DNA of 48,176 nt from a virus (IMGVR_UViG_3300011116_000287:1-48176), one strand, 5' to 3'. Counted from the first letter of the stretch, positions 1-48,176 are shown. The notes: a model not told the origin generated them from the sequence alone. Made by a program: numbers and translations.

Positions 1-169
1 CTTTCATACGAGCGCAAAAAGAGTCGCGCCTTGAGCCGCCCTCTGGTTGAGGTCTCTTCAGACCCGGCTTGCCCGGATTCGCTGCGTTGTAAGAGGCTCG
101 CCCCTTGGCGTTCAATCCGCCACTGGGATTCTTTCCTTCTTTGCGTTGCCATGCGGGGGACTTAGCCAT
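1..169 (-). CDS. DUF6321-like small phage protein, 3' end cut by window edge
   Basis: Reading the minus strand from the ATG at 169 gives 56 residues that run off the window: a basic, Gly/Asn/Pro-rich start (MAKSPAWQRKEGKNPSGGLN...) ending in SFCARMK. This matches, from memory, the N-terminal part of DUF6321 proteins, small basic proteins common beside phage structural and lysis genes and of unknown role. Homologues usually continue with another 30-50 basic residues, so the C-terminus is missing. The start overlaps the end of the upstream 162-449 gene by 8 nt, suggesting translational coupling. Family call is fairly safe; function unknown. Confidence 0.7.
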   Translation of the reverse strand, partial: MAKSPAWQRKEGKNPSGGLNAKGRASYNAANPGKPGLKRPQPEGGSRRDSFCARMK

Positions 170-449
170 AACACACCGTTACAGATGTCATGTTACTTAA
201 AGCAGCATACACGCCGTTAGATGCCAGCACCCCTTCACCGGGGAGCATAACAACAATAGGAGCGGTGTTTGTGCCAGTGGTTACACGCCAAAGTACATTA
301 CCAGAATTAGTGGTTGCATTGTCATAAAGAATGACTGAACCAGCAGTTCCATTAGGGATGATGGTAAGTTGGCGCACTCTAGTACGAGACGCAAAAATAA
401 CCCCAGACGAAGTTAAATATGCGGTACTAACATCGGTTTGCATTGACAT
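162..449 (-). CDS. small virion-type protein, unknown function
   Basis: A 95-aa protein rich in Thr, Val, Ser and Asn with predicted beta strands and few charged residues, like small capsid-decoration or head-fibre proteins; no enzyme motif is visible. I start it at the ATG at 449 rather than the in-frame TTG at 455, because AAGGAG lies 7 nt upstream of the ATG. It follows the 498-1187 gene across a terminator hairpin (467-489), so it may be made less than its upstream neighbour. Its place among structural genes supports a virion role, which is inference. Confidence 0.6.
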   Translation of the reverse strand: MSMQTDVSTAYLTSSGVIFASRTRVRQLTIIPNGTAGSVILYDNATTNSGNVLWRVTTGTNTAPIVVMLPGEGVLASNGVYAALSNMTSVTVCYG

Positions 450-466
450 AATCAATCTCCTTGTTT

Positions 467-489
467 AAAAACAAGGGGCCGAAGCCCCT
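467..489 (-). terminator. rho-independent terminator after the 498-1187 gene
   Basis: On the minus strand AGGGGC-TTCG-GCCCCT forms a perfect 6-bp stem with a stable UUCG tetraloop, followed by TGTTTTT. It lies 9 nt past the stop of the 229-aa gene and 18 nt before the next start, so it probably reduces rather than abolishes downstream transcription. Confidence 0.8.
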
Positions 490-497
490 AGGACTGA

Positions 498-1187
498 TTA
501 GTCAAAGTTACCGTATGGGTAAGTTGTGGTTGTACCGATGTTGCCATCAGGCTGTGTGTAGCGGATTGTGAAGTAATAAGTACCGCCTGTGATTGCCACG
601 TTGGTACTGTTAATTGACGCTACTGTAAACACCACTTGAGACAAAGGTGGTTCGCCATTTATCTGGATGATGTCGGTAGAAGTAGATTGTTGGTTAGCCA
701 ACTGAGTTGCAGTGAACGCAGCCAATGACTGACGTCCCACAGCAGGGGAAGTCAAAACAGCAGTCTGCGCGTATGTTGCAGTACCAGCAGCGGCGGTGTA
801 ATCATTGCTTACCAACACTTGGATGGAAGTCAAAGTACCGCTTGTGAAGGTAGTGATAACACCAATATCAACAAGAATGTCATTGATGCGGCTACCTGCG
901 GGCAGGTATGCCACAAAACCACGATACACAGTAGCAGAATCAGCAGGGATGCTGGTTGCAGTGTATGTAGTAGAAGTGCTAGGGGTGTAGACAGTTGTTA
1001 CGCTGTTGGGGATACCGTTTGAATCAACAAAGATACCAGAAGAGCCACCATAACCAGCAGTGTTTGCTGTGGTGTTAGCGATGTTTAAAGTCGCTGATTG
1101 AGCGAGGGTTGCGTAACCTACGTTACGAAAATTACCAAAACGCTGTGTGCCCGAAAGAATTGGGCCATCAAATGTGGAACGTGCCAT
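498..1187 (-). CDS. conserved minor virion protein (Ser/Thr-rich)
   Basis: A 229-aa protein beginning MARSTFDGPILSG, then long beta-rich stretches full of Thr, Ser and Ala. I recall similar proteins with the same start downstream of the capsid gene in many uncultured podovirus-like phages, without a proven role; a head-decoration or head-tail protein is the best guess. There is no enzymatic motif. It follows the capsid terminator, has its own promoter (1276-1303) and ends at the terminator at 467-489, so it is probably transcribed separately from the packaging genes. AAGGAC lies 7 nt before the start. Confidence 0.65.
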   Translation of the reverse strand: MARSTFDGPILSGTQRFGNFRNVGYATLAQSATLNIANTTANTAGYGGSSGIFVDSNGIPNSVTTVYTPSTSTTYTATSIPADSATVYRGFVAYLPAGSRINDILVDIGVITTFTSGTLTSIQVLVSNDYTAAAGTATYAQTAVLTSPAVGRQSLAAFTATQLANQQSTSTDIIQINGEPPLSQVVFTVASINSTNVAITGGTYYFTIRYTQPDGNIGTTTTYPYGNFD

Positions 1188-1275
1188 GACAAAAGTCCTT
1201 ATGCAAAAGTAACTCTATCAATCGTTGCATCGTCTGCTGGGGCAGTCCGATAGAGTCAATCACCCAGATGTTTGG

Positions 1276-1303
1276 AATATACACCATATTTTTGTGGTGT
1301 CAA
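1276..1303 (-). promoter_or_regulatory. sigma70-type promoter for the minor virion genes
   Basis: On the minus strand TTGACA (1303-1298) and TATATT (1281-1276) are 16 bp apart. The spacer lies within an inverted repeat, ACACCA(1281-1286)...TGGTGT(1295-1300), which could be an operator. It sits between the capsid terminator and the 498-1187 gene. Confidence 0.55.
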
Positions 1304-1330
1304 CAAAAAAGGGGGCTTGTGACCCCCTTT
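1304..1330 (-). terminator. rho-independent terminator after the major capsid gene
   Basis: On the minus strand AAGGGGG and CCCCCTT (1329-1323 and 1315-1309) pair around a 7-nt loop and run into four further Ts. It begins 4 nt past the capsid stop codon, so it should end the packaging/head transcript here. Confidence 0.85.
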
Positions 1331-1333
1331 CTT

Positions 1334-2245
1334 TTAGAACGAACCAGAGGAGCCAAAGACGCCTAATGGATCGGACCAGCCGAAGCTGTAACGCTCACGA
1401 GCCTTGTAGCGGACGTTGCCGGTATCGAAGTCGCCGTCCATGCTGTTTTGCAGCGGTGTACGAACGAAGTGCTTCAAACCGTTAGGCACGTCAGTTGTCA
1501 AGAACCAAGCATTGGTGTCGGTCAGATAGTGGTTAATTGTGTAACCCTCTGGGATCGAACCATTGTTCTTCAATGCGTTGATGTCGTTGTTGTTAGTTCC
1601 AACGCGCAGGCTGGTTTCTAACAAGCGAGTAGCAACGAATTGCAGTGCTGGTGGGATGATCAACTTCTTGGGCTTTGCAGCGATCAAGAGGCCACGCTCG
1701 TCTGTCCAAGCAGCGATTTGAATAACGGCGGCTTCCAAAGAAGTCTCGTTCAAGTCGGCTTGAGTAGATGGAGTGTTGGAGTTAGTTCCACCGTTAACCA
1801 AGGGGTGTGAAGTAGAGAACAAAGATACGCCATCACCGCCAACGTATTGGGCAGAGAAGCCGTTGTTCAAAACTGCGGCAGCCTTGATTTGCTTGGTGTA
1901 AGCCATAGCGCGAGCCAAACCTTTGGTGTAGCGGGCTGACAAAGAATCGTAGAGGTTATCTTCGATAGCTTCTTCAGTGATCGCAAAGCCCAAGGCGATG
2001 GTTTCGTGGTTATAGCGGGTAGTCCATGCCTCTTGTGCATTGTCATAAGCGATGGCAGAACCTTCGTTTTTGACTGGTGCGGCAGAGAAGCCAGACAGTT
2101 TGGTTTCCTCTTCGAATGAACGCTCAGAGGTTTCGGTTTCATAAATCTCTTTATGTTCCTCACCATAACGGGCGTACTCGAGGCCAAATAAAGCATTCAA
2201 GCCGGGAAGGAGTTCTTTAAGTAGTTGTGCGCGTGAAATAGCCAT
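1334..2245 (-). CDS. major capsid protein (Mu gpT-like)
   Basis: 303 aa, the size of HK97-fold major capsid proteins, starting MAISRAQLLKELLPGLNALFG. The N-terminal helix, the acidic stretch near residues 25-50 (YGEEHKEIYETE) and the C-terminal KARERYSFGWSDP resemble the Mu gpT-like major head subunit family as I recall it. It builds the capsid shell around the scaffold encoded upstream at 3588-4577. It stands where a capsid gene is expected: terminase, portal, scaffold, virion protein, capsid. GGAG precedes the ATG and a strong terminator follows the stop, typical of a highly expressed gene. Family assignment is from memory; the capsid role is well supported by order and size. Confidence 0.85.
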   Translation of the reverse strand: MAISRAQLLKELLPGLNALFGLEYARYGEEHKEIYETETSERSFEEETKLSGFSAAPVKNEGSAIAYDNAQEAWTTRYNHETIALGFAITEEAIEDNLYDSLSARYTKGLARAMAYTKQIKAAAVLNNGFSAQYVGGDGVSLFSTSHPLVNGGTNSNTPSTQADLNETSLEAAVIQIAAWTDERGLLIAAKPKKLIIPPALQFVATRLLETSLRVGTNNNDINALKNNGSIPEGYTINHYLTDTNAWFLTTDVPNGLKHFVRTPLQNSMDGDFDTGNVRYKARERYSFGWSDPLGVFGSSGSF

Positions 2246-2258
2246 TTTAAATTACTCC

Positions 2259-3089
2259 TTAAGCAATGCTAGTGGCAGCGTAATACTGGTGTTGACCGAA
2301 GTTCAACTTAACCAGCAACTCTGGGTACTGTGCAAACACAAGCGTAGAACTAGCAGCAAAAGCTGTAATAGGGGCTTGGTTCAAGATAAACGAAGTTGCG
2401 CCAGCACTAGCTGCTGTATCAACAAACGAACCCGAGGGGATGTACTGACCATTAGCGGCAAGTGAACCAACATCTGTACCAACAGGCAATGCGAAAGGCA
2501 AAGCAGAGCAGGTAACAGTAGCGGTAGCGATGCTAGTGTAGGTAGCAGTACCCAAGGTCACAACGGTGTCAGGCACTAAGCCCAAAACACGCACTGGGAG
2601 CGCATCGGTAGTAGCGGGTGTATCACTAGGAGCCAACAAAGCGTTAGCGGAGTCGCCAGTGTTCACATTACCTGTGTTGTTGATCATAGCCAAGTTTTGG
2701 CCGATCATGGCGCGAGCGCCAGAAGCAACAACAGTAGTAGCAGAACAAACGACAGCCTTGAACACTGTGTCAGGGTCATCACAAACGATAGCAACTGCGT
2801 CACCAGCTAGCGTTGAAGCAGGCCAGTATTGAGCAAATTGCTTTTGTTTGGTGGATGGGTTTGTATAAGAACAGCCCAAGAAAACACCTGTAACAGTACC
2901 AAGAGTACCAGTAGACACAGATAAACGCTGCACATTACCACGGGTCAATCCAACGATATCACCATAGAAAATGTTAGTCGCATATCCGTATGGGATCGCA
3001 TACTCACGGGTAGAACCCGCAAATACTTGACCACCGATCAGATTGATCGGCTTTAGGCCGTAGGGGGCCGAAACAACGGGATAAGCCAT
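2259..3089 (-). CDS. virion structural protein (probable head decoration)
   Basis: 276 aa starting MAYPVVSAPYGLKPINLIGG, with extended beta-rich, Ala/Thr/Val-rich sequence and few charges. Proteins with this start (APYGLKPIN.IGG) recur just upstream of the capsid gene in many uncultured tailed phages and are usually called structural; a decoration or head-stabilising role is my inference. No catalytic motif is visible. The gene lies 13 nt from the capsid gene in the same transcript and has GGAG 8 nt before its ATG. Confidence 0.65.
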   Translation of the reverse strand: MAYPVVSAPYGLKPINLIGGQVFAGSTREYAIPYGYATNIFYGDIVGLTRGNVQRLSVSTGTLGTVTGVFLGCSYTNPSTKQKQFAQYWPASTLAGDAVAIVCDDPDTVFKAVVCSATTVVASGARAMIGQNLAMINNTGNVNTGDSANALLAPSDTPATTDALPVRVLGLVPDTVVTLGTATYTSIATATVTCSALPFALPVGTDVGSLAANGQYIPSGSFVDTAASAGATSFILNQAPITAFAASSTLVFAQYPELLVKLNFGQHQYYAATSIA

Positions 3090-3108
3090 TTAAGACTCCT
3101 ATAAAAAG

Positions 3109-3585
3109 TTAAGTACCAGAACCAAACGTCACCTTTGTCGATTTCTCAGAGAACTTCGACATCCGTGGATCGCTGTCTTTCATAAAATTGTTATCTACAG
3201 ACTCCATCGTTTGTTTATTGATGTTCGCAAAGTGTGCCTCGCGTTGTTTCAAAAACTCCGTTGGAATGCTACAGAGAACCAAACCTCCTATCTCAATGCC
3301 ACCTTTAAAGCGGCCTTCGGTAGAAGCGTGCATCATCAATTCAGGATAGTCCTCCGCTTTCACGGGTTCATATCCTTCTCTCAACTTGCCAGAGATATTT
3401 TGCGGATCGGGCATACCTAACATACTTACTCGTATGTATCGGTGTGTAATCCCCGGACGCGGATTAGGTGACGGTAATGACTCTGGAGCTTGCCATGAAG
3501 TAGGGCGTTGCATTGCTACACGCGTTACTGTTGAATCTAGCTCACGAGCCAAACGATTTTGCTTTTCAGCTTTTACCTGTTCCAT
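3109..3585 (-). CDS. conserved hypothetical head-module protein
   Basis: 158 aa, charged, with a Pro-rich central part (PESLPSPNPRPGITHRYIRV) followed by a compact alpha/beta segment. I do not recognise a named family, though similar short proteins sit between scaffold and capsid genes in related uncultured phages. Its ATG lies 2 nt after the scaffold stop, and the AGAGG that serves as its ribosome binding site is inside the last scaffold codons, so the two are translationally coupled. A role in head assembly is suggested only by position. Confidence 0.6.
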   Translation of the reverse strand: MEQVKAEKQNRLARELDSTVTRVAMQRPTSWQAPESLPSPNPRPGITHRYIRVSMLGMPDPQNISGKLREGYEPVKAEDYPELMMHASTEGRFKGGIEIGGLVLCSIPTEFLKQREAHFANINKQTMESVDNNFMKDSDPRMSKFSEKSTKVTFGSGT

Positions 3586-3587
3586 AT

Positions 3588-4577
3588 TTAACCTCTTTTA
3601 AGTTGTGCAACCTGCTTCGCATATTCTTCAATCGGAACCCCAAGACGACGCGCAATCGCGGCTTCGGATGCCTTTAACTTTATGCGGTTAGGCGGAGTAC
3701 TACGTGAGGCCGGAGCCACAACAGTAGTGATTTTTTGAGCACGGCGTGGAGGTTCATCATCCTCATCAACCGGTTCGGCCCTTTTTCTTGGAGGAGGGTC
3801 GTCATCCTCTTGGCTCTGATCACTAAAGTGTTCAGGAAATCTTTTGCGCATCGTTTTGTCGATGGTTTGAAAGTACTCTTCAGTACCAACGTAGTCCGGA
3901 CCATACTCTCTTTGCAGCTTCTTGTCAATACCCATCGCCGCCATAGTCATTTCGTCGTCTACGCCCCACCAATCACTATTTCGATCTACCCATTTCTGAG
4001 TACGTGGAGTTAACCTTGGTTTGTCAGATTCGGTAGGGGTTGGAGTCTTGAACTCGCGTTCCTCTACCTCAATAGGCTTCATGTCAGTGGCACGGTCTAA
4101 CTTAATAGCTGCCTTAGTGATAGCCTTTTGAGCCGCCACCAATGCTTCCGCATTACCGTCGTCATAAGCCTGTTTATAGGCTTTTTCGGCGGCTTCTAAC
4201 TCAACTTCAGCAGCACTTTTTGATGTCTCAATGAATGCTTTACTACCAGTTGCTAATTGTTGTTGAAGACGTTTGTTTTCTTCAAATACCTGTCGTGCGA
4301 AGGCTTCAGCCGCTTCGCGCTCGCGCAGAGCTTCTTCTTTAGCTCTACGTTCATCGTGATAGCCACGTGTAAACTTCTTGATACGTGCCTGTACCTTCTC
4401 GTCGTATGAGGCTAACTCATCTTCGGTCGGGTCAGCAGGGGGGCCTTCTGGGTCGGGTCTACGACGGCGATCCTCCGGCGGCGTATCGTCTTCAATTTCT
4501 ACTTCAAACTTACTATCGTCTTCATCAACAGTACCCTGTTTATCAGGATCGGGTAGTTCAAACTCTGGTAATGCCAT
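3588..4577 (-). CDS. capsid scaffold protein
   Basis: 329 aa with the composition of a phage scaffold: a very acidic, Pro-rich N-terminus (DPDKQGTVDEDDSKFEVEIEDD), a long Glu/Ala/Lys-rich coiled-coil segment (roughly residues 60-165), a second acidic linker (QEDDDPPPRK) and a basic C-terminus that would contact capsid subunits. Scaffolds guide procapsid assembly and then leave. The position after the portal and just before the capsid genes fits. The sequence has no strong family signature, as is normal for scaffolds. Start supported by AAGGAG 7 nt upstream. Confidence 0.75.
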   Translation of the reverse strand: MALPEFELPDPDKQGTVDEDDSKFEVEIEDDTPPEDRRRRPDPEGPPADPTEDELASYDEKVQARIKKFTRGYHDERRAKEEALREREAAEAFARQVFEENKRLQQQLATGSKAFIETSKSAAEVELEAAEKAYKQAYDDGNAEALVAAQKAITKAAIKLDRATDMKPIEVEEREFKTPTPTESDKPRLTPRTQKWVDRNSDWWGVDDEMTMAAMGIDKKLQREYGPDYVGTEEYFQTIDKTMRKRFPEHFSDQSQEDDDPPPRKRAEPVDEDDEPPRRAQKITTVVAPASRSTPPNRIKLKASEAAIARRLGVPIEEYAKQVAQLKRG

Positions 4578-4589
4578 TTTTATACTCCT

Positions 4590-5000
4590 TTATGCAGCAC
4601 GGCTAATTCCGCGCGGGTCTTGGACAACGGCCTCAACTGAGGTATCCGCAATGATGCGGAACTCACGACCGTGGATTTTCAGGCGCGTGCCTGAATTGGG
4701 GCGGACGATGACAAAGTCACCAACCTTGCAGCTAGGTCCGTTTGGAAAACGATCGGTGTCGTTATAACAATCAGGTCCCATCTTGACTACAAACAATACT
4801 GGGGTCAGCACTTCTTCGTAGTACATGGTCTTGCTATCTTTAACTAATCCAACTTCACTATCAGCATATTCTTCCATCGCTTCGGGAACGACAGTCAACA
4901 TGTAATAGGTAGATGGATCGGGCAACTGCTTTGCCTTGTCTTCGTTATTCTTATTCAGAATACCAGACAGGTCCACAGCGGAAACATCAAACTCACTCAT
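4590..5000 (-). CDS. GroES-like co-chaperonin
   Basis: 136 aa. The C-terminal two thirds follow the GroES/Hsp10 plan: a beta-rich opening (STYYMLTVVPEAMEEYADSE), a VVKMGPDCYNDTDRF turn, CKVGDFVIV in place of the KVGDxV strand, then SGTRLKIHGREFRII and a closing DTSVEAVV like the DILAIV end of GroES. Such proteins cap host GroEL, as T4 gp31 does for its capsid protein, so this one probably helps fold the capsid or portal. I start at the ATG at 5000, which overlaps the stop of the preceding small gene. The 152-aa alternative would begin inside that gene. Context between portal and scaffold fits. Confidence 0.75.
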   Translation of the reverse strand: MSEFDVSAVDLSGILNKNNEDKAKQLPDPSTYYMLTVVPEAMEEYADSEVGLVKDSKTMYYEEVLTPVLFVVKMGPDCYNDTDRFPNGPSCKVGDFVIVRPNSGTRLKIHGREFRIIADTSVEAVVQDPRGISRAA

Positions 5001-5187
5001 CGGAATACTCCAGTTTTTGCACAAGGTCTTTGACAAGTTGTTCTGCATGTGTCAGACCCCGGATGACACCGCAGACATGCCGATACTCGGCAAAGTCTTT
5101 TGCACCTCCTCCTGCGAGGAAGGAAACTTGGTCGCCACGGAGCTTGTCAATCTCGTTGGCTAAATACTGAAACGCTTGTGTGCTCAT
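4993..5187 (-). CDS. small hypothetical protein in head module
   Basis: 64 aa, mostly alpha-helical (FQYLANEIDKLRGDQ... VIRGLTHAEQLVKDLVQKLEYSDE). It shares an ATGA overlap with the portal stop at 5184-5187, and its own stop overlaps the ATG of the GroES-like gene, so all three are translationally coupled. GGGAG precedes the start. No family recognised; possibly a small head-completion or regulatory protein. Confidence 0.6.
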   Translation of the reverse strand: MSTQAFQYLANEIDKLRGDQVSFLAGGGAKDFAEYRHVCGVIRGLTHAEQLVKDLVQKLEYSDE

Positions 5188-7643
5188 CTAGCTCCCTTCT
5201 TAGGGGTTTGTTTTTGCGACATCTGTGCTTTACTCTTAGCGATATCTATACCTAGACGCACGCCTTCGAGTTGTTGTTGTTTCTCCAACTGATCGCGTTT
5301 AGCGGCAGACTGTGCGCCAACTTGCATAGCTGCGATGTCTTTTTGCGCTTGGATGCGAGCCTCTTCGATGCGAATCTGGTCGGCTTTAGCGGCTGCGTCA
5401 ATCTGTTGCTTCTGCGCTTTAAGCTGCAAGTCCTGCATACGCAACTGCAATTCTTGCTGCTGCATCTGTAGCACTGGGTCCATAGCCTGTTGTTGCGCTG
5501 CTTGTTGAGCGGCTTGTTGTTGAGCCTGTTGTGTAAGTTTTTGCGATGCTTGTGCAACCATAACCGCGATTTGATCTGCGATTTCTGGTGGTGTGTGCTT
5601 GTTGTTCTCTTCACTTGGTAGTGGCATACCAATCTCTTCTTCAATCTGGCGACGATATTCAAAGCCGATGTGCTCATTAATATGAGCCATAGCCGCTGCC
5701 ATGATTGCCTGCGCTTGTGGGTTCATCTGCATCAACTGCTGAATCTGAGGATTCTGTATAGCAGCCATATGCGTTTGAATATGCGCCTTATGGTTTTGTT
5801 CAACAAACGCCTTGACCGGCTTCATGATGAGCAGGTTCTGGTTCTCCTGCACAGGGTCTGTTGGCACTTGATCATCTTCGACTGGTATTAACTTGTTGGC
5901 ATTCTTGATACCCAACACCTCAATCATCTGGCGATGTAGTAGTGGTAGGTCGTATAGTTGTGGTGCTGTTTGCGCAAGTTGTAGTGCGGCTTGATACTGC
6001 ACAATCTTTTGCGCCATAGTCGCAGCGTTTGGATCGCTAACTGGAATTACATCTGTAGAGTCATAGTCAGACTTCTTAGCCTTACGACCAGCGTCTTCTG
6101 GCTCGTAGTCATACTCTTCTGGTGTGTAGTCAGCAATGATGACCTTGAGTAACTTGAACTCTTGCTTCATCGCGTAGTGCAGACGAGACTGCACTGCTGT
6201 CATCACTTTTAGTGTGCGCTCAAGTAGAGCCAGCGTTGTGCCAACAGGAGCGTTAGTGCTCATGTCGCTGACATTCATATCCCCAGATGAAGCAAAGGCA
6301 CGGCCTTCTTGAACAATCTGCTGGAACAGACTCATCAATACTTGGCTTGGCTCCTTGTATGGAAGCGGCAGAATGTTGTCGCGGATAGAACCACTTGGGA
6401 CGTCTACGTCCCTGAACTCTCCGGGTTGAATCGGTGTGTCATCACCTTTAATCCGAAGTCCTCTTGATTTAAGTCCTCCGGGGAGATTAGATAAAGTGCC
6501 CGCGTCAACAAGTTGGCGGATGAGCATCGTTGCTGATTTAGCATAGCCTCCGATGAGGTGGATGAGTCCGTATCCGTAGAAGCCAAATCCGGGGATGTAC
6601 TGGTAGTGGACAAAGTGTTGCCGCTTTGTGTGGAGGACGTCGTCTTCATACCAATTTCTCCTAATAGCAAGAATAGTGCGTGAACTCTTCTCTACTGTAA
6701 CCACATATGGCAGTGCTATGCCAGTCTCACGACCTTTCTTATCTGTGTGCTCAAATCCCTTGAGGTCGATGTTGACATGCATCTCCAAGATACGGAAGCG
6801 ATCATCTTGAGTCGCATTCATGCCTGTCTCTTCGGCTTTTTGCTTCTCAATGTCATCCAGCTCGTAGCCGGGCTCACCCAAATCTACGTCACAGTAAAAC
6901 CCTGCTTCTTGTAACTTCAAGACCTCGTTCTCAGTCTTGCGCATCACGTGCGTAACACGATCAGCATCTTCGATACTTGACGCGCCGTACGGCACAACAA
7001 TATCTTCTGCTGGAATAAACACGGCTACTTGGCGTCCCTTGCTTGGGTCGTAGTACACCTTCTTGAACGCTGAACCCGCTAGTGGCAGTGCCCACAACAG
7101 CTTTTCATGTTCAGGTCTGTACTCAGTCATCACTTCTGTTAACTGGTAGTTCATGTCCTCGCGCACGCGAGCAGCCGCTTCTTCGCGCAGGAGGTCAATC
7201 GCTCCAACAATCTGGGTCTTGACAGGCCCCATCGCTGGGAATGTCTCCATCATGGCTTCACTCTGGAACCTAACGACTGACTCAGTTAGCATCGGGTGGA
7301 ACACGCCACACGCACCTTGCCACGGCTCAGTGCGCTCTTCGTAGTTCAGACCCAGTAGTTTTAAGCCATCTACATATGTCTTTATCCAATCTCTGCGGTC
7401 CATCATGTCTTTATCAAAGTCCGATATCAAATCTTCGGCTAGACCAGACAAGTCACCGTCGTCCATATACTCCGCTAAATTAGCATCAAAGTCTTCCGCA
7501 GTCTTTTTGCCGGGAGTAAGTTCTATCTCTATATCACCCGTATGAATACTTACAGACTCAGGGTCCTCAATCTCAATCTCCATGTCTGGTGCTTCTGCCA
7601 AATCAGATAAGCCCATAGGCGCTGCGTATAAACTCTTTTCCAT
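5184..7643 (-). CDS. portal protein
   Basis: 819 aa, the size of large podovirus portals. An acidic N-terminus is followed by the portal clip/wing core, recognisable by YEERTEPWQGACGVFHPMLTESVVRFQSEAMMETFPAMGPVKTQ and by PSGSIRDNILPLPYKEPS followed by a long helix. The last 150 or so residues are Gln/Ala/Met-rich coiled coil, probably a barrel domain extending into the capsid. The portal is the dodecameric DNA-entry ring docked by the terminase encoded just upstream. It lies 9 nt after terL and is coupled by ATGA to the next gene. The call rests on order, length and family resemblance from memory. Confidence 0.9.
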   Translation of the reverse strand: MEKSLYAAPMGLSDLAEAPDMEIEIEDPESVSIHTGDIEIELTPGKKTAEDFDANLAEYMDDGDLSGLAEDLISDFDKDMMDRRDWIKTYVDGLKLLGLNYEERTEPWQGACGVFHPMLTESVVRFQSEAMMETFPAMGPVKTQIVGAIDLLREEAAARVREDMNYQLTEVMTEYRPEHEKLLWALPLAGSAFKKVYYDPSKGRQVAVFIPAEDIVVPYGASSIEDADRVTHVMRKTENEVLKLQEAGFYCDVDLGEPGYELDDIEKQKAEETGMNATQDDRFRILEMHVNIDLKGFEHTDKKGRETGIALPYVVTVEKSSRTILAIRRNWYEDDVLHTKRQHFVHYQYIPGFGFYGYGLIHLIGGYAKSATMLIRQLVDAGTLSNLPGGLKSRGLRIKGDDTPIQPGEFRDVDVPSGSIRDNILPLPYKEPSQVLMSLFQQIVQEGRAFASSGDMNVSDMSTNAPVGTTLALLERTLKVMTAVQSRLHYAMKQEFKLLKVIIADYTPEEYDYEPEDAGRKAKKSDYDSTDVIPVSDPNAATMAQKIVQYQAALQLAQTAPQLYDLPLLHRQMIEVLGIKNANKLIPVEDDQVPTDPVQENQNLLIMKPVKAFVEQNHKAHIQTHMAAIQNPQIQQLMQMNPQAQAIMAAAMAHINEHIGFEYRRQIEEEIGMPLPSEENNKHTPPEIADQIAVMVAQASQKLTQQAQQQAAQQAAQQQAMDPVLQMQQQELQLRMQDLQLKAQKQQIDAAAKADQIRIEEARIQAQKDIAAMQVGAQSAAKRDQLEKQQQLEGVRLGIDIAKSKAQMSQKQTPKKGAR

Positions 7644-7652
7644 ATCGTGTCC

Positions 7653-9215
7653 TTATACGGTGTAGTATTTGTCTTTGTTCCTGTACTTGAAGTACTGAAC
7701 AGGGTCTTGCTCATCTGTTGGTAGGCGTAGATAGCCACCTTGTCTGAATCTCATCAGTGCAAGTGTCATAGAGTCTACCAAGTCATCATGCTCGCCGGAA
7801 GGGAAAGACGCAACCTCATCCACTAGTTCTTCTGCCCATCTCGTTTGCGGTGCCCATACTTTACCTGACCTGAACATATCTGCAACTGCGTTCAAACGGC
7901 TAATCTTGTCTTGTCCCTTGCCGGGGCTGTACTCTTGGACTGGTATACCCATCGCCCTGAACTCTTGTATGAGGGGTGAGCCCGCTGCCTTCTTCTCGAC
8001 AAGGAACGCGTCCGGTTGCCATCTCTCCCAGTCTTCGTACGCCTTGACCTTTAACTCTGGGAACTCCATACGTTCCTTGAACGCGTTGAGCAAGATGATA
8101 TTTGGTAACCCCTTGTCTTCGTCGTTGTAGAACACCCCCCACGTCGTACACGCAGAATAGTCGTTTATGCGTTTGACCTCGTGCGCCGTGTCCCACGACT
8201 GAATGATGAACTCACACTGCGGTGGCGTGTCTGCCTCCCACCATCTCCACCACGAACGCTTAACAATAGCTTCGGTATCGGACGTAGGGTTCTGCTGGTA
8301 CTGCGCCATCCACTTACCACTTGGCAACTCGTCACGTAGTGCCAATAGTTGTTCTACAGGCCAGAACTCAGGCCAAAGCGGTTTGTCATTCTCAAATAGA
8401 GCCGGAAACTCGATGACCTTCCACTCTTCACCACCCCTCTGGGCTGCGGCTTTTAACACCTGCGCAGTCAGGTCGCGTAGCGACCATCTAGTCATCACTA
8501 TTACTATAGAGCCCCCGGGCTGTAGACGCTGACGTGGACCTGACGTGTACCACTCATACACCTTGTCATACACCTCTGGGTTGTAAACCCCGATCGCAGC
8601 CTCTTGTTCTGAGTGTGGGTCATCTATTATTAGCACGTCCGCGCCCTTACCAGTCACCGCGCCCCCCACACCGATCGCAAAATAGTCGCCACCGTAGTTA
8701 GTGTTCCATCTACCTGCCGCTTTTGAGTCAGTCTGTAGCTCAATTTGCGGAAAAATACGCTTATATGCCTCAGAATCCACCAAATTTCGCACTTTTCGAC
8801 CAAAACCAGTCGCTAATTCGGCTGTATGGGACGTCTGAATGACCTTTTTGTGCGGAAATTTGCCCAAAAACCAAGCCGGAAGCAGGTATGACGCGAATTC
8901 TGACTTCGTATGACGTGGTGGCATGTTAATAATGAGCCTTTTACACTCACCATTTGCCACCGACTCGAACGCTTTTGCCATTATTTTGTGGTGCCGCCCC
9001 CCAATAAACGAAGGCCACACCTCATTTACGAACGTCATGAAGTCATCTTGGGCAATAGCACGGACTTTGCGTGTACGTAGTTCCCCTAATATCTCTGTGA
9101 CCGCTGCTTGTTCATCTTTTGGGAAGCGTTTTATCAACGCCTTGAGCTGGTCTGGCGTCAACTGCTGTATCCGCGCAATTACTTGCGGGTTTTGTAGCTG
9201 GTCACGTAGGGCCAT
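7653..9215 (-). CDS. terL: terminase large subunit
   Basis: 520 aa with the two-domain plan of terminase motors. The ATPase shows a Walker A-like PPRHTKS (residues 99-105), Walker B VLIIDDPH (194-201) and a TRW coupling motif near 242. The RNase H-like nuclease shows SWDTA (Asp342), VEKKA (Glu407) and HDDLVDS (Asp477/478), giving the expected acidic triad. It pumps DNA into the procapsid through the portal and cuts the concatemer. It overlaps terS by 14 nt and sits 9 nt before the portal gene. All key residues are present. Confidence 0.95.
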   Translation of the reverse strand: MALRDQLQNPQVIARIQQLTPDQLKALIKRFPKDEQAAVTEILGELRTRKVRAIAQDDFMTFVNEVWPSFIGGRHHKIMAKAFESVANGECKRLIINMPPRHTKSEFASYLLPAWFLGKFPHKKVIQTSHTAELATGFGRKVRNLVDSEAYKRIFPQIELQTDSKAAGRWNTNYGGDYFAIGVGGAVTGKGADVLIIDDPHSEQEAAIGVYNPEVYDKVYEWYTSGPRQRLQPGGSIVIVMTRWSLRDLTAQVLKAAAQRGGEEWKVIEFPALFENDKPLWPEFWPVEQLLALRDELPSGKWMAQYQQNPTSDTEAIVKRSWWRWWEADTPPQCEFIIQSWDTAHEVKRINDYSACTTWGVFYNDEDKGLPNIILLNAFKERMEFPELKVKAYEDWERWQPDAFLVEKKAAGSPLIQEFRAMGIPVQEYSPGKGQDKISRLNAVADMFRSGKVWAPQTRWAEELVDEVASFPSGEHDDLVDSMTLALMRFRQGGYLRLPTDEQDPVQYFKYRNKDKYYTV

Positions 9216-9888
9216 CTTCGCTTTCTAGTTCACCACCTATCAAACCTAACTCTTCATCTAGGTCAATCATCTGCACTGCTGGCGCTTGTGGTAGGGGGTC
9301 ATACTTATCTGGTACGTCTTTTGACTCTACGTCAATAATTTCACTCATATAACTAGACAACTTAGCCGCTAGTTCATTCTCAAGCTCTTCAGTTGATCTA
9401 TGCGTAACATTTATATCTATGCGTTCCACAAACGCACCGACATCACTCATCTTGCCAAGCATCTCTAGCGCTTTGAGTTCTATCTTGTTATCACCACAGT
9501 CAGACTTTTCCAACAGCTTTAGCTTGATATAGCTACGTAACTGCTGTGCGTTCCTAATAATATCGAAGTCATACTCATCCAACAACGCCTTGAGCACCAA
9601 GGCTTTACCGGGCGTAGTTATCTGCTGGACCGCACTGGGGTTGTCCATGAAAACGGCACGGGCTTCTTTTTTGTCAGACTCGGTTGGCTCTACAGCGTCT
9701 AAACCGTTGTCCTGTAGAAACTTGACAGTTTCAAAAGCTCGATGCACGCGCTCGCTCAAGTCGTGTATCTCCTCGTCCGTCATACGGAAAGGAGGTGGAA
9801 CATTGAGTTCAGGCGTTACTAATATAGGCATGGCAGGAGGAAAGAGGCACTCCGAAGTTGTGCCGACTATATCAGAAAATCTATACAC
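9202..9888 (-). CDS. terS: probable terminase small subunit
   Basis: 228 aa, largely helical, with an acidic C-terminus (DLDEELGLIGGELESEDGPT). Its position just before terL, overlapping it by 14 nt, and its size suit a small terminase subunit, which recognises phage DNA and loads the large subunit. The region around residues 80-140 (KALVLKALLDEYDFDIIRNAQQLRSYIKLKLLEKS) could be the helical oligomerisation part. The start is the GTG at 9888, which has AGAGG 6 nt upstream; an internal ATG at 9831 has no ribosome binding site. Assignment is mainly from position. Confidence 0.7.
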   Translation of the reverse strand: MYRFSDIVGTTSECLFPPAMPILVTPELNVPPPFRMTDEEIHDLSERVHRAFETVKFLQDNGLDAVEPTESDKKEARAVFMDNPSAVQQITTPGKALVLKALLDEYDFDIIRNAQQLRSYIKLKLLEKSDCGDNKIELKALEMLGKMSDVGAFVERIDINVTHRSTEELENELAAKLSSYMSEIIDVESKDVPDKYDPLPQAPAVQMIDLDEELGLIGGELESEDGPT

Positions 9889-9899
9889 GTCAAACCTCT

Positions 9900-9930
9900 C
9901 ATGTATAAGATATTACATTTTCTATACATG
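9900..9930. repeat. inverted repeat CATGTATA-N15-TATACATG upstream of terS
   Basis: Perfect 8-bp arms at 9900-9907 and 9923-9930, separated by 15 AT-rich bases, immediately upstream of the terS GTG. The dyad would cover a promoter or leader for the late transcript and is a plausible operator. As RNA it could also form a hairpin. Confidence 0.5.
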
Positions 9931-10112
9931 ATGTTTTGGGTCCCCTTGACGGGGGGTGTTTGAATAGTAATATGAATGATAAATGTTGGGTAAATTGAGA
10001 AGGGGGTGGGGGGTCTTGTGAATTATAAAAATGGTGATTGGATGAGGAAAACTGAGTACCACAGACCCTACCTCCCCTATCTAGCCAAATTGGGGGGTGG
10101 GGGTGTCCAATA

Positions 10113-10127
10113 TTCATACTGTATGAA
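10113..10127. repeat. TTCATAC-T-GTATGAA palindrome, copy 1
   Basis: Exact 7+7 dyad with a one-base centre, 130 bp before the first early gene. First of 13 copies in the window. Confidence 0.85.
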
Positions 10128-10178
10128 AATGATACGGGCTGGTGCTATCCCGTGCAAGATGTTATAGGATGATGCATA

Positions 10179-10232
10179 ATTCGTCTAACGAATCAGGGAT
10201 TGCATTGCATATCGCAATGTGCGAATGATTCG
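10179..10232. repeat. operator-like inverted repeats before first early gene
   Basis: ATTCGT-CTA-ACGAAT (10179-10193) is followed by CGAAT-G-ATTCG (10222-10232), sharing the CGAAT half-site; between them is ATTGC-N5-GCAAT. The cluster ends about 26 bp before the ATG at 10258, where a repressor of that gene would be expected to bind. Confidence 0.45.
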
Positions 10233-10257
10233 TTATATTCCTTGAAAGGGAAACATC

Positions 10258-10767
10258 ATGAGTGCAATTACTATTGCTTCTATTGCTTCAACTATTGCAA
10301 CCAACTTGTTGGGTGAAATCAAACTCGATGCTGAGAAAGCATCGTTGCGTGAGTCAACCAATATGCTAGTTGCTAAGTTGCACGCTGAGAAAGTTGTTGT
10401 AGGTCGCTTGGGCAAAAACCCTTGCGCTGTTGCGTTGGCTTTTCACTCTACACTCACCGAAGGTGGCGTTGCGAAGGGTACAGCGAACAACTACTTAACT
10501 ACTTTCAAAAATGCTGTTGCTACTGGTAAACCAATTACTGATTGGAATACTCAACGCACCAACGGCAAAAAGAAGGGTAATGCAAAGGGTAAGGGTAAAT
10601 CGACTCTCTCCAACTTGTTGGTGAAAGCGTTTAACCATGACGAAGGCAAATCGTTTGAAGCATTATGCGAAAACATAATGAAACAATATGAGGATGCACA
10701 ATTCGACACTATCTATGATGCATTTATTGACTACTTAAAGTCAGAAGGTTTTGAAATTACAGCGTAA
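10258..10767 (+). CDS. first early gene, unknown function
   Basis: 169 aa. A helical N-terminal half (roughly residues 1-95) is followed by a very basic linker (GKKKGNAKGKGKS, near 103-115) and an acidic helical C-terminus. The basic linker could touch nucleic acid, but no named domain is recognised. It starts with AAAGGG upstream, stands alone in its transcript, has a strong terminator (10785-10808), and is flanked on both sides by the TTCATAC-N-GTATGAA palindrome and other dyads. Autoregulation, or being the palindrome-binding protein, are inferences to test. It is the leftmost rightward gene and likely early. Confidence 0.75.
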   Translation: MSAITIASIASTIATNLLGEIKLDAEKASLRESTNMLVAKLHAEKVVVGRLGKNPCAVALAFHSTLTEGGVAKGTANNYLTTFKNAVATGKPITDWNTQRTNGKKKGNAKGKGKSTLSNLLVKAFNHDEGKSFEALCENIMKQYEDAQFDTIYDAFIDYLKSEGFEITA

Positions 10768-10768
10768 T

Positions 10769-10783
10769 TTCATACAGTATGAA
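10769..10783. repeat. TTCATAC-A-GTATGAA palindrome, copy 2
   Basis: Exact copy that begins 1 nt after the stop codon of the 10258-10767 gene and directly abuts the following terminator. Confidence 0.85.
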
Positions 10784-10784
10784 A

Positions 10785-10808
10785 ACCCCGCTTCGGCGGG
10801 GTTTTTTT
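10785..10808 (+). terminator. rho-independent terminator after the first early gene
   Basis: CCCCGC-TTCG-GCGGGG: a 6-bp GC stem with a UUCG loop followed by eight Ts. It isolates the 10258 gene from the repeat array to its right. Confidence 0.9.
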
Positions 10809-10823
10809 TCGCCCAAAATTTTT

Positions 10824-10850
10824 GATACCTGTATCGAAGATACCTGTTTC
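10824..10850. repeat. GATACCTGTATC dyad and partial copy
   Basis: GATACCTGTATC at 10824-10835 (half-sites GATAC/GTATC) is followed at 10839-10850 by the near copy GATACCTGTTTC, 15 bp apart. A third full copy starts at 11045, and a reverse-oriented copy lies at 20421. Confidence 0.6.
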
Positions 10851-10926
10851 CGTAGTCCGCCATACAACATCTTGTGGCGTGCCGTAGTTTGCCGTGCTGC
10901 GCGCGGGCGATGTAACACACTACAAC

Positions 10927-10941
10927 TTCATACAGTATGAA
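10927..10941. repeat. TTCATAC-A-GTATGAA palindrome, copy 3
   Basis: Exact copy in the origin-like array, 19 bp before the first copy of the 23-bp repeat. Confidence 0.85.
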
Positions 10942-10960
10942 TATGCTAATCCGCTTCGAA

Positions 10961-10983
10961 ACCTGTATCCTTGACGCGTGCCA
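10961..10983 (+). repeat. 23-bp direct repeat, copy A
   Basis: Begins ACCTGTATCC and ends GACGCGTGCCA; identical to 11048-11070. With the palindromes it forms a repeating unit of about 85-90 bp. Confidence 0.85.
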
Positions 10984-11011
10984 CACCGATTAGATTACAA
11001 GATACCACAAT

Positions 11012-11026
11012 TTCATACTGTATGAA
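11012..11026. repeat. TTCATAC-T-GTATGAA palindrome, copy 4
   Basis: Exact copy, 85 bp after copy 3 and 21 bp before the second 23-bp repeat. Confidence 0.85.
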
Positions 11027-11047
11027 AATAACCTATATTTGCTTGAT

Positions 11048-11070
11048 ACCTGTATCCTTGACGCGTGCCA
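11048..11070 (+). repeat. 23-bp direct repeat, copy B
   Basis: Identical to 10961-10983. Here the preceding bases extend it to a complete GATACCTGTATC dyad at 11045-11056. Confidence 0.85.
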
Positions 11071-11101
11071 TACATACCAAGACATTGAGACCTGTAGCGT
11101 T

Positions 11102-11117
11102 TTCATACCAGTATGAA
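11102..11117. repeat. TTCATAC-CA-GTATGAA palindrome, copy 5 (two-base centre)
   Basis: Same half-sites but with a two-base centre, the only such copy. It changes the helical phase of the half-sites by one base pair, so it may be a weak or different site. Confidence 0.75.
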
Positions 11118-11130
11118 ATTGATAGGCGTT

Positions 11131-11145
11131 TTCATACAGTATGAA
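11131..11145. repeat. TTCATAC-A-GTATGAA palindrome, copy 6
   Basis: Exact copy 29 bp after the start of copy 5, the closest pair in the window; last copy before the AT-rich element. Confidence 0.85.
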
Positions 11146-11220
11146 AATGTCAAAGCGTAATAAGCACGGATAACCTCTATTTAATTCAGCAATATTCTCT
11201 GCACGGGAATATTATAAAAC

Positions 11221-11448
11221 CCTTATGCATCAAGCACTTACGAGCGTTTGCACCCCTATTATTCTATTATTCTATAAAAAAATATATATACACCCCTTTT
11301 TAATTTTCTAAATTTTTATCTATCAATGGGTTTATGTATGTAGATTCTTATGAGTTTGTGTTCGTTCGTTTTCTCTCGCTCAAATTCCCAAAATCACGGA
11401 ATATTAGAATATTACCCGCAAAAACACCAAAAAAGCCTTATGCATCAA
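11221..11448 (+). repeat. 13-bp direct repeat pair CCTTATGCATCAA
   Basis: Copies at 11221-11233 and 11436-11448, each followed a few bases later by ACTTAC and preceded by AATATTA-type sequence, so the similarity extends beyond the exact core. They flank the AT-rich element at 11256-11330. Confidence 0.7.
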
Positions 11449-11547
11449 CAACTTACATTTATACCCGCCCCTAGAATATTGCAGAATAAAGCAGAGGTTT
11501 CACTAAAACATACTGCACAATAACAGTTTATTCTGCATAGTTTTGAC

Positions 11548-11576
11548 TTGACAAGGGTATGTAAAGGTAGTATAAT
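11548..11576 (+). promoter_or_regulatory. perfect-consensus sigma70 promoter
   Basis: TTGACA (11548-11553), 17-bp spacer, TATAAT (11571-11576). Transcription should start near 11583 and run through the hairpin-rich stretch into the 12279 gene group. A palindrome copy lies about 30 nt downstream of the expected start. Confidence 0.9.
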
Positions 11577-11612
11577 GGGGGCTGGTTTGGTGATATTACG
11601 CACTAACCGATT

Positions 11613-11627
11613 TTCATACAGTATGAA
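11613..11627. repeat. TTCATAC-A-GTATGAA palindrome, copy 7
   Basis: Exact copy in the transcribed leader, about +30 from the perfect promoter at 11548. Confidence 0.85.
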
Positions 11628-12050
11628 AATGCTCTTTAACAACTTGCTAACTATGCGCCTTTACAAGCGCAGAAAAAACCGCCCCTCGGAACTAATGTTA
11701 ATACGAGAAGCATATAGTTGGAATTGGGTTGTATATAGGATGGATTGCGAAGCCCACGATATACAACTACTTGTGATATCTCCCTATGTGAATGTGGCGT
11801 GTGGTAGTCAGTCCACGCATTATTGCGGTGTAGTAAGTAGTGTATGTCTCATGTGATACCGAACACGATAGCGTAATGCAATGCCAAGTAGATACTGCCT
11901 AAATGTGTGGTTTGCTCTGTGTGGAAACGCACAACAAACCTAATGTGTGCAAGTGTATGCGAGAGCGATAGTTCACTATCCATTGCTGGGCATCAAGCCT
12001 GAGAACTAAAGCCGAACGCATATCAACAGCCACAAGGAAAGCAAGCCGAT

Positions 12051-12065
12051 TTCATACTGTATGAA
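12051..12065. repeat. TTCATAC-T-GTATGAA palindrome, copy 8
   Basis: Exact copy inside the hairpin-rich untranslated stretch, 213 bp before the 12279 gene. Confidence 0.85.
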
Positions 12066-12278
12066 ATTGGGAGATGTGCTAACGACAAACACTATCGCAG
12101 TTAGTAGTGCCAAACAATATTAATCAGGACTAACTTATAACGACTGTATGTGTGTTGGCTCACACATACACGACAGCGTGTAGCACATACATATGTGGAC
12201 ATCTTGATGGACATATATAGAGAGTGTGTGCTATGCGGTGGCGTCTTGCCATCGTTAACTACCTTGAAAGGGTAAATC

Positions 12279-12464
12279 ATGACTTCTTTGCAAAAACAAA
12301 TACGCAATTTAGTGGAAGCGCAAGGGTACATACATATCAATGTGGGCAAGGGAAGCCCTGCGACTAGGGCAACACTTAAAGCCTTGCGGAGAGCGGGGTA
12401 TGCCTGTATTCATCGTGGGTATCACGGGCTCATGGCGGTGTATCAAGTAACAAAGGAAATCTAA
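12279..12464 (+). CDS. small basic protein, unknown
   Basis: 61 aa, basic, with the segment GKGSPATRATLKALRRAGYACIHRGYHG predicted as helix-turn-strand. It could be a small nucleic-acid-binding or winged-helix-like protein, but no family is recognised. It follows the long untranslated leader and has GAAAGGG 7 nt before the ATG. First in a run of small genes spaced a few bases apart. Confidence 0.6.
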   Translation: MTSLQKQIRNLVEAQGYIHINVGKGSPATRATLKALRRAGYACIHRGYHGLMAVYQVTKEI

Positions 12465-12466
12465 TC

Positions 12467-12727
12467 ATGACTAACACAACACAAACACCAACACTTTATA
12501 TCGTGGCTTACTGGTTGCCATTTCCATCATCGGAATATGGTGGCGTACAAATTGTTATAGCGGAGTCAGATGCCGAGTGTGAGCGCATGATTGTTGAGGA
12601 AGTGGATGGGTATCACCGCACCAAGTATCCACACTATCCCCAAAGCATCGCTAATAGAGTTAAGGAAGCCAAGCGTTTCCCTGTGGACACCGAACAGCGT
12701 GGTGTAGTGCATCGATTCTTAACTTGA
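12467..12727 (+). CDS. small hypothetical protein
   Basis: 86 aa, alpha/beta mix, beginning with a hydrophobic strand (TLYIVAYWLPF), then an acidic helix (ESDAECERMIVEEVDGY) and a basic helix. AAAGGA lies upstream and the start is 2 nt after the preceding stop. No family recognised. Confidence 0.6.
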   Translation: MTNTTQTPTLYIVAYWLPFPSSEYGGVQIVIAESDAECERMIVEEVDGYHRTKYPHYPQSIANRVKEAKRFPVDTEQRGVVHRFLT

Positions 12728-12741
12728 AAGGAAATCTAATC

Positions 12742-12900
12742 ATGAATAAATTACAACGCCAACAACTCAAGCGTAAACATACTGATACATGGTACGGGTT
12801 TGTGCAAGAGCAACCTAAAAAGAAAGCCGACATTTCATACAGTATGAAATTGGAACGGGAGAAATTGAAACTTGAAACTAGCGGAGGTAAATGGAAATGA
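12742..12900 (+). CDS. small very basic protein carrying a palindrome copy
   Basis: 52 aa, Lys/Arg/Gln-rich (MNKLQRQQLKRKHTDTW...). A good GAAAGG site precedes the ATG and the stop overlaps the next gene's ATG (ATGA). A TTCATAC-A-GTATGAA palindrome (12834-12848) lies inside the frame and encodes the residues around ISYSMK. Function unknown. Confidence 0.55.
   Translation: MNKLQRQQLKRKHTDTWYGFVQEQPKKKADISYSMKLEREKLKLETSGGKWK
12834..12848. repeat. TTCATAC-A-GTATGAA palindrome, copy 9 (inside a gene)
   Basis: Exact copy in the coding sequence of the 12742-12900 gene, about 49 bp before the zinc-finger gene at 12897. Confidence 0.85.
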
Positions 12901-13127
12901 CTGATTGGAAAGAGTGCATAGATTGTAAAGATGATATGCCGACTGCCCGATACCAAGCGTTCTGCATATCCTGTGAGCGTGTCCGTGAGCGCACCGCACA
13001 AGCAGAGCGCAAATCGTGGACTGTAGTGCAAGAGTATGGCAAGGGATGTTATCAGTTTGTTACATCTAGCAACGCCAGACAAGTCCTAACACAAACAAAC
13101 CAAAAGAACTTGAGGAGTGATATATGA
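12897..13127 (+). CDS. small protein with TraR/DksA-like zinc finger
   Basis: 76 aa. The N-terminus carries CIDC and, 15 residues on, CISC, with the DDMPTARYQA stretch between them, resembling the CxxC...CxxC zinc finger of TraR/DksA-type proteins, which bind RNA polymerase's secondary channel. The long coiled coil of DksA is absent, as in phage TraR-like proteins. I start at the ATG at 12897 (ATGA overlap, GGAGG 9 nt upstream); an ATG at 12891 is the alternative. A role in redirecting host RNA polymerase is inference. Confidence 0.6.
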   Translation: MTDWKECIDCKDDMPTARYQAFCISCERVRERTAQAERKSWTVVQEYGKGCYQFVTSSNARQVLTQTNQKNLRSDI

Positions 13128-13306
13128 AAGGATATCCCGAACACTTGAGTGGTGCAGATATGAAACAGGAACTCATAGCAACCATCACAAAACTAATGTG
13201 GGCAACCACGGGCGAGGTGCGGTTTACGCAAGAACAGAAAAAGGAACTTGCAAGCCGTGCCGATGGACTGCTTGAGATGTTTAAGCGTGACTTCATTGTT
13301 AACTAG
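13124..13306 (+). CDS. small hypothetical protein
   Basis: 60 aa, mostly helical, hydrophobic core typical of a small folded protein (MKQELIATITKLMWATTGEVRFTQEQ). ATGA overlap with the preceding stop and GAGG upstream. No family recognised. Confidence 0.55.
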   Translation: MKGYPEHLSGADMKQELIATITKLMWATTGEVRFTQEQKKELASRADGLLEMFKRDFIVN

Positions 13307-13316
13307 GAGAAAGCAA

Positions 13317-13586
13317 ATGAAACTCAGAGCAATTAAGAACAGGGCGTATGTAATATCACAACGCATTGCTATGCGTAACTTGTGGAAGCATGAGGTCGTA
13401 GCGTCTGTGATGGGTGCATTGAAAGATGTGGGTTTTGTGCATGACACAAACAGAGAGACAAAGTTTGTTCCACCAATATCTTTAAACAAGATTATTTATG
13501 AAAGGAGACTAGGCGATACGGTTTTGAATAAAGAGAATGTGATGCTTAACTATGTAGTAACACCTAACTTTTTGGAGGTCAAATGA
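13317..13586 (+). CDS. small hypothetical protein
   Basis: 89 aa, basic. The true start is probably the ATG at 13317, with AGGAG 7 nt upstream; a longer frame would run into the preceding gene. Helical N-terminus (KNRAYVISQRIAMRNLWKHEVVASVMGALKDVGF) then a strand-rich part. No family recognised. ATGA overlap with the next gene. Confidence 0.55.
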   Translation: MKLRAIKNRAYVISQRIAMRNLWKHEVVASVMGALKDVGFVHDTNRETKFVPPISLNKIIYERRLGDTVLNKENVMLNYVVTPNFLEVK

Positions 13587-13738
13587 AAAAATATTTTGTA
13601 ATTGGGTATGACCCAAGCGTGGACAGATTCATTCTGTTGAAACACGACTACTTCGATAGTTATGAGGATGCACATGACTACGCACTAGGGTGTGCCGAAG
13701 GACTTAGTGCGTTTGTTGTAGAAGAAATTAAGGAGTGA
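13583..13738 (+). CDS. tiny hypothetical protein
   Basis: 51 aa starting MKKYFVIGYDPSVDRF, with acidic composition and a small alpha/beta look. GGAGG 5 nt upstream and an ATGA overlap with the preceding stop support it. No family recognised. Confidence 0.55.
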   Translation: MKKYFVIGYDPSVDRFILLKHDYFDSYEDAHDYALGCAEGLSAFVVEEIKE

Positions 13739-13741
13739 TAT

Positions 13742-14005
13742 ATGAAAAGGCAAATAAGATTTAAATACAGCGCACCCATACCCAAACGCAACACGACAGT
13801 ACAGAAAGCGTTTCGGATATACACAAAGCCTGAGTACCCTGACCCCAAAGTAAAGCAGACAAGCATGATGGCGTGGCGGTATGACAGGGATTTAAACAGA
13901 CCGCAATTCCCAAGCAAGCGCATACGATGGGCAATAGGTTTCATCCGTGCATTCGGTTCACCACATTTCTTTAAAGGTTCAAACAAGGGGGCAGAAAATG
14001 ATTGA
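13742..14005 (+). CDS. small basic hypothetical protein
   Basis: 87 aa, rich in Arg, Lys and Pro, probably partly unstructured, ending FFKGSNKGAEND. AAGGAG precedes the ATG. It overlaps the start of the next gene by 8 nt. No family recognised. Confidence 0.5.
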   Translation: MKRQIRFKYSAPIPKRNTTVQKAFRIYTKPEYPDPKVKQTSMMAWRYDRDLNRPQFPSKRIRWAIGFIRAFGSPHFFKGSNKGAEND

Positions 14006-14183
14006 AGTATCTATAACTGAGGTTGTCTTATTCGCATGGGGTTTCCTGATGACTGCTTTGTATTTCAAGGCAAGGCATGAGGAACACATGGTGCGTACTG
14101 TATTCATGCACTTTGTGGAGAATCCCAAAGCCCGTGAGGAAATGGTTAAACAGTTTGAGAAGTCAAAGGCAGAGATGGTTTGA
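13998..14183 (+). CDS. small single-pass membrane protein
   Basis: 61 aa. Residues 8-22 (VVLFAWGFLMTALYF) form one likely membrane segment, followed by a charged cytoplasmic helix (KAREEMVKQFEKSKAEM). Start chosen at 13998 with AAGGGG upstream. Possibly an early membrane-acting protein such as a superinfection-exclusion factor, which is speculation. The perfect promoter at 14180 overlaps its stop codon. Confidence 0.55.
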   Translation: MIEVSITEVVLFAWGFLMTALYFKARHEEHMVRTVFMHFVENPKAREEMVKQFEKSKAEMV

Positions 14184-14208
14184 CAGGCTCTGTGCAATCT
14201 GTTATAAT
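14180..14208 (+). promoter_or_regulatory. perfect-consensus sigma70 promoter for the ATPase/VWA cassette
   Basis: TTGACA (14180-14185), 17-bp spacer, TATAAT (14203-14208). Expected start near 14215, with a palindrome copy about 34 nt downstream, the same arrangement as at 11548. Confidence 0.9.
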
Positions 14209-14248
14209 GTAGTTTGTTTAGTTGATAGTGTGTGTAAGTTGATGTAAA

Positions 14249-14263
14249 TTCATACTGTATGAA
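14249..14263. repeat. TTCATAC-T-GTATGAA palindrome, copy 10
   Basis: Exact copy in the 5' leader of the 14291 gene, 27 nt before its ATG. Confidence 0.85.
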
Positions 14264-14290
14264 AACATCTTTTTTTGAAAGGACTTAATC

Positions 14291-15169
14291 ATGATTGAAA
14301 ATGTATCCCGTGTTAGTAGTTCGGCATTGATTGTTAACTTGTCTATATCCGTATGGACAGGGCGTAAGTTGGATAAGCGGGTGAGTGAATCCGTAGACCA
14401 ACAGAACAACACCAAAGGCAGAGCGGGTAACTACCACAAGAATCTGTTAGCGGGTTCGGGTAAGTTGGAAGAGATAACCAAGACTGCCAACGCTATCCGC
14501 ACATGGTTGTATAACTGCACCCAGCCTTGGGGTGACAACGGTGACCGACTCTTACCCATGAGTAATTTGGTGGACTTCAAGTCACGCCTGACAACATACG
14601 AACAGGAGTTCGCTACATCTGTAAACAACTTCCTTACAGACTATGACAATCTTGTCTCTGCGTCTGCATTCCAACTAGGTGACTTGTTCAATCGTGACGA
14701 GTACCCTAGCCGTGAACACATTACATCCAAGTTTGGATTCCGTTACTCATTAGCCCCATTGCCAACATCAGGTGACTTCCGCATAGATATTGCGGAGGAG
14801 GGGCTCAACGAGTTGAAGAATCATTACGAGGGCGTAATGCAAACACGGGTAAATGGTGCAATGCAAGATGCGTGGGACAGACTGCATGATGTGTTGTCAC
14901 GCATGAGTGAGCGACTGACTCCTGATGTGGATGAGAACGGGGAGGAGAAGCGCAAGATATTCCGTGACTCACTTGTTGAGAACGCAATAGAAGTTTGTGG
15001 GTTGTTGAAACACTTCAACATTACTAATGACATAAGACTAGAAGAAATGCGTAGGCAGTTGGAGGATGCCATGCGTGGTGTAGATGCGTCTAGTCTGCGT
15101 GAGAGCGATGTTCTGCGTGAGCAGACAAAGCGCAAGGTGGATGACTTACTGGGTAAGTTTTCTGTTTAA
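14291..15169 (+). CDS. DUF3150-like protein of the MoxR/VWA cassette
   Basis: 292 aa, largely helical. An N-terminal strand (SALIVNLSISVWTGRKLDKRV) precedes helices, then NKLLAG/NYHKNLLAGSGKLEEI-type sequence. The order DUF3150-like protein, MoxR ATPase, VWA/metallopeptidase matches cassettes I know from plasmids and phages, and the ISVWTGRK...AGNYHKNLL pattern recurs in phage copies. It probably serves as an adaptor or substrate of the ATPase; the biochemical role is unknown. Start follows GAAAGGA. A perfect promoter and a palindrome lie upstream. Family name is from memory and moderately sure. Confidence 0.6.
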   Translation: MIENVSRVSSSALIVNLSISVWTGRKLDKRVSESVDQQNNTKGRAGNYHKNLLAGSGKLEEITKTANAIRTWLYNCTQPWGDNGDRLLPMSNLVDFKSRLTTYEQEFATSVNNFLTDYDNLVSASAFQLGDLFNRDEYPSREHITSKFGFRYSLAPLPTSGDFRIDIAEEGLNELKNHYEGVMQTRVNGAMQDAWDRLHDVLSRMSERLTPDVDENGEEKRKIFRDSLVENAIEVCGLLKHFNITNDIRLEEMRRQLEDAMRGVDASSLRESDVLREQTKRKVDDLLGKFSV

Positions 15170-15191
15170 GAAACAAGTTTCGTGGGGCATT

Positions 15192-15206
15192 TTCATACTG
15201 TATGAA
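15192..15206. repeat. TTCATAC-T-GTATGAA palindrome, copy 11
   Basis: Exact copy between the DUF3150-like and MoxR genes, 48 nt before the MoxR ATG. Confidence 0.85.
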
Positions 15207-15254
15207 TTTGCCTTGCGTTTATTTGTGTGTTTTAATTTTTGAAAGGAACTAATC

Positions 15255-16334
15255 ATGGCTATGTACAAATCTTTATCTCTGAAACAAACGGCTGACTTGA
15301 TTGCGGCAGTTGGTGACAAGCAAACTATTCTTGCCCAAGGCGAGATGGGTATCGGTAAATCTTCTATTCTGAAGATGCTAAAGACCATGCCCCAATTCAA
15401 AGACCACTTCTTTTGCTATGTCGATATCACTACCAAAGATGTTGGTGATTTCCTTGTGCCAAAGATTCGCACGATTGATGGTGTTGAGGTTTGCTCATTC
15501 ATTCCTAACGAGGAGTTCGGTATCCACTTTAAGGATAAGAAAGTTGTGCTAATGCTTGACGAGTTGGGCAAAGCCAAGGGTGGCGTTCTCAATGCGTGTT
15601 TGCGTTTGATGCAAGAGAGAGCGTTGGGTACTTACACATTCGAGGGTGTGGTGTTTGCTACAACAAACTTGAGCGTGGAGGGTGTCGGTGATGTAGTCCC
15701 GCCCCATGCACGGAATCGTGTGACTCAAGTTCGAGTGCGTAAGCCCAATGCACCTGAGTTGATGGAGTACGCTATCAACAGTAATTGGAATCCAATTATC
15801 GTGGCAACTATCAACGAGTTCCCTGAGATGCTTGCATCATTCGAGGACTACGAGAAGCCCGAACAAAATCACTACATCAACGACCCAAGGACTGTTCGTT
15901 CTGCGTTCGTGACTCCCCGTGCATTGGACAAGTGTGGCTACATCTTGGACAAGACAATGATTCTTGGCGAGGACATTATGTGTCATGCACTAGCGGGTAC
16001 TGTAGGTGAACCAGCAATGCACAACATCTTGACGATGGTGAAGTTGGATACTCAGTTGGTATCGTGGGATGACTTAATCAAATCACCTACGACTGTCAAT
16101 GTACCTAACAATGGTGCGGCATCTTGTATGTTGGTAGCCAAAGCGGTACAGCGTATCGAGAAGTCAACAATGAATGCGTTCATGGAGTTCTTACCAAGAC
16201 TCAGCAAAGAAGCGCAAGGGTTGTTCGCTAGGACAGTCATGACCGATAACTGCCCCAAGCGTGATGTAGCCGCAACTAATACCAAGTTCGCTACATGGGC
16301 GGCAAGCAATAACTATTTGTTTGCCCGTAAGTAA
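15255..16334 (+). CDS. MoxR-type AAA+ ATPase
   Basis: 359 aa with a full AAA+ set: Walker A GEMGIGKS (29-36), Walker B VLMLDE (98-103), sensor 1 ATTN (135-138) and an arginine-finger region HARNR (151-155). The insert before the finger (NLSVEGVGDVVPP) is MoxR-like; CobS of cobalt chelatase is the best-known relative. MoxR ATPases form hexamers that remodel partners through VWA proteins binding metal via MIDAS. The VWA partner is encoded next at 16397. In phages such pairs are often labelled cobS/cobT without cobalamin function being shown. GAAAGGA precedes the ATG and a palindrome lies upstream. Confidence 0.9.
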   Translation: MAMYKSLSLKQTADLIAAVGDKQTILAQGEMGIGKSSILKMLKTMPQFKDHFFCYVDITTKDVGDFLVPKIRTIDGVEVCSFIPNEEFGIHFKDKKVVLMLDELGKAKGGVLNACLRLMQERALGTYTFEGVVFATTNLSVEGVGDVVPPHARNRVTQVRVRKPNAPELMEYAINSNWNPIIVATINEFPEMLASFEDYEKPEQNHYINDPRTVRSAFVTPRALDKCGYILDKTMILGEDIMCHALAGTVGEPAMHNILTMVKLDTQLVSWDDLIKSPTTVNVPNNGAASCMLVAKAVQRIEKSTMNAFMEFLPRLSKEAQGLFARTVMTDNCPKRDVAATNTKFATWAASNNYLFARK

Positions 16335-16349
16335 GTGAGAGGTGGGGTT

Positions 16350-16364
16350 TTCATACTGTATGAA
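16350..16364. repeat. TTCATAC-T-GTATGAA palindrome, copy 12
   Basis: Exact copy between the MoxR and VWA genes, 32 nt before the VWA ATG. Confidence 0.85.
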
Positions 16365-16396
16365 TTCCCCGTTGTTTTTTAACTAAGGAGGTAACT

Positions 16397-17587
16397 ATGT
16401 TTGTAACACAATCGAGTCAGTTGTCAGCATTGAATCTGATTGAGAGAGCCCATGTGGAGTTGATGAACCACAAAGATACTATGGAGTATGCGGGTGTCAT
16501 CATGGTAGGTAAGTACCGAGTTTCTGAGGATGTACCTACTGCAATGACCAATGGTGTGGACTGTATCTATGGTGATGCGTTCATTCGCAAACTCAGCGAC
16601 TCAGATAGGCGTGGTCTTATTCTTCATGAGAATCTGCACAAAACATTTCAGCATACATTCTTGTGGCAACATCTGTACAAGCAGAATGCCAAGATAGCAA
16701 ACCAAGCGTGTGACTATGTAATCAACATCATTATCAAAGACTTGGAAAAGCAATCGGGTGGGTTCGTTACTCTGCCACAAGGCGGGTTGTATGACGAGCG
16801 TTTCCGTGGCATGAGTTCACAAGAAGTCTTTGACATCTTGATGGATGAGCGTGAGGATGGTGGCTCAGGCGGTGAAGATGGTGAAGATGGTGATGACGAG
16901 GGTGCGGGGTTGGATGCTCACGACTGGTCTGAACTACCCAAGGAAAAGCAAGACGAGATACAGAAAGAGATTGACCAAGCGGTACGACAAGGCGCACTAA
17001 TGGCGGGTAAGTTGGGTGGCAATCTATCCCGTGCGTTAGGTGAGTTGTTGCAACCCAAGGTTGATTGGCGTGAGCAATTGCGTGACTTTGTAACATCTCT
17101 TGCAGATGGTAAGGATGTATCCACATGGCAACGAGTTAATCGCCGTTGGTTACAGCACGATGTGTATATGCCTAGCACATTGAGCGAAACAATCGGGCGT
17201 ATCGTTATCGGTGTAGATACATCAGGCTCTATCGGTGGTGAAGACCTCAATAAGTTCTTATCGGAAGTTCAATCTATCTGTGCGACTGTTAAGCCCGATA
17301 TTGTTGACCTTATCTATTGGGACACCGAGGTAGCCAAGCATGAGGTGTATGACCGAGAGAAGCAAGACAAGTTGGTGCAATCAACAAAACCTGCGGGTGG
17401 CGGTGGTACTGACCCATCATGTGTTCCCGCATATCTTGAGGCTAACCGACTCAATCCCGAATGCGTAATCATGTTGACAGATGGTTATGTAGGTACATGG
17501 GGTACATGGAAACATCCATTGGTGTGGTGCATAGTGGGTGGTAACAAATCAGTTCCATCAGTAGGCGCATCCATCTATGTTGACTGA
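16397..17587 (+). CDS. VWA-domain protein with metallopeptidase-like N-terminus (DUF2201 type)
   Basis: 396 aa. The N-terminal part carries HENLH (77-81), an HExxH zinc motif in a helix (GLILHENLHKTFQHTF). A Gly/Asp-rich acidic linker (near 150-175) follows. The C-terminal VWA domain has a complete MIDAS: DTSGS (Asp274), GGGGTD and LTDGY. This is the DUF2201 layout, the usual partner of MoxR ATPases. AAGGAGGT 6 nt before the ATG predicts strong translation. Its likely job is to pass metal-dependent remodelling by the upstream ATPase onto a target; whether the zinc site cuts protein is unknown. The last codons overlap the next gene. Confidence 0.85.
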   Translation: MFVTQSSQLSALNLIERAHVELMNHKDTMEYAGVIMVGKYRVSEDVPTAMTNGVDCIYGDAFIRKLSDSDRRGLILHENLHKTFQHTFLWQHLYKQNAKIANQACDYVINIIIKDLEKQSGGFVTLPQGGLYDERFRGMSSQEVFDILMDEREDGGSGGEDGEDGDDEGAGLDAHDWSELPKEKQDEIQKEIDQAVRQGALMAGKLGGNLSRALGELLQPKVDWREQLRDFVTSLADGKDVSTWQRVNRRWLQHDVYMPSTLSETIGRIVIGVDTSGSIGGEDLNKFLSEVQSICATVKPDIVDLIYWDTEVAKHEVYDREKQDKLVQSTKPAGGGGTDPSCVPAYLEANRLNPECVIMLTDGYVGTWGTWKHPLVWCIVGGNKSVPSVGASIYVD

Positions 17588-17858
17588 GAAACTTAGGAAA
17601 AGGCGGAAACAAATTTCTGTTCCGCTTACTGACCAAGAAGTTGACGAGCGTTTAGGTTTATTAAATCTAAAAGCAAAAACTAAAAACAAAAACACACCTG
17701 ATACCGACAAAGAAGAGGAGGTATTGCATGAGGTATCGGGTGAGCGTGATGGTATGAAGTTCAAAGCGTTTCTTTATGCAACCGACCCTATGGATGCAAT
17801 GATGCAGTATAAGAAGTTGATAAGTAAAGAAATTAAATTCACGAAAGGAAAGGGGTAA
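17577..17858 (+). CDS. small basic hypothetical protein
   Basis: 93 aa. A basic N-terminus and Lys-rich linker (LKAKTKNKNTPDTDKEEE) precede a folded C-terminus (GMKFKAFLYATDPMDAMMQYKKLISKEI). It starts within the end of the VWA gene (11-nt overlap) and so belongs to that transcript. No family recognised. Confidence 0.5.
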   Translation: MLTEKLRKRRKQISVPLTDQEVDERLGLLNLKAKTKNKNTPDTDKEEEVLHEVSGERDGMKFKAFLYATDPMDAMMQYKKLISKEIKFTKGKG

Positions 17859-17862
17859 TCAA

Positions 17863-18042
17863 ATGAAAATGCATCCCGCATATTGGATAGTTGCAGGACT
17901 ATTCATGAACATATCTTTGTTAATAGGTTGGTCAGGCGATACACCATTGCATCGTTTGGCTTTGGTGTTTGGTGGAGTGTGGGCGGGGCATCTGCTCACC
18001 GAGATTCTTAACTACAACGAAAGGGAGGAAAGCAATGATTAA
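17863..18042 (+). CDS. small two-helix membrane protein
   Basis: 59 aa with two hydrophobic segments (WIVAGLFMNISLLIGW and LALVFGGVWAGHLLTEIL) joined by a short polar turn. GAAAGG lies upstream; the end overlaps the next gene by 8 nt. A small membrane protein of unknown role. Confidence 0.55.
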   Translation: MKMHPAYWIVAGLFMNISLLIGWSGDTPLHRLALVFGGVWAGHLLTEILNYNEREESND

Positions 18043-19165
18043 TCACCACAAAAATGGGTATCGTATTGACCCAAATAAATACAATGAGTTTCTTAAAGTT
18101 TGGTTGCGTAAAACCGCAGAGGAGAAACAAGCGTACTACGAGAACGAGGGGATAGAGCGTTACAACTATCTGTACGATGTGCGTTTGCATGACTACGATA
18201 CTGCAAAGAAGTTTTATCATAAAACTAAACCACTAGGCGGTGCGAGGAAGAAGTTTAATAACGACTTGCGCCCAATGACTGATAGACACCGCAAGGATGA
18301 GGTGTGGTTCAACGAGGGTGATAACTATGGCGTGGCAACTGGTTGGAGTAACACACATTGGAAACCTAACCCACTACCTAAAGACGCTACACCCGAGCAA
18401 GCCAAGAAACATAGACACCACATAATAAGTGGGTACACCGACAACTACAAGAAGTTAATCATGTTTAGACCTGATGGTGTGTTGGAGTTTACGCCTAGCA
18501 ATCATATGGATAACTATGTCACATGGGATGTGTTGGGTGCGACATTGCCCAAGGGTATAGAGTTCGTTCGCTATGGTGCAAAGCGTTATATGAAAGTGGA
18601 CTGCCCAAGCGGTGAGGCTATGCACTATCGTGTATGGGATGGTGTGCAGATGAATTTCATACCGTATGAAAAGGATGGGGTTCGTTACTTTGCACCCGAC
18701 AGAGTGATTGGTGAGAAGAAGTTTCTAATTGATAGGGAGAAGTCTAAGAAAGCAAAGGAGGAAGCGCAAGCGTTCTTAAACTATGCACAGTTCATGATGG
18801 ACTTGCTGACCATAGACCACAAACAATGGTCAAGAAGATATGGCGCAAGAACATGGCTATACAACAAACCATGCTCAAATTATTACCACAACAGTTCTGA
18901 ATTTGAACCAGTTAAGGGTAATTGGTTAGTACGCAAGGAGGGAGAAGAGATAGGTGAGCATTGGATAAAAGGTGTTGAGGCTTTGTGTCTTGTGCTACAC
19001 GATAACGTATATGACCGAGCGAAAGACACCTATGTCCCGATACCCACAACATTTGAGGCGTTGAAGGTATTCGTAAAAAGCAACTTAGCAAAAATGGCTA
19101 GACCTTATAACGAGGTGGAAGTGCCGATAGGCAAACCGTTCTACTCGAACGGCAGAGATATTTAA
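18035..19165 (+). CDS. hypothetical protein, unknown
   Basis: 376 aa from the ATG at 18035 (GGGAGG about 8 nt upstream). Rich in Tyr, Lys, Trp and Asn, probably soluble. No catalytic motif or family recognised. A palindrome with a C centre (18656-18670) lies inside the frame, coding FIPYEK. It sits 20 bp before the 19186 gene. Confidence 0.6.
   Translation: MINHHKNGYRIDPNKYNEFLKVWLRKTAEEKQAYYENEGIERYNYLYDVRLHDYDTAKKFYHKTKPLGGARKKFNNDLRPMTDRHRKDEVWFNEGDNYGVATGWSNTHWKPNPLPKDATPEQAKKHRHHIISGYTDNYKKLIMFRPDGVLEFTPSNHMDNYVTWDVLGATLPKGIEFVRYGAKRYMKVDCPSGEAMHYRVWDGVQMNFIPYEKDGVRYFAPDRVIGEKKFLIDREKSKKAKEEAQAFLNYAQFMMDLLTIDHKQWSRRYGARTWLYNKPCSNYYHNSSEFEPVKGNWLVRKEGEEIGEHWIKGVEALCLVLHDNVYDRAKDTYVPIPTTFEALKVFVKSNLAKMARPYNEVEVPIGKPFYSNGRDI
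18656..18670. repeat. TTCATAC-C-GTATGAA palindrome, copy 13 (inside a gene)
   Basis: Exact half-sites with a C at the centre, inside the 18035-19165 coding region; the most distal copy. Confidence 0.8.
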
Positions 19166-19185
19166 TCAACTGAAAGGAGAGAACT

Positions 19186-20067
19186 ATGTTAGCAAGAGAA
19201 AACTTTAAGAGCGACCATGACTACAACGAATATGTAGAGTGGCATGACAAGGCTAAAGAACTAGAACACAAGTATTGGGTTAATGAAATCCCAGTTCATC
19301 CCCACTTGTGTAAGTTCTATAACGAGTTCAAGCACAAGCGACCCGATGCTATCGTGCATCCAAGCACTTACTCAGACCATTTGAAATGGTTCTCAAGTGA
19401 GTTAAAGACCTACGACACCATACACTTTGCATTCAAGGAAGCCCCTGATGTAGTGGTTGGTTCTATCAAAGGGTTTACTGGTGATGGTAATGTGCCTATG
19501 TATTTTGTTATATCTGAACGCATTAATAATGAAAGATATGCGACTTACAGTAACAATTTCCACACCAAGTCAACCAAGAAGTTACCTAATGCTATGAAGA
19601 CTGCATTGCAGTACATCAAGCCGTTCGACTTGGAATACATGGCAAACAGGGAACAAAATAAAGCATCCCATGCAATAGAAAACCTCAAGGAAAAAGCGAA
19701 CGATACTTTGTATTACAAGTTTGACGCTGACAGACGAGAGTTGTTCAAGGAAGTATCTAACATGGTCAATGCGGGGTACACACCTAGCACATCTAAGTTT
19801 GTTCAGATGATGGAGATTTGTAAGAACGAAGGTGAGATGATGAAAGAGTTGCTTGCCTACAAGCCACGCAAGTGTTTCGTTTGGGCTAAGACTGACCGTG
19901 TGGAATATAAGTACGATGACGAGCAAGTTGTTATAGCGTATAGCCTTGACGAAGTTCCTGAAGATATTCGTAACAAGGTGGCGGTATTACAAATTGCTGA
20001 GAAGGCATCACCCATCAAAGATGTTGGTGTGAAAGTATCAGAGTCTACATACTGGATATTCGTATGA
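19186..20067 (+). CDS. hypothetical protein with C-terminal module shared by next gene
   Basis: 293 aa, soluble and charged. The last 40 or so residues (DEVPEDIRNKVAVLQIAE...VGVKVSESTYWIF) match the end of the next gene's product (EDVPEWVMHAVSMLRIAK...VGFKVSDTLYFI), so both share a small C-terminal domain. The first 250 residues are unlike anything I recognise. AAAGGAG precedes the start and the stop overlaps the next ATG. A linked role of the two proteins is inference. Confidence 0.6.
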   Translation: MLARENFKSDHDYNEYVEWHDKAKELEHKYWVNEIPVHPHLCKFYNEFKHKRPDAIVHPSTYSDHLKWFSSELKTYDTIHFAFKEAPDVVVGSIKGFTGDGNVPMYFVISERINNERYATYSNNFHTKSTKKLPNAMKTALQYIKPFDLEYMANREQNKASHAIENLKEKANDTLYYKFDADRRELFKEVSNMVNAGYTPSTSKFVQMMEICKNEGEMMKELLAYKPRKCFVWAKTDRVEYKYDDEQVVIAYSLDEVPEDIRNKVAVLQIAEKASPIKDVGVKVSESTYWIFV

Positions 20068-20402
20068 TGACATTTCAAGAACAAGTAATGCAAGCGGTTG
20101 ATGCTGTACAAAAGCGTCATCGCTACGCCCCACCCTATGGAAAACTAATAATGATGATGGAAGAAACAGGACAAGACGTACTTAGGGTTTGTATCAATGA
20201 CGATGGTACATTTGATATACTAGACTTTACAATGCCAAGTTTAGGCAACAAGCACAGGAAGAACATCCCACAAGAGGATGTACCTGAGTGGGTGATGCAC
20301 GCAGTATCCATGCTACGCATTGCGAAAGAGGGAGATTTAGTCAAAGGTGTTGGGTTCAAAGTATCCGACACACTTTATTTCATTGCAGAAAAGGGGGGGT
20401 GA
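20064..20402 (+). CDS. small protein sharing C-terminal module with 19186 gene
   Basis: 112 aa. Apart from about 60 N-terminal residues it is the C-terminal module described for the 19186 gene: VPE, then a helix with hydrophobic spacing, then GVGFKVSDTLYFI. It starts with ATGA overlap, and ATG at 20067 is an alternative. Probably arose by tandem duplication of part of its neighbour. Confidence 0.55.
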   Translation: MMTFQEQVMQAVDAVQKRHRYAPPYGKLIMMMEETGQDVLRVCINDDGTFDILDFTMPSLGNKHRKNIPQEDVPEWVMHAVSMLRIAKEGDLVKGVGFKVSDTLYFIAEKGG

Positions 20403-20405
20403 TGC

Positions 20406-20633
20406 ATGAAAAATACCAAAGATACAGGTATCAACGAAATAGCAGACGCAATCATAAAAGCGGCTAACTTGTTAGGAAATGGCAACGCATCAACACCGAT
20501 GGGCGCAATCGAAGCGCATGGGTTGATGGTCAACGAGGGCTGTGGCAAAGTTGCTACGGGACTACACGACATAGCAGAAGCATTGCGTGAACTAACAGAG
20601 TTAATTAGAGAACAAACAGGAGGAGAATCATGA
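20406..20633 (+). CDS. small helical hypothetical protein
   Basis: 75 aa, helical, Ala/Leu/Glu-rich (EIADAIIKAANLLG... HDIAEALRELTELIREQ). Its 5' end contains GATACAGGTATC (20421-20432), the reverse complement of the origin-region GATACCTGTATC dyad. No family recognised. Confidence 0.5.
   Translation: MKNTKDTGINEIADAIIKAANLLGNGNASTPMGAIEAHGLMVNEGCGKVATGLHDIAEALRELTELIREQTGGES
20421..20432. repeat. GATACAGGTATC dyad (inside a gene)
   Basis: Reverse complement of GATACCTGTATC found at 10824 and 11045. It lies 15 bp into the 20406 gene; a single distant copy may be chance. Confidence 0.4.
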
Positions 20634-20839
20634 TGCAGACACAAGTAGCAGAAGGTCATCCGACCACACGGATGTTTCCTAGGACATTACAGGAAGCCTA
20701 TCCAAAACATTACGTCAATGAGGATGTTTTTACTGGGCCTTATCGTGACCCACAACTGAGTGACTTTGCCATTCTGTGTGCATTGATTGCTATCGTTGGG
20801 TTTTTCTTTTATATGTTTAGCAAATATGTGTGGGGGTGA
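20630..20839 (+). CDS. small membrane protein
   Basis: 69 aa. A polar N-terminus is followed by one membrane helix near the C-terminus (FAILCALIAIVGFFFYMFSKY). GGAGGAG precedes the ATG pair; coupled by ATGA to the preceding gene. Unknown role. Confidence 0.5.
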   Translation: MMQTQVAEGHPTTRMFPRTLQEAYPKHYVNEDVFTGPYRDPQLSDFAILCALIAIVGFFFYMFSKYVWG

Positions 20840-20840
20840 T

Positions 20841-21044
20841 ATGGATACAAACATACCAGCATTTCCAGTATTCCCCGAAACAGGGTCTGGACACGCATCG
20901 GCATTTCAAGGCATGACTCTGCGTGATTACTTTGCGGCTAAGGCTATGCAGGGATTGGTTGCCAATAGCAATACAAATCCGATGGATATTGCAAAAGCCG
21001 CTTACGTCGTTGCAGACTTCATGATGAAGGCGAGGGAGCAATGA
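20841..21044 (+). CDS. conserved small phage protein (MTLRDYFAAKAMQG type)
   Basis: 67 aa. A GMTLRDYFAAKAMQGL stretch near residues 22-40 is a common signature in small early phage proteins of unknown function. Start at 20841, closely following the previous stop; ends with ATGA overlap onto the next gene. Confidence 0.6.
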   Translation: MDTNIPAFPVFPETGSGHASAFQGMTLRDYFAAKAMQGLVANSNTNPMDIAKAAYVVADFMMKAREQ

Positions 21045-21241
21045 CACAAGAAGAATATGGTTTCCTGTTTCACGAAGCGAAGGTGAACTTAGTTGCGTTT
21101 AAACCTATCTATCTTTGTTCAGATGAACTACGCAAGATGGTGGAGATGGCTATTGAGAAAGAGCGTAAGCGTATTCTTGATGTTATTGGTAATAACCAAT
21201 GCGAGTGTCGTTGTTTTGAAGTAGTAAGGGGAGAAGAATGA
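21041..21241 (+). CDS. small hypothetical protein
   Basis: 66 aa starting MTQEEYGFLFHEAKVN, with a basic helix AIEKERKRILDVI and a C-terminal CECRC cluster. The EKER-containing helix resembles one in the next product. ATGA overlaps at both ends. Confidence 0.5.
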   Translation: MTQEEYGFLFHEAKVNLVAFKPIYLCSDELRKMVEMAIEKERKRILDVIGNNQCECRCFEVVRGEE

Positions 21242-21459
21242 CACAAGATGAAATTATTGAACTGGCTAGACAGGCTGGCGTTAGAGATGACGAACATACC
21301 TTTGAATTCAGCCAATACAAATACCTTGAACGATTTGCCAAACTTGTTGCAGAAAAAGAGCGTGAGGCGTGTGCAAAGATTGCAGACGAGTGGGCGGTTG
21401 GCTGGCCTCACCCATCACAAAGTATTGCTGAGTGGATTAGAAAAAGGGGACAAGTATGA
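21238..21459 (+). CDS. small conserved phage protein
   Basis: 73 aa (MTQDEIIELARQAGV... LVAEKEREACAKIADEW). The FAKLVAEKEREACAKIAD segment is typical of short early proteins in many phages, function unknown. Coupled by ATGA at both ends. Confidence 0.6.
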   Translation: MTQDEIIELARQAGVRDDEHTFEFSQYKYLERFAKLVAEKEREACAKIADEWAVGWPHPSQSIAEWIRKRGQV

Positions 21460-21740
21460 CCTACGAGGATGAAGAATTTAATCGCATCGAGCGGGAGTCC
21501 CGCATCAAGCAAGAGGCAATTAAAACCATGCGTGTCCCTGATTATCAAACCATCATGGAAGAACTGGCCGTGGCTCGGATGCTCATACAAGAGTTGGGTG
21601 ACCGACTGGCTAGGATTGAGGCGGGGAATATGCGTAATGATGTCATTGAAGAAGTGGCGAAAGAGATAGAGAAGTTCACCGCATTCGGCACGGACACGGT
21701 GCAGAGTTTCGCTGTTTACATCAGGGGGATGAAAACATGA
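21456..21740 (+). CDS. small coiled-coil hypothetical protein
   Basis: 94 aa, Glu/Arg-rich and mostly helical (IERESRIKQEAIK... ELGDRLARIEAG), probably a coiled coil. ATGA overlaps at both ends. No family recognised. Confidence 0.5.
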   Translation: MTYEDEEFNRIERESRIKQEAIKTMRVPDYQTIMEELAVARMLIQELGDRLARIEAGNMRNDVIEEVAKEIEKFTAFGTDTVQSFAVYIRGMKT

Positions 21741-21943
21741 TTAGAAAACCAGTAGGGCTAACTGCGCCATACAGGGCAGATGATGACGATGACATTCAAG
21801 ATTACAAAAAGCCTTGGGTTGGGTTGACGGATAAAGAAATTGATGCGGGGTTGTTGCGTACTAACTATGCGATGCAGACCGCTGGCGCATGGCGAGATGG
21901 TGTTGAGTGGGCAATGAAACAATTAAAGGAGAAGAATGCATGA
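21737..21943 (+). CDS. small hypothetical protein
   Basis: 68 aa with an acidic run (DDDDDIQDY) and the KPWVGLTDKEID stretch common in small phage early proteins. ATGA overlaps at both ends. Function unknown. Confidence 0.5.
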   Translation: MIRKPVGLTAPYRADDDDDIQDYKKPWVGLTDKEIDAGLLRTNYAMQTAGAWRDGVEWAMKQLKEKNA

Positions 21944-22140
21944 CAAAAATTACAGAAAACGAACTAGCACTGCTTGGAGTAGGTATACAGTTTTGTGAGA
22001 TAAGTATGCGTAAAGGGCTGAACATGGCACAAACAGTTGATAGATTTATAACCATACTTAAAGAGTACTACGAAGATAACGATTATTCGCCCGAATCAAA
22101 TATCTTAAAGTTTGAGAAAAAGGAGAAGAACAATGCATGA
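21940..22140 (+). CDS. small hypothetical protein
   Basis: 66 aa from the ATG at 21940 (AAGGAG upstream). Helical with a hydrophobic core. No family recognised. Its last codons overlap the 22133 gene. Confidence 0.45.
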   Translation: MTKITENELALLGVGIQFCEISMRKGLNMAQTVDRFITILKEYYEDNDYSPESNILKFEKKEKNNA

Positions 22141-22246
22141 TGTATTTGTGTTTATCGCTGGTATGTTGATGCCATTGGTTATGGGCTTGGTCGTGGAAGC
22201 CTGCGACTGGATTAAATCTAAGATAAGGAGAAACAGAGATGCTTGA
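22133..22246 (+). CDS. tiny membrane protein
   Basis: 37 aa. One hydrophobic segment (VFVFIAGMLMPLVMGLVV) with a basic tail (KSKIRRNRDA). AAGGAG 7 nt before the ATG. Overlaps neighbours at both ends. Confidence 0.5.
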   Translation: MHDVFVFIAGMLMPLVMGLVVEACDWIKSKIRRNRDA

Positions 22247-22343
22247 AACAATTGCATGGTCGGTTTTGTTGATGGGGCTAGGCGCACTCATAGTCGTGCT
22301 AGTGGGTATCGCAATCATTTGGATTAGCAGGGAAGACATATGA
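22239..22343 (+). CDS. tiny membrane protein
   Basis: 34 aa, almost entirely one membrane helix (WSVLLMGLGALIVVLVGIAIIWI). AAGGAG about 9 nt upstream; overlaps the preceding gene by 8 nt, and its stop overlaps the next ATG. The pair 22133/22239 may act together; unknown role. Confidence 0.5.
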   Translation: MLETIAWSVLLMGLGALIVVLVGIAIIWISREDI

Positions 22344-22576
22344 AATGCCCTACGTGTGGCGCATGGTCATCAGTAAAACAAACAAGAGATTCGCCCATAT
22401 TTGGGCATATTAGAAGGAGAGAGTGTGCAAACGAACACAGATTCACAACCAAAGAAGTTGTTATCCCGCAAGAAGTTATTGCAGAAAATCAGAGAGAACG
22501 ATTGGAATCCCTTCGAACGAGTCGATGGCAAACTTTTAGAAAAACTAGCAAGAGAACTAGGCAATCAAAAATCTAG
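22340..22576 (+). CDS. NrdR-like zinc-ribbon protein
   Basis: 78 aa. The first 45 residues follow the NrdR zinc-ribbon: MKCPTCG, then TRDSPIFGHIRRRECANEHRFTTKE, with Cys3/Cys6 and the later Cys/His positions. NrdR itself represses ribonucleotide reductase genes and has an ATP-cone that this protein lacks. It is probably a small DNA-binding regulator. Codons after about residue 45 also lie under the 22425 gene in another frame. Confidence 0.65.
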   Translation: MKCPTCGAWSSVKQTRDSPIFGHIRRRECANEHRFTTKEVVIPQEVIAENQRERLESLRTSRWQTFRKTSKRTRQSKI

Positions 22577-22601
22577 CGAGTATGAGGAGGCTTTGTTATG
22601 A
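22425..22601 (+). CDS. small helical protein overlapping the zinc-ribbon gene out of frame
   Basis: 58 aa from a GTG at 22425 with AAGGAG upstream, in a different frame from 22340-22576 and overlapping it by about 150 nt. The sequence (LSRKKLLQKIRENDWNPFERVDGKLLEKLARELG) looks like a real basic helical protein, and its stop overlaps the ATG of the nuclease gene at 22598 (ATGA), which supports translation. Function unknown. Confidence 0.45.
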   Translation: MQTNTDSQPKKLLSRKKLLQKIRENDWNPFERVDGKLLEKLARELGNQKSSEYEEALL

Positions 22602-22891
22602 CACCTGAGAAGAAAGTTAAAGATAAGGTGGTGGCAATACTTAAAGCGTATGGGGCGTATTACTTTTATCCAGTAACAAGTGGGTACGGTGCGTCAGGTG
22701 TGCCTGATATCGTGGGTTGCCACAATCAAAAATTTTTTGCTATCGAATGTAAAGCGGGTAAGAACATTCCAACTGCATTACAGGAGAGGAATATGCAAAA
22801 AATCAGGGAGAGCGGTGGCGTTGCCATCGTTGTCAATGAGGACAACATCAAAGATGTTGAGGTAATGTTAGACAAATGGGAAGGAGATTAA
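22598..22891 (+). CDS. VRR-NUC / PD-(D/E)XK-type nuclease
   Basis: 97 aa. GVPDIVGC followed 14 residues later by AIECKAGK gives the PD...ExK core of VRR-NUC nucleases, preceded by YGAYYFYPVTSGYG. Small phage VRR-NUC proteins are structure-specific or recombination nucleases, probably used to resolve replication intermediates. Coupled to the upstream gene by ATGA; followed 1 nt later by the 22893 gene. Confidence 0.8.
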   Translation: MTPEKKVKDKVVAILKAYGAYYFYPVTSGYGASGVPDIVGCHNQKFFAIECKAGKNIPTALQERNMQKIRESGGVAIVVNEDNIKDVEVMLDKWEGD

Positions 22892-22892
22892 A

Positions 22893-23480
22893 GTGGGAAC
22901 GATAGCGGAAGAAATGCAAAAAGTTATAGCGGAATGGGACAAACCCGAACCGATAGAAGTTAGCAACAACCAACCAAAAGGAGAGAGTGAAGTGAAAGAA
23001 CAAAGCGTAAATGACTTAACGGCAACCGCTAAGATACTGCGGTTTATCGAAGCCAACCCTGCCGTACAAAAGAATCGCATACAAGATTATGTGCAAAAGA
23101 ACCATCCCGAAATACCATCGGGGCATATAGCAACTATGCTTGCCCAATTCACAAACCGTAATGTGGTTACCCGTGAAGAGGTGTTTAACAAAGATTTAAA
23201 CAGAACCGTGTATGCGTACACATTAATTCCAAGCGAAGAGCGCAAAAAAATATTGGAAGCAAAACGCGTTCGTAGGATGACAATGGTTGAGAGAGCGGCA
23301 CTTGCACGTGAAGCGAAGAAGCGCAAGGCAGAACAAAAACAACAAGGCATAAGCGAAGCGTTGCCAACGTCAACAACACAGGTCAAAACATATACAGATA
23401 CGCAAGAGTTTGTTAACTCATTGCCAATAGGTAAAGCACGTGAGTTGTATGATGAACTCAAGAAAATATTCGGAGGTTAA
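22893..23480 (+). CDS. hypothetical protein with winged-helix-like segment
   Basis: 195 aa from a GTG with AAGGAG 6 nt upstream. Residues about 45-105 (ATAKILRFIEANP... RIQDYVQKNHPEIPSGHIATMLAQFTNRNVVTREEV) look like a winged helix-turn-helix DNA-binding domain. A basic coiled-coil stretch (AALAREAKKRKAEQKQQ) follows. Probably a DNA-binding protein of the replication block; no named family. Confidence 0.55.
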   Translation: MGTIAEEMQKVIAEWDKPEPIEVSNNQPKGESEVKEQSVNDLTATAKILRFIEANPAVQKNRIQDYVQKNHPEIPSGHIATMLAQFTNRNVVTREEVFNKDLNRTVYAYTLIPSEERKKILEAKRVRRMTMVERAALAREAKKRKAEQKQQGISEALPTSTTQVKTYTDTQEFVNSLPIGKARELYDELKKIFGG

Positions 23481-23481
23481 T

Positions 23482-23781
23482 ATGAAAATGAAAGAACATT
23501 TATCTGAAACCCAAGATGTAAATGATGTTGAACCAGTTACCATAGAAATGTTTGGTGAAGTGTTTGAAGATGGGCAGTTTCGTGGCAACATAAAAAACTT
23601 TGGGGTAGATGAAGAAAGAATACACAAACAAGAAGGTCTTATTCATGTTGGAGAGTACGCCATGTGGGGTAGAAGTGGTGACGATATTTTTATCTGTCAT
23701 GTACCTAGTGGTGAGATGGGTGCGTTCAAGAAGAAAGACTTTGAGACTTATGTGTCATCATTCTTTGGGTTGAACTTCTAA
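23482..23781 (+). CDS. hypothetical protein before DNA polymerase
   Basis: 99 aa, acidic, from the ATG at 23482 with GGAGG upstream. Strand-rich C-terminus (GEYAMWGRSGDDIFICHVPSGE). Its stop overlaps the polymerase ATG, so both are translated together. No family recognised. Confidence 0.5.
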   Translation: MKMKEHLSETQDVNDVEPVTIEMFGEVFEDGQFRGNIKNFGVDEERIHKQEGLIHVGEYAMWGRSGDDIFICHVPSGEMGAFKKKDFETYVSSFFGLNF

Positions 23782-25601
23782 TGAACATCATCACAATAGA
23801 CTTTGAAACGTACTACACCAACAAGGACTTAGGATTTAAAACCCAAACGACTGAGGAGTATGTACGTGACTCACGCTTTGAGGTGATTGGTGTTGCCGTG
23901 AAGAACGGTGACACCCCTACTCAATGGTTCTCAGGTTCTAGAGAAGAAACACAAGCATGGATTGAGCAGTTTCCTTGGGCGACTAGCATGGCACTCGCAC
24001 ACAATGCGATGTTTGATATGGCTATTCTTAACTGGCATTTCGGTATAAAACCTTATGCCATAGCAGACACGCTGAGTATGGCTCGCGCCTTGCACGGTAC
24101 AGAGGTGGGTAACAGCCTAGCGAAACTGGCTACCTACTATGAGTTGGGTGTTAAAGGCACGGAAGTTGTGGATGCAATCAATCTCAAGCGTGAGGACTTT
24201 AGTCAAGAGCAATTAGATAAGTACGGTGCTTACTGCGTGAATGACGTAGATATGACATTTGACTTGTTTATGAACTTGTTGCCTAAGTTCAAGAAGATAG
24301 AACTTAAACTGATTGATACAACTATCAGGATGTTTACAGAACCCGTGTTACGCCTCGCTGCGGATCAACTTTTGAATCATCTCTCTGAAGTACGTTTACA
24401 CAAGGCTAATTTACTTAACGCGGCCAATGCAAATGTAGATGATTTAATGTCCAACTTAAAGTTTGCAGAACTACTGCGTGACTTAGGCGTTGAACCGCCT
24501 ACTAAGATTAGTCTGACAACTGGCAAAGAAACTTTGGCGTTATCTAAAAATGATGAAGAGTTTAAAGCGTTGGCTGACCATCCTGATATACGGGTGCAAG
24601 CACTTGTAGCCGCACGTTTGGGTAACAAGACTACGCTAGAAGAGACTCGCACCGAACGGCTGATTGGTATTGCAAAGCGTGGGCTCATACCCGTACCGCT
24701 CTCATACTATGCGGCTCATACAGGGCGCTGGGGCGGCTCGGACAAACTTAACTTCCAAAACTTACCATCACGTGGTGAGAACGCAAACAAGTTGAAGAAG
24801 GCTATCCTTGCCCCCGAAGGTCACGTCATCATTGACTGCGATTCATCTCAGATTGAGGCACGGGTACTTGCATGGTTGGCGGGGCAGAACGATTTAGTGG
24901 AGGCATTTAAAAATGGCGAGGATGTATACAAGATCATGGCATCGGCTATTTATCAGAAGACTGTATCTGAAATTACTAAGTCGGAAAGGTTCGTTGGCAA
25001 GACTACAATTCTCGGGGCGGGTTACGGGATGGGTCACGCGAAATTTAGGGCGCAACTCAAATCGTTCGGTGCGGAGGTATCCGAAGAAGAATCTGCCAAC
25101 ATCATAAATATTTATCGAGAAACCTACCCCCATATAAAAGAACTATGGAGAGCGGGTAATAGTGCGATTGAGGCTATGGCTAAGAAGCGTACGGCTAAAT
25201 GGGGCAACGGGTCGGTAGTGGTGGGGGCAGAGGGCATACTCATGCCAAACGGCTTATACCAACGGTATCCAAATTTACGTAAAGTCAAAGACAAAAACGG
25301 AAAAGAGCAGTATATTTATGACTCACGCAAGGGTGTAACGAAACTCTATGGTGGGAAGTTGACCGAGAACATCTGTCAAGGTCTAGCCCGTTGCATCATT
25401 GGTGAACAAATGTTGAGGATTGCCAAACGATACCGTGTCGTACTCACTGTACACGATGCTGTTGCATGTATTGCGCCTAAAGAAGAAGCCGAAGAAGCGA
25501 TGGCGTATGTGATGGAATGTATGCGGTATGTACCTGATTGGGCGCAAGGCGTTCCTCTAGACTGTGAGGCTGGTTATGGGGAGAGTTATGGAGATTGTTA
25601 G
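23781..25601 (+). CDS. family A DNA polymerase with 3'-5' exonuclease
   Basis: 606 aa. The N-terminal proofreading exonuclease shows DFE (Asp7, Glu9), AHNAMFD (Asn75-Asp79) and YCVND (Tyr151-Asp155). The polymerase shows motif A DSSQIEAR (Asp354), motif B with the lysine-rich finger helix before GAGYGMG (about 395-413), and motif C VHDA (His558-Asp559). It lacks a 5'-3' exonuclease domain. It replicates the phage genome, probably with the primase-helicase at 30806. Motif C has Ala where many family members have Glu. Confidence 0.9.
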   Translation: MNIITIDFETYYTNKDLGFKTQTTEEYVRDSRFEVIGVAVKNGDTPTQWFSGSREETQAWIEQFPWATSMALAHNAMFDMAILNWHFGIKPYAIADTLSMARALHGTEVGNSLAKLATYYELGVKGTEVVDAINLKREDFSQEQLDKYGAYCVNDVDMTFDLFMNLLPKFKKIELKLIDTTIRMFTEPVLRLAADQLLNHLSEVRLHKANLLNAANANVDDLMSNLKFAELLRDLGVEPPTKISLTTGKETLALSKNDEEFKALADHPDIRVQALVAARLGNKTTLEETRTERLIGIAKRGLIPVPLSYYAAHTGRWGGSDKLNFQNLPSRGENANKLKKAILAPEGHVIIDCDSSQIEARVLAWLAGQNDLVEAFKNGEDVYKIMASAIYQKTVSEITKSERFVGKTTILGAGYGMGHAKFRAQLKSFGAEVSEEESANIINIYRETYPHIKELWRAGNSAIEAMAKKRTAKWGNGSVVVGAEGILMPNGLYQRYPNLRKVKDKNGKEQYIYDSRKGVTKLYGGKLTENICQGLARCIIGEQMLRIAKRYRVVLTVHDAVACIAPKEEAEEAMAYVMECMRYVPDWAQGVPLDCEAGYGESYGDC

Positions 25602-26283
25602 CAAAGCACCCGCTTGGAGTTACTCAGGCATTTCTATGTTTGATCAATGCCCCAAGAAGTACTACCACTTGCGGGTGGCTAAAGACATTTCCGAACCGCC
25701 AAGCGATGCTATGAGATACGGCACAGCCGTGCATCTTGCCGCAGAAAAATTTATACGTGACGGTACACCCATACCCAAGAAGTATGCATACATGCAACCC
25801 TTTCTCACAACCCTTAACAAGATTAAGGGTCAAAAGTTTTGTGAGATTAAGATGGGTATCAAACGAGTTGACGATAGGTTAGAGCCATGCGGGTTTGACG
25901 ATGAAGACGTTTGGTATAGAGGTATTGCTGACTTGTTGATAGTTGATGACGAGAAAGGTGAAGCAAGAGTAGTTGATTACAAGACTGGTAAGAGCAGTCG
26001 ATATGCAGATACCAAACAATTAGCGTTGATGGCGGCTTGTGTTTTCTTGCACTTCCCCCAAGTTAAAACAGTTAAATCAGGTTTATTGTTTGTGGTTTGC
26101 AGAGACTTCATCAAAGCGGATTACGAAGAGGGTAATGGGTTCGATATCTTTGACAAGTTAGAAGACACAATCGTTTCACGTGAAACAGCATATGAGACAG
26201 GCATCTTCAACCCAAAGAAAAACTTCACTTGCAAAGCATGGTGTCCCGTGCTGATATGTCCACACAACGGAAGGAACGAGTAA
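25588..26283 (+). CDS. Cas4/RecB-like PD-(D/E)XK nuclease with Fe-S type cysteines
   Basis: 231 aa. A conserved His (GTAVHLAAE), then GIADLLIVDD and VVDYKTGK give the PD-(D/E)XK exonuclease core. One N-terminal cysteine (DQCPKKYY) and three C-terminal ones (CKAWCPVLIC) match the 4Fe-4S cluster layout of Cas4/AddB-type nucleases. Probably a recombination or end-processing nuclease. I start at the ATG at 25588 (GGGGAG upstream); it overlaps the polymerase by 14 nt. The stop overlaps the next ATG. Confidence 0.8.
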   Translation: MEIVSKAPAWSYSGISMFDQCPKKYYHLRVAKDISEPPSDAMRYGTAVHLAAEKFIRDGTPIPKKYAYMQPFLTTLNKIKGQKFCEIKMGIKRVDDRLEPCGFDDEDVWYRGIADLLIVDDEKGEARVVDYKTGKSSRYADTKQLALMAACVFLHFPQVKTVKSGLLFVVCRDFIKADYEEGNGFDIFDKLEDTIVSRETAYETGIFNPKKNFTCKAWCPVLICPHNGRNE

Positions 26284-26543
26284 TGGCATACAAGAACAAG
26301 GCAGACCGTGATGCTAAACACGAATGGCAAATGGAAAAGAAACGTGATGGCGCACACGAAGCAAGGATGGAACGTCAACGTGCAAGACGTGCGTTGGATA
26401 AAAAAGGTGTAGACCGTAAAGGTAAAGACGTAGCACACAAGGTTGCGTTGAGCAAAGGCGGTACAAACAAAGAAGGCTACACGCTACAGTCACCGTCAAA
26501 GAACCGTTCGTTTAAGAGAAATTCTGATAAGTCAATGAAGTAA
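26283..26543 (+). CDS. small HNH-nuclease-like basic protein
   Basis: 86 aa, strongly basic. The C-terminal half (KGKDVAHKVALSKGGTNKEGYTLQSPSKNRSFKRN) resembles the DHxxPLSKGG...N...N core of HNH endonucleases, but the leading Asp-His pair is degenerate (AHK), so it may be inactive or structural. A Lys/Arg-rich helix forms the N-terminus. ATG overlaps the preceding stop; GGAAGGA upstream. Confidence 0.55.
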   Translation: MAYKNKADRDAKHEWQMEKKRDGAHEARMERQRARRALDKKGVDRKGKDVAHKVALSKGGTNKEGYTLQSPSKNRSFKRNSDKSMK

Positions 26544-26708
26544 CGATTGTCTGCAAAGACGCTACCGAAGTAAGGTGTGAGTGATAAGTAGCGCGGAGGT
26601 TCCAAGATTACCTCTTCATGAGATAACCGCACCAGTTAGCACGATACCCTTTCATCGGGAACTAACTGACACCTCGGAAAGACGGGGAACCCCCTCCACA
26701 CATCATGT
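26544..26708 (+). ncRNA. candidate structured RNA with predicted pseudoknot
   Basis: 165 nt with no gene. Stems: GTCT-GCAA-AGAC (26549-26560, GNRA loop); GCTAC/GTAGC (26561-26565 with 26588-26592); GAGGT/ACCTC (26596-26600 with 26610-26614); CAGTTAG/CTAACTG (26633-26639 with 26662-26668). AGGTGT (26573-26578), in the loop of the second stem, can pair with ACACCT (26669-26674), giving a pseudoknot that stacks on the 7-bp stem. Could be a riboswitch, leader or small RNA of the helicase gene. No known class matched. Confidence 0.4.
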
Positions 26709-26735
26709 TTGGAGAGCATAACTATCGGAGAAGCA

Positions 26736-28283
26736 ATGGAGATTATTCAGAACAAGGCGTTACTACTTAAAGTACGTGACCCACATCGGATTACAAATGT
26801 AATACCGAAGAGCAAGATATTAGAGGATGATGGCAAGACCGCCAGCGTATTGGTTAACTGGGGGCTAGAAGAATCTATTGTCCTCAAGAATTTAAACATC
26901 AACGCACCATCACCAATCAACGCTACATATAGTTGGCCTGGATTACATAAACCGTTTAACCATCAAAAAGTTACATCGTCATTCCTAACTATGCACAAGC
27001 GTGCATTCTGTTTCAATGAACAAGGAACAGGCAAAACGGCTAGTGTTATATGGGCGGCTGACTATCTAATGACGCACGGCTTTATTAAACGAGTGCTTGT
27101 CATCTGCCCGTTATCCATCATGGACTCAGCGTGGCGTAATGATTTGTTCAAGTTTGCTATGCACCGCACAGTTGATGTTGCATACGGCAAGCCTGAGAAG
27201 CGTAAAACCATAATCGAAGGGGAAGCAGAGTTCGTTGTCATTAACTACGATGGTGTAGAGATTGTGGCTGATGCAGTAATAAACGGCGGGTTCGATTTGA
27301 TTGTGGTTGATGAAGCCAACGCATACAAAAACCCTACCACCAAGCGATGGAAAATCCTGAGTAAATTACTACAGCCAACTACATGGCTATGGATGCTGAC
27401 AGGAACACCTGCCTCACAGTCACCAGTAGATGCTTACGGCATAGCCAAGTTAGTGAATCCTAACAATGTGCCAAAGTTTTATGGTGGGTTCAGAGATAGG
27501 GTGATGAATAAAGTAACTATGTTTAAGTGGGTGCCGAAGCCCGAAGCCAACGAAGTCGTGCATAAGGCATTACAACCCGCGATACGTTTTACCAAAGAGC
27601 AATGTTTGGACTTACCAGAAATGTCTTACGTAACGCGCAACGTACCACTTACTGCACAGCAAGAGAAATACTATGAACTGCTACGTAGGCAACTTATCGT
27701 ACAAGCGGCTGGTGAGGAGATAACGACAGTAAACGCGGCGGCTAACTTGAATAAACTACTACAACTATCTAGTGGGGCGGTGTATTCAGACACAGGCGAG
27801 GTCGTGCAGTTTGACGCAAGTAATCGGCTATCTGTCATGCGTGAGGTTGTTGAGGAGTCAAGCCACAAGGTATTAGTGTTTGTCCCATACCGCCATGCGA
27901 TAGAGGTGGTGGCTGAAGACCTACGCAAGCATGGATACTCAACAGCAGTTATTCATGGCGGGGTAGCGGCTGGTAAACGGTCAGATATATTTGAGCGGTT
28001 TCAAGGCACAGACACACCACAAGTGCTTGTCATACAGCCCCAAGCCGCATCACACGGTGTCACGCTACACGCGGCAAACACAATCATATATTGGAGTCCA
28101 GTAATGTCCGTAGAGACATATTTACAGTGCAACGCACGGGTTCACAGAGCGGGACAAAAGAATCCCACGACCGTGGTGCATTTACAAGGGAGCGGTGTTG
28201 AGAAACGTATGTACGCCATGTTGCATAACAAGGTTGATATACACCAAAAAATTATCGACTTATACGGGGAACTACTGAGTTGA
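26736..28283 (+). CDS. SNF2-type DNA helicase
   Basis: 515 aa from the ATG at 26736 (GGAG upstream; a TTG at 26709 would add 9 residues). Walker A-like EQGTGKTASV, motif II VVDEAN, motif III TGTPAS and the C-terminal SHGVTLHAANTIIYWSP...QCNARVHRAGQ form the SNF2 helicase set. Phage SNF2-like proteins probably remodel or unwind replication forks. It lies between the structured-RNA stretch and a promoter (28290). All core motifs present. Confidence 0.9.
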   Translation: MEIIQNKALLLKVRDPHRITNVIPKSKILEDDGKTASVLVNWGLEESIVLKNLNINAPSPINATYSWPGLHKPFNHQKVTSSFLTMHKRAFCFNEQGTGKTASVIWAADYLMTHGFIKRVLVICPLSIMDSAWRNDLFKFAMHRTVDVAYGKPEKRKTIIEGEAEFVVINYDGVEIVADAVINGGFDLIVVDEANAYKNPTTKRWKILSKLLQPTTWLWMLTGTPASQSPVDAYGIAKLVNPNNVPKFYGGFRDRVMNKVTMFKWVPKPEANEVVHKALQPAIRFTKEQCLDLPEMSYVTRNVPLTAQQEKYYELLRRQLIVQAAGEEITTVNAAANLNKLLQLSSGAVYSDTGEVVQFDASNRLSVMREVVEESSHKVLVFVPYRHAIEVVAEDLRKHGYSTAVIHGGVAAGKRSDIFERFQGTDTPQVLVIQPQAASHGVTLHAANTIIYWSPVMSVETYLQCNARVHRAGQKNPTTVVHLQGSGVEKRMYAMLHNKVDIHQKIIDLYGELLS

Positions 28284-28289
28284 TAACTC

Positions 28290-28317
28290 TTGACATTGTA
28301 AATTTTATCGCTATCAT
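28290..28317 (+). promoter_or_regulatory. sigma70-type promoter
   Basis: TTGACA (28290-28295) and TATCAT (28312-28317), spacer 16. It lies just after the helicase gene and before the 28344 gene. Confidence 0.55.
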
Positions 28318-28343
28318 ATAGCCATAACGAGAAGGAGAGAGGA

Positions 28344-28751
28344 ATGACTGACGAAGTATCAGTAGATAGGCTAGTCGCCGCCTACATAAAAATGCGCGAC
28401 AAACGATCTGAACTTCTACGCGAGTATGAAGAACAAGACCTAACTGTAAAAACGCAGATGGACATGGTAGAGGAAAAGTTACTTGACCTCTGCAAGAACA
28501 TCGGTGCCGATACGTTAGGAAGCAAACACGGTACGGTAATGCGTACTGTTAAAACCCGTTACTGGACAAGTGACTGGGAAGCGATGCACAACTTTATCTT
28601 AGAACACAAAATGCCCGAACTCTTAGAGAAGCGGGTTAGTCAGACTACGATGAAGCAGTTGCTAGAGGAGAACCCCGACTTGATGCCGAAAGGTATGAAT
28701 GTCGATAGTAGGTATGCAGTAACCATAAGGAGGAGTAAAAGTGCAACCTGA
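28344..28751 (+). CDS. hypothetical protein with N-terminal coiled coil
   Basis: 135 aa. Residues 1-50 form a charged coiled coil (RDKRSELLREYEEQDLTVKTQMDMVEEKLLDL). The C-terminal half (RTVKTRYWTSDWEAMHNFILEHKMPELLEKRVSQTTMKQLLEENPDLMPKGMNV) is of a type I have seen in other phages beside replication genes, without a known role. GAGAGAGG upstream. Confidence 0.55.
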   Translation: MTDEVSVDRLVAAYIKMRDKRSELLREYEEQDLTVKTQMDMVEEKLLDLCKNIGADTLGSKHGTVMRTVKTRYWTSDWEAMHNFILEHKMPELLEKRVSQTTMKQLLEENPDLMPKGMNVDSRYAVTIRRSKSAT

Positions 28752-28935
28752 TAACTTGACCGTAGAAGAAGTCGCAAAGTACTTGCGGGTTTCTCGACAA
28801 ACGGTTTACACCATGATTCGTTCGGGGAAGATTCCCCATTTTAAGATTGGCAACAAAGTCCGTGTTAAACGCACAGACCTAGACGCCATGACTAATACAC
28901 AACCACAGTCAATCGTAGGAGCAGAAGATGAGTGA
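28741..28935 (+). CDS. AlpA/excisionase-type HTH protein
   Basis: 64 aa from a GTG with AGGAG upstream. LTVEEVAKYLRVSRQTVYTMIRSGKIPHFKIGNKVRVKRTDLDA is a textbook MerR-like HTH_17 (AlpA/Xis) domain. No integrase is present, so it is more likely a transcription regulator than an excisionase. A candidate binder of the palindromes. Confidence 0.8.
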   Translation: MQPDNLTVEEVAKYLRVSRQTVYTMIRSGKIPHFKIGNKVRVKRTDLDAMTNTQPQSIVGAEDE

Positions 28936-29179
28936 GAAAGGTGAGATTTGGGAAAATTATTACCGCAACACTTTTGGGTGTTTGGTAGACCAAGTTACAT
29001 ACGACTTACTAAAAAACGTCGGGCATGTTTACATTCCCGAAGGTAACTGTACAGATATGGATAGCACCATTAAATTTTTTACTGAACAGATACCATTAAT
29101 TTCCCACATCATCACATGGTGTAACGGAAACCTCGATACCCAATACGTCATTCATGAAGATGAATGGATTGCAATTTAA
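28928..29179 (+). CDS. small hypothetical protein
   Basis: 83 aa, aromatic-rich. Overlaps the HTH gene by 8 nt, GGAG upstream. No family recognised. Confidence 0.5.
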   Translation: MSEKGEIWENYYRNTFGCLVDQVTYDLLKNVGHVYIPEGNCTDMDSTIKFFTEQIPLISHIITWCNGNLDTQYVIHEDEWIAI

Positions 29180-29194
29180 CCAAGGAGAAACTAA

Positions 29195-30049
29195 ATGAGT
29201 GAAATGACTCTATTCAAAAGCGGTAATACATTACCCGCACATTTGCGTAACTTACAATTAGACGAGACCACACGCGCCCTCATGGGTGGTGCTGGTAGTG
29301 GAGGGGGCAAGCGCATCTCTATCCGTGGCAACGTGTTTCGCATGATTGTTGATGGTAAAGAGATTGCACAAAACGAAGACCGCGCAATGAACATCGTTGT
29401 AGTAGCGGCTAATCAACACGTATCACGTAGTTACTATGCAGAAACTTATGAAGAGGGTAAGAACATTGCCCCAACATGCTGGTCGAATGACGGCATTGCG
29501 CCTGACACTAAGGTCAGCGAACCACAATCAGACAAGTGCGCTACATGCGCCAACAACATCGCTGGTTCGGGACAGGGCAAGAGCCGTGCTTGCCGTTACA
29601 GCCAACGATTGGCAGTTACGCTAGAGAACGATTTGCAAGGTGATGTGTATCAGTTGACATTGCCAGCGCAGTCTATCTTTGGTGATGTGGAAGGTGGCAA
29701 GATGCCTCTGCAAGCATATGCTAAGTTCTTGGGTAGCCACGGCTTACCAATTACTGCCGTTGTTACTGAGATGCGTTTTGACACACAAAGTGCTACGCCC
29801 AAGTTGACCTTCAAAGCAGTTCGCCCCTTGGAAGAGACCGAGTTGGCAACCGCCCAAGAGAAGGGTCAATCCGCCGATGCTAAGAACGCTATTGCATCTA
29901 ACCCCGCCATGCTAGATGGAGCAAAACCAAAAGCGGCACCCGCAATCGAAGCGCAACCAAAGGTAGAGGCTGAAGCCGAGCCAACTAAACGCCCCAAGAA
30001 ACCCGCACCGAAAGATGTGAGCGAAATCTTGGACGATTGGGCTGAGTAA
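29195..30049 (+). CDS. probable ssDNA-binding protein
   Basis: 284 aa. A beta-rich core is followed by four cysteines (CWSNDG...CATCANN...ACRYSQR), probably zinc-binding, then a long Ala/Pro/Lys linker and an acidic tail ending SEILDDWAE. A flexible linker plus acidic tail is the hallmark of phage single-stranded DNA-binding proteins such as T7 gp2.5 and bacterial SSB. Position beside the primase and polymerase genes fits. AAGGAG upstream. Assignment by architecture, not a named family. Confidence 0.6.
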   Translation: MSEMTLFKSGNTLPAHLRNLQLDETTRALMGGAGSGGGKRISIRGNVFRMIVDGKEIAQNEDRAMNIVVVAANQHVSRSYYAETYEEGKNIAPTCWSNDGIAPDTKVSEPQSDKCATCANNIAGSGQGKSRACRYSQRLAVTLENDLQGDVYQLTLPAQSIFGDVEGGKMPLQAYAKFLGSHGLPITAVVTEMRFDTQSATPKLTFKAVRPLEETELATAQEKGQSADAKNAIASNPAMLDGAKPKAAPAIEAQPKVEAEAEPTKRPKKPAPKDVSEILDDWAE

Positions 30050-30090
30050 AACAATGGGGGGTGTATGCCCCCCTACAAAGGAGGCTAATA

Positions 30091-30516
30091 ATGGCAAAAA
30101 TTTGTGAATGTTGTGGGCAAAAGATTCGGAAACTAAACCCACACCGGATGTGCAAACACAAAGTTGCTGTGCTTGAAATCATGGCTAAAGCAAATGACTG
30201 GGTAGTCGCCCAACATGGACATGGCGTTATTGTTAATGGCGTTTCTGTCCGTGCCCCTTATAGAGCAGAGGCACATGCAAGTCGTTTAGTTTGGTTTGGT
30301 TTAGCAGAACATGGAGCGCCACGCTCAGGGATGTACCGTATCACACAAGCGGGTAGGGACTTCCTCGCAGGGACACATGCAGTACCAAAAATCATATGGT
30401 GTAAAGACGGCATAGTAGTTGAAACAGATTCAATGCAAGTAACCATAGGTAATGTCAAAGATGTAGTCCTTGATAAAGAGTATTGGGACAACTATGGGGC
30501 AATACAGAAACCATGA
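30091..30516 (+). CDS. small protein with N-terminal zinc finger
   Basis: 141 aa from the ATG at 30091 (AGGAGG upstream). CECCGQKIRKLNPHRMCKH at the N-terminus gives a CxxC...CxxH-type zinc finger. A winged-helix-like segment (GHGVIVNGVSVRAPYRAEAHASRLVWFGLAEH...YRITQAGRDFL) follows. Probably binds nucleic acid. ATGA overlap with the next gene. Confidence 0.6.
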   Translation: MAKICECCGQKIRKLNPHRMCKHKVAVLEIMAKANDWVVAQHGHGVIVNGVSVRAPYRAEAHASRLVWFGLAEHGAPRSGMYRITQAGRDFLAGTHAVPKIIWCKDGIVVETDSMQVTIGNVKDVVLDKEYWDNYGAIQKP

Positions 30517-30755
30517 ACAACAAAGGCTATTCACGCAAGTTTGTAGAAGCAAACAAGAAGGCAGACCAACGACATATTGGTGTGCAACTTGGGCGCATCT
30601 GCATACTACGCGATATTCCTGTACAAGACGCGGCTGAGTTTATTGGTGTGTCTAGGCAAGCCGTGTATATGTGGTTTTTGGGTAAATCACTACCCCATCC
30701 AAATATGCGCGAGACCTTGCGAGAACTTATTGCTAATCTCAAAGCCAAAGAGTAA
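30513..30755 (+). CDS. Cro/CI-like HTH DNA-binding protein
   Basis: 80 aa. IPVQDAAEFIGVSRQAVYMWFLGKSLP is a classic Cro/CI helix-turn-helix. Small size suggests a Cro-like repressor. No lysogeny genes are visible, so it may control early or late timing; a candidate for the palindrome-binding protein. Starts by ATGA overlap. Confidence 0.75.
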   Translation: MNNKGYSRKFVEANKKADQRHIGVQLGRICILRDIPVQDAAEFIGVSRQAVYMWFLGKSLPHPNMRETLRELIANLKAKE

Positions 30756-30762
30756 CCCCGTT

Positions 30763-30794
30763 GGTAACTTGTCGCCAGCAAGTTATCAATTTTT
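30763..30794 (+). terminator. terminator or attenuator before the primase-helicase gene
   Basis: GGTAACTTG pairs with CAAGTTATC (9 bp, one G-U) around a 7-nt loop, followed closely by TTTTT. It ends 11 nt before the next ATG, so it may attenuate rather than stop transcription. Confidence 0.55.
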
Positions 30795-30805
30795 AAAGAG
30801 CGAAC

Positions 30806-33673
30806 ATGACTTCACGGATACCTTTCCTATCCGCAGTTCTTGCCCCCGAAGGCTTGTACTGTGTAGTAGGACTAAAGAAAGGCGCTCCAAGACAAACTTT
30901 TGTAGAGACACTTGAAGAGATTGACGGTGTAGTAGATGGACTAATATCCCAAGGTTACGATGCGTACTTTGGGTGTGCTAAGTATCTGAACGCCTCAGAA
31001 GGGCGTACAGCACAAAACGCAAAATGGTTTAAGTCTTTTTGGCTTGACCTAGATTGCGGAGAAGGCAAGCCATATGAATCACAAGCAGTCGCCCTAGATG
31101 CACTGAAACAGTTTGTATCGGAGACTGGTCTACCAAGACCAACAATAGTTAACTCAGGGCATGGCATACATGCATACTGGGTACTCGCAGAGACAATCTT
31201 TTATAACGACTGGAAGCCAACGGCTGAAGCGTTTAAGAAGTTCTGCGCGTCATATAACCTACACGCTGATACGGCATGTACGGCTGATGCGGCTAGGATA
31301 CTACGTATTCCTGAGACATTGAATTACAAAGATTCGCCACCGCTTCCTGTAGATGTCCTGATTACCTCACAACCTATAACATTCGATAGGTTCAAAGCCA
31401 TAGTAGGGGCGGAGGAAGAAGTAGTAGATGACCCCGAACTGCCGTTCTCTGCGCCCGTTCATCGCCGCCCAATAGATGCCACGACTCGCGCATTGATGGG
31501 TAACAGCGTGTCTAGATTTGGCACGATTATGCGTAAGAGCGCACATGGTAAGGGGTGTGCCCAACTGGTACATATTTATAAGAACCAACAAGAGATTGAA
31601 GAGCCTTTATGGAGGGCAGGACTTTCGATTGCGGTTAACTGTGAAGATGGTGAGTTGGCTATCCACAAGATATCCCATGCCCATGATGAATATGACCCAA
31701 AAGATACACATGATAAAGCGCAAGTACTGCTAGGTAAGCCGTATAAGTGCGCGACATTTGGTGGACTTAATCCAAGTGGTTGTGTTGACTGCCCAAACAA
31801 AGGCACTATAACTTCCCCCATACAGATTGGTTCTCAGATTGCCGAAGCCAAGGCAGAAGACAACATCGTTGTCATGCGTAATGCCACACTAGAGGAAGAT
31901 ATAACGGTAGAGATACCTGAGTACCCATTCCCCTATTTCAGAGGCAAGAACGGGGGCGTATACAAACGTGGGATGCCTTCAGAAAAAAAGAAGAAAGACG
32001 AGGACGATGAAGAAGAGCGCGACGTTCTTGTCTACGAGTATGACTTCTATGTGGTCAAAAGGCTGACTGACCCTGATGCTGGTGAGTCGCTTTGGATGCG
32101 CCTCCATATGCCAAAAGACGGCATTCGGGAATTTTCGTGCCCTTTATCGCATGTGCTATCAAAGGATAAGTTCCGTGAGGTACTTGCATATCAGGGTGTA
32201 ACTGCGTACAACAAGAAATTGGACAATCTTATGGCTTATGTAACACGCTGGGTCAATGACCTACAACAACTTTCTGAGGCTGAGAAAGCCCGTCAACAGT
32301 TTGGCTGGCACGACAACGACACCGTATTTGTAGTGGGCAACCGCGAGATTACGGCATCAGGTGTGAACTACAGCCCCTCATCTGCGGCAACTGCGGAGGT
32401 GGCAACCCTCTATACAAAGAAGGGAACCGTTACCGAGTGGGCAAAGGTAGCCAACATCTACAACAGAAAGGGCAACGAAGTACGTGCCTTTACCTTGTTT
32501 GCTGGATTTGGTTCTGCTTTGTTTAAATTTACAAAACTTAGCGGTTCTATCATTCACCTTACAAACAATACATCAGGTGTAGGTAAGACAACCATTCAGC
32601 ACATGGTCAACAGTATTTGGGGCAGACCAGTAGAAACCCTACTAAACCAAGAAGACAAATACTTAGCCCGTATGCATCGAGTCTCTGTGCTTGGCAACCT
32701 ACCGCCAACGATTGACGAACTGACTAATATGGCTGACGAAGAGGTCAGCAACATGGGCTACGGCATAACGCATGGTAGGGGGCGTAATCGTATGCAGTCA
32801 CAAGTCAACGCAGAACGAAGCAACTCCTTACGCTGGGCGCTTATTGCCATTACATCTGGCAATAAGAGTTTGTACGACCAGTTGTACAACCTCAAGGACT
32901 TTCCCGAAGGCGAACTCATGCGGATACTGGAGTTCAATGTCTCCAAAAATGATGACATGAGCAAGGCTGAGTCAGATGAAATCTTCAACGGCATGTACGA
33001 GAACTATGGCGTGGCTGGCGAAGTGTTCATGCGTTACGTAATTGCTAACTTGCCCGAAGTTAAAAAGATGTTGGTCAAAATCCAGCGCAAGTTTGACAAA
33101 GCGGCAGGGCTTACTCAGCGTGAACGCTACTGGTCTGCTACTGCGGCATGTGCCTTGACCGCTGGTGTTATCACTAGGAAGTTAGGTCTCCACGATATTG
33201 ATGTCAGCTCAATCTATGGGTGGGCTGTGGAAACAATTGGTAGGATGAAAGTTGAAGTTCGCCCCGGGGTATCAGGCCCACTATCACACCTTGGTTTGTT
33301 TTTGAATCAGCACAACAACAATATGCTGGTTGTCAATAGCACCGTGGACAAGCGTTCGGGGCTACTCGAAGCGCCAATCAGGGAACCCCGTGGAGAACTT
33401 ATCACTAGATTTGAGCCCGATACCAAACACCTATTTATCACCGTCAAACTATTGCGTGAGTGGTGTAGTGAAAATCAAGTTTCTTACAAGGGTCTAGTTG
33501 ATGACCTCAATCGCATGGGTGCTTGCCTTGGTGTAATGAAAAAAGCCATGTCGCGTGGGTCAGATATGTCCACACCGCCTGTAAGTGCATTAATAATTGA
33601 TTGCAGAAAAGCAACGGCATTAGACCCCGAAGACCCGCCAGTGCTTATACCTTCAAATGACGATTTACAATAG
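30806..33673 (+). CDS. primase-helicase (AEP-type primase plus DUF927-like helicase)
   Basis: 955 aa. The N-terminal AEP-type primase has FWLDLDCG (Asp81, Asp83), SGHGIHAYW (117-125) and RILRIPETLN (164-173). A cysteine cluster (CATFGG...GCVDC) near 315-330 follows, then a long mid region. The helicase has Walker A SGVGKTT (near 590) and an LPPTIDEL Walker B region, resembling the DUF927/D5-like superfamily 3 family. It primes and unwinds phage DNA for the polymerase at 23781. Such fusions are typical of phage replisomes. The next gene overlaps its end. Confidence 0.8.
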   Translation: MTSRIPFLSAVLAPEGLYCVVGLKKGAPRQTFVETLEEIDGVVDGLISQGYDAYFGCAKYLNASEGRTAQNAKWFKSFWLDLDCGEGKPYESQAVALDALKQFVSETGLPRPTIVNSGHGIHAYWVLAETIFYNDWKPTAEAFKKFCASYNLHADTACTADAARILRIPETLNYKDSPPLPVDVLITSQPITFDRFKAIVGAEEEVVDDPELPFSAPVHRRPIDATTRALMGNSVSRFGTIMRKSAHGKGCAQLVHIYKNQQEIEEPLWRAGLSIAVNCEDGELAIHKISHAHDEYDPKDTHDKAQVLLGKPYKCATFGGLNPSGCVDCPNKGTITSPIQIGSQIAEAKAEDNIVVMRNATLEEDITVEIPEYPFPYFRGKNGGVYKRGMPSEKKKKDEDDEEERDVLVYEYDFYVVKRLTDPDAGESLWMRLHMPKDGIREFSCPLSHVLSKDKFREVLAYQGVTAYNKKLDNLMAYVTRWVNDLQQLSEAEKARQQFGWHDNDTVFVVGNREITASGVNYSPSSAATAEVATLYTKKGTVTEWAKVANIYNRKGNEVRAFTLFAGFGSALFKFTKLSGSIIHLTNNTSGVGKTTIQHMVNSIWGRPVETLLNQEDKYLARMHRVSVLGNLPPTIDELTNMADEEVSNMGYGITHGRGRNRMQSQVNAERSNSLRWALIAITSGNKSLYDQLYNLKDFPEGELMRILEFNVSKNDDMSKAESDEIFNGMYENYGVAGEVFMRYVIANLPEVKKMLVKIQRKFDKAAGLTQRERYWSATAACALTAGVITRKLGLHDIDVSSIYGWAVETIGRMKVEVRPGVSGPLSHLGLFLNQHNNNMLVVNSTVDKRSGLLEAPIREPRGELITRFEPDTKHLFITVKLLREWCSENQVSYKGLVDDLNRMGACLGVMKKAMSRGSDMSTPPVSALIIDCRKATALDPEDPPVLIPSNDDLQ

Positions 33674-33860
33674 CGGAGTGCCAGTTTTTATTGAATGGCA
33701 CAAATTCGTAGTTGGCAGTTCGTTTTATATCCCAACACTAACGCCTGATACGTTGGCAGAAGATATAAGACGTGCCGCCAATCAGCGGAACATGAAAGTC
33801 AAGTTTCAGTTTCGCAAGGAAGGTAGCACACAAGGCGTGAGGTTCTGGCGTGTAAATTGA
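33657..33860 (+). CDS. small protein, end of plus-strand block
   Basis: 67 aa, overlapping the end of the primase-helicase by 17 nt. A short alpha/beta pattern (YIPTLTPDTLAEDIRRAANQRNMKVKFQFRKEG). Unknown function; last rightward gene. Confidence 0.5.
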   Translation: MTIYNSGVPVFIEWHKFVVGSSFYIPTLTPDTLAEDIRRAANQRNMKVKFQFRKEGSTQGVRFWRVN

Positions 33861-33954
33861 TTTCGTGATAGAGTTCGCCTAGCACTGAATCTCCTCTCTC
33901 CTTTCAGTTGCTAACTCCCTAGTTAAACCCCCCGACTAATCATCGGGGGTTTTT
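33861..33954. other. convergent intergenic region
   Basis: Gene-free stretch between the plus-strand block and the minus-strand virion block; it contains the terminator at 33928-33957. I see no repeats of the palindrome family here. Confidence 0.5.
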
Positions 33955-33957
33955 TTA
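33928..33957 (+). terminator. rho-independent terminator at the convergent boundary
   Basis: CCCCCGA-CTAATCA-TCGGGGG (7-bp stem) followed by seven Ts on the plus strand. The stop codon of the minus-strand 1966-aa gene lies within the T-run. Confidence 0.9.
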
Positions 33958-36900
33958 ATCGTGCATCTCCATGATGCTACGCTCTATTTTGTCGCGTAGT
34001 TTTTTGTTGATTTGTATTCCGTTATACATATCATCAGATATCTTATCCCGCGCTTCAACGGACTTGCTTAAAGTTTCATCGGTGATGCCAAGGTCGTGCT
34101 TGTCGCTCAATGCAAACAATTTGTCTGCCAGCATATTGGCACGTTCGGTGTCACCAAGGCGGTCAGCAACATAGTATTGCTTCAGTAGTTTTTTGCTCTT
34201 TCCAACAGTCGCATCTTCTACCTTTTTAGCGTAGGCGTTGTCTTCATATTTAGTTAACAAGTCTGCTGGGGCGAACCCTAATACCTGCATCATGGCGTTG
34301 TAGCCGTTAATGTCACCCATTACTGGGTCACCGCGCAAGGTGTTAGCTCCCTCGGTGGCATAACGCACACCCTTCAATATGTTGCGTAGCGCGACAGGTA
34401 GCATAGCCTCGACACCACGCTCAAAGTGACCCTCACCTATCAACTCTTTTCCACGGTAAAAACTGTTAATGATTGAGTATGGCGCACCCAGTATGGCCTC
34501 GGTAATCTGACTCAAGGCACTTGCATCAGCCTTGCCACCCTTGTTCTCGCGGTAGATTAAATCTGTCCAGCCTACACGGTCTGCAATCGCAAGATTTGTG
34601 AAGTGGTTAACGGGGCCTTTAAAAATTAAATCACCAAGGAACGAACGCATGACTGTATCAAAGTCATCGTCATCGTCATCTTGAAGTGAGTTATATGCCA
34701 TCTCTGCAACCCAGTACAAAGGCATGCCTTTTACACCAGCAAATAACCCCGCCATGCCGTACACACCAACAAGTTGCCTACGGGCGGCTTTCATTGCCTC
34801 AACTTCATCGGCAGTCATATTTTTACTGATTGGGAACGAGCGCCGTATGGTGTCAAACAACATATAGTACATAGTGAAGCCAAACCGCTTGAACACAGTA
34901 AGAACTTTACCTATGTCTGAATGACCGATACTGGGCCCAGTTTCTGTGTGACCAGCACCGTGCGTAAACTCAACCATACGTATGGCTTTTTCTATGGCTA
35001 ACTTTTGGGCTTCTTCACCTTTGATACCCTTACTAGCCAATCTTTCCATCTCTAAATCAAACGCCGCAATAGCCGTAACTTCACGATTCATGCGCTCTGC
35101 ATGATGGAACATGAACGCTGAATATGTTGCTACACGCTCAGTCAACGGCACAGCACCGCCTTTTTCTGCTGGTGGTCTATTAGCCGCCTGTAGCGCGTCA
35201 CGTGCAGTAGAGTTTTGCAAGAATCCAAGACCTTTCAACGCCTTGAACAGTTCAGAGTATTCTGCGTTTTTACCTTGACCGAGCAAGTTATCCACGGACA
35301 ACATGGCTTTTTGCTCAACAATTTCACCGTTAATGTCTTTAATAGTACGGGTAAATCCTGATGCCCCATACAACTTTGTTGCTTTCATCAAAGCCGCGCC
35401 AGCCTTGAGGAACCCATATGTACCGCCCAACTGCGGTAGAACAATCATCGGTGTTTGCAACAAGTTAACAGCCGCAGAAGATACGTTACCAGCCAAGTTG
35501 TAATAAAACGCCCCCGTACTTGCATAACGCGCCCAGTCGGACACGCTGGGGTTCATGGCGTATTTCTGCCGAGCCTCAAACTCTTTTATAAATTCAGCAC
35601 CAATATCGCTCTTAGTACCACGCAGTTTACCTACAGTTTCACGCATTTTGTCAATGTTGTTTTGCAGTATTTCGCTGTACCGCATACGAGACAACTGCCG
35701 TGCAGTAGAACTTGTTACGTTAGAGAAAGCCAAAGCCGCATCGTTGATGTATCCAGCCGTACCCTTACGCTTGGTAAATGATTTGAGCAGGCTTGTCTCA
35801 GGCATCGCACTAACAATAAGTTGTAGGAAGTTTTCTATACCATCACTGCCAACGCCACTGTCTTTCATTATCTTGACAATCTGCCCAGCAATAGAACCTG
35901 ATGGCACATTACGTGATTGCAGTTGGTCAAATCTAGACTTTTCTTCAAAGTCAGTGTGTCCTTCTGCCTCCAATTTGGCTTTCTTTTGAGCGCGTTCAAT
36001 TTGCGACTCAAACAACTCAGTCGCATGTTCATTTGTATTTTTATCTAGATAAGTCAGGAAGTATGTACCTTGACGGTACAAGGGCGCATAGTGTTCTACG
36101 CCAGCCGATGTAATCTGGTCAATGATCTTGTTATATACAGACAGCGCCTTCTCTTTATCGTCAGGGAACTTAACCAACAAGTTGTTGCGAATTGACTCTT
36201 TCAATTCTTTGAACAACACCTTATACGAGTTGAAGAGGTCATCGTATAACTTCTTTTCTGTTGGGTTGAGTCTGTTGTACTGAGCTTTAACTTCCTGATA
36301 ATTGATGTACTTTGCAGTATCTTTTTTATACCGAGCCACAGTTTCCGCATCGGCATTTGGGTTTACATCTAGACGGGTAGACTCGTTGACCAGCCTAGAC
36401 CATGCTTCATAGCGGTCTGTTTTAGCAAACTCTTCCAAGCGTTTATGCAACGGGTTGAGTTTCTCCATCATATTTTCGTAGTAGCCAGCCATAGCGTTGA
36501 CGTTATCAGCAAACTCAATCGCCTCTTTGCCAACTATCTTGCTTGCCACTTGCCCCAACGCAGACAGATTGAGGAACTTACGAATGACTTGGCGACCACC
36601 AACCCCCAACTTTTCCATGTTGGCTAATGTTTTAACCGCAGTATCTTCACTCATGATAGTGCCGCCACTGGTAACACCGCTCACGTACTTAAATATGTTG
36701 TCAGCAAAACTAGGGTCGTGTATCGACTGTGCATACAAAGTATCACCCATACGAATTGCTGGGGGTGTACTAATAATCTGATTGGCTAGGCGGTCAGCCG
36801 CATCCAAGGCATCGGTCTGCCGTGGCTGGAAGCCAAGAACCCTACGCAACACATTCATAATCTTGTCCCACATAGACAAGACAGGCGAGTCTGTACGCAT

Positions 36901-39855
36901 CTCTTTTAGTTTAGTGCGTAACTCTGGGTTACTCCACAACTCTGCGGCAAACTCTTGTAGGTTAGTAGCGCCATAAGCCCCGTCAAGGCTACCCTTAACT
37001 TGCTTGAACAACTTGTCTAGTTGCCGAGTTACTGGATGTGATGGGTTAGCAAGTATGTGAGACAGAGCGGCATGTGCGCTCTCATGCATTACTTCATAGT
37101 TAGTAGCGTCTTCTCTCAAATAGATTGTGTTGGTCTTGGGGTCGTACTTAGACTCTTTTGCGCCGTACACAACATTCACATTACCAACATACTTAGCCAA
37201 GTTGTCCGCAATTTTGCTCAACGAATCAAATTCTGTAGTCTCAGCCAAATGCCCCAAGGCATCCACCAAGTTGCCATTGCGTAGTGAGCGCAACACGCTG
37301 GGGTGAGATGATCTGTATAACGAGGCTACGTCTGGTGACGCATACATGTCATTAAAGCCAGAGTCAATAATGTCGTCAATACTCTCAACGCCCATGTATT
37401 CTTCCAAGGCTTTACGCGCCAACTTCTTGGCATCCTTACGTGTTCGTTTACTGGCTTTTTTACCAAGGTCTTCTTCAATTTCTGACTTAGCTATTGCTTG
37501 AGATACTGGAGACAGTTCGTCTTGCTTTACTTGCTCTTTGATATTTTTCTTCAACGTCTGCTGTTTCTCAGCCTTTGCTTGATAGCGCTTGCTTTCCGCT
37601 TCTTCTTTTGTGTACTTGGCTATCCATTTGTCTAAATACGCAACGGTCTCAGGTGACAGGTTTGCACGTGCCCACTTATCAGCATTTACAGCATGAGTGC
37701 CGCCCTGCCCTTTGTGTTGCTTCATTTCTGCTTCTGTGAACGCAACCTCTGGGCCTTCGGGGGTCTTCTCAAACGCCTTCATGTTAGCCCTGCGATACGC
37801 AGTCTTTTGACGTACTAGGTCGTGGGCAATAGAACGAATGGCAAAGTCGGGATAATTGCGCCCAAAGTATGCACGTGCATCAGTCTCAAGTTCAGTATGC
37901 CCACGCTTCTTCGCTTGGTCACCCAATTTGTTGACGATGGTGTCTATGTCTTTGGTGAAGTTAGGAGTTGTGTCAACCTTGGGGGTTGGTTTAAGTTCTA
38001 GACTTTCAGCAGTTGTATCAGCAACTGGTTTTTCCACCTTTGCGGCAGGGGTAGTTTTAGGCTTAGACTCAATAGTCTTATCTTGTGTAGCCGTATCTTC
38101 TGTTTCAAGTTCTGATTGAAGTTCACGTTCTTGCTCTAGCCACCCCGATTGGAAGTACATGGCGAACTCAGATTCACCATATGGATGATCGTCAATACCT
38201 TTACCTTCAAGTAAGGCTTGCTTACCTTCCTCAAATGCTTTCTCTGGGTCTACTGCAGGGGCTGTCGGTTTTTCTCCAACATCAGTTCCTGCAACATTTT
38301 GCTCAGTAGAAACCACTCTAGGTCGCTCACCTCCTCCAATTCCTTCGGTGGGGGCTCCTTGACTGGTTGCGCTATCCACTGTAGCGCCTTCTCCACTTGG
38401 AGTTGTGATAGGCTGTCTAGCATTAACTGCTCCTTGTAAATTAGCACGTGCCGCCTCTTCCACAAGCCGTGGGTCTAGCGACTTTATTAAGGCATCGTAT
38501 GCCTCTTCATTTATCTTGCCCTTAAATGCAGGATTTTCAAGAGTAGTAATGAGTTGTTTTACACCTTCGGGTGTATTTAAATCTATATTTGCAAGGCTAC
38601 GCGCTATCTTAGAGCGCTTGTTCAATCCCAACTGCGCGACTACATCAATCGCAGGTTTCTCAGGCTCAACTGCTTCAGCGGCAGGGGGCGTAGGCGCAGG
38701 TAACGCCAAGGTAGGCGCGGCTGGTGGTTCTGTGTAGCCTAATTGTAGTTGTTGCTCTGGCGCTGGCAACGCTAACTGTTCAGATGTTATAGGTTGTTCA
38801 ACTTGTTCTGTTGGACCAGCAGCAGGTTGTTGCTGTCTTGCGTATTCTTGTTTAGCGGCAAAGCCTTTAGCCACACCACCGGGGACACCGAATCCAGCAC
38901 CACCTATAGCACCTTTTACAAATGCTTCTTTGTATTGCTGGATGTTCTCAGGGTCAAATAAACTTTTTGCGCTACCAGCAACTTGTTTAGCGTAAGCACC
39001 TATGGCTTCTTGTGCGGCCTCAGTTAAACCTTCTGTAGCAGCAGCCTCTGCCGCTTCTCTACCAACATACTTCCACACCTTTGGTGCGGCCCGTGAGTCT
39101 TTGGCTAACTCCTCAACAACTTTTAGTTTGCCGTATTTAGTTAGCCCGCTAAACATTTTTGCTGGCAGTGCAGAGTCAAGCACAGCCATTATTCCACCCG
39201 ATAAAGCAGCAACTCCGGGTTCAAACTTACCTGTCTCTTGGTATATACCCTCAAATACTTCGGGGGCGTTTTGGGCAAATGAACCTAAGTACACGCCACC
39301 ATACATACCCTTACGACCTGCGGCTTGGGCACCTTTTTCAATCAAGGCTTTAGTAGCAACTTCGCCTAGCCCACGTTCTGCGGCAACTCTAGCGGCGGCT
39401 GAAGCGCCAGCCCTAGCACCTAATGCCTCAAGACCAATGCCGGGAATTAATGCCGTTCCAACACTGGGTAACAACTCACCACCAGTCTCAGCCACATACT
39501 CTAAGGCTTCTCTTGGGCTACCTACCTCTGTATACGATTTGAAGCGGGTCGGATACTTTTCTTCTAACTCTGCGCGGGTCTGCGCCGCTTCTTCCATTTG
39601 GCGTTTAGCGTAATCACCGCCACCATGTACAAACGCACTAGCGATTCCCGCTGGGATTACGTCTCCCAACGCGATACCTGTTTCTCCCATACTACGCATG
39701 AAACCGCGCTTGGCGATCTCACCCAAACCCAACTCAGGCTTTGGCATGCGGAAGTCATATTTTTGTTCTAGCCTACCAACCAAAGAGTCAAACTCTTTAG
39801 CGGACAAGCCGTCAGGGAACTCTACCTGCCCTAACTTTGGTAGGTTAACAATCAT
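33955..39855 (-). CDS. giant internal virion / polyvalent protein with HExxH motif
   Basis: 1966 aa. The start (VNLPKLGQVEFPDGLSAKEF) is a short domain common at the N-terminus of phage internal virion proteins. Hydrophobic Gly/Ala-rich stretches (residues ~90-350), a Pro/Glu-rich low-complexity linker (~350-640), and an MHESAHAALSH zinc metallopeptidase motif (His924-Glu925...His928) follow, then helical regions and a KRFGFTMYYM region near 1655. This resembles large polyvalent proteins injected with DNA; the motif suggests a protease acting in the host. Order in the block places it among ejection proteins. Precise function is inferred. Confidence 0.7.
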   Translation of the reverse strand: MIVNLPKLGQVEFPDGLSAKEFDSLVGRLEQKYDFRMPKPELGLGEIAKRGFMRSMGETGIALGDVIPAGIASAFVHGGGDYAKRQMEEAAQTRAELEEKYPTRFKSYTEVGSPREALEYVAETGGELLPSVGTALIPGIGLEALGARAGASAAARVAAERGLGEVATKALIEKGAQAAGRKGMYGGVYLGSFAQNAPEVFEGIYQETGKFEPGVAALSGGIMAVLDSALPAKMFSGLTKYGKLKVVEELAKDSRAAPKVWKYVGREAAEAAATEGLTEAAQEAIGAYAKQVAGSAKSLFDPENIQQYKEAFVKGAIGGAGFGVPGGVAKGFAAKQEYARQQQPAAGPTEQVEQPITSEQLALPAPEQQLQLGYTEPPAAPTLALPAPTPPAAEAVEPEKPAIDVVAQLGLNKRSKIARSLANIDLNTPEGVKQLITTLENPAFKGKINEEAYDALIKSLDPRLVEEAARANLQGAVNARQPITTPSGEGATVDSATSQGAPTEGIGGGERPRVVSTEQNVAGTDVGEKPTAPAVDPEKAFEEGKQALLEGKGIDDHPYGESEFAMYFQSGWLEQERELQSELETEDTATQDKTIESKPKTTPAAKVEKPVADTTAESLELKPTPKVDTTPNFTKDIDTIVNKLGDQAKKRGHTELETDARAYFGRNYPDFAIRSIAHDLVRQKTAYRRANMKAFEKTPEGPEVAFTEAEMKQHKGQGGTHAVNADKWARANLSPETVAYLDKWIAKYTKEEAESKRYQAKAEKQQTLKKNIKEQVKQDELSPVSQAIAKSEIEEDLGKKASKRTRKDAKKLARKALEEYMGVESIDDIIDSGFNDMYASPDVASLYRSSHPSVLRSLRNGNLVDALGHLAETTEFDSLSKIADNLAKYVGNVNVVYGAKESKYDPKTNTIYLREDATNYEVMHESAHAALSHILANPSHPVTRQLDKLFKQVKGSLDGAYGATNLQEFAAELWSNPELRTKLKEMRTDSPVLSMWDKIMNVLRRVLGFQPRQTDALDAADRLANQIISTPPAIRMGDTLYAQSIHDPSFADNIFKYVSGVTSGGTIMSEDTAVKTLANMEKLGVGGRQVIRKFLNLSALGQVASKIVGKEAIEFADNVNAMAGYYENMMEKLNPLHKRLEEFAKTDRYEAWSRLVNESTRLDVNPNADAETVARYKKDTAKYINYQEVKAQYNRLNPTEKKLYDDLFNSYKVLFKELKESIRNNLLVKFPDDKEKALSVYNKIIDQITSAGVEHYAPLYRQGTYFLTYLDKNTNEHATELFESQIERAQKKAKLEAEGHTDFEEKSRFDQLQSRNVPSGSIAGQIVKIMKDSGVGSDGIENFLQLIVSAMPETSLLKSFTKRKGTAGYINDAALAFSNVTSSTARQLSRMRYSEILQNNIDKMRETVGKLRGTKSDIGAEFIKEFEARQKYAMNPSVSDWARYASTGAFYYNLAGNVSSAAVNLLQTPMIVLPQLGGTYGFLKAGAALMKATKLYGASGFTRTIKDINGEIVEQKAMLSVDNLLGQGKNAEYSELFKALKGLGFLQNSTARDALQAANRPPAEKGGAVPLTERVATYSAFMFHHAERMNREVTAIAAFDLEMERLASKGIKGEEAQKLAIEKAIRMVEFTHGAGHTETGPSIGHSDIGKVLTVFKRFGFTMYYMLFDTIRRSFPISKNMTADEVEAMKAARRQLVGVYGMAGLFAGVKGMPLYWVAEMAYNSLQDDDDDDFDTVMRSFLGDLIFKGPVNHFTNLAIADRVGWTDLIYRENKGGKADASALSQITEAILGAPYSIINSFYRGKELIGEGHFERGVEAMLPVALRNILKGVRYATEGANTLRGDPVMGDINGYNAMMQVLGFAPADLLTKYEDNAYAKKVEDATVGKSKKLLKQYYVADRLGDTERANMLADKLFALSDKHDLGITDETLSKSVEARDKISDDMYNGIQINKKLRDKIERSIMEMHD

Positions 39856-39858
39856 GGG

Positions 39859-42234
39859 TTAGCCCCCTAACAAGTCATACACGCTACGTACTCCAGCACC
39901 TTCGTCATACATTTTATTCTTCATATCGCCAAGGTCTTCAGCAATACGTTGATTACGGGCGCTGTTGTATAAGTAATTAATTTTCTCAGGCTGTCCTTTA
40001 TATTGCTGTTCCAACTCTCTTTTAAGTTTAGCGCCGGGGCCAGTATCAAATGCTTTACCAGAGTCAACTTTGACTTTCGCCATGCGTGCTTCCGCATTTT
40101 TCATAGCACTTAGTTGAGATAAGCCTCTAATAGTATTACCTTCTCGCACGGCACCGACATGCGCCATACCCAACGCATACTGTTGTTCAAGCTGTTTGCC
40201 TTGTAGTTGCAACGCTTGTAGGTGCTGTGTAAGTTGAGCAGCCAACGCTCTGTTACCTTGCTTCTGGGCAATCTTAGCCTGTTGCATAGTAATCTCAATA
40301 CGTTGCTGGTTGTCTTCAGCCGCTTGTTGCAGTTCTTGTGTCTTAGCCAAAGAGGAGGCAATAACAGGTGAGGCTTCAGCCGCGCTACCAATGAAACGCG
40401 AGCCGGGTCTAGCCGCAGACTGCGCCCATCTAAAACCAAACTCAGCAAGTGCTCTGCCAAGACCTTCTTGTCTAATTTGTTCGCTTCGACCGGATGTTTT
40501 GCTGGCTAACTTTTTAAGTTCTTCTAGGTCGTTAGCACTTTCGGTATTTAGAGAAGTAGTTAAATCCTTCCACTGCTTGACCATCGAGTCCATGCTTATG
40601 CCGGTTGCTTTCGATATATCAGCCAACCCTTTAAACACTTCAGGGCCGGGCTTTGCCGCAGTTGGCTTTTCAAAGTCTGAACGACGTGTGGCAGTAGCCG
40701 CGTTGTATGGTTCACCAATCGTAGGTGCTGGTCTCTTCGACTCTTGTATAGCCCGTTCTGCTCTTTCTAAAGCAAGGCGGTTCTTTTCGTTAAAACTAAA
40801 ATCTTTACCTGTAGTTGAGTCGCCACCAATTATGTTACCCATCGGGTCTGTCATCAGTTCGCCTTCATCACCACCTTTAGCAAACGCAACAATACCGCCG
40901 TTGGCGGCACTAACAGTGGGGTCCATGTCTTCAGCAATTTGTGGTGTTATAGCACTTGCAACCCCAGAGCGTAGAGACTTACGCATACTTAATTCGCTAT
41001 TAATAGCCTCTACTAAATTTTTATTGCCTTCAGACTGAGCGCGTTGCAGTTCTACTAGTAATGCTTGTTCACCTTCTGGTGTGGCTGGATACTTATGTAC
41101 AAAATCTTGTAGATATTCTGGGTCGTTTAATTTTGCAACAACACTTCTACCACCAGCAGCGTACCCATCTACTTCACCACCACCTGCATAGGAATCCATT
41201 AAGCCACCTTCAGCGGCACCAGTAGCAAATTTACCTAACTGGCTAATGCCAAGCGCACCCATTCCTAGACCCGCAATTTGTCCGCTGATACTTCCGGGGG
41301 GTTCATATACAGACTTAGTAGACTGCTGACCAAGTGGCAGACCACGAATAAGGTCGGACATGAAGCCCAACTGCTTGTATGGGTAGTTCTGTTGATTAAT
41401 GAAGTCTTGATATGACTGTGTAAGACCTTGTTGGGCAAGAGCCTGTTGTTGACCACCATACTGCGCTTGCAGTTGGTTAATGCCCATACCTTGTTGGTAT
41501 TGCTGTTGACCAAGTTGACCCAATTGCCCCGCGCCCTGTAGTCCAACACCCAAACCTTGTAGAGCCTGTTGTTGTGCTTGGTTGTACTGGTCTTGTGCGC
41601 GACCAAACGCTTGGTTGTAGCCCTGACCAATAATATTTTGTAGCCCCATGTTGCGGTTGCGCTCGTTCTCAGCCGCCATAATTGCTTCACGCGCACCACC
41701 AAACGCGCCAGCCTGTGTAGCCGCACTTTGTTGCTTAGTGGCTCCTATGTCGTATTGACGGTTGGCTTCAGCAATCTGAGGAGCAAGAGCCATCTGTAGG
41801 TAGGGGTTCATGTACCCACCGACTTGGCTTTGGAAGTTTTGAGGTGTGGCACCCATCGCCATACCAAGACCGCCCAGACCCGCACCGTAGGCTAACCCGC
41901 TACCTTGTGCTACTTGCGGAGCCACAGTCATACCAGCAGCGTTTTGCATCGCCTGTTGTTGCATAGGTGAAAACCCTGCAATGCGTGGTTGTGTGTATTG
42001 TTGGTAGGGATTTTGGTTAACGTCGGTAAGAGCTTGACCTTTGGCTAGTGTCTCTTTGGCATAGCCACGCGCCCACTCAGGCAACTCCGCAGTTTGGGTT
42101 GTTGTAGACGTAGTATTTGATGGCTGAGAACTACCGCCATCGCCAAGAATAAGCCCACCATCTGCCTTGCGGTAGGTGGCGCTGTCCCCGAGTGGTTCAC
42201 CCAATGCGTATAGTTGACGACGTGAGTAACTCAT
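39859..42234 (-). CDS. internal virion protein
   Basis: 791 aa from the ATG at 42234 (AAGGA 6 nt upstream; a TTG at 42240 is less likely). Gln/Gly/Ala-rich in the first half (MQQQAMQNAAG..., QQYQQGMGINQLQAQYGGQQQALAQQGL), with long predicted helices and a later basic half. Composition and place beside the 1966-aa gene suit an ejection/core protein. No catalytic motif. Overlaps the upstream GNAT-like gene stop region. Confidence 0.6.
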   Translation of the reverse strand: MSYSRRQLYALGEPLGDSATYRKADGGLILGDGGSSQPSNTTSTTTQTAELPEWARGYAKETLAKGQALTDVNQNPYQQYTQPRIAGFSPMQQQAMQNAAGMTVAPQVAQGSGLAYGAGLGGLGMAMGATPQNFQSQVGGYMNPYLQMALAPQIAEANRQYDIGATKQQSAATQAGAFGGAREAIMAAENERNRNMGLQNIIGQGYNQAFGRAQDQYNQAQQQALQGLGVGLQGAGQLGQLGQQQYQQGMGINQLQAQYGGQQQALAQQGLTQSYQDFINQQNYPYKQLGFMSDLIRGLPLGQQSTKSVYEPPGSISGQIAGLGMGALGISQLGKFATGAAEGGLMDSYAGGGEVDGYAAGGRSVVAKLNDPEYLQDFVHKYPATPEGEQALLVELQRAQSEGNKNLVEAINSELSMRKSLRSGVASAITPQIAEDMDPTVSAANGGIVAFAKGGDEGELMTDPMGNIIGGDSTTGKDFSFNEKNRLALERAERAIQESKRPAPTIGEPYNAATATRRSDFEKPTAAKPGPEVFKGLADISKATGISMDSMVKQWKDLTTSLNTESANDLEELKKLASKTSGRSEQIRQEGLGRALAEFGFRWAQSAARPGSRFIGSAAEASPVIASSLAKTQELQQAAEDNQQRIEITMQQAKIAQKQGNRALAAQLTQHLQALQLQGKQLEQQYALGMAHVGAVREGNTIRGLSQLSAMKNAEARMAKVKVDSGKAFDTGPGAKLKRELEQQYKGQPEKINYLYNSARNQRIAEDLGDMKNKMYDEGAGVRSVYDLLGG

Positions 42235-42236
42235 AA

Positions 42237-42659
42237 TCAATCCTTAAAAAACTTCTGGTACATGACGCTTTGAACGTCGTAACCAAACATATTTCCTGTT
42301 TTGCGCCATCCGGGGCGACCAACAAACTCAACACCTTTGCAGCCAGCATCTCTGGCGAACCGTTCAGCAATCTCATGCATTTTGTTTTCTACTTGCTCCA
42401 GCGTGCCAGTTTGCATGGCGCAGTACTGAATAGTCAACATCTTGCATTGTGGGTACTGTTTAATCTCCGTCACAACATGACCATAAACAATACCGTCCTC
42501 ATACACTACCCATAACTGCATCTGTCCATTTAAGACCATACGCAGTATGTCGTCTACCGTTGCCCTACCCCTTGTCCACTCTTGGGACTCTTGAAGATAG
42601 GGTAGAAGCATTGGGACTAACCCTGATACCCTACCTGTAGCAACGAGACTAATTTCCAT
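42237..42659 (-). CDS. GNAT-like protein
   Basis: 140 aa. LWVVYEDGIVYGHVVTEIKQYPQCKMLTIQYCAM, then an AERFARDAGCKGVEFVGRPGWRKTGNMFGY helix-strand unit, follow the plan of GNAT acetyltransferases, which occur beside virion genes in many podoviruses. The classic acetyl-CoA pyrophosphate loop (QxxGxG/A) is not clear, so activity is doubtful. Start at 42659, overlapping the upstream stop. Confidence 0.6.
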   Translation of the reverse strand: MEISLVATGRVSGLVPMLLPYLQESQEWTRGRATVDDILRMVLNGQMQLWVVYEDGIVYGHVVTEIKQYPQCKMLTIQYCAMQTGTLEQVENKMHEIAERFARDAGCKGVEFVGRPGWRKTGNMFGYDVQSVMYQKFFKD

Positions 42660-44104
42660 CAAGCAGGCAAATACTTATCCGCACGGTTGTTTTTTGCAAC
42701 CTTACCCTTACCAATTGTGTTTCTTCGTGATGCTTGAACTCTGTCCATCATGGCGTAAAGTTTTCTAGCACCTGCCTCGGTTGAACCGTTGCCCAACTCA
42801 GAAACAATACGTGCAGGTACTACGAACTCACCGTCAGCAAGACGAGCAGGTTGCTTCTTACCAATCACAGCAGGTATCGAATCAGATACGCCATCCCCCG
42901 GCCCACGAAGTAAACGCCCACCATCAGAATAACCACCAAGGTTATAGTGCGCATCGGAGAGTCCTCCTGTAGCCAACCGAGTGCCCTGCATATTAGGCTC
43001 ACCCGACATCATGCCTACCGTGCCGCCGCCTGATGGAGCCATAGCTGACATCATGTTTGTAGATTGTGGAGTTTGATAAGGCGTAGCAAAAGCTGACGTT
43101 GCCATGTTTGCCATTGGGTACATAGTGTTTGCACCTACTGCGGCTTGATTAGACATTAGCTCTACAGGACCCCCTGCGGCAAAACCGTAAATACTCTTGG
43201 CCTCTTCTGGAGAAACTTTTGTATATCCTTGGTTGGGGAAATAATTTTGTTGGCGTCCAAAGTTACCCTGCTGAGTTAGCATCTGGTCGTATGTTGGCAC
43301 ATCTGGGGCAGGTTGTGGAACGCTAGGATTAGGGCTAAATGTATAGCGTTGACCCATGTCTTTATCTGGGGTTGGAGCAGGTGGTGGTGTAACTTTCATG
43401 CTTTCCGCTATTGCTGGGGATAGCGCAGATGCTGCGGTTCCTGCGGCTTTATACCCACCACCCATGTTGCTAATTAAATTACTAACTCCGCCCTCGGTGC
43501 CAAGGGATTTAATTCCTTGCCCAACAGTACCTAATTTATCAGAAATACTGCCAGTATCAAACGCTGTCTGGGCGGCTGTTCTAGCATCTACATAAGGTTG
43601 GGTTTGTGCTAATACTTTGTCTACGTATTGTTGTTGAGTCATACCTGCTGGCAAACCACTTTTTGCCGCATCAGGAGCTATTTCAGCAATTCCAGCTTGT
43701 GTTTTTGCCAGTTGTTCTGTGGTTGCTTGTTGCATACCCTGTTGAGCCAACGCTTCGCCCAAACCCGCGCCACCATAAGCACCAAGTCCCGCCATGAGGC
43801 CACCCATTAAACCTTGTTTTGGATTCATTAAATAACTACCGCCACCAACAATCAACCCGGCAGTTAAAGGATTAATTGCACCGCCAGACAATCCGGTCAA
43901 AGCCGCGCCAGCAACCATCGGCAAAATAGCAGAAAGAAAACCCGCTTCGGGTAGTCCAGTTTGTGGATTGATTGTTAACTGCCCACCATGTGCCATAGCC
44001 AAGTCGTTGAGACTCTTGACCTCTTTAGGCGTCATATGAACGAGTACTTTATCCTCACCACGACCGTGAGCGGCTAGATGTTTGGCAGCAAGTTGTAGGC
44101 TCAT
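42659..44104 (-). CDS. internal or tail virion protein
   Basis: 481 aa. A hydrophobic Gly-rich membrane-like region (PMVAGAALTGLSGGAINPLTAGLIVGGGSY) occurs near residues 60-95 with Met/Gly/Ala repeats. The C-terminus ending in DSIPAVIGKKQPARLADGEFVVPARIVSELGNGSTEAG is a conserved module in phage virion proteins. Membrane-active ejection protein is a guess. Confidence 0.6.
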   Translation of the reverse strand: MSLQLAAKHLAAHGRGEDKVLVHMTPKEVKSLNDLAMAHGGQLTINPQTGLPEAGFLSAILPMVAGAALTGLSGGAINPLTAGLIVGGGSYLMNPKQGLMGGLMAGLGAYGGAGLGEALAQQGMQQATTEQLAKTQAGIAEIAPDAAKSGLPAGMTQQQYVDKVLAQTQPYVDARTAAQTAFDTGSISDKLGTVGQGIKSLGTEGGVSNLISNMGGGYKAAGTAASALSPAIAESMKVTPPPAPTPDKDMGQRYTFSPNPSVPQPAPDVPTYDQMLTQQGNFGRQQNYFPNQGYTKVSPEEAKSIYGFAAGGPVELMSNQAAVGANTMYPMANMATSAFATPYQTPQSTNMMSAMAPSGGGTVGMMSGEPNMQGTRLATGGLSDAHYNLGGYSDGGRLLRGPGDGVSDSIPAVIGKKQPARLADGEFVVPARIVSELGNGSTEAGARKLYAMMDRVQASRRNTIGKGKVAKNNRADKYLPA

Positions 44105-44138
44105 TTTTGCCTCGTAAATAAGGGGTTAATCAAGTTTA

Positions 44139-44798
44139 TCATGTCAAGGGCGCAGACACAAATGTCATTGTGGCTACAACAGAGGAAGTGGACGGTCTTG
44201 TTGGGACTGTTCCTGCTGGGTAATATTTAATTGACAGATCAGCGTCTGTTACAGACCAATATATCTGTATATAGTCACTAGCCGCCATAGTTACAAAATA
44301 ATTCCAGCCAAATATGTTGTGCCCGTTTTCTGTGCCGTGTTTAGCGGGGCAAGACAAATACCCAGTAGAACCAACCAAGTCTGTCCCGTTCTGTCTAAGC
44401 CAGATGCTCATGTCCTGCACGTTGGCGTTAGCGTTATCTGCTTGAATACTAAACTGCAAGTTATATGTTCCGGGATAGGTAACAGTAATCTTTGAGCCAC
44501 TAACAATAGACACGCCGTTTGTGTTGGGTGTATCCGTGCTGTTGATTGTCATCAGCGTGGCTGTATTAGCCGTGGTTGTCTGTGATGTGGTGTCATAGAA
44601 AGAACCGCATACCGTGCGCAAAAACCTGCCGCCTGTATTGGTCAGCAAAGACTGAGTTAAGTTGTCTACCTCATTGAAGTACTGGCGCAAGATGCCTGTA
44701 AGCGCATCTACATACGTGCGGTCGTACTCAACCGGAGCCGCTGGCAGACGAGGTTGTTGCGACGGGCGTAACTGGGTAGGTAGTTGTGAGACTGTCAT
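44139..44798 (-). CDS. jelly-roll (C1q/TNF-like) tail protein
   Basis: 219 aa. A helical N-terminal segment (YVDALTGILRQYFNEVDNLTQSLL) is followed by beta strands with TYPGTYNLQFSIQADN, typical of C1q/TNF-like trimeric domains at the tips of phage tail or appendage proteins. Host contact is likely. Its ATG overlaps the stop of the 849-aa gene. Confidence 0.6.
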   Translation of the reverse strand: MTVSQLPTQLRPSQQPRLPAAPVEYDRTYVDALTGILRQYFNEVDNLTQSLLTNTGGRFLRTVCGSFYDTTSQTTTANTATLMTINSTDTPNTNGVSIVSGSKITVTYPGTYNLQFSIQADNANANVQDMSIWLRQNGTDLVGSTGYLSCPAKHGTENGHNIFGWNYFVTMAASDYIQIYWSVTDADLSIKYYPAGTVPTRPSTSSVVATMTFVSAPLT

Positions 44799-47344
44799 CT
44801 GCGCCCGTCTGGTCTGACATCAATACGCGGCACGCCTAACTGCCACTGCGTACCAAGGTCTGTAGAGGAAATCTTAAACGCCATCTGTCTACCACGTATG
44901 CGCACATAGACCTGCTGGGTAAATTGCTGGACGTTATACGTAGTTGTGCTTACGTAAGACTGTGCGCTGTCAACGGCACGGTTATCTGATGACCCGTAGT
45001 TAGAGCCGGGGAAGTTACGAGGACGAACCGTGAAGTCAGCGGAGGGCGCTGCTGCGGTTGAGCCGTCAAATGTGAGGTCAGGTATAAGACGCCACACAAA
45101 GCCAAAGTTGTGACCGTCACCAATATCAAAGTCCGAAGACTGCACATACGCATCAATAGCCAGCGGAGTGCTAGTCTCATTATTGTCAACAGTAGTTTCA
45201 TGGTAGACCACCGCCCCGTTTGTGTAAGACCCACTAGAGTTATACCCAATAGCCGCCATCGGTTCAGCACGTAGCGGACTATCTAACCACGCTGTGCGAG
45301 GACGCACGGTTGTACCGTTCATAGTGCCGTAGTACCAAGTACGCTCTAAGTGGTTATAGATGACATAGCGGTCAATCAAGGTATTAGGGGAGCCAGCAGT
45401 GCCAGTGCCATTTTCACCAGTTGAAGTTGTACCGGTAATAGACGGGTAGAACCACCATATCTCGTTGTATCCTTCGTTAGTGCCAGAGTGAATCTGGAAC
45501 GCCTCATTTAAATTGATATTTCCGTAGATGTACTGACGCAAAGCACAAGGGAGAGTCTCCACCCGTCCAGAGTACATATAGAACTTATCAGCGCCCATCC
45601 AGTACGTGACGTTGTTAACTACAGACACAGCATTTGGGCTGGTGATAGAGATGTTGTCGGCGAGCAGTTGGTTGCCCCAAACATATGGCGCGCCAAGGTA
45701 TTGGAAGGCGTAGATAGCGGAGTCTGTCAGCACCAAAATCTCTTGCCGAGTTTGAATAGCCGTAATGATTGTTGACCCGTGGCTTAAACGAACGCCCCCT
45801 GCCTGATTGGTAATAGAGGGCAGCCAAGTTGCTACTGTGTTCTGATCAGACCAACGAACCTGCATTGGGTCTTGGGCAGTTGTAGCGTACACACCGGTCG
45901 GGTCATTACAGCCAAACGCAAAAGTAAATCGCGAAGAGTCAGACACCAGCACATAGTTAGCCACCGACGGGCATGTAGCATCTGGTGTAAACGTCCCTGA
46001 TTTTGTGGTTACAGATGTGCTGGCCTTGATAATCTGCCCTCTGTCATATAGATTGGGACTAGCGTTGTTAGCCCAGTAATACATAGCCCCACCACGGGGG
46101 TTGAAGATTAAATCCTCGCCGTAGTTAGACTGACTCCACAGACGTAACTGAATGCCAATACCGGTAGTGGCAGCCGATCCCCAGCCTGTTGCTGTTGAGC
46201 CGTATTGAGAAATTAAATCACTAATAGCATGTGCGCTTGGTGTTGTTCCATTTGCTGCACGGGTACATCCTGTGAATGATGTTGCTGTCTTACCGGAATA
46301 GGTTATGCCCTCCGAGCCAATATAGATTGTTCCTGTAGCGGCAAAAACAGATGCAGATGCGCAGTTGATGGTCACACCTGTTGTGTACTGAGATACGCCT
46401 AACGCCCCAGTATGAGTTGCCGCAGTTGTACCGCTTGCTGCTCTAGTACAACCAGTAAAAGAAGTGGCGGTGACGCCTGTGTATGAGATTACTTCGCTTT
46501 CAATCAAGATACTGCCAGCAGCACTAAAGCCTGAAGTGGAGGCTACAACTACAGTGGTAGCAGACGTCGTAAGGTCTGTAGTCAAACTAGTAAACGAAAT
46601 AGCCGAAAGCGTGCCAGACAAAGTAGTTGATGCGCTCGGCCCAGTTGAGCCACCCCAGCCACCAGCGCCCCAGCCTGTACCGTATGTGTAAGTTGAATTA
46701 CCTGTGGTGAGTTGAAAGTTACCAACAGTGGAGGCTCCGCCATTACCAGAATCACTACCGTTGGCGGTTGCTGTCGCTGTGATTGTGAATGTACTGTTAC
46801 TTGTAACGGTCTGTACTTGGTATTCTTGGTTAAGCACTGCCGCTGTGATGTTGCCACCAAGGGATGCGGCTCCACTAAAACAGACAAAGTCACCAACCTG
46901 CACACCACTACCAGCGCAAGTAACAACGATTGTGGCTGAACCATTAGTAGCAGCAAACGTCACCGCACCAGCAGATGTAGTTGAGCGAATAGGGGTTACG
47001 TCGTTATACGCACCGCCAGAAGAATTCTGGATGTAGTACTTTAAATTAGTGCCAACGGATAAAAGGTTATAACTTGTTAAGTTAATCCAATTCCACATGG
47101 CTTTAGCAACACCCCAGTAAGCAGCGCTAGTAGGAATTGCCGCCGTGGAAGTCCCGCCTGATATAAATGTGCCAGTCGGCACGCTGGCGTAATAAGAGCC
47201 TGCATCTCTTTGCCATCCACCAATCTTCTCAGGGTAGCCAGAACGGAAACGAATCTTGTCGCAGTCGTACCATCCACCCTCGTTGGAGAGAGTCGTGCCT
47301 TCTCTGTTTACACCGGGTCTAAACTGTAGTTTCTGTAATGGCAT
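44795..47344 (-). CDS. large tail / tail-stabilising protein with internal repeats
   Basis: 849 aa. The N-terminus (PLQKLQFRPGVNREGTTLSNEGGWYDCDKIRFRSGYPEKIGGW) recurs in tail-associated proteins of many podovirus-like phages. A beta-rich body follows. Two tandem repeats of about 54 aa (about 263-318 and 323-374) share a (E/G)SE.I.Y(T/S)G.TATSFTGCTRAA.GTT pattern. Probably part of the tail structure. No enzyme motif. GGAT upstream. Confidence 0.7.
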   Translation of the reverse strand: MPLQKLQFRPGVNREGTTLSNEGGWYDCDKIRFRSGYPEKIGGWQRDAGSYYASVPTGTFISGGTSTAAIPTSAAYWGVAKAMWNWINLTSYNLLSVGTNLKYYIQNSSGGAYNDVTPIRSTTSAGAVTFAATNGSATIVVTCAGSGVQVGDFVCFSGAASLGGNITAAVLNQEYQVQTVTSNSTFTITATATANGSDSGNGGASTVGNFQLTTGNSTYTYGTGWGAGGWGGSTGPSASTTLSGTLSAISFTSLTTDLTTSATTVVVASTSGFSAAGSILIESEVISYTGVTATSFTGCTRAASGTTAATHTGALGVSQYTTGVTINCASASVFAATGTIYIGSEGITYSGKTATSFTGCTRAANGTTPSAHAISDLISQYGSTATGWGSAATTGIGIQLRLWSQSNYGEDLIFNPRGGAMYYWANNASPNLYDRGQIIKASTSVTTKSGTFTPDATCPSVANYVLVSDSSRFTFAFGCNDPTGVYATTAQDPMQVRWSDQNTVATWLPSITNQAGGVRLSHGSTIITAIQTRQEILVLTDSAIYAFQYLGAPYVWGNQLLADNISITSPNAVSVVNNVTYWMGADKFYMYSGRVETLPCALRQYIYGNINLNEAFQIHSGTNEGYNEIWWFYPSITGTTSTGENGTGTAGSPNTLIDRYVIYNHLERTWYYGTMNGTTVRPRTAWLDSPLRAEPMAAIGYNSSGSYTNGAVVYHETTVDNNETSTPLAIDAYVQSSDFDIGDGHNFGFVWRLIPDLTFDGSTAAAPSADFTVRPRNFPGSNYGSSDNRAVDSAQSYVSTTTYNVQQFTQQVYVRIRGRQMAFKISSTDLGTQWQLGVPRIDVRPDGRR

Positions 47345-47347
47345 GTC

Positions 47348-47824
47348 TTATCCTAAAAACAGGGCACGCTCGTCTTTGCGGCGGTTTTCTAGCCCTTTGA
47401 GTATTTTCCCACCTGCCTTGCAGTACTTCAATAGTTCTTCTGCCGCCTCTTCCATCTCTCCGCGAAGAATCTTTTGACGCATGGTGCTTCGCTGTAGTGT
47501 TCCCAAACCAACATTGAAACTAAAAGAGATGAGAGCATCGTACTGACCTTGAGTGAGAGGAACGGGACAGAACTGAACCACACCTCGCTCAAACCTAGCC
47601 AAATCTGCTTTAAGAATTCCATCGACTTCTTCCATGCTAAATGTGCGGTTGTCTGCATCCTTGAGGGGGAAAGAGTCCCTGTCCTCAATCTTCATCTTGC
47701 CTTGCTCTGGATAAAGCACATGCCCCACCCCCACCGTCCACAGTTTTGCTGGGCAACGGTAGGGCTTCTGTCTCACACCTTCGTGGTGCTTGATCATCTT
47801 GAGGGCTTTATCTGAGAGATTCAT
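47348..47824 (-). CDS. endolysin, T4/P22-type lysozyme (GH24)
   Basis: 158 aa, full length for a GH24 lysozyme. HHEGVRQKPYRCPAKLWTVGVGH gives the catalytic Glu15, then, eight residues on, a Cys where most have Asp, and Thr five after, the E-8aa-(D/C)-5aa-T pattern. It cuts peptidoglycan between MurNAc and GlcNAc. No signal or SAR sequence is seen, so it needs the holin encoded upstream, with which it shares an ATGA overlap. Confidence 0.9.
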   Translation of the reverse strand: MNLSDKALKMIKHHEGVRQKPYRCPAKLWTVGVGHVLYPEQGKMKIEDRDSFPLKDADNRTFSMEEVDGILKADLARFERGVVQFCPVPLTQGQYDALISFSFNVGLGTLQRSTMRQKILRGEMEEAAEELLKYCKAGGKILKGLENRRKDERALFLG

Positions 47825-48176
47825 TTCTTACTGAATGACTGTGTACCAAACCAGAACGACACAACGGACGCCCAAATGATCTGAGTCTCGTTATCCCACA
47901 GCAGGTCTAACGCCACGTCAAACGGCACTTCCTTGTGATAAGCGAACCAGAAACCAAAGATTTCTACAAAGGCAAACAGGATAAACAGACCATAAGTTAT
48001 GGCGGGGCGCACCATAGCACGGGCGTTTGTTACCCACTGACTAGCCCCTTGACCAATAGCGATATCGTGGGCGTACAAGGCTTGGCGCTCTGCTAAGGCA
48101 GTCTGCGCGTTGGTTACCTCTGCGTTGATCTGTATCTGCTCTGTCTGTATATGCTCAATCCGCTCTTGGGCTTCTA
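47821..48176 (-). CDS. 3TM-type holin, 5' end cut by window edge
   Basis: At least 117 residues in frame to the window end. A Gln/Glu-rich N-terminal helix (EAQERIEHIQTEQIQINAEV) precedes RPAITYGLFILFAFVEIFGFWFAY and IIWASVVSFWFGTQSF, two membrane segments, ending SKK. This matches the 3TM holin layout. It would release the endolysin to the cell wall. The true start lies beyond the window. Confidence 0.75.
   Translation of the reverse strand, partial: EAQERIEHIQTEQIQINAEVTNAQTALAERQALYAHDIAIGQGASQWVTNARAMVRPAITYGLFILFAFVEIFGFWFAYHKEVPFDVALDLLWDNETQIIWASVVSFWFGTQSFSKK

Follow-up and report, generated by a model that had tools for sequence, protein, structure and literature searches.

Dispersed perfect palindromes in the early region of uncultured aquatic phages and a small protein with a predicted helix-turn-helix that co-varies with them

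The window analyzed in this work is a 48,176-nt stretch of viral DNA whose early region contains genes and transcription signals interspersed with palindromes. The genes and signals are as follows.

10152 to 10180, plus strand: putative promoter of gene 10258, with a GTGCAA -35-like box inside the conserved TATCCCGTGCAA, a 17-nt spacer and a CATAAT -10 box; kept in 47 non-identical relatives
10258 to 10767, plus strand: gene 10258, encoding a candidate site-binding protein of 169 aa, with an AF2-predicted helix-turn-helix (HTH) at aa 57-89, co-variation with site class and no family match
10786 to 10809, plus strand: intrinsic terminator after gene 10258, CCCCGC-TTCG-GCGGGG-TTTTTTTT, read from the sequence and kept in relatives
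11548 to 11576, plus strand: perfect sigma-70 promoter, TTGACA-17-TATAAT, 12/12 match
14180 to 14208, plus strand: perfect sigma-70 promoter, TTGACA-17-TATAAT, 12/12 match, of the DUF3150-AAA-VWA operon
14291 to 15169, plus strand: DUF3150-like gene (PF11348 at 24.6 bits, slightly below the 24.9 cut-off), apparently controlled by the array
15255 to 16334, plus strand: MoxR-like AAA ATPase gene (phrog_1297)
16397 to 17587, plus strand: VWA-domain (DUF2201) gene, by family match

The -35 match of the gene 10258 promoter is weak, and the TATCCCGTGCAA box (10146-10157) is strongly conserved 5' of this gene in nearly all relatives. No convincing genes were seen in the roughly 1.4 kb at 10810-12278, a stretch that is AT-rich in its 11.2-11.6 kb part, lies near the GC-skew minimum and is under a perfect promoter; an Rfam search of this region returned no family. 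A second repeat family, GATACCTGTATC / GATACCTGTATCCTTGACGCGTGCCA(C/T)AC, lies among the palindromes at 10822-11098. It is a two-base-centre dyad having ATAC..GTAT in common with them, and may represent iterons or a second operator. Further along the window, positions 33955-39855 encode a 1966-aa protein that has an antirestriction match of the DarB-like kind and also, weakly, matches the N4 virion RNA polymerase (E 6e-4).

The whole record contains 12 exact copies of the palindrome TTCATACNGTATGAA and, besides these, one copy with a two-base centre.

10113 to 10127, unstranded: palindrome 1, exact; 5' of the gene 10258 promoter, centre at about -68; upstream placement kept at -56 to -81 in relatives
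10769 to 10783, unstranded: palindrome 2, exact; 1 nt past the gene 10258 stop codon, directly 5' of the terminator; placement the same in several relatives
10927 to 10941, unstranded: palindrome 3, exact; non-coding region
11012 to 11026, unstranded: palindrome 4, exact; non-coding region
11102 to 11117, unstranded: two-base-centre palindrome TTCATACCAGTATGAA; identical sequence present in relatives L119, L124 and L080
11131 to 11145, unstranded: palindrome 5, exact; non-coding region
11613 to 11627, unstranded: palindrome 6, exact; about +31 to +45 relative to the 11548 promoter
12051 to 12065, unstranded: palindrome 7, exact; non-coding leader
12834 to 12848, unstranded: palindrome 8, exact; within the small ORF 12742-12900
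14249 to 14263, unstranded: palindrome 9, exact; about +35 to +49 from the 14180 promoter, 27 nt 5' of the DUF3150-like gene
15192 to 15206, unstranded: palindrome 10, exact; separates the DUF3150 and AAA genes
16350 to 16364, unstranded: palindrome 11, exact; separates the AAA and VWA genes
18656 to 18670, unstranded: palindrome 12, exact, C centre; within ORF 18035-19165

These are the 13 sites and coordinates of the initial annotation, which had found none elsewhere in the window. When up to three mismatches to TTCATACNGTATGAA were allowed, the sole extra match was at 47825, with three mismatches, which is chance level. No dinucleotide shuffle of the window reached 13 copies; the initial annotation had put the chance expectation for a fixed 14-base pattern in 48 kb at far less than one. 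Eleven copies had been called intergenic, and indeed only those at 12834 and 18656 fall within predicted ORFs, which are small or poorly conserved. The array had also been said to occupy one third of the genome; since complete relatives are 60-67 kb long and have about ten more core genes, the 48-kb record is probably an incomplete fragment and the array spans about a seventh of the genome instead. No description of the motif was found in the literature searched.

An exact-motif scan of IMG/VR gave more than 12 contigs with 3-12 copies each. Relatives were gathered with the 10258 and AAA (15255) proteins as queries, yielding about 120 loci, and the palindromes were then sought afresh in each locus. 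Among the early genes of related uncultured aquatic phages without an integrase, one perfect palindrome recurs 5-16 times; this holds for most close relatives (dozens of IMG/VR contigs), each with one dominant dispersed palindrome in the same early region. Absence of conservation in relatives, which the initial annotation would have taken as refutation, was thus not observed. Six conserved genes, making up 41.5% of the region, contain none of 303 sites in 34 loci (P = 2e-71). The palindromes of close relatives fall into discrete classes, with half-sites TTCATAC, TTCGTAC, TTCCCAC and TTCATAT, plus TTCCTAC in L125; more distant phages have TCCCTAT, TCGGGA-NNN and CTAGAC-NN. In whole-record searches the TTCGTAC palindrome was absent from records of other classes and its copies lay nearly all in the early region. 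A near DNA search among phages gave no match for the window, and no exact-palindrome array was present in the examined stretches of the cultured relatives HTVC023P, HTVC027P, 023Pt_psg01 and DSL-LC04.

Consensus or near-consensus promoters (TTGACA-17-TATAAT) ending 30-49 bp upstream of sites numbered 53, against about 2-4 expected, and palindromes 6 and 9 of the window (11613 and 14249) start at about +31 and +35 from the two perfect sigma-70 promoters. Two features of dispersed-operator (stoperator) systems are present: near-identical intergenic sites confined to the early region, and positions 3' of promoters at which a bound protein would stand in the path of the polymerase. The gene 10258 promoter is arranged differently, relatives having the form TATCCCGTGCAA-N16/17-box with the first palindrome at -56 to -81. 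Strict helical phasing of this first site was considered; the clusters were suggestive and intermediates exist, and no claim is made. In several relatives a site lies 1-6 nt past the gene 10258 stop codon and is followed by a strong terminator.

The upstream site is at the distance of a class-I activator, and in 19 records, most of them near-complete, no tyrosine recombinase, serine recombinase or DDE integrase, no ParA or ParB beside parS-like sites and no lysogeny genes were found. Both observations would suit a 10258 protein that reads the sites as an activator, or to time the early-to-middle step in a strictly lytic cycle, rather than as a repressor. We consider this unlikely: activators do not sit at about +31 to +49 of a consensus promoter or between the genes of an operon, and consensus promoters require none. 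The many sites in 5' leaders and between genes would also agree with hairpins formed in the transcript, serving antitermination of the nut/boxB kind or RNA processing and bound by the 10258 protein or another factor, and the N-boxB pairs of lambdoid phages co-vary too. This explanation is very unlikely, because the symmetry extends to the one base at the centre, and from class to class the innermost pair changes in a complementary way (C-N-G to T-N-A) although it could not pair in a 15-nt hairpin; a 1-nt RNA loop being impossible, the change fits dyad-symmetric reading of DNA. In addition, the first site lies upstream of the gene 10258 promoter, centres of A/T or C/G are seen either way round, and distant relatives have centres of 2, 3 and 4 bases.

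Gene 10258 is the first rightward gene and is flanked by palindromes, and its family was present in all 11 long genomes compared. The AF2 model of its product is all-helical, with a helix-turn-helix-like pair at aa 57-89. The protein had no match in named phages, Pfam, PHROGs, PDB sequences or PDB folds; in the absence of a PDB structural match, the HTH assignment rests on the AF2 helices and on the co-variation described below. A scan of GTDB genomes revealed no relatives of the protein, hence no prophage and no host assignment. The 10258 family is, by inference, an uncharacterised family of DNA-binding proteins.

Site class could be told from the turn and second helix of the predicted HTH in 50 non-identical homologs. 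The signature was [KQ]TYLPTF in 11/11 proteins of the TTCGTAC class, KTAQ-NYLSL in 11/11 of the TTCCCAC class and [KR]VYL in all those of the long type of the TTCATAC class; TTCATAC phages have two HTH types for the same site. The recognition helix differs little between the TTCATAT and TTCATAC classes, so that part of the specificity must lie elsewhere. When site class was predicted from protein sequence by leave-one-out nearest neighbour, aa 44-92 of the 10258 protein were correct in 0.91 of cases (0.89-0.97 on matched rows), compared with 0.77 and 0.69 for its own N-terminal and C-terminal ends, 0.81 for VWA, 0.72 for TerS, 0.65 for DUF3150, 0.64 for both AAA and portal and 0.62 for TerL. 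Since the classes partly follow ancestry, these figures do not come from independent events. The class changes needed were 12 on each of the AAA, DUF3150, VWA and TerL trees, 13 on the TerS tree and 10 on the 10258 tree, the AAA tree thus having at least 12 switches. Three proteins had been named earlier as possible readers of the site, of which only 10258 co-varies with class. The products of 28741 (HTH_17) and 30483 (XRE-like, previously given as 30513) were ruled out, their recognition helices being essentially constant across classes. The 10258 protein is thus the best candidate for reading the palindromes, although binding is inferred.

Most weight in the co-variation is carried by near-isogenic pairs. 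Between L031 (TTCATAC) and L150 (TTCCCAC), all five L031 sites were swapped at the homologous L150 positions, with flanks largely kept and several of them unchanged or nearly so. The identity of the two phages was 98% for DUF3150, 99% for AAA, 97% for TerS and 100% for TerL over a 79-aa end fragment, to which the L150 locus extends (99.4% at full length against the sister L147). The 10258 proteins were only 81% identical, with the differences concentrated at aa 65-115. The pairs L146/L149 and L157/L156 resemble this one. A host regulator reading the sites, the classes standing for different hosts, is barely conceivable: hosts are unknown and class could follow host, but the switches occur between phages 97-100% identical elsewhere and the change is concentrated in the HTH of a single phage protein. 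In the mosaics L149, L147 and L155 the regulator agrees in class with the proximal sites, but the distal sites still belong to another class, some of them decayed. Judged from sequence, this is what recombination of a regulator cassette followed by slow catch-up of the distal sites would leave. Such joint replacement of every site and of the presumed recognition segment of a single small protein points to a phage switch protein, uncharacterised so far, that changes its DNA code in step with all its sites.

The initial annotation had proposed that the palindromes bind a dimeric phage regulator or a replication initiator. The first is strongly supported by the perfect dyad, conservation, concerted change and HTH co-variation; there is no need for an initiator, which agrees less well with sites lying at fixed distances 3' of promoters and between operon genes. 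An origin or partition function, with the protein as replication initiator or centromere-binding protein, might draw on the cluster of sites, among other short repeats, in the 1.4-kb non-coding region, which is AT-rich and close to the GC-skew minimum. It remains highly improbable, as the sites run over 8.5 kb across an operon at promoter-linked positions, and neither ParA nor ParB was found in the 19 records.

We favor, with a probability of about 0.7, the reading that the palindromes are operators of the 10258 protein, acting by roadblock repression in a switch able to change its specificity. The sites, their conservation, the promoter geometry, the concerted class switching and the co-variation were computed; binding, dimerisation, repression and purpose are inferred. 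The protein, as a dimer, would read the half-site TTCATAC through its predicted HTH (aa 57-89) and bind about 31-49 bp past the strong early promoters, which are of host type, as well as in the gaps between early-operon genes. There it would most likely stop elongating host RNA polymerase, as a roadblock or stoperator, turning the early region off. The site of its own promoter being upstream (-56 to -81), the gene 10258 transcript would not be roadblocked, and the site and terminator directly past the stop codon may insulate the gene from those below. The logic inferred from this layout is of a protein sparing its own gene and blocking the genes downstream. The outcome could be an immunity-like or an early shut-off switch, with a specificity that might be altered when the HTH recombines or mutates along with its sites. 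The direction, repression or activation, is inferred from geometry alone, and the site at -56 to -81 is also compatible with self-activation.

Repressors with many sites have been described in temperate phages, chiefly in the cluster A mycobacteriophages. The array resembles such dispersed-operator immunity systems, with a candidate reader from an apparently new protein family, repression being inferred. In the temperate Streptomyces phage phiC31, which has a serine integrase, the repressor reads dispersed perfect inverted repeats in early intergenic regions; the window shares this type of site, but the sequence differs and no integrase was found. Switching of the whole site set between close relatives is not known for phiC31. 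The c1 repressor of P1, a plasmid prophage with ParA/ParB, has more than ten operators scattered across the genome, as the array does; its 17-bp site is asymmetric, unlike the symmetric sites here, whose phages lacked detectable ParA/ParB. The cluster A phages L5 and Bxb1 also have many copies of one short site over early genes, roadblock-like placement and co-evolution of motif and repressor (PMC6550527, PMC9283540). Their stoperators are 13-bp asymmetric sites of the L5 type, most of them pointing the same way and each bound by a monomer, and motif change follows overall genome distance (PMC6550527, PMC9283540). The array does not conform to that oriented 13-bp type: it is set apart by 15-bp perfect palindromes with a 1-bp centre, a protein without a match in Pfam, PHROGs or PDB, abrupt changes of specificity from one genome to a near-identical one, and the absence of signs of integration.

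A broader proposal, which we put forward tentatively and which may well fail, is that integrase-less, apparently virulent phages have their own family of immunity-like repressors, the full set of 5-16 operators switching repeatedly between near-identical genomes by recombination of the HTH cassette and distal catch-up. This suggests an immunity-like switch run by phages without integration genes. If true, superinfection competition among lytic phages, or an unseen dormant state, would drive diversification of immunity types outside classical lysogeny. How the DNA code of a regulator with at least ten sites changes without a dead intermediate is a long-standing question, which the near-isogenic pairs and the mosaics with lagging sites make directly testable; the alignment shows amino acids tracking bases.

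A similar layout was found in phages whose first early gene product is not matched by the 10258 profile. This gene is flanked by GATATAC-N palindromes in L187 (3883-4697), by CCGTAC-N4 palindromes in L180 (4195-5378) and by GGGTAC-N2 palindromes in L198 (2710-3390), and it is rightward in the more distant relatives L180 and L187. The Planktothrix phage Pag-Yong1 (OL906435), a cultured distant relative and cyanophage, has 15 dispersed copies of GGTTCAG-N-CTGAACC in the part of the record searched (OL906435.1 15001-65000, locus L287). As in the window, ATPase and VWA genes are their neighbours, and most copies occupy short intergenic gaps of the early region; the site is a different one, and the first early gene product (UMO76074) gave no match to the 10258 profile. 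The layout seen in L180, L187 and Pag-Yong1 thus extends beyond the 10258 family.
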